Source: Halobacteriales archaeon
Lineage (GTDB): Archaea; Halobacteriota; Halobacteria; Halobacteriales; SKNY01
Assembly (NCBI GenBank): GCA_007118975.1
Contig: SKQO01000035.1
Coordinates: 1 to 34,134, forward strand
Direction: 5' to 3'
DNA length: 34,134 bases
In this document: one piece after another, positions 1 through 34,134 of the stretch
Position numbering within the stretch: position 1 is the stretch's first letter
Layout: every line of letters begins with the position of its first letter
The notes under the pieces: model-generated
Database searches by the model: none
Told to the model about the DNA's origin: nothing
What the model saw: the letters and a program-made list of their open reading frames with translations, nothing else
Program-made: the position numbers and the translations under genes

Positions 1-422
1 ATCATCTTCAGGTTGTCGGCCATTGAGTTCATCTCACGAGTGAGGTACCGTTTCACCAGTGGATCGGTCAACGTCTCTAGGAATTCGGGACCCGGCCCCT
101 CCGCATCATTGACCAAACGTACATGTGTAGTATCGTTTTCATCCACAAGGCTGTACGTCATCGTCCCTTCGATATCACCGGTAAGTTCGTATGCCCGTCG
201 ACGGGGCGGGTCAAATTCGTTATCTCTGAATCTGCCGTCAAGCTTGGCACCAAGTATCTTGAAAGTGAAGGCACCTTCCGTCCCGCCCTCGGAAAGGTCC
301 GTGACGTCATCGATTTCGACGAGGCTCGGCATGATTTCCAGATGATTGGCGGGGACGGCGAGGTACTCGAAGACCTCGTCGATGGGTGCGTCGATACTGG
401 CGGCTGATTCGATTCGTGGCAT
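1..422 (-). CDS. SRPBCC-fold (polyketide cyclase/START-like) protein, 3' end cut by window
   Basis: The frame is open from an ATG at 422 to the window edge, giving at least 140 residues. It begins MPRIESAASIDAPIDEVFEY, the usual first strand and helix of the SRPBCC ligand-binding fold. It continues with the family pattern of alternating strands, and with VKRYLTREMNSMADNLK near the visible end, which fits the long C-terminal helix. Family members bind hydrophobic ligands or act as cyclases or dehydratases; the ligand here cannot be read from sequence. No signal peptide is visible, so it is probably cytoplasmic. The start is supported by a TATA-like element about 30 bases upstream. The stop codon lies outside the window. 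Confidence 0.8.
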   Translation of the reverse strand, partial: MPRIESAASIDAPIDEVFEYLAVPANHLEIMPSLVEIDDVTDLSEGGTEGAFTFKILGAKLDGRFRDNEFDPPRRRAYELTGDIEGTMTYSLVDENDTTHVRLVNDAEGPGPEFLETLTDPLVKRYLTREMNSMADNLKM

Positions 423-1115
423 TTCGTGCCGTGGTTTGCAATGTCATGTAACATAAACGTTGTCTCAACGTGCGAGACGGCAGTTCTTGGATGACGTGAC
501 CCTCTCACGAGGGCGGAATTCGTGCGCATCGCCGGATTCGGATTCTCCCGCGTGTCGCGACGCAGGCCCCTTCGAAAACAATCCAGCACTGTTTTTCCCC
601 CGATTGTTCTCGAGAGTCACTGCTCGGCGCAGTGGTGAATACGGGTTGCGTTGATACCCCCGCAGTATTCGATGCACTGATGCAAGCCCGAATGTGGACG
701 TAGTGTCGGCGGAGGGGAGAACGAGAACAAACTGGCGTACGGTCCTGTCAACCCCCACATCACGCCGGGACACACCACATCCCCCGGATGGGCATCAGTC
801 AAGAACTGTCGAACGGATACGTTCCCAGATCGGCGGTGTTATCGTTACAGGCGGATGCGCCGAGCCATGTGTCGATCAACACCCTCGCTCTCGATCAGGG
901 CCGAGTTGACACCGGTGAGCCGGGTGCCCTCACGATCCCACAGGCGCCGACCCACCCGGCTGCCAGCTACATTACCCCTACTCGACGCCAACGCTCCACG
1001 TGGTCGCCACCCCAGACTGGCTGGTTTCGGGGAATCCAGTCCTGATTCTTCCGATTGTTGGAGAACCGGCCCGCGCACAACCCCGACATCGTTCGTGTGA
1101 GACACCGCAGGTAGC
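423..1115. other. Gene-free stretch
   Basis: This stretch of almost 700 bases holds several short open frames on both strands. None has the acidic, third-position-GC character of the neighbouring genes or a recognisable family pattern. Apart from the promoter element at 449-458 I see no RNA gene, repeat or mobile-element end. It may be an old intergenic region or a gene decayed past recognition. Confidence 0.5.
449..458 (-). promoter_or_regulatory. TATA-like box for the SRPBCC gene
   Basis: Read on the minus strand, a TTTATGTTA-like AT-rich element stands out in GC-rich surroundings about 27-36 bases before the ATG at 422. This is the expected TATA spacing for a leaderless or near-leaderless haloarchaeal transcript. 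Confidence 0.45.
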
Positions 1116-1128
1116 TTTAATCTAAATA
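1116..1128 (+). promoter_or_regulatory. AT-rich promoter element ahead of the asparagine-synthase-like gene
   Basis: A short AT-rich run (TTTAATCTAAATA) lies 36-48 bases before the ATG at 1164, in otherwise GC-rich sequence. It fits an archaeal TATA box giving a short 5' leader, which would carry the inverted repeat at 1133-1159. Confidence 0.45.
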
Positions 1129-1132
1129 AAGG

Positions 1133-1159
1133 ACTCCGGCCGGTAGAACCGGCTGGAGT
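1133..1159 (+). promoter_or_regulatory. Inverted repeat (stem-loop or operator) just before the start codon
   Basis: The arms ACTCCGGCCGGT (1133-1144) and ACCGGCTGGAGT (1148-1159) are complementary over 12 positions with one exception, which would be a G-U pair in RNA. They are separated by the three bases AGA. The repeat ends four bases before the ATG at 1164 and lies downstream of the likely TATA box, so it may be an operator or a leader hairpin limiting ribosome access. Confidence 0.5.
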
Positions 1160-1163
1160 TACT

Positions 1164-3044
1164 ATGGCTGGCTTGTGTGGCGTCGTCCCCGATCCCCAGT
1201 ACGACATCGAGACGTTGACGTCCGGTCTGCAGCCGTTCGGTCACGAGCACCTCTCCGAGTGGCGCGGCGAAGCAGGGGCAGTGACCGTCGCTCACCATAC
1301 GCCGGTGGACCAACCCGCCAGTCCCGATGGGGACGAATCGTTGCTCTGGTTGTGGGGCGAGGTGTTCGGGACGTGCAATCCCACCGGGCACGTGAGGCGG
1401 CCGTTGGAGGATCCCGACGACACCGCAGCGTCGTACTGTGTCGAACAGATCGATCGCCATGGGATCGAGAGTCTGGCGGCGTTGAACGGCGAGTTCGCCG
1501 GCTGTCTGTACGATCCCGAGAACCGCACGCTCTCTATCTTTACCGACCGCTGTGGATTTCGACCGGTCTACTACACGATGTCGGGCTCGAACGAGTTCGT
1601 ATTTAGTACGGACGTGCAATCGATACCAGCGTATGACGGTGTAGAAACCGGCTTCGACGCGGATTATCTCACGGAATATCTCACGCTTCGGCGCACGTTT
1701 GGCGTCAAAACGCCACTCAGTGGCATCGAGCGTATTCCTCCGGGGTCCATCCTGCACGTTGACCTAGAGACCGGGGCGAGGCGCATCCAACGGTACTGGT
1801 ATCCACGCTACGAACCGATCTCTTCGTCGTTTGACCGTCACCTGGAGCGGTTTATCGACGTGTTCCTCCAGGTGCTCGCGGACCGGGTGGATCGCAGCCG
1901 GGACTACGGGTTGTTGTTGAGCGGGGGCGGTGACTCGCGGCTCATCCTTGCCGGCATGCGGGAACTGGACCTACCCGTCACGGCCTATCACATGAACGAC
2001 TGGGTCAACCAGGAGGCACGGATCGCCCAGCAGGTGGCAGAGACAGCGGACGTGGAACTGCGCTATCTCTGGCGTGAAGACGACTACCAGGTCGGCGCAC
2101 TCGAGCGTAACCCGAAGTTTATGGATTTCGTCGGATGGTTCAATCAGGCCCACGCCAGCGGGTTCGCGGATCAACTGATCGAGGAAATCGACGTCGTCCT
2201 GTCCGGCCACCTCGCGGGCGAGACGATCAAGCGATTCGATACGTTCTATCCCGAACGCAGAATCGGCGCGGTTCCCCTGCCCTCAGCAGCACCGATCGAG
2301 ACCGTCGCGGATTTCATCGATTTGCTTGACGCCGAGCTTCCGCCGTATCTGAACGGGAGTCGATCACTCCGCGAAATCCTCGAGGCGAACCTCACCACGC
2401 ATGGCGGACGCATCGATCACCATGGTGTCTCCTATGAATCGCTAGAGGATCTGCTCGTGTTCAACGAGCTCTACCCGGCGACCAACGACGGCGACTATTT
2501 CAACTATCGCGGGCTCACCCAGCAGCTGTCGACCTGGTCGCCTTTCATGGACCCCCGGATCCTCGAGTTCGCCCGCCACTATCCCATCGAATACCGGTTC
2601 CGGCGTGATCTCCGATACCGTGCCATCGAGCGTCTCTCGCCGGCACTGGCGGAAATCCCCGATGCAAACACCGGGGTTCCACTCACCAGACCCTTTCCCG
2701 TCCACTACAGTGTCGAAAAGCTCCACAAGGTGCGTCGGAATCAACTGGCACCGCTACTGGACGGCCTCACCGGTGAGCGCACCCCGGAGCCCCACTACGG
2801 CAACGGATCCTGGCAAAGCAACGTCGAGTTGATGCGAGAAGATCCGTTCATCTTCGAGACGCTGACCGACCGAAAAGAGCTCCTCGAGGAAATCCCGTTG
2901 CTCGGTCTCCAAGGGGCGTGGGAGAGCTATCGGGATCATCTCCAGGGGGCGAACAACAAATCGGAGCTGTACACGCTGATCGGCTTACTCAGCATGCCCG
3001 CAACGGAATCGATACTTCGCCGGGTGGACCCAGTGGAGGCGTGA
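1164..3044 (+). CDS. Asparagine-synthase-like protein (class II amidotransferase fold + ATP-pyrophosphatase domain)
   Basis: This 626-residue protein has the two-domain layout of the asparagine synthetase B family. The N-terminal Ntn-type domain (about 1-210) includes LNGEFAGCLYD near 108 and DRCGFRPVYY near 128. The C-terminal domain carries the PP-loop SGGGDS at 253-258, which binds ATP and activates a carboxylate as an acyl-adenylate. Family members transfer nitrogen to aspartate or modify glycans, peptides or antibiotics. The start reads MAGLCGVV where true glutamine-dependent enzymes read MCGI, so the nucleophilic Cys2 is replaced by Ala; the Cys at position 5 is not N-terminal. Glutaminase activity is therefore doubtful, and ammonia or another amine may be the donor. 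Such paralogs are common in haloarchaeal surface-polysaccharide regions, which fits the next gene. Confidence 0.85.
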   Translation: MAGLCGVVPDPQYDIETLTSGLQPFGHEHLSEWRGEAGAVTVAHHTPVDQPASPDGDESLLWLWGEVFGTCNPTGHVRRPLEDPDDTAASYCVEQIDRHGIESLAALNGEFAGCLYDPENRTLSIFTDRCGFRPVYYTMSGSNEFVFSTDVQSIPAYDGVETGFDADYLTEYLTLRRTFGVKTPLSGIERIPPGSILHVDLETGARRIQRYWYPRYEPISSSFDRHLERFIDVFLQVLADRVDRSRDYGLLLSGGGDSRLILAGMRELDLPVTAYHMNDWVNQEARIAQQVAETADVELRYLWREDDYQVGALERNPKFMDFVGWFNQAHASGFADQLIEEIDVVLSGHLAGETIKRFDTFYPERRIGAVPLPSAAPIETVADFIDLLDAELPPYLNGSRSLREILEANLTTHGGRIDHHGVSYESLEDLLVFNELYPATNDGDYFNYRGLTQQLSTWSPFMDPRILEFARHYPIEYRFRRDLRYRAIERLSPALAEIPDANTGVPLTRPFPVHYSVEKLHKVRRNQLAPLLDGLTGERTPEPHYGNGSWQSNVELMREDPFIFETLTDRKELLEEIPLLGLQGAWESYRDHLQGANNKSELYTLIGLLSMPATESILRRVDPVEA

Positions 3045-3132
3045 TGTCCCCCATCCCGCGATCCGACACCGACAGTTGAACGCGTCGTGAGCCGGGACTG
3101 AGCACGTCGAGCATGACAACTCGACAAAAGAA

Positions 3133-3960
3133 TCAGACGACGTCGCACCCAGTCCGGCCACCGCGGACATCGAGCAAATCGGGATGTGCCTCGAGGTGAT
3201 GCGGGATGCCACCACGCCGGTTGGCGTCGTTCCTGATCGCTTGCCAGTCGCGATGCCGGATAAGAATCCGTGCCGGGATCTCGTCGAGATCGAGTAGTTT
3301 GGCCATGCAGAGCCGATGACTGCCGGAGTTATTGTGGATGAGTGTGCCGTCACGCCCGATGTTGACCGTCAGTTCGTCGAGCGTCGACGTCGACCGGTAG
3401 CCCTCATCACGAATGGCCCGGTATAGCTCGTCAAACTCCCGGAGCTCTGCAAGCAGTTCCTCGTCGGTTTTTTGCCGGATCCATCGGCTGTGTTGCCAGC
3501 GAGCGTTCAATTCTTGGTGAGGATCGATCAGCTGTCGATAGAATCGTGTCTCCTCCCAGGGGACCTCGTCCAGAAAGTGCTCCCGGAACCCCCGATAAAA
3601 GCTCAGGTCCTCCCAGCGATCGACAGCTCGGTCCCACGAACCGGGCACCACGCGACCCATATTCTCGTACATATCGAACCGGTCGCTCGAGTCGAGCTCG
3701 ATCCGGGGATGGGAGACCGGTCGCTGGATCCACTCGATGGTAGACGGATCGATCTTCCTGTGCACGAAAGGGTCGACATCCGAGTAGGAGAGCGGACGCC
3801 AACGATGGAGCAATTGTGCACGGCGGCGGAGATACTGGTGTCGTGCGTGGGCGCTCCCGTATTTTCGCACGTATCGACCCGAGACCACGGCCGTCCACAG
3901 CGGTCCGTGCTCACGCAGGTTGGCGAGAAACCGGCTGCTCAACGCCGCCACCTGGGCCAT
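3133..3960 (-). CDS. ParB-like domain protein of haloarchaeal glycan-region type
   Basis: This 275-residue protein probably starts at the ATG at 3960 (MAQVAALSS); the longer frame upstream is arginine- and cysteine-rich and unlike the rest. The N-terminal part is basic. The middle has DPSTIEWIQRP and a WDR...FYRGFREHF section. The C-terminal part has VNIGRDGTLIHNNSGSHRL followed by AKLLDLDEIPARILIRHRDW, which resembles the ParB/sulfiredoxin-like nucleotide-binding fold. I know similar haloarchaeal proteins from surface-polysaccharide clusters, where their role is unsettled. It converges on the asparagine-synthase-like gene with an 88-base gap. The family match is from memory; no catalytic role can be assigned. 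Confidence 0.7.
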   Translation of the reverse strand: MAQVAALSSRFLANLREHGPLWTAVVSGRYVRKYGSAHARHQYLRRRAQLLHRWRPLSYSDVDPFVHRKIDPSTIEWIQRPVSHPRIELDSSDRFDMYENMGRVVPGSWDRAVDRWEDLSFYRGFREHFLDEVPWEETRFYRQLIDPHQELNARWQHSRWIRQKTDEELLAELREFDELYRAIRDEGYRSTSTLDELTVNIGRDGTLIHNNSGSHRLCMAKLLDLDEIPARILIRHRDWQAIRNDANRRGGIPHHLEAHPDLLDVRGGRTGCDVV

Positions 3961-4030
3961 GCGTTCACATCCTCGGCCGTTCGCATAAAATTCAGGACGA
4001 GCCCGGTCGCATGATAGTCTGCATTGTTTA

Positions 4031-4976
4031 TCAGTCACGGATGGCCCCGCGTTCGAAGCGGCGCCAGGGTTCAAATCCCAGTTTGCCGTAGTACTCGATC
4101 AGCGTCGTCCAGTCGATCACGTACTGTTCGCAACCAGTGACCGCGAGTTCCTCCATGGCCAAGGCGATCATGTAGAGACCCCAGTAACGGCCGCGGTACT
4201 CCTCGTGGAGGTCCATCGGCCCGATGGCACCTGTCGTTCCCTCGGGTTCATCCGCGAAATTGAGCCCGGGACTCCGGTACGGCCGATCCGGGTGATTTGC
4301 TCGGAGAAAACCGACTGGATTGTCATCCCAGAAGAGCATTCGAAAATCGCGTTCCCCACCGGGATTCGACAGCACGTTTCGGCCTCGTACGCCCATCGAC
4401 CGGTAAACTGCTCCGCCAGAAACGCACGGGGTGTCTCCTCCCGATCGGCGGCGGTCTCGAGGCGCAGCGCCGGCCATTCAGCATCGACGTCGGCAAGGCG
4501 ATCCGGGAGCTCGCACCCGTCGATATCCCGCAACAGATCGATCACCGTTTTGGCGTGTCGAGGACGTCTCGATACCACGCTGGCGCCCCAGCCGGCAACC
4601 CCGGAAACAGATGTTAGGGGCCGCCGCCGAACTGCACCGTGTCCACGTCCGCCGCTTCGAGACGCTAGCGGGCAGTCGTCAAGACTCCCGTACCGAACCG
4701 AACCGGCTCCTCGTGGGCCGGATCGACGCCCAGCAGCGTGATCCACCTTGTATTGGTACCGTCATAGGTTCCACACGATCGAACGAATCGCTTGGTGATG
4801 ACGAAACCGTCCCCAGCCGCGATTCAATAACAGGCGATCTTCACGTTGTCCTTCGGATTGAACAGGTTCTGGACGAGCAACCAGAGTGGGACACGATAGT
4901 CATCAGTCACCCGGTTCCTGAGGTCCACCCCCGCGGCGATCTCCCGTCGGGTGGTTACCGGCTCGAGGGCTGGCAT
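4031..4976 (-). pseudogene. Decayed tandem-GNAT acetyltransferase
   Basis: Joining three minus-strand frames reconstructs a protein of about 315 codons, with two GNAT-like halves. The first half starts MPALEPVTTRREIAAGVDL at 4976, includes WITLLGVDPAHEEPVRFGTGVL (an acetyl-CoA-binding region) and LFPGLP. It has in-frame TGA (4824-4826), TAG (4665-4667) and TAA (4614-4616). The frame then shifts near 4555 to TVIDLLRDIDGCELPDRLAD and RAFLAEQFTGRWAYEAE, and again near 4380 to FRMLFWDDNPVGFLRANHPD, IGPMDLHEEYRGRYWGLYM and YYGKLGFEPW. The order matches haloarchaeal two-domain GNAT proteins. Three nonsense codons plus at least two indels mean it is not functional. Confidence 0.82.
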
Positions 4977-5074
4977 ACGACATCGTGCTCAACTGATCGA
5001 AGTAGCTGTTTTCTTGCCTCCCCCGCCAACAGCGCCCACCAACATTTTAGCCGCTCCCCCGCACCCGGGCAGAC

Positions 5075-5956
5075 ATGGTCATCGATCCGCACACCCACGC
5101 CTGGGGGCCGGCGCGACCGGATCATCCGTGGACGAACCCCGCACTGAGCGACCGCATCGGAGAATTCACGGTCCACACCGTCTTCGACGCCGACCGACTC
5201 CTCTCGGCGATGGATCGAGCCGCGATCGAGGAGGCGGTCCTGGTGGGCTATCCGATCTGTGACTGGACCGACAACTGGTATACGCGAGCGGCCGCGGCGA
5301 CACACGATCGGCTGTACGGGATCGTCATGGTGGATCCACTGGCGGACGGTGCGGGTGATCACCTCCGCGAGTGTATGGCCGTGGACGGGGTGATCGGGGT
5401 CCGATTGGGCGCGGCCTGTCCGCACGATCGGATGTGGGAGACGTTCGACGAATCCGCGACCTGGCTGCGGTCGGCCCTCGAGGCGGACGACTTCTGGGCG
5501 GCGGCCCAGGAAACCGACGCGACGATCCAGATCCTGTGTGATTATCGCCAGTTCGATCAGGCGCTCGCCGTCGTCGAACGGTACCCGGAACTGACCTATC
5601 TCTTCGATCACGTTGCCCACGCCGACCCGGACACGCCGCTCGAGGAGGGTGACTTTTCCACGATCGCGGACCTGGCTGCCTACGAGACAGTCGCTGTCAA
5701 GGTATCCGCCCTTCCGCATCTCTCCGAGGAACCGTTTCCGTACGCGGACATGCACGGGCACGTGCGCTGGCTGCTGGAGACGTTCGGTCGGAAACGCGTC
5801 GTGTGGGGGTCTGACTTTCCGAACGTGAGCGACGTGGCCACCTATCCCGAGTCACTCAACTGGATCTACCACGTCGAGGCCCTGTCGGCGGCAGATCGTC
5901 GGTGGCTGACCGAAGACGCGTTCGCGACACACGTCCTCGCACGTTCGGGAGAATGA
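5075..5956 (+). CDS. Amidohydrolase-2 family hydrolase, probable sugar-acid lactonase
   Basis: This 293-residue TIM-barrel protein has the metal-binding pattern of the amidohydrolase-related family: DPHTH (His6, His8), FDHVAH (His179) and WGSDFPN (Asp247). Enzymes with this pattern include L-rhamnono- and L-fucono-1,4-lactonases and decarboxylases. It lies convergent with, and ten bases from, an alpha-L-rhamnosidase, so hydrolysis of L-rhamnono-1,4-lactone to L-rhamnonate is an attractive role, but substrate specificity cannot be read from sequence. The length is normal. No signal peptide is present, so it is cytoplasmic. Confidence 0.8.
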   Translation: MVIDPHTHAWGPARPDHPWTNPALSDRIGEFTVHTVFDADRLLSAMDRAAIEEAVLVGYPICDWTDNWYTRAAAATHDRLYGIVMVDPLADGAGDHLRECMAVDGVIGVRLGAACPHDRMWETFDESATWLRSALEADDFWAAAQETDATIQILCDYRQFDQALAVVERYPELTYLFDHVAHADPDTPLEEGDFSTIADLAAYETVAVKVSALPHLSEEPFPYADMHGHVRWLLETFGRKRVVWGSDFPNVSDVATYPESLNWIYHVEALSAADRRWLTEDAFATHVLARSGE

Positions 5957-5966
5957 CCCGCGGACC

Positions 5967-8900
5967 TCAGGCGAGTTCGAACTCGTATCGACCGGGACCG
6001 ACCACGAGCCGAACCTCGTCTTCGGTGGCACGCACGTGTTCCGGGGATTCCTCGACGGTCGATGGCGTTCCTGCCGACCAGATCGGGTGACCGTCGAGTT
6101 CGAGCGCCCGGGATTCGCCAGTCGGCACGTGCACGTCGGCGGTCACGTTGCCGGGTACCGTGACGTCGAGGACGAGTTCGTCTCCGGACCGGTCCCACTT
6201 GCTCGCCACGTGGCCGTAGGGCGTTTCCACGCTCGCGGAGGCCCACTCGAGGTCGGAGATGAAATGCGGCGCGATCGTGACACGCCGGTGCTCGCCGAAG
6301 CTGCGCTCGAATCTGAGCCCGCCCGGTACCCGGTAGAACCACTCCGAGACGAGCGCAAACGGGGAGTGATTGAGTGAGTTCATGCCCGAGCCGACGCGGT
6401 CGTCGCTGTCCCAGCGCTCCCACATCGTCGTCGCCCCCTGTTCGATCATGTATCCCCATCCCGGTCGCTCGCGCCGCGTGATGACCTCGTAAGCGAGATC
6501 TGCGTGACCGTGGTCCGCGAGGGCGTTAATAAGCGCGCGAGTGCCCAGGAAGCCGGTCTGAAGCGCACCGCCGGCGTCCTCGACGAGTGCCACCAGTTCG
6601 GCCACGAGGGCCTCCGTCGATTCGGCGGGAGCCAGCCCATACCACAGCGGTATCGCGTGGGCCGACTGGGTGCCTGGTTTGTACTGACCTGCCGTTGTAT
6701 CGAAGAACCTATCGTTAAACGCGTCGGCGATGGTGGCTGCTCGCTGGCCGTATCGCGATGCGTCCCCATCGTATCCCAGGACGTCCGCGATCTCGCCCAA
6801 TAGTCGCGTGCTCTGGAAATGATGGGCGGTGTTGAACAGCTCGAACGGCGCGCCACGACGGCCGTCGGCCGCTTCGAGCGCGAGCCAATCCCCGTAACTC
6901 CCGTACGATTCGGGCACGATACTGTCTTCGGCGACCTCGTGCCAGTACTCGACGTACCGGCGCATCATGTCGTAGTTCTCGGCGAGTACCCGATCGTCCC
7001 CGTAGTGGACGTACAAGTACCAGGGAAGAACGACGGCCGTCACCGTCCACGACGGGTCCGCCGGATTCGTGACGTTCGTGCTCGGCACCACCGGCGGGAG
7101 ATAGCCGGCGTCCGCCTGGGCGTCGCGGTGATCCCGGAGCCACTTTTCGTGGAAGTTCCGCCCGTCGAAGTTGAAACAGAGCGATCTGGCGGCCAGTTGT
7201 GCATCACCTGTCCAGCCGAGGCGCTCGTCTCGCTGCGGACAGTCGGTCGGGATACTGTGCGTGTTGCTCCGGAGTCCCCGCCGCGCGTTCTCCTGAATCC
7301 ACGTCGTCCGTTCGTCCGAACAGTCGAACTGACCGATATCCGGGAGATCTGTATGAACCACCCGCGAGACCACCTCGGGAGACACCATCTCGTCGATGTC
7401 GCCTGCGATCTGAACGTATCGGTAGCCGTGATAGGTAAACCTGGGTTCGAACACCGAGGATTCCGCCCCCGCGGCCACGTACTCGTCGGTGGCCCGCGCC
7501 GACCGCAGATCGACTCGCGAGAGGCCGTTGTCGTCGAGCGCCTCTGCATACCGGATAGAGACCCGATCACCGCGCGACAATTCCTGGAGCCGGAGCTGTA
7601 CCCAGCCGGTGTGATTCTGACCGAAGTCGACGATCGGTCCCTCGGGATGATCGATGACGCCGATCGGTTCGAGCTCGTCGACGACCCGAATGGGCGGGGT
7701 TCGTTGCGGCGAGAGGTCGCCATCGGGCGCTCGCACGATCGCAGCCTGTTCCCAGTTGTCCGCCTCGAACCCAGGTTCGGTCCATCCTGGGTGCTCGTGT
7801 CTGGCGTCGTAGCATTCGCCATCGTAGATATCGTTCTCCCGAATCGGCCCGCTTGCGGCGCGCCACCGCTCGTCCGTGCGGACACGTTGCAGCCGACCAT
7901 CCGCATACCTGATGCGGAGTTCGAGATTGGCGCGGGGCGATCCGACCGCGGTCCAGTAGCCCGCCGATTTTTCGAACCACCCACGACCGAGGCGAATACC
8001 CACCGCATTCCGCCCCTGAGCGAGTGTCTCACTGACCTCGTAACTGTCGAAGAGGACCCGATCCCGGTAATCCGTCCAGCCGGGATTCAGAACGTGATCG
8101 CCGATTCGCGAGCCGTTGATATTGACGTCTCCGTAGCCGAGGGTGCTCGCGTGCAATCGCGCGGACTCGACCGTGCCGTCCACCGAGAACTCCGTGCGGA
8201 GCAATGGGGCACTCCCGGCGAACCGGGACGTCTGCTGTCCGTCCACGATTTTCGTACGACCCCACGGCTCACGCTCTACGGAGGACGAGGCGGTCACCTG
8301 ACAGCCTCGGGCACAATCGTCACCAGCGCTATCTTGCACTTCGATCGCAGCCAATGCCAACGTGGCCCATTGCTCGCGAACCCGCTGTGTTCGCAGTTCG
8401 CGGTCCCGATCGCTCGGTTCGTGTACCCACGGGTCGGTCGCCGTGATCCGGAGATATCGGCCGGCGATCGGCTCGATGTCGATCGACTCGCACTCGCCCC
8501 GATCTGGCGGCTCGAGGGGTGCCGATACACTCGACGCCGGATCCCCCAGGGACGCATCGCTCCCGATCTCAATTCGCACCGCCGTCGGGAATCCGAACGG
8601 CTCCGCCCCCGCCCACGAGCCAGCACTCACCGTGACACCGTCCGGCGTTTCCGGCCCGTCGATGGGGCTCGCCGGGAACAGGTCCACCCGTTCGATGGAG
8701 CGTTCCGCCCCGAGATCCAGCTGAATCCACGGCTCGGGATCGTCCCCCGCGGGCTCCCACGTCGATCGAAATCCGGCCGAGTCGCCGCCATCCGGCTGGT
8801 GACCGATCCAGGATCCGGAGAACGGCGCTTGCGGAGCGGTCCAGAAGCTCGCCGGTTCGCTCCACGGGCGCTCCTCCGACGTGCTGTTCCAGTATTTTAC

Positions 8901-9146
8901 CTGCCAGACGTACCGCGTATCGGCCGAAAGCGGTGGCCCCTCGTAGGGGACATCGACGGACCGGGCCGATTCGACACGGCCGGAGTCCCAAGTGGCATGT
9001 TCTGATGGCGGGTCACGCGTGACCCGCACGCGATACGCGACCTGTTCATCCATTGCTGGAAGTCGCCAGGAGAGCCGAGGGGCATCCGGGGGCACATTGG
9101 TCGCTCCCCGGTCGTGATCGACCCGCAACTCCGTCGCTGCCGTCAT
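5967..9146 (-). CDS. Alpha-L-rhamnosidase (GH78) with an inserted discoidin-like region
   Basis: This 1059-residue enzyme should release alpha-L-rhamnose from oligosaccharides or glycosides. The order is an N-terminal fibronectin-like domain (about 1-105, with DAPRLSWRLP and YVWQVKYW), an extra region at about 120-308, the Bac_rhamnosid N domain (about 310-480), a beta-sandwich (about 490-600), an (alpha/alpha)6 catalytic barrel (about 605-960) and a C-terminal beta domain. The barrel carries DCPQRDERLGWTGD at 635-648, the hallmark acidic motif. The insert includes PWIQLDLGAERSIERVDLFP and GRYLRITATDPW, typical of F5/8 type C carbohydrate-binding domains. There is no signal peptide, so it probably acts inside the cell on imported oligosaccharides. 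It follows the MazG-like gene by 23 bases and may be co-transcribed with it. Confidence 0.92.
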   Translation of the reverse strand: MTAATELRVDHDRGATNVPPDAPRLSWRLPAMDEQVAYRVRVTRDPPSEHATWDSGRVESARSVDVPYEGPPLSADTRYVWQVKYWNSTSEERPWSEPASFWTAPQAPFSGSWIGHQPDGGDSAGFRSTWEPAGDDPEPWIQLDLGAERSIERVDLFPASPIDGPETPDGVTVSAGSWAGAEPFGFPTAVRIEIGSDASLGDPASSVSAPLEPPDRGECESIDIEPIAGRYLRITATDPWVHEPSDRDRELRTQRVREQWATLALAAIEVQDSAGDDCARGCQVTASSSVEREPWGRTKIVDGQQTSRFAGSAPLLRTEFSVDGTVESARLHASTLGYGDVNINGSRIGDHVLNPGWTDYRDRVLFDSYEVSETLAQGRNAVGIRLGRGWFEKSAGYWTAVGSPRANLELRIRYADGRLQRVRTDERWRAASGPIRENDIYDGECYDARHEHPGWTEPGFEADNWEQAAIVRAPDGDLSPQRTPPIRVVDELEPIGVIDHPEGPIVDFGQNHTGWVQLRLQELSRGDRVSIRYAEALDDNGLSRVDLRSARATDEYVAAGAESSVFEPRFTYHGYRYVQIAGDIDEMVSPEVVSRVVHTDLPDIGQFDCSDERTTWIQENARRGLRSNTHSIPTDCPQRDERLGWTGDAQLAARSLCFNFDGRNFHEKWLRDHRDAQADAGYLPPVVPSTNVTNPADPSWTVTAVVLPWYLYVHYGDDRVLAENYDMMRRYVEYWHEVAEDSIVPESYGSYGDWLALEAADGRRGAPFELFNTAHHFQSTRLLGEIADVLGYDGDASRYGQRAATIADAFNDRFFDTTAGQYKPGTQSAHAIPLWYGLAPAESTEALVAELVALVEDAGGALQTGFLGTRALINALADHGHADLAYEVITRRERPGWGYMIEQGATTMWERWDSDDRVGSGMNSLNHSPFALVSEWFYRVPGGLRFERSFGEHRRVTIAPHFISDLEWASASVETPYGHVASKWDRSGDELVLDVTVPGNVTADVHVPTGESRALELDGHPIWSAGTPSTVEESPEHVRATEDEVRLVVGPGRYEFELA

Positions 9147-9169
9147 ACCGATTCCATCTCGGCTTGCTT

Positions 9170-9511
9170 TTAAGAAGCCTTGCCCGACGGATCCTCGGTT
9201 CGTGAGGCTGGCGTGCCGTGTTCTGCGAGGCGGGAGTCGTATTTCTCGATCGCCGTCGTCAGGGCCTCGCCAGCGTCGATTTCGAGTCCCTCGGCCAGGG
9301 CCAACAACGCGAACAGGACGTCCCCGACCTCGTCGGCGTCGACAGTCATCTCCTCGGGGCGACGCCCGTAGGACGTGGATTCGGTAGCCGCCGAGGCGAG
9401 CTCGCCGACCTCTGCGGTGAGATCGAGCAGCCGATATGCGGGTGGTGCCGCGAGGTCGTGTTCGTCGACGAACGCGGCGACACGGGCCTGTTCGTGCATA
9501 CCTGGAGCCAT
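9170..9511 (-). CDS. MazG-like nucleotide pyrophosphohydrolase
   Basis: This 113-residue all-helical protein has the MazG/dUTPase-like metal-binding pattern: LTAEVGELASA followed by DEVGDVLFALLALAE, with the paired acidic residues that bind Mg2+. Family members hydrolyse nucleoside triphosphates, often non-canonical ones, to the monophosphate and pyrophosphate. It could start at the ATG at 9511 or at 9499 (MHEQARV); the latter is closer to family length. It precedes the rhamnosidase on the same strand; I infer shared transcription rather than shared function. Confidence 0.85.
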   Translation of the reverse strand: MAPGMHEQARVAAFVDEHDLAAPPAYRLLDLTAEVGELASAATESTSYGRRPEEMTVDADEVGDVLFALLALAEGLEIDAGEALTTAIEKYDSRLAEHGTPASRTEDPSGKAS

Positions 9512-9607
9512 CTCGGTGCTCCCGCTTCAGTATGATCGTCCCCTGGCGGGGTGGCGCTGTCCGGATGCTGGCACAGCCGTTTTAGGGGCCACGGACGAGT
9601 CGGAGAT

Positions 9608-10873
9608 ATGGAAGTGGTGGTCGTCGGAGGCGGTGTCGCCGGGCTGGTCGCGGCACGGCGGCTGGCAGCGGCGGGCACCCAGGTTCGAGTCTTTGAACGA
9701 GAGCCGACGGTGGGCGGTCGTGTTGGAAGTGATGTCGTGGAGGGATTCACCCTGGATCACGGGTTCCAGGTGTTGTTCACCGCCTATCCCGCCGCCAGGC
9801 GCGAGCTGGATTTCGACGGGCTCGACCTTCGATACTTCACCCCCGGTGCGACGATCTGTCGAACGGGGCATCGAAGCGTGTTCGCGGACCCGTTACGGGC
9901 CCCGGGCACAGCTCTGGAATCGGTATGCAACCGCGATATCCCGATGCTGGACAAGCTTCGCTTACTCCGGCTCACACGTGATCTTCGGCGACGGGATCCC
10001 GCGGGCATGTTCCCCGGTGAACCGGTCGACATACGGACCTACCTGGTCCGTGAGGGCTTCTCCGAACAGTTCATCGAACGGTTCGCCGCGCCGTTTTACG
10101 GCGGTATCACCCTCGATCGATCGTTGTCGACCGCCGCGGGTGTGTTTACGTACACCCTCTCGATGCTCGCCAACGGACATGCCGCCGTCCCGGCGTCGGG
10201 AATGGGCGCGATTCCGTCCCAGCTCGCAAAACGGGCCCGGGATGCCGGAGCAACGATCGAAACGAACAGCCCGGTCGGGGCACTCTACGACGAACCGCCT
10301 GGACCGGTCGTCCACGTCGGCGGGCAGGTCATCGAGCCCGATGCCGTCGTCCTCGCCACCGATCCGTCGACTGCGGCAACGTTCACGGAGGTGTCGTCCA
10401 TCCCCACGGAGGGCCGGGGTGCCGTCACCCAGTACTTCGCGCTCGAGGGGAAGCCACGGCTGGCGACCGGGAAGCGATTGTTACTCCATACCGACGGAAA
10501 TCGACCGAACCACGTCGTCCCGATCTCGACCGTTGCCCCGTCCTATGCGCCGGATGATGCATCTCTTCTGGCCGCCAGCTTTCTTGACGACGCCGTCGAC
10601 GAGCCCGAGGAACGGCTGGCGGCGGCGACCCGGGAGACGCTGTCCTCGTGGTTCCCGGAACGATCCTTCGAAGGCCTCCGCTTGCTCGCCACGTATCGGA
10701 CTCCCTTCGCCCAGTTTGCCCAACCGCCGGGGATCCACAAAACGCTCCCGGACGCCGACGCGCCAGCCGGGCGGGTATTCCTCGCCGGCGAGTACACCCA
10801 GTGGTCTTCGATCCAGGGTGCCCTGCGAAGCGGTCGGGTTGCGGCCGAACATGTCCGAGCAGCCAGCTTGTGA
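9608..10873 (+). CDS. FAD-dependent amine-oxidase/protoporphyrinogen-oxidase-like oxidoreductase
   Basis: This 421-residue flavoprotein starts at 9608 with MEVVVVGGGVAGLVAARRL, the GxGxxG FAD-binding fold, followed by EREPTVGGRVGS and LDHGFQVLF. The C-terminal FAD motif is VFLAGEYTQWSSIQGALRSG. This arrangement is shared by amine oxidases, phytoene desaturases and protoporphyrinogen oxidases. The substrate is unknown; members of this haloarchaeal branch are usually annotated only as NAD(P)/FAD-dependent oxidoreductases. An upstream frame extension lacks family similarity, so the later start is chosen. It ends six bases from the convergent TspO gene. Confidence 0.85.
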   Translation: MEVVVVGGGVAGLVAARRLAAAGTQVRVFEREPTVGGRVGSDVVEGFTLDHGFQVLFTAYPAARRELDFDGLDLRYFTPGATICRTGHRSVFADPLRAPGTALESVCNRDIPMLDKLRLLRLTRDLRRRDPAGMFPGEPVDIRTYLVREGFSEQFIERFAAPFYGGITLDRSLSTAAGVFTYTLSMLANGHAAVPASGMGAIPSQLAKRARDAGATIETNSPVGALYDEPPGPVVHVGGQVIEPDAVVLATDPSTAATFTEVSSIPTEGRGAVTQYFALEGKPRLATGKRLLLHTDGNRPNHVVPISTVAPSYAPDDASLLAASFLDDAVDEPEERLAAATRETLSSWFPERSFEGLRLLATYRTPFAQFAQPPGIHKTLPDADAPAGRVFLAGEYTQWSSIQGALRSGRVAAEHVRAASL

Positions 10874-10879
10874 GTGTTC

Positions 10880-11359
10880 CTATCCGCCGAGGACAATGGC
10901 GGCATTGAGAAACGCCGCGAAGCTAACCCATGCCAGATACGGCACCAGAAGGGCGGCGGCGGGCCGGCTGACCCGATCGAAGACCCGGATCGTGAGGAGA
11001 ATCGCAAACCAGAGCGCCACGATGACCACCAGCCCGCCGATCGGCGATCGCAACCCGAAAAACACCGGCGTCCAGACCAGGTTGAGCGCGAATTGGCCCC
11101 CAAACACGGCGAGGGCACGCCGTACCAGTTCGGGGGGAGCCTCGGCGCGAAGGACCAAGAAGAGCCCAATCGCCATCAGCGAGAACAGCGCAGTCCAGGC
11201 CACGGGAAAGACGAACTCCGGCGGGTACAGGGGCGGCCGGTCGAACCAGGTCGTTTCCGCACCGACGAACACCGCCGGGAGGGCCCCGGCCGCGTTGACG
11301 CCCAAAAGCAACCCCAGGAGGAGGATCCACTCCCGAGGAGTCAGTCTCGGAACGGGCAT
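10880..11359 (-). CDS. tspO: TspO/MBR family membrane protein
   Basis: This 159-residue protein has five predicted membrane helices and the tryptophan-rich signature of the TspO/peripheral benzodiazepine receptor family. Examples are WFDRPPLYPPEFVFPVAWTA, ALNLVWTPVFFG and LLVPYLAWVSFAAFLNAAI near the C terminus. Family members sit in the membrane and bind porphyrins and related tetrapyrroles, and they affect stress or light-dependent regulation. Length is normal for the family. The convergent neighbour is an FAD oxidoreductase of the superfamily that includes protoporphyrinogen oxidase; a tetrapyrrole link is possible but unproven. Confidence 0.92.
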   Translation of the reverse strand: MPVPRLTPREWILLLGLLLGVNAAGALPAVFVGAETTWFDRPPLYPPEFVFPVAWTALFSLMAIGLFLVLRAEAPPELVRRALAVFGGQFALNLVWTPVFFGLRSPIGGLVVIVALWFAILLTIRVFDRVSRPAAALLVPYLAWVSFAAFLNAAIVLGG

Positions 11360-11451
11360 ACGGGGCTAGCCGGGACGAGGGTGTCTAAGGCTTGCGCGGC
11401 TAATGGCTTGACTCCCGAGCGGCACAAGTCATACAAAAAACAGCGCGGAAA

Positions 11452-11471
11452 CCCACGGATTGATCCGTGGG
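11452..11471 (+). repeat. Perfect hairpin, candidate left-end structure of an IS200/IS605-type element
   Basis: CCCACGGAT (11452-11460) and ATCCGTGGG (11463-11471) pair perfectly over nine bases around a two-base centre. Subterminal hairpins of this kind are recognised in IS200/IS605-family elements, and the start of a tnpB gene lies 94 bases downstream. Assignment as the element end is an inference from this association. Confidence 0.5.
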
Positions 11472-11534
11472 AGGGGCGGGTCAGTTGGTCAGCCACCTGC
11501 ATCCCCGCGTTCGCCTGACTCCCCGACCGTGGAG

Positions 11535-11541
11535 TTATATT
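11535..11541 (+). promoter_or_regulatory. TATA-like box of the tnpB remnant
   Basis: TTATATT lies 24-30 bases before the ATG at 11565. The spacing and composition fit a leaderless haloarchaeal promoter that would once have driven tnpB and now drives the chimeric frame. Confidence 0.45.
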
Positions 11542-11564
11542 CGATTACGGAGCCAACAGGGGCG

Positions 11565-11660
11565 ATGGAGCTGCGCCGAACGGTCCCCGTCAAATTGACC
11601 GTTGATTCCGAGCAGGCCGCCCTGCTCCACGAGACCATCGAGCAGTTCCTCTGGGCGGCG
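11565..11660 (+). mobile_element. Remnant of IS200/IS605-type tnpB (first 32 codons)
   Basis: The frame from the ATG at 11565 encodes MELRRTVPVKLTVDSEQAAL and then LHETIEQFLWAA. This closely follows the start of haloarchaeal TnpB proteins (RNA-guided nucleases of IS200/IS605 elements), whose N terminus typically runs to LWAANYVVD. After LWAA the similarity stops abruptly at about 11660 and a MinD/ParA-like sequence continues in the same frame. The rest of tnpB, including the RuvC-like domain, is missing. The hairpin at 11452-11471 may be the element's left end; no right end is visible. Confidence 0.7.
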
Positions 11661-12474
11661 CTCCGCGACGCGGGGCATTCGGTTGCGCTACTCGACGCCG
11701 ACCTCCGGATGCCGAACATGGTGTAGATGCTGGATGTCGAAGAGACCGCGACGGTACACGACGTCCTGACCGGTGAGGCGGACGTAACCGCGGCAATCCA
11801 CGGGGTGACGGAAGGACTCGCGGTGATGCGCGGTAGTGCCGACCTCGAAGCATTTGCGAATGCCGACGAGGACCGCCTCAACTACGTGATCGCCGCACTC
11901 GTGGAGCGGTACGACTTCGTACTCGTCGATACTGGCGCTAGCTTGAGCTTTGCGGAAGCCCCGACGCTCGGCCTGATCGATGATATCATTCTCGTCACCA
12001 CGCCGGATGCCACCGCGCGCCGATGCCGAGAATACGCTCGACCTGATCGCACGCGTCGACGGGGCGGTGCGGGGGGTCATCGTCAATCGAGCCACGACTG
12101 CGGACAATCCCGAGCGGATCGCGTCCGAACTCGGCGTCGAGCTGCTCGGCATGGTCCCGGACGATCCCGTGGTGCCGGCGAGTGCGGATGCCGGGAAACC
12201 GATTCTCGTGCATCAGTCGGAAAGTGCGGCCGCTGCCGCCATGCGGGCGATTGCCGGACAGTTGATGGACGGCGAAGCCGACCATGACTGGACTGCGCTC
12301 GTCGACGAAACACCTGCTGGGGAGGATAGAACACCGCTTGCGTCCGAGGAGCCGAACGATGAGGCGGTGGAACCCGGATCGGATGAGGAGGTGCCCGCCG
12401 ACCCGGTCGAGGAGGATATATCGGCGTCCTCGAGTAGCGGGCCGCCGGGATGGCTCCGACGGTTGTTCGGCTGA
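11661..12474 (+). pseudogene. Decayed MinD/ParA-like ATPase lacking Walker A
   Basis: From 11661 the frame reads LRDAGHSVALLDADLRMPN, the second conserved block of MinD/ParA deviant-Walker ATPases. An in-frame TAG at 11724-11726 interrupts it. Then come TVHDVLTGEADVTAAIHG, YDFVLVDTGASLSF (the Walker B/Asp region) and DDIILVTTPDATA. A one-base shift near 12018 moves to the frame with ADAENTLDLIARVDG and VRGVIVNRATTADNPERIA. The tail is an acidic linker ending GPPGWLRRLFG, resembling the amphipathic ends of membrane-targeted MinD proteins. The N-terminal P-loop, expected just upstream, is replaced by the tnpB fragment. Three independent lesions make it non-functional. It converges on another decayed gene, four bases away. 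Confidence 0.8.
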
Positions 12475-12477
12475 TAC

Positions 12478-13503
12478 TCAGTCGGCACTTCCCTGGAAGA
12501 CGCGCTCGAAATTCCACCGGAAGGCGGCCAGGGTCTCCACCACTTCCTCGAGGGAGGTCATCGAGGCCTAGAGGGTTTCGACGTCCTCGTTCGCGGCAGT
12601 CGTCTCCGCCACGCTTTCGACGTCAGCGAGAGTCGACTGGACCGCCGACACCTCGCGTGTCAGGTCATCCATGCATTCTTCGAGCGTGTCCAGCCGTCGG
12701 ACCGGACTGCCCTCCTCATTGAGGAACTGTTAGAGTGAATCGGTCTACGCCCAGAGATGGGCCACTTCGCTCTGGAGATGTGTGATCCGGGGGTCGGTGG
12801 CGTCGTTCACACCGCCAAGGGCCGAACGGAGGGTAGTTTCGTCAACGCTTGAGCGTTCGCCATCCCGCAGCTGTGAAGGGGGGACGGCCGCCACATCAAC
12901 CGAACGGTCCCCATCCGACAGTACACGGGGTTCGGACTCTGGCGATTCCTTCACCTGCTGTTTATCTTCGTCCTCACTCGTCGAAGCGTCCGACCCCGCC
13001 GGCGCTGATTCCATGACCGCCGCTTCATCTTCCATCGTCGCGTCCATCGAGAGTTCCGACCTATTACCGGCGATCAGGTCGCGGACATTCTCGTCGCGAT
13101 CCTGCCCCAGGGCCTCCCCCAGCTCTGCTGCGACCGAGGCGGCGTCTTCGATCGTCTCCACCGCCACGGGGCGTCAGGAGCAACATCGTCTCCGGATCGT
13201 CTTGGAGCTCCCGCATTCCGTAGTGCGACGTCACCGCTTCACCCGGCCCGAAGACCCGCTCGAACCGGAGCATCCCTCCCTCGATCGACCAGAATTCGCC
13301 TCACATTCGGGATGAAACTCGATGTACTCGATCGGGAGGTCGGCCGGCAGCGGATCGGTGAGTGCCACCCGGAGCGGAACCTCGCAGTTAGACTCGATCG
13401 CGATCTCGACTGCCGGATGTTCGAACGTGTCCGTATCGAGCGCCTTTGCGACCGTAACGCCCGCCTCCTCGACTGTCAACGGTGATTGTTCCACGGATCC
13501 CAT
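12478..13503 (-). pseudogene. Decayed haloarchaeal beta-domain/coiled-coil protein
   Basis: Joined frames reconstruct about 341 residues from an ATG at 13503. First comes a beta-rich domain (VTVAKALDTDTFEHPAVEIA, PADLPIEYIEFHPEC, LRFERVFGPGEAVTSHYGMR). An acidic, low-complexity linker follows, then a coiled coil (RITHLQSEVAHLWA, RRLDTLEECMDDLTREVSAV, TSLEEVVETLAAFRWNFERV). A one-base deletion lies near 13293 and a one-base insertion near 13170, which cancel in total length. Nonsense codons are TAG (12745-12747), TAA (12730-12732) and TAG (12568-12570). I recall haloarchaeal proteins with the same layout, function unknown. Its partner across the convergent junction is the decayed MinD-like gene. 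Confidence 0.75.
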
Positions 13504-13672
13504 GGACCGAGCGATCCCCGGCGACTGCCAATAACCTCCTGTCCGACCTGTATAGACTATCGGCCCGGCGTAGCCACTATATTATTGACATAAGCGCCCA
13601 CCATACAACGAGTTGTTAAATCATATGAAGAGGATAATAACCTTTTTACTCGATGGCGGGCAATCCTCGGGT
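13504..13672. promoter_or_regulatory. Promoter region of the metal importer operon
   Basis: This AT-richer stretch contains TTAAAT (13616-13621) and TTTTTA (13643-13648), both possible TATA elements. It also holds an imperfect palindrome, AGGATAATAACCT (13631-13643), with AA/TT flanks. The palindrome overlaps the likely transcription start, where a metal-responsive repressor of the DtxR/MntR type would bind. The importer gene itself begins at 13831, so a leader of up to about 180 bases is possible. Confidence 0.4.
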
Positions 13673-13834
13673 ATGATACAACGCTTTCGTCTTTTGCGGG
13701 CTGGTGACATCGAGTGGGTGCCGGCCATTCTTGAGCGGTACGCTCGGCAGCCGCCAGGGGACAAGCTGTTTCGGCGGGTCGGCCCCGTGCACGGTGATCG
13801 AAAACGGCGGGCGACAGCTGCAGCCGAGATATGA
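13673..13834 (+). CDS. Possible small ORF overlapping the importer start
   Basis: A 53-codon frame (MIQRFRLLRAGDIEWVPAIL...) starts 25 bases after the TTTTTA element and ends with TGA overlapping the ATG of the next gene (ATGA), an arrangement typical of translational coupling. It is arginine-rich, has lower third-position GC than true neighbours, and matches no family I recognise. It may be a leader peptide or only a chance frame in the 5' leader. Confidence 0.25.
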   Translation: MIQRFRLLRAGDIEWVPAILERYARQPPGDKLFRRVGPVHGDRKRRATAAAEI

Positions 13835-15222
13835 ACGGTTCGGAGCTAGGCAGGCGGCACGTCCTGACGATGGGAGGGTCACTCGCGGGGACCGCGCTTG
13901 CCGGCTGCCTGGAAGGCCCAGATCTCGATGACAATCCCGACGCCGAACCGACAGGCACCGGGGCGTTTTACACCCTGATGGAATGGGGAGACGCCGTGAC
14001 CGGTGATGCCATGACGTTCGATACACCGGTCGACGTCGGGCAAATGGGCCACGGGTGGGATCCGGACGCCGACATCGTCGCCACCATTGCCCAGGATCGG
14101 GCGTTTATCTACCTGGAGACGCCGGAGTTCCAGTGGTCGATCGATGTCGCCGGAGAGCTCGCCGCCGACCACGATGTCGCCTTGATCGACGGCATGGACG
14201 CGATTCCACAATCCGCGTTGCTCCCGTTCACCGACGTGGGGAGCGACGTCCTGGCGTCCCCGGATTCCGAGGTCGAGATCGATCCGGCAGACCTGGTTAT
14301 CGGTGAATTCGAAGTCGTCGTGGGCAACGAAATCAGCGCATACTGGCACGCCGACCACTGGCACGGCGGCATTCCGGACGTACCGCTGGACGACACCCAC
14401 GTGCTGCGGTTTAACGTCCGGGACGACGAAGACCGCGTCCTCCCACTCAACGATGAAAGCCCGTTGTCGATCACCGCGATGGTGGACGATGACGACATTG
14501 TCGGGACCGAACGCGTGGACGACGGGATCGAACTCTCGGGTGAGTCCCCCGGGCAAACGTTGCTTTCCTTCGCCGTTACCGTCGATGACGAGACCGTCTT
14601 CCGGACCGCCGAGGACCCACTGGTCGTGACGGTCGCGGAAGCCGACGAGGTTGACCTGGACGCCTTCTATGACCCCCATGTCTGGGTCGATCCGATTCAC
14701 GCCAAATCAATCGTCGAACATATCGCCGCGGAACTGGGGGAGCTTCTCCCGGACGAAGAGGATGACATCGAGCAACGAACCGAGGAGTACGTCGAGCGGA
14801 TCGACGCCGTCGACCGGCAATTCGAGGAGCTAGTCGATGACGCCGCACTCGACGTGGCCGTCTACGTCGCACACGACGCGTTTCAGTACGTCGAGGACCG
14901 TTACGGATTCGAACTGCACACGCCGGTCGGCGTTACGCCGGACGCGGCCGCGTCGATCGAGGATCTCGCGGAGCTCAGGATTACCATCGAAGAACACGGG
15001 ATCGAGACGATCCTCTTCGACCCCTTCGAAGCGGCTGACCCGAACGACGGCGTCCCACAAGCAGTAGAGGTGCTCCTCGAGGACACACCAGTCCAGGAGG
15101 CGATGCCGCTGTCACCTGTTGAGGGGATCACGAGGGAGTGGCACGAGGAAGGATATGGCTGGGTCGAACAGATGGAGGAGATCAATCTGCCTGCCCTCAG
15201 GAAGGCGTTGAAGGCGACATGA
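13831..15222 (+). CDS. ZnuA-like metal-binding lipoprotein with a large inserted domain
   Basis: This 463-residue protein begins with a Tat-type signal (RRHVLTMGGSLAGTALAGC) and a lipobox ending at Cys26, so it is exported folded and lipid-anchored. The cluster A-I fold shows likely metal ligands His74 (GHGWDPD), His283 (DPHVWVDP), His348 (VAHDAFQY) and an acidic residue at about 397 (LFDPFE). Between the two lobes, at about 150-270, is an extra beta-rich region with the histidine-rich stretch AYWHADHWHGG. Ordinary family members have about 300 residues. It heads a three-gene importer with the ATPase 37 bases downstream. Zinc is the likeliest substrate; manganese is possible. Confidence 0.85.
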   Translation: MNGSELGRRHVLTMGGSLAGTALAGCLEGPDLDDNPDAEPTGTGAFYTLMEWGDAVTGDAMTFDTPVDVGQMGHGWDPDADIVATIAQDRAFIYLETPEFQWSIDVAGELAADHDVALIDGMDAIPQSALLPFTDVGSDVLASPDSEVEIDPADLVIGEFEVVVGNEISAYWHADHWHGGIPDVPLDDTHVLRFNVRDDEDRVLPLNDESPLSITAMVDDDDIVGTERVDDGIELSGESPGQTLLSFAVTVDDETVFRTAEDPLVVTVAEADEVDLDAFYDPHVWVDPIHAKSIVEHIAAELGELLPDEEDDIEQRTEEYVERIDAVDRQFEELVDDAALDVAVYVAHDAFQYVEDRYGFELHTPVGVTPDAAASIEDLAELRITIEEHGIETILFDPFEAADPNDGVPQAVEVLLEDTPVQEAMPLSPVEGITREWHEEGYGWVEQMEEINLPALRKALKAT

Positions 15223-15259
15223 TTCGACTGGACCGATGTACATCCGGGGGTGAATCCCA

Positions 15260-16003
15260 GTGAACCCTGCCGTAGAGCTCCAGAACGTGTGGTTCGCCTA
15301 CGACAACCATCTGGCGGTCGAGGACGTTTCGCTGACTATCGAACAGGGCGAGTTCGTCGGGTTGATCGGACCAAACGGATCGGGGAAGACGACGCTACTT
15401 CGACTGATCCTCGGGCTGGAACGACCCGATCGCGGGACGGTGAGACTGTTCGGCGAGTCGGCCAGGTCCTTCGAGGATGGGGAACGCATCGGACACGTCT
15501 CACAACATGCAACGGATCGAGGCGCTGCCATGCCGGTCACGGTCAGGGAGGTCGTTTCGATGGGCCGGTTCGCGCGGGTGGGACGAGGGCGCATGCGGGA
15601 AGCGGACCACCAGGTGGTCGACGAAGCACTTGCGACGGTCGACCTGACCGAGCTGTCGGACCGGCGGCTCGACCGACTCTCCGGCGGACAGCGACAACGT
15701 GCGTACATCGCACGGGCACTCGCCTCCGAGGCGGACCTGCTGGCGCTCGACGAGCCGACAGTCGGCGTTGACGCGACCTCGCGGGACGAGTTCTACAGCC
15801 TGCTCTCTCGATTACATCACGATGGCCTCACGATCCTGTTGATCGAGCACGACATCGAGGTGATTACCCGGCACGTCGACACCGTCGCCTGTATCAACCG
15901 AGAACTCCACTACCACGGCGATTCGGTTTCGTTCCTGGAGAGCGAGGCACTCAGTGAGGCCTACGGCGAGTCCCATGGCATTATCCACCACGATCACCCA
16001 TGA
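15260..16003 (+). CDS. ABC transporter ATPase of zinc/manganese importer
   Basis: This 247-residue ATPase powers metal uptake with the binding protein and permease beside it. Visible motifs are Walker A GPNGSGKT (37-44), signature LSGGQRQR (from 140), Walker B LLALDEP (160-166) and the switch histidine in LLIEHD. The C terminus is histidine-rich (HGIIHHDHP), which fits a metal-related role. The start is taken as the GTG at 15260 (MNPAVELQNVWFAYD), which gives normal family length. Its stop overlaps the permease start by four bases (ATGA). Confidence 0.92.
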   Translation: MNPAVELQNVWFAYDNHLAVEDVSLTIEQGEFVGLIGPNGSGKTTLLRLILGLERPDRGTVRLFGESARSFEDGERIGHVSQHATDRGAAMPVTVREVVSMGRFARVGRGRMREADHQVVDEALATVDLTELSDRRLDRLSGGQRQRAYIARALASEADLLALDEPTVGVDATSRDEFYSLLSRLHHDGLTILLIEHDIEVITRHVDTVACINRELHYHGDSVSFLESEALSEAYGESHGIIHHDHP

Positions 16004-17136
16004 CGGAGGAGCAGCGCCCGACCGCTGACGGTGGCACGACGGATATCACGGGGTCGATCCGGGGGCAGATCACTGCGTGCTTGACGCGCTCGCGAATCCG
16101 TCGGCTCGAACATGCGGGGCTGGGTATCGCCGCGCTTCTCACGCTAGCGATGCTTTCATTTCTTCTCCTCGAGTGGCTTCGTGCCTACAGCGGGGGAGCC
16201 ACGCTACTGTACTCCCAGTTTCTGATCATCGGGGAGTGGCTCGACTTCTACCTCGGAACGATCGTCTTCCAGGTGCCGAGTACGTGGCGAGCGCTCGCGA
16301 CCGCGGTGGTGATTGGTGTCGTTGCCCCGGTCATTGGTGCGTTTTTGATCCATCGACAGATGGCGCTGATCGGGGAAACGCTCGCACACACCGCGTTCGC
16401 GGGCGTCGCGGCCGGCGTGGTCGTCGTGGCGTTCACCGGGTGGCAGGGGAGCATCATCCTCTTCGATCTCGGCTCACAGGGGGCACTCCTGTTCGTTGCA
16501 CTCGTCGTGAGTGCACTCGGTGCCCTCGGACTCCAGTGGTTGAGCGACCGGTCGCAAACGTACGGTGATGTTCCCATCGCGATCGTCCTCGCGGGAAGCT
16601 TCGCCATCGGGACGCTGCTGATCAGCTGGAGCCGGGAGTTCGCACCCATCACGGTCGACGTCGAAGGATTTCTGTTCGGGAGCCTCGCGCTGGTCACCAC
16701 AGCCGGCGCGAGGATGGTGGCCGTTACGAGCGTTCTCGTCCTCGCGGTGATCGCCGTGTACTACAAACAGTTCATGTTCATCACGTTCGACGAACAGGCG
16801 GCCCGCGTTGCGAGGCTCCCGGTCGACCGGTTCAACACGCTCCTCGTCGTCATGACGGCAGTCGTCGTCGTCGGTGCAATGCAGATCCTCGGCGTGATCC
16901 TGGTCGCGGCCATGCTTGTCGTGCCCGCCGCGACGGCCTCACAGCTCGCGCGGAGTTTCCGTGAGACCATCGCGCTGGGGATCCTCGCCGGACAGGCGGC
17001 CGCGATTGGCGGCCTGCTCTTCTCGCTGCTCGCAGGGCTGCCACCGGGCGGTTCGATCGTCGTCGTGGCGATCGCGATCTATCTGCTCGCCGTGGTCGTG
17101 AGCAACCGGTCGCCGTCCGGCGTGCCCGCGTACTGA
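16000..17136 (+). CDS. ABC transporter permease of zinc/manganese importer (ABC-3 family)
   Basis: This 378-residue membrane protein has a polar N-terminal tail of about 40 residues followed by about nine hydrophobic segments. Typical ABC-3 features are ALIGETLAHTAFAGVAAG, FGSLALVT, YKQFMFITFDEQAARVARLP and LGVILVAAMLVVPAATA. It forms the channel for the metal delivered by the upstream lipoprotein. It is translationally coupled to the ATPase through the ATGA overlap and ends 15 bases before the convergent aldehyde dehydrogenase. Confidence 0.92.
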   Translation: MTEEQRPTADGGTTDITGSIRGQITACLTRSRIRRLEHAGLGIAALLTLAMLSFLLLEWLRAYSGGATLLYSQFLIIGEWLDFYLGTIVFQVPSTWRALATAVVIGVVAPVIGAFLIHRQMALIGETLAHTAFAGVAAGVVVVAFTGWQGSIILFDLGSQGALLFVALVVSALGALGLQWLSDRSQTYGDVPIAIVLAGSFAIGTLLISWSREFAPITVDVEGFLFGSLALVTTAGARMVAVTSVLVLAVIAVYYKQFMFITFDEQAARVARLPVDRFNTLLVVMTAVVVVGAMQILGVILVAAMLVVPAATASQLARSFRETIALGILAGQAAAIGGLLFSLLAGLPPGGSIVVVAIAIYLLAVVVSNRSPSGVPAY

Positions 17137-17151
17137 ACGGAATGGAACCGT

Positions 17152-18600
17152 TCAGAAGTTGTCGTAGATCGTCTTTTCGATGGTGTAGAACTCGAGGCCT
17201 TCGTCGCCCTGTTCTCGCCAGGTTTCACTGGACGAGCGGCCGAACCCACCGAACGGGACGTGCAACTCGAGGCCCGTCGTCTTCTCGTTGATCTTTGCGA
17301 CACCGGATTCGATCTCCCGAACGAACTCCTCGGCTTCCGTGTGGTCTTCCGTGACGATGCTCGCCGAGAGACCGTACTCGACCCCGTTCGCGATGCTCAT
17401 CGCGTCTTCGAAGCCATCCGCTTCAATGACCGCCACGACCGGTCCGAAAATCTCCTCCTGGCCGATGGTATCCTGTGGATCGACATCGCTAAAGACGGTC
17501 GGTTCCACGAAATAGCCATCCTCGTAGCGCCCACCTTCGAGTCGTTCGCCACCGAAGGCCAGGGTGTTACCGTCCGCTTTGGCCCGGTCGATGTACTCGA
17601 GGGTACTCTTCAGTTCACTCTCGGTCACCTGCGGACCCATATCGTACTCGTCGCCTGGACCGACCTCGATCGCAGCCGCTTCGTCGACGAGTGCCGAGAC
17701 GAAATCGTCATAGACGTCGGTATGAACGATCGCACGGGAACAGGCAGTGCACGCCTGCCCGGTCACGCCGAAGGCGCCGGTCGAGACGATCTCGGCTGCC
17801 TTCCCGGTGTCCGCTGACTCCGAGACGATCGTCGGATTCTTGCCGCCCAGTTCGGTTTGGACCCGTTTGCCCGCGGCCGCGGCGTCCTTGTAGACGCGTT
17901 CGCCGACGGCGCTGCTGCCCGTAAAGGAGATGGCATCGATGGCGTCGTTCGTAATGATCTCTTCACCCACCTTCGAGCCCGGGCCCGCGACCACGTTGGC
18001 GACGCCATCCGGCAATCCCGCCTCGTCGAGTGCCTCGAAAATGGCGATTGCAACGCCCGGGGCATTGGTCGCAGGCTTGTGCACGAGCGTGTTCCCGGTC
18101 GCCAGGGCGGGCGCGATCTTCCACGCCGGGATGGCGATCGGGTAGTTCCACGGCGTGATGAGCCCGACCGTCCCGAGCGGTTCCTTGCGGGTGTATAGAT
18201 TCGTCCTGGCACCACTGGCGGCTTTTACGTCCCCGAGGTAGTCCCGCGGCTTCTCCGCGTAATAGTAGAAGATGTCGATGGCCCGCTGAACCTCCCCGCC
18301 CGCCTCGGCGTGTGTCTTTCCCTCCTCCGTCGTCAGCAGCTCCGTCAGTTCTTGTTTTCGATCCGCGAGGATCGCGGCGGTCTCTCGGAGAATCCGACCT
18401 CGTTCTGGCCCTGGTGTTCGTGCCCATTCCGGGGCCGCCTCGACGGCTGCTTCGATGGCGGCGCGGGCGTCCGCACGGTCCGAGTTCGGATAGGTCGCAA
18501 CTTCTTCGCTGGGGCGTGCCGGATTGTAGGTGGCGAAAGTGTCGCCGTTCTTCGCGTCGACCCACTGGTCGCCGACGTAGTTCTGGTTTGTCGTACTCAT
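17152..18600 (-). CDS. NAD(P)-dependent aldehyde dehydrogenase, possible 2-oxoglutarate-semialdehyde type
   Basis: This 482-residue enzyme of the aldehyde dehydrogenase superfamily oxidises an aldehyde to its carboxylate. It has the nucleotide-binding region (TPWNYPIAIPAWKIAPALATGN, FTGSSAVGE), the general base Glu250 in ELGGKNP and the nucleophile Cys284 in GQACTA. EEIFGPVV and PFGGFGRSS follow near the end. The overall sequence resembles haloarchaeal 2-oxoglutarate-semialdehyde dehydrogenases of pentose breakdown, but lactaldehyde, succinate semialdehyde or glyceraldehyde cannot be excluded. It is divergent from the acetyltransferase operon across a 186-base gap. With the nearby dehydratase and aldolase it suggests sugar-acid catabolism. 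Confidence 0.88.
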   Translation of the reverse strand: MSTTNQNYVGDQWVDAKNGDTFATYNPARPSEEVATYPNSDRADARAAIEAAVEAAPEWARTPGPERGRILRETAAILADRKQELTELLTTEEGKTHAEAGGEVQRAIDIFYYYAEKPRDYLGDVKAASGARTNLYTRKEPLGTVGLITPWNYPIAIPAWKIAPALATGNTLVHKPATNAPGVAIAIFEALDEAGLPDGVANVVAGPGSKVGEEIITNDAIDAISFTGSSAVGERVYKDAAAAGKRVQTELGGKNPTIVSESADTGKAAEIVSTGAFGVTGQACTACSRAIVHTDVYDDFVSALVDEAAAIEVGPGDEYDMGPQVTESELKSTLEYIDRAKADGNTLAFGGERLEGGRYEDGYFVEPTVFSDVDPQDTIGQEEIFGPVVAVIEADGFEDAMSIANGVEYGLSASIVTEDHTEAEEFVREIESGVAKINEKTTGLELHVPFGGFGRSSSETWREQGDEGLEFYTIEKTIYDNF

Positions 18601-18786
18601 TCCAATCGGTGCTTGGATAGGCGCTCATAAAATTGCAGCGGGGGCAGTTCGCAAACGTTTCAACGTCGTGAATTGACATCGCGCCCCGCATCGTCCACCT
18701 TCCACTCGCGTCAGTATCGACGCAGTTCGACGGCCATCAAGCTCAATCCCGTGAAAGCTATCACTCACATCGCAGAGGGAAGCGGC

Positions 18787-19554
18787 ATGGAGGACCACGC
18801 CGATCTGATCGAACATCTGCGAGCCCTCGGCATCGAATCCGGAGACCTACTCCTCGTTCACAGTGCCCTGAGCGGCATGGCGTGCCGACCCGAGACGTTA
18901 CTCGATGCCCTGCTCGAAGTCATCGGCCCCGAGGGCACGTTGCTCGTCCCGACGTTCACCCCGAGCTTCCGCCACGACAGTCCGGACGGGACGTTTGACC
19001 TCGACCGGACGCCGTCCAGCGTCGGCTATCTCACGGAACTCGTCCGCACGCGAGCGGATGCCGTGCGCAACCTGGATCCGATTCACTCGTTCGCCGCAAT
19101 CGGTGGGCGTGCGGACGAATTCGGCCGGTTACATGCACGGAATTCCTACGATCCAAACAACGTCCTCGGTCGGCTCCATGTGGCAGATGCAAAGATCATG
19201 GCTGTCGGACTCGATCCGTTCGGCCGTAGCATGACGTTCTTCCATTACGTCGAACAGCGGGAAGGCGTCGAACGGCGGGGGTGGACCTATCGCCACGAGA
19301 AGGCCTTCCCCGGAACGATCGTGGTTCGAGACAAAGCCTTCTCCGCGGAATACGCGATCCACGTGCAGAACTTCGAGGATGGGGTCACCTACGACTTCGC
19401 CCCGATCGGCGAGGAGCTCGACCGCCGGGGCGTGATGCATGCTGGCACATTCGTCGATAAACTGTTCACCTGGGGACGTGCGAGCGACATGTACGAGGTG
19501 GCGGGCGACGTCATCGTCGACGAGCCGGATCAAATCTACGCGGTGGACGCCTGA
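18787..19554 (+). CDS. AAC(3)-fold N-acetyltransferase
   Basis: This 255-residue protein belongs to the aminoglycoside 3-N-acetyltransferase (antibiotic_NAT) family. Evidence includes GDLLLVHSALSGM near residue 19, GTLLVPTFTPSF near 54, DPIHSFAAIG near 97 and MTFFHYVEQREGV near 148, matching the family's conserved histidine and aromatic positions. The family transfers acetyl from acetyl-CoA to an amine. In archaea, where aminoglycosides are largely inactive, an amino sugar or metabolite is a likelier substrate. The start at 18787 (MEDHADLIEHL) fits the family; the upstream extension does not. The LDH2-type dehydrogenase follows 52 bases later. Confidence 0.82.
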   Translation: MEDHADLIEHLRALGIESGDLLLVHSALSGMACRPETLLDALLEVIGPEGTLLVPTFTPSFRHDSPDGTFDLDRTPSSVGYLTELVRTRADAVRNLDPIHSFAAIGGRADEFGRLHARNSYDPNNVLGRLHVADAKIMAVGLDPFGRSMTFFHYVEQREGVERRGWTYRHEKAFPGTIVVRDKAFSAEYAIHVQNFEDGVTYDFAPIGEELDRRGVMHAGTFVDKLFTWGRASDMYEVAGDVIVDEPDQIYAVDA

Positions 19555-19606
19555 CTATCGATCCGATCGCGATTCCTTTTTCGGCACCCCCCTGTTCTGG
19601 ACAGGC

Positions 19607-20692
19607 ATGCCCGTAGTCGACCCCGACGGCATCGAAGATTTCGCACGCCTGGTCATCGAACAGATCGGGGGAACGCAAGCGACGGCCGCTGCCGTCGCAG
19701 AATCACTGGTGGGCGCCGACCTGGTTGGGCATAGCTCACACGGACTGGTGCGGCTTTCCGCCTACACCGACCTCGCCCGAGCGGGCGGCGTCGATCCCGC
19801 CGCAAGTCCACATGCCACTGCCGCGGGACCGTTTACGCAACTTAGAGGAGGCGACGCGTTCGGTCAGGTGACCGGACGCGATGCGGTCGAGATCCTCATC
19901 GACGAGGCGTCCACCGACGGGATGTCGGTCGTCGGTATTCGTGAGTCCGGCCATCTGGGACGTATCGGGGAGTGGGCCGAGCGGGTCGCCTCCGAAGGGC
20001 TACTCTTCGCGAGTTGGGTGAATTTGCAGGGCGGCAGTCAGCGCATCGCACCCGCCGGCACCGCCGATCGACGGCTTGGGACGAACCCGCTCACTCAGGC
20101 GATCCCGACGTTCGACGTCTTGCCGTTCGATCTGGTCTACGACGGTGCCACAAGCCAGGTTGCACACGGAAAGATCATCGAACGCGACGGGAGCGGTGAA
20201 CAACTCCCCTCAGCATGGACGATCACGGGGTCAGGAGAGCCGGTCGAAAAAGCTGCGAGTTTCGAATCCGGCACGGGCGCGTTGTTGCCGCTGGGTGGAA
20301 AAGCAGCCGGCCACAAGGGATTCGGCCTGGCGGTGATGGCCGAGCTCTTCGCGGGGATCATCGGGGGCGGGAAGGTTTCCACCGAGGAGCGACAAGCGTG
20401 GGTCGGGAACGGCGGGGCGTTCATGGCGTTCGATCCTACCTGTTTTGTCACACAGGAACGGCTCGAAGAGCAGATCGAGACGGTCACCGCTCATATCCGA
20501 TCCGCGGAGCCGATCGACGGGAGTGAGGTCCTCCTCCCCGGTGAGCCGGAGTACCGAACGGCAGAGCGATACAGAGCGAAGGGACTGCCGATTCCAGAGC
20601 TGACGGCGGCGGATCTCCGGGAGCTAGCCGACGAGCTGAATCTCACAGACGCGTTGCCAGATGGACTAGCGGCCGGGTCTGCGCAACAGTAA
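19607..20692 (+). CDS. LDH2/malate dehydrogenase-like NAD(P)-dependent oxidoreductase
   Basis: This 361-residue protein belongs to the malate/L-lactate dehydrogenase (LDH2, YlbC/YiaK) family, which uses a fold unrelated to classical LDH. Signs are GADLVGHSSHGLVRLSAYTD near 38, GIRESGHLGRIGEW near 109 with the catalytic histidine, RLGTNPLTQAIP near 151 and GHKGFGLAVMAELF near 236. Members act on malate, 2,3-diketogulonate, sulfolactate or ureidoglycolate, so the substrate here is open. The start at 19607 (MPVVDPDG) fits the family. It follows the AAC(3)-like gene on the same strand and may be co-transcribed. Confidence 0.88.
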   Translation: MPVVDPDGIEDFARLVIEQIGGTQATAAAVAESLVGADLVGHSSHGLVRLSAYTDLARAGGVDPAASPHATAAGPFTQLRGGDAFGQVTGRDAVEILIDEASTDGMSVVGIRESGHLGRIGEWAERVASEGLLFASWVNLQGGSQRIAPAGTADRRLGTNPLTQAIPTFDVLPFDLVYDGATSQVAHGKIIERDGSGEQLPSAWTITGSGEPVEKAASFESGTGALLPLGGKAAGHKGFGLAVMAELFAGIIGGGKVSTEERQAWVGNGGAFMAFDPTCFVTQERLEEQIETVTAHIRSAEPIDGSEVLLPGEPEYRTAERYRAKGLPIPELTAADLRELADELNLTDALPDGLAAGSAQQ

Positions 20693-21062
20693 CAGTCCTG
20701 GGAACCCCGTGGGCTTGCCGCCCGATAAACCCAGCGTTCGGTGCCCCCTTTCCCCGATCTCGACCATACGCCGAGAAATGGTTGCCGACCGGCATGGTTG
20801 AGCCACCGATCTCCATACTGTACAGGAAATCGGCCATCGATCGCTCGCGCCATGAAGCCCATTGTTCTCACGGCGTGCTCGTGCTGGCAGAAAGGCAAAA
20901 ACAGGTTGTCCATCAGAACAGAACATCCGCAGGCTCCGTCGATGGGCACTGGGTCCCGGCCGATGCGCCTTTGCTGTGTCGCGTGTGTAACAGTGGCGAA
21001 CATGTAAACGAAGCCATGTTTCGGAGCTAAACGACTTTCACGGTGCCTCGGCAAGTGACGCT
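20693..21062. other. Intergenic stretch without a recognisable gene
   Basis: About 370 bases separate two same-strand genes. Short frames exist on both strands, but none matches a family or shows the neighbours' codon bias. The last 60 bases are richer in A/T and may hold the promoter of the downstream gene. It could include remnants of an older gene. Confidence 0.4.
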
Positions 21063-22178
21063 ATGAAGCCGGCGAACCCGTATGCGGCGGTCGATTGGGA
21101 TGCCAGCGATCACGTCGGAGGGTACACACACGTCCACAATCGGCCGAAACCGGTGCCCGAGGCCACCCTCGAAACGTGGTCCTCGCGTTCGTCATACGAC
21201 GTCCTGGAGACCGTGCTGCACGATGGGACGCGGTATTCGTGTCTGCAAGCACACGACGCAGGATCGGCCGCAGAACCCGGCAACGGCAGGCGGTCGGGTG
21301 AGTACTGGGGGAACACCAAACATCTCAGGGATCCCTTCCTGCGCGAACCAGCCGAACGAAAGGGCATCCGTCATTTCAACTTCACAAACCACGTCGAGGG
21401 TGCCCCGACCACCTATCCACTCGCGGAGTACTTCCCCGAGCCGCTCCCGTCAGGCGTGATCGGCACCCCCGGACACGAACATGCGAGCTTTGGCGCTCAT
21501 TGGTGTCAAATCGCCAATCGGCACGAACAGATCACCGGCGAAACGTATCGCTCATTGCCGGCAATGATCGAGGCCGTCGCTGCCGAAGCGATCTACCCCG
21601 ACGCCGGCGGTATCCACCTGAACCACAGCGACGATCCAGAACCGCTCCGACGAGCGATGGATGCCGACCCGACGTACGTGCTGGGATTGGAGGTTCTGAA
21701 TGGCAAAGGGCTGTTGTACGGTGCACACGGCGATGGGGATTATCGGAGCACATGGGACGAACTCTTGCGCGAGGGGCCCCAATGTTGGGGCTTCGGCAAT
21801 CCCGACGGATACGCGATTCCGGGAGAACGGACGCCCTGTCTGTCTCGCGAGGACCTGTACGGCGGTGACGTTCGGAACATCCTGCTGGTGGAAAATCACA
21901 CCGAGCAAGCATACGCCCGGGGCTACCGGGACGGCCGGTTCTACGTCAGCAGGACAGGAACGCTTCACTTCGAGAAAATCTCCTTCTCGGCCGACACGAA
22001 TCGGGTCCTCGTCGTGACCGACGACGCGCAGACGATCAGGGCGATTACTGACAACGAGGTAGTCCGGGCCGCGGGCCCGTCGGCCACACTGACGGTCCCG
22101 TCGGACAGGACGTATCTGCGGATCGAAGCGGCCAGTCAAGACGACCTGTTGTGTTCCCAGCCAATACGCAACGGCTAG
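21063..22178 (+). CDS. PHP-domain protein of the CehA/McbA type
   Basis: This 371-residue protein probably belongs to the PHP metallo-hydrolase superfamily. It has an early HxH pair (GGYTHVHN, His23 and His25), GTPGHEHAS, GIHLNHSDDP, the acidic motif LGLEVLNG and a late NPDGYAIPG. It ends with a beta-rich module after RNILLVENHTEQAYARGYRDGRFYVSR. That last motif resembles the region of CehA/McbA-like proteins in which a helix is followed by GRxYVS. Members hydrolyse phosphoesters or other esters with two or three bound metals. No signal peptide is visible, so it is probably cytoplasmic. The surroundings suggest a sugar-derived substrate, but this is inference. Confidence 0.6.
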   Translation: MKPANPYAAVDWDASDHVGGYTHVHNRPKPVPEATLETWSSRSSYDVLETVLHDGTRYSCLQAHDAGSAAEPGNGRRSGEYWGNTKHLRDPFLREPAERKGIRHFNFTNHVEGAPTTYPLAEYFPEPLPSGVIGTPGHEHASFGAHWCQIANRHEQITGETYRSLPAMIEAVAAEAIYPDAGGIHLNHSDDPEPLRRAMDADPTYVLGLEVLNGKGLLYGAHGDGDYRSTWDELLREGPQCWGFGNPDGYAIPGERTPCLSREDLYGGDVRNILLVENHTEQAYARGYRDGRFYVSRTGTLHFEKISFSADTNRVLVVTDDAQTIRAITDNEVVRAAGPSATLTVPSDRTYLRIEAASQDDLLCSQPIRNG

Positions 22179-22440
22179 GGCGGGTATCAACACGCCGGCG
22201 AATTGGGACGATGACGGTATCGGAAACGCAGTGGGGTGGATCGGGCACCAATATAGGAGGCGTGGGCGTCATCGACAGATTGTTGACACGTTATGCCGGT
22301 TCACCTCACTATGGTCACCGTTCCCGAAATTACATCCCAAGAGGGAACCTGGCCGGGACAGACACGTTGATCACCGGGAAAATCAAACTCGAGACCCACC
22401 ATGCAACCGAGTTCAGCATCGAGCCGGAGCGTGACCGATC

Positions 22441-23661
22441 GTGCGTGACTTCTCAAAACGGGCAACGAACCGCCCCGCCGACCGCGATGTCGAGATCACG
22501 GCCATCAACACCTGCGTGATCGAGGGGAATTTCGAATGGAATCTCGTGACCGTCCATACCGATGCGGGCGTGGTCGGGTTGGGGGAATCCTACCGCGGCG
22601 GTGGGGTCACGGAGATCATGTCGTACATGGAGCGCTTTCTCATCGGAGAAAACCCGCTCGATGTCGAGCGGCTCTTCCGTCGGATGATCCAGGAAACGTC
22701 CGGGCACGGCGGCACGACGGGAAAAGTCGTTACCGCCGCCAGCGGCATTGAGATCGCCCTCTGGGACCTGGTGGGAAAGCTCACCGGACTCCCGGTGTAC
22801 CAGCTTTTGGGCGGGAAATACCGCGACGAGATTCGCATTTACTGTGATTGTCACACCGGCGAAGCCTGGGAGGCCGAGGACGGGTACGTCGCGACCCACG
22901 AGGCGGACGCCTACCAACCAGCTGCCTATGCAAGAGAAGCCGAACGTGTCGTCGACCGGGGGTTCGAGGCGCTGAAGTTTGACCTCGACCAGCCGATGGA
23001 CAACGAGCCGGATCCGTTCAATGGGCGGGTGCGCCGCACGGACATCGACCGGAAACGAGAGATCGTCGCGGCGGTCCGCGATGCAGTCGGCGAGGATGTC
23101 GAACTCGCCTTCGATGTGCACTGGGACTACTCATTCGACAGCGCAAAGCGACTCTGTCGAGCACTCGAACCGTTCGACTTACTCTGGCTCGAGGACCTGG
23201 TGCCGCCGGAGAACATGGCCGCCCAGCGCGAGATCACGCGAGCCGCAAACGTCCCCATCGCGACCGGCGAAAACCGGTTTCGGGTCCACGAATTCAAGGA
23301 ACTTCTCTACGAGTTCGGCGTCGACGTCATCACCCCTGATCCGACCACCTGTGGTGGGCTCGCGGAATCCAAGGCGATCGCGAGCCGGGCAGAGGAAAAC
23401 TACATCGTATTTTCGCCACACAACGTCTGCAGCCCCGTCGGGACCATGGCCTGTGTTCACCTCGCCGCTGCCATTCCGAACTTCGACCTGCTCGAATACC
23501 ACGCGCTCGAAGTGGACTGGTGGGACGACCTGCTCGTTCGCGAGGACCCACTGATCGAGGACGGACGAATCACTGTACCGGAAGGACCCGGATTAGGAAT
23601 CGAACTGGACGAGGACGTGGCCCGGGAACACGCCATGGATCCGGGGACAATGTTGACCTGA
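22441..23661 (+). CDS. Enolase-superfamily sugar-acid dehydratase
   Basis: This 406-residue protein is a mandelate-racemase/muconate-lactonising-type enzyme, most like galactonate, gluconate or rhamnonate dehydratases. Mg2+ ligands are Asp225 (FDVHWDY), Glu251 (WLEDLVPPEN) and Glu277 (ATGENRF). Acid/base candidates are His227 and His327 (SPHNVCSP); Lys179 lies in the preceding strand (ALKFDLD). The Asp-x-His motif is typical of the galactonate/mannonate dehydratase branch. The product would be a 2-keto-3-deoxy acid. The start is GTG at 22441, chosen because the usual N-terminal sequence begins there and the preceding frame closes. It is followed by a convergent hydroxyacid dehydrogenase. Confidence 0.9.
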   Translation: MRDFSKRATNRPADRDVEITAINTCVIEGNFEWNLVTVHTDAGVVGLGESYRGGGVTEIMSYMERFLIGENPLDVERLFRRMIQETSGHGGTTGKVVTAASGIEIALWDLVGKLTGLPVYQLLGGKYRDEIRIYCDCHTGEAWEAEDGYVATHEADAYQPAAYAREAERVVDRGFEALKFDLDQPMDNEPDPFNGRVRRTDIDRKREIVAAVRDAVGEDVELAFDVHWDYSFDSAKRLCRALEPFDLLWLEDLVPPENMAAQREITRAANVPIATGENRFRVHEFKELLYEFGVDVITPDPTTCGGLAESKAIASRAEENYIVFSPHNVCSPVGTMACVHLAAAIPNFDLLEYHALEVDWWDDLLVREDPLIEDGRITVPEGPGLGIELDEDVAREHAMDPGTMLT

Positions 23662-23741
23662 GACCACGAACACCGTATCGGGAGTAAGGGGCCACCGAGC
23701 GGTTGTCGATCGACACCGAGCCTCCCGCCGGTGGCGATCGA

Positions 23742-24695
23742 TCAAGCCACCTGATTTTCGAGATCGGTGAACTCGCCGGTTAGCTCGACTCGGTCGAGGT
23801 TTCTTACCAGGATCTCCGCGACCCGTTCCCAGTACAACGGGGTGTGTCCCGAGCAATGTGGGGTGATGTAGGCGTTCCCAAGATTCCAGAGCGGATGATC
23901 CGCCGGGAGCGGTTCCGGGTCAGTGACGTCGAGGGCCGCCGCGTGGAGTTTGTTGTTCCGCAAGGCACCGAGGAGCGCCTCACTGTCGATGATCTTCCCC
24001 CTGGCGACGTTGACGACGACTGCATCCGTGTGCAAGGCCGAAAGCTCGTCGGCACCGATCAAGCCGCTCGTCGTCTCCGTGAGCGGGCACGCCACGACGA
24101 CGTAATCACTTCCCACGAACGCGGTCTCGATGTCCTCGAAGCCGTACACCTCGTCGACTGGTCCCCCTTTTTCTGGCGTGTACCTGACCCCGACCGTTTC
24201 CACGCCGAAGCCGTCGAGCCGTTCGAGGACGGCCTGCCCGATCGCGCCCAGTCCCACCACGCACACCCGCGAGCCGTACAGCTCGCCGAAGGCCTGGAAA
24301 TGTCGCCATTCGTGGCGCTCCTGTCGTCGCATCCCCTCGTCCAATCGACGGGCGATCATCAACATCCAGCCGATGGCGTGCTCGGCCATGTTGGGCCCGT
24401 GGACCCCTGACGCGTTGGTGACAGCCACGTCTCGCTCGGCGAACGCATCCAGGTCAAGGTGTCCCACGCCGGCGGACGAACAGGCGAACAGCCGCAAGGA
24501 GTCCGCGAGCTCGAGCAACTCCACGGGGAGATCACCCCCGATCGCGATCTCGACATCGGGGATCAGCTCACGCTCCTCCGACGATGACTCGGCAATATGC
24601 ACCTCGTAGTCGTCTAACGATGCTTCGAGGGTGTCCGTACAGGCGCTCGCGGGAATTCCGTGGGCCGTGCCGTTGAGCACGAGAATGTCCGGCAT
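23742..24695 (-). CDS. D-isomer-specific 2-hydroxyacid dehydrogenase
   Basis: This 317-residue NAD(P)-dependent enzyme interconverts a 2-keto acid and its D-2-hydroxy acid. It has the Rossmann motif VVGLGAIGQ, the substrate-binding arginine in NVARGKIID, the catalytic-pair glutamate in DVTDPEPL and the acid/base histidine in ITPHCSGHTP. The start at 24695 (MPDILVLNG) matches the family better than the ATG eight codons upstream. It probably forms one unit with the phosphatase-like gene just upstream on this strand and converges on the dehydratase. It may act on a keto acid from that pathway. Confidence 0.88.
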   Translation of the reverse strand: MPDILVLNGTAHGIPASACTDTLEASLDDYEVHIAESSSEERELIPDVEIAIGGDLPVELLELADSLRLFACSSAGVGHLDLDAFAERDVAVTNASGVHGPNMAEHAIGWMLMIARRLDEGMRRQERHEWRHFQAFGELYGSRVCVVGLGAIGQAVLERLDGFGVETVGVRYTPEKGGPVDEVYGFEDIETAFVGSDYVVVACPLTETTSGLIGADELSALHTDAVVVNVARGKIIDSEALLGALRNNKLHAAALDVTDPEPLPADHPLWNLGNAYITPHCSGHTPLYWERVAEILVRNLDRVELTGEFTDLENQVA

Positions 24696-24742
24696 GTACT
24701 GACTGGCGATCCTGTCCACTTAGTCGTGATGCTGCCGGTCTG

Positions 24743-25159
24743 TTACGTTCCGAGTTCCAGGCGATCGAAGAGGTCGACCACCCGCACGGCGATCTCGTCG
24801 CGTTGCGCTCTGACCGACTCGAGGTCGCCCCCGGGATGGTCCAAGTCCCACTGCTCGCTGGTCCCATTCCAGTCCGGCGGAGTGAACTCCGCGGCTTCAC
24901 ACCCCATGGTGACGATGTGATCCACGTCGGCGACGTCGTTCGGCCGAATCAATCGAGGCTTTCGATCGCCGATGTCCACGTCCGCCTCTGCGAGCACGTG
25001 GCGGACTTCCTCGTGAACGTGATCATTCGGGTCGACCCCACCGGTGACGAGATCGAGGCAGTCCCCGAGCTCCCGTCGTTCCCGTTCTCGCTCCGCGAGG
25101 GCCATTGCCAACTGACTGCGTCCCGCGTTACCCTGGCAAACGAACGCTATTCCCGTCAT
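24743..25159 (-). CDS. Low-molecular-weight phosphatase / arsenate-reductase-like protein
   Basis: This 138-residue protein has the CX5R phosphate-binding loop CQGNAGRS (Cys8 to Arg14) straight after the first beta strand. The acidic WDLDHPGG near 104 supplies the general acid. This is the low-molecular-weight tyrosine phosphatase fold shared by thioredoxin-coupled arsenate reductases. HIVTMGCEAAEF near 81 carries a cysteine where ArsC-type enzymes have a redox cysteine. Arsenate reduction or protein dephosphorylation are both possible. The start at 25159 gives normal length. Confidence 0.85.
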   Translation of the reverse strand: MTGIAFVCQGNAGRSQLAMALAERERERRELGDCLDLVTGGVDPNDHVHEEVRHVLAEADVDIGDRKPRLIRPNDVADVDHIVTMGCEAAEFTPPDWNGTSEQWDLDHPGGDLESVRAQRDEIAVRVVDLFDRLELGT

Positions 25160-25172
25160 AGCCGGTGACGGG

Positions 25173-25744
25173 TTACCCGTCATTGTAATTCTTTGTCTGG
25201 GGCATCCGATCAATATACGATGACTGTTCCACCGATTGTTCCCGAGGCGAGCGGGTTCGATGCCGATCAGGGAGATAGACGACCGCCCCGAGCAAGAGCG
25301 AGATTCCCAGCACCCATCGATCCGCGGAGACGTACCAGCCCGGCGTCGGGGCGCGGTAGGTCGTAAGCGGAAACAGGTACTGATTGGTGAGCATGTAGCC
25401 GTCGGCATAGCCCTGGGGAGGTCGACGACGAGGTGCCAGGCGATTCCCGCGAGCAACACGAGCAACGAGCGGCGTCGGTCCTGATGGGTAACGAATCACA
25501 GGCAACAATCCCCGAAAGAACCACGATGCCACCGAAAGTATGTAGCGCGCTCTAGCTGAAGGGTACCCCAAGGAAGACCCCTCACCAGTTCGGCACCAAG
25601 GAGCAGCTCCAGTCGACTGAGATTGGGGAGGACGGCGCCGACCATCCCGACCGCCATCCATCGGTCATCGAACCATCCGATCCACCATTTGAAGACAGTA
25701 AACAGCGCGAAGGCCCGCAACACATGGCTCAGCAGTTCAGCCAT
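25173..25744 (-). pseudogene. Decayed membrane-bound metal-dependent hydrolase-like (YdjM-type) protein
   Basis: The frame starts at 25744 with MAELLSHVLRAFALFTVFKW and VGMVGAVLPNLSRLELLLGA, typical of this integral membrane family. It then breaks: ILSVASWFFRGLLP, LVLLAGIAWHLVVDLPRA and YMLTNQYLFPLTTYRAPTPG with WYVSADRWVLGISLLLGAVV lie in three different frames but in the right order. At least three indels are needed to rejoin them. The ATG overlaps the end of the next decayed gene upstream (ATGGCTGA), as in an operon. Confidence 0.75.
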
Positions 25745-26222
25745 CCGGTTCACCTCTCGGTCGGAAGCCAAGCGCGTCCAGATCCACTCGCCAGAATCAC
25801 AGAAAGTCGCCAGCGGCGAGTAACACACCGAGCACCGAAACACCGTAGAGGTACCACCGATCCCGGTCGTTCCTGATATCGATGACGATGTCATCTGCGA
25901 CCAGTTCATCGCTCGCCGCGGCGACCGGCCCGGCCACCTGGATCTCGGCACCCGGTTCGAGCATCTCGTACTCGTCGACAGCCACCTCCGTGATCACCAT
26001 TCGATGTCCGGGCGCCTCCACGATCAGGTGGTCATCCGCGGAGTCGCTCGCGACGACCTCGACGAACATGAAGACACGTTTCCCGTGGTGTGCTGCTGGA
26101 TCGGCCGCGACCGAGGATTCACAGGGCGTGTCCCACAGATCGGCGGCTGCGAAACTGACACATAGCGATAGGTCGAGACCCAGCAATGAGAGCACGTAGA
26201 TCACCCTGATAGCCCGCTGCAT
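25737..26222 (-). pseudogene. OB-fold-like membrane-anchored protein with a premature stop
   Basis: The open part, 26222 to 25797, encodes 141 residues. There is an N-terminal hydrophobic segment, then a beta-barrel-like domain (GKRVFMFVEVVASDSADDHL, HRMVITEVAVDEYEMLEPGA) and a second hydrophobic segment (YLYGVSVLGVLLAA). It then hits TGA at 25797-25799. In the same frame beyond the stop lie FWRVDLDALGFRPRGEPDG and a second stop at 25737-25739. This continuation matches the C-terminal tail I know from related haloarchaeal proteins, so CGA probably became TGA. Loss of a short tail may still leave a working protein. Confidence 0.6.
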
Positions 26223-26317
26223 ATCTTGAAAGGGGCACCTGGCCGCGAAATGGCCAGCACGATCGGTTCCCCGCAGAGCCAGTCATCTGATTATGCAGTG
26301 GCCGGGTCACACTCTTC

Positions 26318-26521
26318 ATGGTTGCGTGGATGAGAACCGGGTGTATGACGGTCGAGACCGAGGATGTCGTGACGACGATCGCGTTGCTCGTGGTGATCGT
26401 GGGCCTGGTTGGAGCGATGGTAGCGGAGCTGCTGGCGTTCAGGACTGCAGCTATCGGTCTCGTCGTGGCCATCGCGATGTTTCTGTGGCTCGTCGTCTCG
26501 CCGCTCGTGAGCGAGCGCTGA
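26318..26521 (+). CDS. Small membrane protein, two transmembrane segments
   Basis: This 67-residue protein has two hydrophobic helices (VVTTIALLVVIVGLVGAMVA and TAAIGLVVAIAMFLWLVV) after a short acidic lead and no recognisable family motif. A TTATGC element lies 22-27 bases before the ATG at 26318, which supports that start; ATGs at 26330 and 26345 are alternatives. It is divergent from the broken OB-fold gene. Function unknown. Confidence 0.6.
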   Translation: MVAWMRTGCMTVETEDVVTTIALLVVIVGLVGAMVAELLAFRTAAIGLVVAIAMFLWLVVSPLVSER

Positions 26522-26723
26522 GCGGGCCTGACACGCTGTGGCGAGCGGCATCCGTATCGATCCGCCGGGGAACCCCTCGATATCCGTCATCGGTTTCGAG
26601 GACAGCAAGATGCTCGTTTCCTAGGTTTACGTGGCGTCGGAACGTGCGAGAGCTCAGGTCGATCAGCGCCGGTGTGTGGCGAGCAATGAAAACCCCTTAG
26701 CCCGCTTCCGCGGTAGCGCCCGC

Positions 26724-27632
26724 ATGGACCAGGCCCTGCGGTGGCGCTTCCGCCGGGCGAGCTGGCTCAACGTGCTCGGCAACCTGGCAAAGATTCTCGT
26801 CGAGGGTGCCATCGGTGTCGCCACCGGCAGCGTGGCGTTGCTCGCGGACGCCGCGCACTCGGTCGCCGACCTCATCGCGAGTGCGGTCGTCCTCATGTGG
26901 GGCGGGGCCGGGTTCGACGATCCCGACGAAGAACATCCGCACGGGCATGCCAGGTTCGAGCCGATCACCGCCGTGGTGGTGGGGAGTGCAATCGTGCTGA
27001 TGGGGATCGGCCTGCTCTATGAGTCGACCAAGGGAATTTACCATGGATCGGCACTCGAGTTCAGCTATCTGTTGATCGCTGGGCTGCTCTTCGCCATTGC
27101 CAACATGGCCGTGGTGTATTGGTATACCGTCCGGGTCAACGACGCAATTGGATCGACGGCGCTCGGCGCCCTTGCGGTCGACTGCCGGAACGACATCTAC
27201 ACCTCGACGGCCGCGCTCGTCGGCATTCTCGGGGTGTGGGCGGGGTATCCGGTGTTCGACCCCGTCGCCGGTGGGCTGGTCAGCGTGCTCGTCATCGGGC
27301 AGGGGATCCAGATCGGGCGCGAAAACGTCGATTACATCGTCGGCTCTGCGGCCCCCGCGGAGATGCAAGAACGTGTCCGCGGGACCTTGCTGTCCCACTC
27401 GGACGTGCGCGGCGTCCACGACCTGGTCGTCTATTACGAGGGAACCGAACTCGAGGTGGAAAGCCACGTCGAGGTGGACGGCGGGATGTCCCTGCGGGAG
27501 GCCCACGAACTCGAGTCGGCGCTCATCAGAAAACTGCGGATGATCGATGGTATCAGGGACGCCCACGTGCACCTGGATCCGTCGGGGGTCGGGGAGTGGA
27601 AAGACGCCGATGAGGCTGGTGGCCGGCAGTAG
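26724..27632 (+). CDS. Cation diffusion facilitator (CDF) metal exporter
   Basis: This 302-residue membrane protein has six predicted helices and a cytoplasmic C-terminal domain (about 215-295). It exports divalent metal from the cell in exchange for protons. The transport site can be read as His45 and Asp49 in TM2 (DAAHSVAD) with Asp153 and Asp157 in TM5 (DCRND). HPHGHARFEP at 71-80 is the usual loop motif. The H-D-D-D arrangement differs from the common zinc H-D-H-D set, so manganese, iron or another metal is possible. The start at 26724 fits the family. It ends one base before the convergent regulator gene. Confidence 0.9.
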   Translation: MDQALRWRFRRASWLNVLGNLAKILVEGAIGVATGSVALLADAAHSVADLIASAVVLMWGGAGFDDPDEEHPHGHARFEPITAVVVGSAIVLMGIGLLYESTKGIYHGSALEFSYLLIAGLLFAIANMAVVYWYTVRVNDAIGSTALGALAVDCRNDIYTSTAALVGILGVWAGYPVFDPVAGGLVSVLVIGQGIQIGRENVDYIVGSAAPAEMQERVRGTLLSHSDVRGVHDLVVYYEGTELEVESHVEVDGGMSLREAHELESALIRKLRMIDGIRDAHVHLDPSGVGEWKDADEAGGRQ

Positions 27633-27926
27633 CTACGTGGACGGCTCGACGGAAAGAATGGCCTTTGCGAGCTCGTCGTGGAGGTAGGGATGATCGTTCT
27701 CGTCACGCTGGATCAACGGTGGTCCCTGGAGTCGCTCCTCCAGTGTACCCACGCGTTTTTTGATCGTTCGCTCGGTGTACCCCGTCTCCGCCGCGATCTC
27801 ATCGATCGATAGCGGCGCTTCGGCTTCCGCCAGCGCGGTCGCGATCTCTACCTCCGAGGCGGTATAGTCCTCGTGCATCTTCTCAACCAGCCGGACCAAC
27901 TCGTCGGGGACGGCGTCGGCTCCCAT
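27633..27926 (-). CDS. Winged-helix (ArsR/Lrp-like) transcriptional regulator
   Basis: This 97-residue protein has a helix-turn-helix region, APLSIDEIAAETGYTERTIKKRVGTLEERL, within a winged-helix fold. The start at 27926 (MGADAVPDEL) fits; the upstream extension does not. A TTTACGTA TATA-like element lies about 24-32 bases before it. Its position directly against the CDF exporter suggests a role in metal regulation, but no metal-binding cysteines are visible, so this is only contextual. Confidence 0.75.
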   Translation of the reverse strand: MGADAVPDELVRLVEKMHEDYTASEVEIATALAEAEAPLSIDEIAAETGYTERTIKKRVGTLEERLQGPPLIQRDENDHPYLHDELAKAILSVEPST

Positions 27927-27948
27927 CGGCCGAATGTTTGAGCACGGG

Positions 27949-27956
27949 TTACGTAA
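27949..27956 (-). promoter_or_regulatory. TATA-like element overlapping an 8-base palindrome
   Basis: TTACGTAA lies 23-30 bases before the regulator's ATG at 27926 and sits within the sequence GATTTACGTAAC. It serves as a likely TATA box for the minus-strand regulator and, being a perfect palindrome, could also be a site of autoregulation. Confidence 0.35.
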
Positions 27957-28022
27957 ATCCGCCGTTACCGGGGCGTACCCGGTGAGCAACGTTCTTACCG
28001 TGGCACGCCCTGACACTCCGCC

Positions 28023-28256
28023 ATGGAACAGTTCGAAAAGTTTGTGACGTCTACAACGCTCCGCGAGGACAACGAATCGCTCAAATTATACCAGAATACT
28101 GTCGCACTTACCTGCCCCGCATGTGGGGAACCATTCGACGATATGGTCGTTTGCAAACAGGAATATACCAGCCTCAATCAGACCATGCCGCTCGACCTCT
28201 GTACCACGGTCCACGAGGGTCGACCTGTTCTTTTTACACACAAACCTGACGAGTGA
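28023..28256 (+). CDS. Small zinc-ribbon-like protein, DUF7385 / 'flagella cluster protein' type
   Basis: This 77-residue protein carries [13 protein letters not shown], a half zinc-ribbon, and ends [14 protein letters not shown] recall haloarchaeal small proteins with the same CPACGEPF and VLFTH ends, often annotated 'flagella cluster protein', with no proven function. No second CxxC pair is present; a later lone Cys may complete a metal site. It is divergent from the regulator and ends 56 bases before TFB. Confidence 0.75.
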
Positions 28257-28278
28257 CCAAACGGGTCGGAGGCAAGAG

Positions 28279-28286
28279 CTTATATA
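28279..28286 (+). promoter_or_regulatory. TATA box of the TFB gene
   Basis: TTATATAG-type sequence (GCTTATATAGGC) lies 27-34 bases before the ATG at 28313, the ideal archaeal spacing, so the transcript is probably leaderless. It lies just beyond the end of the preceding small gene. Confidence 0.6.
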
Positions 28287-28312
28287 GGCTTGGTCGTTTG
28301 CTGATAGTCATA

Positions 28313-29269
28313 ATGTCCTGGCAGCCACGTGAACGTGAGCGTGAGGCTGAGAAGGAAACGGACACCGAAAAAGCGGGCCAACGGTGTCCGGAATGCGAAG
28401 CGGAGCAGCTGATCACGCACGGGGACCAGGGCGAGTTGATGTGCGAAGAGTGCGGGTTAATCATTGAAGAGCACAACATGGATCGCGGTCCCGAGTGGCG
28501 GGCGTTCAACCAGCAAGAGCGGGAATCGAAGTCCCGCGTCGGTGCCCCGACCACCAAAACGATGCACGATAAGGGCCTGACGACGACGATCGACTGGCAG
28601 AACAAGGACGCCTATGGTCGTTCGCTCTCCTCGGAAAAACGCAGCCAGATGCACCGGTTGCGGAAATGGCAGGAGCGGATCCGAACGAAGGACGCGGGCG
28701 AGCGGAACCTCCAGTTCGCGCTCTCGGAGATCGACCGCATGGCGTCGGCGCTCGGCGTTCCCCGTGCAGTCCGGGAGGTCGCATCCGTTATCTATCGACG
28801 CGCGCTCGCGGAGGATCTCATCAGGGGTCGCTCCATCGAGGGCGTGGCGACGAGTGCCCTGTACGCAGCATGCAGGCAGGAGGGAATCCCGCGAAGCCTC
28901 GACGAGGTGGCCGAGGTGAGCCGCGTTCCCCAGAAGGAGATCGGGCGGACGTACCGGTATATCGCCCAGGAGCTCGGCCTCGAACTGGAACCGGTGGATC
29001 CCAAACAGTACGTCCCACGGTTCTGCTCGGAGCTCGGCCTCTCCGAGGAGGTTGAACAGAAAACCCGGGAGATCATCGAGCAAACGGCCGAGGAAGGGCT
29101 CCTGTCGGGGAAATCCCCCACTGGATACGCCGCCGCCGCCATCTATGCCGCGTCGCTGTTGTGCAACGAAAAGAAGACCCAGCGGGAGGTCGCAGAAGTC
29201 GCCCAGGTCACAGAAGTGACGATCCGAAACCGGTATCAAGAGCAGATCGAAGCGATGGGGATCTACTGA
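28313..29269 (+). CDS. tfb: Transcription initiation factor IIB (TFB)
   Basis: This 318-residue protein recruits RNA polymerase to TATA/BRE promoters with TBP. The N-terminal zinc ribbon has Cys25, Cys28, Cys44 and Cys47 (CPECEAE, CEECGLI). The B-reader/linker follows ([20 protein letters not shown]), then two cyclin-like repeats (about 120-205 and 215-310). The N-terminal lead is charged (RERERE). Haloarchaea usually carry several TFB paralogs with partly distinct regulons; which one this is cannot be decided from the sequence alone. The start at 28313 follows the TATA box with correct spacing. Confidence 0.95.
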
Positions 29270-29310
29270 ATCAGTTCACGAGATTGCTTGAGAAGGCGAA
29301 CGGTTGTGGT

Positions 29311-30345
29311 TTAGTCATCTGCCGCAGGCAGCGGGGCATCCCCGCGTTCTAGCCGACGGGGTTCCAGGAGCGGAACTGCCGAGTCCGCGTTGCGCGCAAG
29401 TTCTCGGGTCCGACGCTCGGCTGCTTCGGTGGTGAGCAGGTCGAACTCTCGTTCGACGGTTACGATATCGAGCATCTCGTCACGTGATTCGAGGACAATG
29501 ATACCCTCTTCCTGCGGTGTGTGGATCGCCACTGATTCCGGATATGCCTCCTGAATGGCCGTCAGCTCGGTGTCACTGTAGTCGAAGCTTCCCATGTCGT
29601 ACGATCGCATATTCGTATTGACAGTGGCGACATGAAATCGGGCGCCCCCGAGGTCATCGAAATCGACCGTCGGCATTGTCGGATGACCGGTCCCCCGGCC
29701 GACCACGTGCCCATGCGGTGTGTAGACCTTGGCATCGCTCGGAAAACAGTACGCGATGTGAAACCCGTGGTAGGTCGCCCAGTGAGCGAATTTTCCCCAT
29801 CCGAGACCGTGGGTGGGGTGAACCATGAGGTCGAGCTCACGTCGGCGGTACGCAAGCGCCAGTTCGTCGAATCGCACGTCCCAGCAGATGGTCGCCCCGA
29901 CACGACCGAACGGGGTGTCCCACACGGGGAGCTCCGTTCCAGGCGCAATGCCGCGGTCCTCGAGTTCACCGATGGTTGGTGCGATTTTCCTGTAGGTGCC
30001 CCGATACCCGGCCGCTGGCCCGATCAGGGCGACCGCGTTGTAGACGGTATCACCTTCCACTTCGTAGGTGGGTACCCAGACGTACGCCTCGAGGGTGGCC
30101 GCGGCCTCGGCGACCCGATCCGTAAACGGACCGGGGAGTTCGATGGCGACTTCCGAGACTGGCCGGTCGTGCCGACCGGTGTCGTCCGCCAGCACGAGTT
30201 CGGGAAAGACGACGAAATCAGGGTCGAACCGTCCCGCCGCTTCGAGGCAGGCCAGGAAGGCATCCTTGTTGGCCGACAACGGATCGTTGGTATCCCTTTC
30301 TCCGGGCATATTCGGCTGCACCTGGAGGATTCGGGTCGGTCGCAT
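29311..30345 (-). CDS. Nitrilase-superfamily carbon-nitrogen hydrolase
   Basis: This 344-residue enzyme has the catalytic triad Glu49 (FPELVLAD), Lys120 (YRKIAPT) and Cys154 (ATICWDVRF). It therefore hydrolyses an amide, nitrile or carbamoyl group through a cysteine thioester. It is longer than the typical 270-300-residue aliphatic amidase or omega-amidase, with an extra C-terminal tail rich in arginine and acidic residues. The start at 30345 (MRPTRILQVQPN) fits the family. It is divergent from the aldolase across 86 bases and convergent with TFB. The substrate is unknown. Confidence 0.88.
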   Translation of the reverse strand: MRPTRILQVQPNMPGERDTNDPLSANKDAFLACLEAAGRFDPDFVVFPELVLADDTGRHDRPVSEVAIELPGPFTDRVAEAAATLEAYVWVPTYEVEGDTVYNAVALIGPAAGYRGTYRKIAPTIGELEDRGIAPGTELPVWDTPFGRVGATICWDVRFDELALAYRRRELDLMVHPTHGLGWGKFAHWATYHGFHIAYCFPSDAKVYTPHGHVVGRGTGHPTMPTVDFDDLGGARFHVATVNTNMRSYDMGSFDYSDTELTAIQEAYPESVAIHTPQEEGIIVLESRDEMLDIVTVEREFDLLTTEAAERRTRELARNADSAVPLLEPRRLERGDAPLPAADD

Positions 30346-30431
30346 ACGTTGGCGGTCGGTCCCCGGCCAGTTAGCCGTTTCCCGATGTCCCGGTGAGGAA
30401 GGGTGAAGTGTCGACCGGGAGACGACACCAC

Positions 30432-31211
30432 ATGCAACAGCAGAACGCGTTGTGTCAGCCGCTTGCTGCGGGTGAGCCGGTATTCGGCGCGCGGGCGAAG
30501 ACGCACGCACCGGCACTCATCGAGGTTTACGGGTCGTTGGGGCTGGACTTTGTCTGGCTGGACTTTGAACACGGCGGCCCGAGTCCGGCCGACGCGCAGC
30601 ACCTCGAGCACTGCTGTCGGGCGGCGGCGGTCGGGGACACGGAACTGCTCGTTCGATTACCGAAGGGCGAGCCAACGCTCGTTCGAAAGCTCCTAGACAC
30701 CGGCGTACGAAACGTCCTGATTCCACGGGTCGAGGACGTAGACGACATTCAACCGGCCCTCAAAGCTGCCCGATTCGACTATGACGGAGGGCCAGGACAG
30801 CGAGGATTCGCCGGTGCTCGCGTGAGTGGGTGGGGCGATCACCCGGCGTCGTACGCCCGGCTCGAAGACGAAAACGTGCTGGTCGGTGCACAGATCGAGA
30901 GTCTCACCGGACTCGAGAACCTCTCCGAGATCCTGGCGCTACCGGCGCTCGGGTTCGTCCAGATCGGTCACGGCGATCTGGCGATTTCCATGGGCCGTCC
31001 GATGCAAGCCGATCACGAAGACGTGCAGGCGGCAATCTCGACGATCCTGGAACACTGCCTCGAAGCGGATGTGCCAGTCGGCCGTGTGCCGGCGGATGTC
31101 GCAGACGCACGGGAGGCACGCGACGCCGGATACCAGATCCTGCGCCTTGGCGACGAAGTCGAGGGGGCTCGTAGCTTGCTGACCGACCGGCTCGACGCAC
31201 TGAAGCGTTGA
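30432..31211 (+). CDS. HpcH/HpaI-family aldolase
   Basis: This 259-residue TIM-barrel enzyme cleaves a 2-keto-3-deoxy (or 4-hydroxy-2-keto) acid to pyruvate and an aldehyde using a divalent metal. Visible features are VWLDFEHGG (His47), LLVRLPKG (Arg74), the metal ligands Glu155 (GAQIESLTG) and Asp182 (GHGDLAISMG) and the C-terminal barrel strands. 2-keto-3-deoxy-L-rhamnonate aldolase belongs to this family, so it could act after the dehydratase at 22441. Other substrates are equally consistent with the motifs. The start at 30432 fits; it ends two bases before the convergent methyltransferase. Confidence 0.87.
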   Translation: MQQQNALCQPLAAGEPVFGARAKTHAPALIEVYGSLGLDFVWLDFEHGGPSPADAQHLEHCCRAAAVGDTELLVRLPKGEPTLVRKLLDTGVRNVLIPRVEDVDDIQPALKAARFDYDGGPGQRGFAGARVSGWGDHPASYARLEDENVLVGAQIESLTGLENLSEILALPALGFVQIGHGDLAISMGRPMQADHEDVQAAISTILEHCLEADVPVGRVPADVADAREARDAGYQILRLGDEVEGARSLLTDRLDALKR

Positions 31212-31213
31212 GT

Positions 31214-31780
31214 TCAGGAAGAACAACGACGCGCGAGGATCACGACCTTTTCGTTTGGAAGAGGGCGCTCATGCTCGACGGTAAATCCTGCGCGACGTAA
31301 CCAGCGACGAATCGCTGCCGACGAGATGCGGCGATCCAGTGGTGGCCCCACGTCACCGGCTGCCGACGGGCGGTACTCCGCGATGATCACCGGCGATCCA
31401 GCCGGTAGTGCCGTTCCGATACTCTCGATGGCATCGACCGGTCGGTCGATGTGGTGAAGCACGAAGGTCAGGAGTGTCGGAATCGGGCCGTCAAACCGGA
31501 GCGGGAGGTATCGGATATCCCCGAGCATCGTGACGATCGATGGTGTCGGGTGCTGGCATCGAAGATACGTCAACGCACCGGAATCACGATCGACCGCTAT
31601 GACTGCCCCGGGTTCGATGCGTTCGGCAATCCATGCCGCCGGATAGCCCGGCCCACAGCCGAGATCGAGGACGGTATCACCCCGGTCGAGAGCCAACAAC
31701 CGCCAGCACCATCCGAGTACTTCCTGCGCTCGGTCCGTCTGCCGTTGATGAACTGCTTCCCAATCCGTCTCTGTTCTCAT
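31214..31780 (-). CDS. Class I SAM-dependent methyltransferase
   Basis: This 188-residue protein has the SAM-binding motif I VLDLGCGPGYPAAWIA near residue 37. Motif II follows (VIAVDRDSGAL) and then GDIRYLPLRFDGPIPTLLTF, with LHHIDRP as a motif IV-like region. A C-terminal strand pair (GFTVEHERPLP) completes the fold. The fold suits small-molecule or lipid/quinone methylation, but the acceptor is unknown. It converges on the aldolase. Confidence 0.85.
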   Translation of the reverse strand: MRTETDWEAVHQRQTDRAQEVLGWCWRLLALDRGDTVLDLGCGPGYPAAWIAERIEPGAVIAVDRDSGALTYLRCQHPTPSIVTMLGDIRYLPLRFDGPIPTLLTFVLHHIDRPVDAIESIGTALPAGSPVIIAEYRPSAAGDVGPPLDRRISSAAIRRWLRRAGFTVEHERPLPNEKVVILARRCSS

Positions 31781-31995
31781 ACGACCCCATCAGGCGGCCC
31801 AAATAAGTGGATACGGGCTCGGGAACAAGGAAAAATCGAGCGGGAGCACTGTCTCTGGCCTAGAAGAATCTCCGGTTGACTGCTCCTGTCCATCGGTCGA
31901 GGTCAACGTCCGGGACGCAACGACCCCGATCACTCGTCCAATTCAGGATGATTTCATTCAAACTCGGGTGATCGCTTTCATGCCTGCCATCGTGC
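31781..31995. other. Intergenic stretch, AT-richer
   Basis: This gap upstream of the methyltransferase and ahead of the decayed GNAT gene has lower GC than the left part of the window. I see no gene, RNA or repeat in it beyond a likely promoter for the minus-strand methyltransferase. Confidence 0.4.
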
Positions 31996-32406
31996 ATGAA
32001 CAAGGGGAGCGAGCAAGCTCACGCTTACAACCCGAACTCGCCAAGGAATTATCGTCCCCAACCTCATCTAGAAATGGGTTATATTCCCATAATCAGTCAA
32101 AGATGTTTTGAGATCACTTTCAGATCGAGTCCGATTTCAGAGATGATTATCGGGTGTGTCGAGAAGCATCACCCCGAGGAACCGGACTGGGAATTGACGC
32201 TCTAGGGGATTGAGCCTACGCAGCAACGGAACGGATATGGAAAGCTCCTGCTGGAGCCGGTGCTTCAGGCGTGCGACCGGGAGGAGACGCCTGCGTTTCT
32301 CATTTCGAGTAATGTTCAGAATCTCACGTTTTATCTCCAGCATGGATTCGAGATAGTTGATACGATTCAATTTCCAACGATGCCACCGTTCTTTCCCGTG
32401 CGCTGA
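31996..32406 (+). pseudogene. Decayed GNAT acetyltransferase, C-terminal part
   Basis: In one frame, EKHHPEEPDWELTL is followed by TAG at 32203-32205, then GIEPTQQRNGYGKLLLEPVL and NVQNLTFYLQHGFEIVDTIQ to a stop at 32404-32406. The region around QQRNGYG is the acetyl-CoA-binding loop of the GNAT fold, and the order matches the second half of small haloarchaeal acetyltransferases. The N-terminal part before about 32137 is not recognisable and may be unrelated sequence or badly decayed. The stop lies where such proteins have a hydrophobic residue. Confidence 0.72.
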
Positions 32407-32562
32407 GAGCCACAACGGTGATCCTTCCCATCCATCGGTGTTGTGATGGATTCGGCGTTCTCATTCGGTACGCAAATTCTAACGAAGTCCAGTAGATCAG
32501 CATCCAGCTAGTCCCCGACCTCCCCGAGGCAACCGGGACACGTCCTCCAATATCGAAGACCC

Positions 32563-33908
32563 TCAGAAACCGGGTTTGAGCACTCGCCACATGATGCCCG
32601 GACGAAATAGTGAGTTCGGTCGTGCTTCCATGATGACGACACGATTGAAAGCGTCAGCCAAGCGGCCGTCGGTTTGGACCTTGCGGTTCAACCTGGTGAA
32701 GTATCGATTCATAAGATCCGTTGCGAAGGACTTCGGACCGGTGGTCCGTGAAAACTGAAAGTCACTGCCGATCGCGACGTTCGACGCATCGGCCACGACA
32801 GTTTGGACCCGGTCGAAAAATCGGAGTGCGAAATCGCCTCCCATGTGTGGCCAGCGTATGGTGTAATACCAGTGCCGCGAGTGCCGGGACCGACATTCCG
32901 TGGCCGTATATCGGATTGAAGCTGGCGATTGCATCACCGATAACCACATTCCGTGGAGGGAACCGTTCGAGGTCCTCGTAGCGACGCATGAGGTTCGACA
33001 GCATGGGATACTTGTAGATGTCCGTCGAATTCAGGCCATGTCCATCGATAATGCGCACGACGTGAGAAACGGGAAGTGAAGCGGCGTAGTCACGGAATCG
33101 CTCCGGATCGGTCGGCGGGTGGTCGCCATTGATTCCAGCCAACGATATCACCTACCGTCCGTTTTCGATCGGGAAGATTGCGACGCCCCGACTGCGAGGC
33201 GGCTCGGGCAACACGATGAGCGCCCCGTAATCGTTGGTCGGGCGCTCAACGATCGCCGTACTGTAGGCCAAATCAATGGACACCCCGTCGGTTGTCGGGG
33301 ACGCATAGCTGTGGATTTCGAGCCATGCAGGCGTCCGAGCGTGCGGTCGGTGGCGTCCACGACTAAGTCGGCAGCGATCTCCCGTTCGCCAGCCGCAGTA
33401 CGAACGGTCACCCCCCGACAATCGACCCGTGATCGTCAACGAGGTAATCGACGAACTGACATTCGTCTCAAATTGTGACACGATCGAGCTTGGCTACGCG
33501 TCTCCGAGTGGTCTGCTCAAACAGTGGCCGACTCGCACTGTATTTCTGTATGGGTGATGGTCCATGTGCGAAAAAATCCCCTTGGGTGTATATCTTAACA
33601 CCCCTGGCGAGATCCACTGTCAGTGCGCCCGCGTCCGTCAAGTCATCGCCGTTGCCGGGGAAAAGATCCTCAAGAACTACCTGTCCGGCCCTCTTCATCA
33701 CGTGGATGTGATTCGCCTGCGGCGTTCCTGGTCGAGCGCTTGCATCGTCAACAAGCGGATCTTTGTCGATGAGCGTGACAGTTTGGAATCGATCAATCAA
33801 AACGCGGCTCGCGATGAGTCCGGACATGTTTGCCCCGACCACGACTGCGTGCCCCCGCCGCTCCTCGATTTCATCGGGATCGTACCGTGGGGCAGTTGCC
33901 AGTGTCAT
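32563..33908 (-). pseudogene. Decayed FAD-dependent monooxygenase/oxidoreductase
   Basis: The gene starts at 33908: a short lead, then HAVVVGANMSGLIASRVLID (FAD-binding GxGxxG, with the second Gly changed to Asn), and QANHIHVMKRAGQVVLEDLF. Later fragments lie in other frames: AAGEREIAADLVVDATDRTL, RTPAWLEIHSY, INGDHPPTDPERFRDYAASL, VVIGDAIASFNPIYGHGMSV (the conserved GD motif) and TTGPKSFATDLMNRY. At least four frameshifts are needed, plus a TAG at 33152-33154 where relatives carry Trp. It ends RVLKPGF at 32563. The remaining order is complete, so decay is fairly recent. Confidence 0.85.
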
Positions 33909-34059
33909 TCGTCGAGTTATACAGAATCGTGGAGCATACCTGACCCTTTAGGATCAGGATGAATCCGACAACGCGGACTCAATCCACGCTACGCTAGCCA
34001 GTTCGAGATTTCCCAATCCGTGTTTTGAAGTGACAGGCAACCCTACGTATGGGGAGGAA

Positions 34060-34134
34060 TCAGGCTGGGACCAGAGCGATTCCCGCCAGTCCTCCGATGG
34101 CGGCCTGTCCGCCCCAAGCAATCAAACAGTAATC
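34060..34134 (-). CDS. 3' end of a probable membrane protein, cut by window
   Basis: On the minus strand the frame open to the window edge reads AWGGQAAIGGLAGIALVPA and then stops at 34060-34062. The small, hydrophobic, glycine-alanine-rich end is typical of a last transmembrane helix. Only 24 codons are visible, so the family cannot be named. Confidence 0.35.
   Translation of the reverse strand, partial: DYCLIAWGGQAAIGGLAGIALVPA

Follow-up and report, generated by a model that had tools for sequence, protein, structure and literature searches.

A tnpB 5′ remnant joined in frame to a broken minD-type gene in a haloarchaeal genome

The window analysed here is a stretch of 34,134 nucleotides from a Halobacteriales archaeon (assembly GCA_007118975.1, contig SKQO01000035.1), in which the 5′ end of a tnpB gene runs into most of a broken gene of the minD type, which acts in cell positioning, on the forward strand (11,429–12,474). 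Judged from its letters, this locus is a chimeric pseudogene whose join is genuine at the base level. It is flanked by an intact TspO gene (10,880–11,359, reverse strand) and by a convergent pseudogene (12,478–13,503, reverse strand), beyond which lies an intact ZnuABC-type operon (13,831–17,136, forward strand). Rfam families and tRNAs were looked for across the window, and none were found.

Upstream, the chimera consists of the left end of an IS605/IS1341-type tnpB element together with its promoter region (11,429–11,564, forward strand), matched in DNA at the same position of three other copies in the genome. Identity is 85% over 225 bp to a 5′ remnant on contig C25 (11,436–11,659; E 4e-68), 76% to a full element on C42 (11,429–11,659; E 1e-38) and 71% to a near-full-length copy on C1 (11,428–11,659; E 3e-24). 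All three matches stop at the junction, and the boundary at 11,429 agrees with the full-length comparison of C42 and C1 (query position 377). The region contains a near-terminal hairpin at 11,452–11,471, a perfect 9-bp inverted repeat CCCACGGAT-TG-ATCCGTGGG around a TG centre that forms an 8-bp stem and a 4-nt loop when folded, and a TATA-like box, TTATAT, at 11,535–11,540 (forward strand), about 25–30 nt 5′ of the ATG at 11,565. Most aligned element copies carry a related inverted repeat where the hairpin sits, and the C25, C42 and C1 copies have an equally placed TTTATA-type sequence. Because the DNA similarity extends upstream of the ATG, the hairpin, the box and the start codon belong to the element, as a sequence-only reading of this locus had proposed.

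Codons 1–32 of tnpB follow at 11,565–11,660 (forward strand). Their product is 91% identical to the start of the open TnpB frame on C42 (E 9e-12), and 81%, 78% and 64% identical to those on C25, C1 and C81, respectively. The C42 frame is open for 402 codons from the homologous ATG and is named an RNA-guided TnpB (guided_TnpB) by NCBIfam (E 1e-52). Searched alone against Pfam and NCBIfam, the 31-residue TnpB piece gave no match; it is too short for these profiles, and copies from the same genome were therefore used to identify it. The stretch common to C42 and C1, from left to right end, measures about 1,400 bp, of which the window keeps just the initial 231 bp. A search of the window found neither a right end nor similarity to the C42 element past 11,659, and the remaining 370 tnpB codons are missing. 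The locus thus has the tnpB N terminus and upstream near-terminal hairpin of this element type and lacks the nuclease/zinc-ribbon part and right end of a complete one. We also considered a PATE, a terminal-only IS605 derivative that keeps both ends and loses the core, and rejected it because only the left end is present. A phage search gave no match, and a plasmid search gave one, a Halorientalis transposase whose similarity is confined to the 5′ part of tnpB.

The other copies in this genome have settings of their own. On C42 (1,354–3,618, reverse strand) the full tnpB element ends in a right-end hairpin, CCCACGAG-TTCA-CTCGTGGG, followed directly 3′, on the same strand, by the C-terminal portion of a dehydrogenase-like gene. 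The C25 copy (1,690–1,953, reverse strand) is a second 5′ remnant, a left end with 42 tnpB codons, adjoining a truncated dehydrogenase-like gene on the opposite strand. Near-full-length copies lie on C1 (1,970–3,162), broken by a TAG, a frame change and a TGA, and on C81 (1,153–2,259), broken by a TAG.

From the start at 11,565 the frame reads MELRRTVPVKLTVDSEQAALLHETIEQFLWAALRDAGHSVALLDADLRMPNMV and then TAG, crossing at about 11,655 from TnpB codons into archaeal MinD. The junction is GCGGCG at 11,655–11,660, where the WAA of TnpB meets the AAL of MinD: TnpB DNA similarity ends at 11,659 and MinD similarity begins there, as had been proposed from the letters. An in-frame join alone is expected by chance in 1 case in 3, and we regard the phase of this one as an accident.

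The MinD pseudogene is in two pieces on the forward strand. Its 5′ piece (11,661–12,014) matches TIGR01969 from position 24 to 141 of 251 (E 8e-24) and lacks Walker A and the first 23–25 or so codons, and its 3′ piece (12,022–12,474) matches positions 147–235 (E 1e-10) and carries an acidic tail and a C-terminal PGWLRRLFG before the TGA at 12,472–12,474; each piece alone scores below the full-length cut-off of that family. The profile comparison that had been suggested thus identified the MinD half, with the TnpB half resting on the genomic copies. The core segments DADL and VLVDTG (Walker B) are present in alignment. Absent is the deviant Walker A, KGGVGKT, of which a version stands at the N terminus of all 58 intact haloarchaeal relatives. 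As the chimera differs from every one of these, its first 32 residues are not the native N terminus of the ATPase, and the earlier claim of a TnpB start running in frame into a MinD core without Walker A holds. The closest intact MinD proteins among the matches listed are only 43–46% identical, and a search for relatives returned just one remote Caulobacter match in genome contigs and none in viral contigs. Because 24 of 27 near-invariant residues are kept (3 differ, where intact relatives average 0.7 changes and reach at most 5) and GC3 is normal, the MinD piece seems not to be heavily eroded, and its death may be recent.

Two lesions, both recognized in the sequence-only reading, interrupt the chimera. 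A TAG at 11,724–11,726 ends the fused open frame after 53 codons, a tighter limit than that reading had allowed, and a frameshift lies at 12,015–12,021, where tblastn alignments of relatives move from frame 1 to frame 2. The frame is therefore not open through both halves, as that of a functional transposase–host fusion gene would be. It now specifies a 53-residue peptide without a P-loop, and a second start right after the TAG would open a MinD fragment whose frame breaks near 12,015. With a TAG, a frameshift and no ATP-binding loop, the predicted product of the chimera is dead, and we see no evidence in its sequence for a function. Neither the 53-codon frame nor the open frames downstream should be annotated as genes.

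The convergent neighbour, a coiled-coil protein gene weakly similar to DUF7310, is a second pseudogene, its reading frame shifting at two points and interrupted by three stops (TAG, TAA and TAG). Each of the 12 genomes tested has an intact relative of its N-terminal part. In two genomes (G013 and G038) a minD paralogue lies some 5.5 kb away from these intact relatives. Decay is local to minD and this neighbour. Because the other large genes examined in the window are open, general sequencing error is disfavoured.

We consider it highly probable, at roughly 0.87, that the chimeric pseudogene arose by a single deletion that began within tnpB and ended within minD. An IS605/IS1341-type element would have inserted just upstream of the minD-like gene and collinear with it, after which one deletion from tnpB codon 32 to about minD codon 24 would have removed five things at once: tnpB codons 33–402, the right end, the minD promoter, the minD start and Walker A. 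The leftover frames would then have been joined in phase by chance, with the TAG and the frameshift representing later or contemporary decay. Repair may have occurred at a short common GCGGC: the junction letters, TGGGCGGCG, are compatible with a 5-bp overlap, the C42 tnpB having TGGGCGGCC. GCGGC stands at the homologous minD place in only 10 of 58 relatives, and what the parental minD read to the left of the junction has been lost, which leaves microhomology suggestive only and beyond proof. Thus, of the short-homology deletion proposed earlier, the deletion stands as the simplest account and the homology is undecided. The sister-genome comparison proposed earlier, for an intact minD-like gene and a complete element, found no such site: the sole congener, G001 (66% complete), does not match the chimera and lacks both this kind of MinD and an ancestral or empty site, its TspO and ZnuABC homologues lying on separate contigs. 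As no close genome keeps the ancestral arrangement, deletion and other rearrangements cannot be told apart directly.

Improbably, the join could be a product of the draft assembly, with a minD contig attached to an unrelated, repeated tnpB start. The genome is a draft of 175 contigs (78% complete) in which tnpB left ends recur, but the closest match to this one reaches no more than 85% identity, and no identical repeat that could mislead an assembler was found.

The whole chimera, searched against 394 genomes of the order, had a strong match in 161, the window's own included. Among the matches listed, those in the 160 other genomes begin at about query residue 24–31, a few reaching 13–23, and none covers the TnpB part or both halves; the fusion is thus conserved in no second lineage among them, the congener being incomplete. 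Truncated tnpB starts, in turn, are not rare, given the base-rate counts. Four of the five close tnpB copies found in this genome at the search threshold are broken by a TAG, a frameshift or truncation, and 6 of 57 TnpB starts outside it (in 118 genomes) have open frames shorter than 150 codons. Within the sequence retrieved, the rest of tnpB is missing from two of these six, in G111 (66 codons) and G115 (about 130); another is close to the end of its contig, and the other three have long tnpB similarity past the first stop or frame change.

We give very little credence to the possibility that the fusion once made, or from another start still makes, a MinD without Walker A under the tnpB promoter with some function. 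In its favour, the promoter, start codon and frame survive, the core retains most conserved residues and its GC3, and the Walker A lysine of Haloferax MinD2 matters little for its role in motility, a point mutant showing no more than a mild motility defect, though with altered CetZ1 positioning (PMC11621097). However, here the entire N-terminal strand and P-loop are gone rather than one residue, the TAG comes after 53 codons and is followed by a frameshift, and no relative among the matches listed conserves the fusion. Slimmer still is the chance that the deletion yielded an expressed, TnpB-led protein without a P-loop that worked or interfered for a time before the TAG and frameshift. We reject the idea that this organism translates TAG as an amino acid: TAG is frequent among premature stops (in the window, C1 and C81), but the intact adjacent TspO gene and other long window frames terminate in TAG, and the premature stops fall at differing alignment residues, include one TAA and one TGA, and occur alongside frameshifts.

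The chimera is better read, from its sequence, as incidental damage from the decay of an IS605-type element. The first suggestion, that a promoter and start codon were captured for a host domain, finds no support beyond the geometry, given the loss of normal ATP binding, the 53-codon frame, the frameshift, the decayed neighbour and the lack of such a fusion in any other genome among the matches listed. Beside the broken copies of this genome, both tnpB decay and deletions are documented as frequent in Haloquadratum (PMC3119063). The chimera is ordinary in kind, a scar of genome decay and no new gene. It offers one clean example of IS605-type decay deleting into an adjacent gene and leaving an in-frame chimera, and illustrates the accidental origin of such frames without demonstrating the retention of such captures.

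Compared with archaeal MinD (TIGR01969; Haloferax MinD1–4), the locus matches over positions 24–235 of 251 and shares the acidic tail, and differs in lacking the deviant Walker A N terminus and in bearing a TAG and a frameshift. Like the C25 remnant, it keeps the left end and tnpB start of the same element type (42 codons there) and has lost the remainder; unlike it, it has an in-frame host domain rather than a truncated dehydrogenase-like gene on the opposite strand. A close parallel in the literature is with the IS605-type (IS1341-type tnpB) remnants of Haloquadratum walsbyi, where tnpB is disrupted in the great majority of cases (83/100 and 77/82) and deletions bounded by direct repeats of 4–20 bp are common (PMC3119063). 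Both are haloarchaeal tnpB genes truncated by deletion, those of Haloquadratum including many pseudogenes and showing short direct repeats at the deletion ends. In contrast, the repeat here is unverifiable, and the putative deletion exits the element into a host gene, leaving a single frame by chance.
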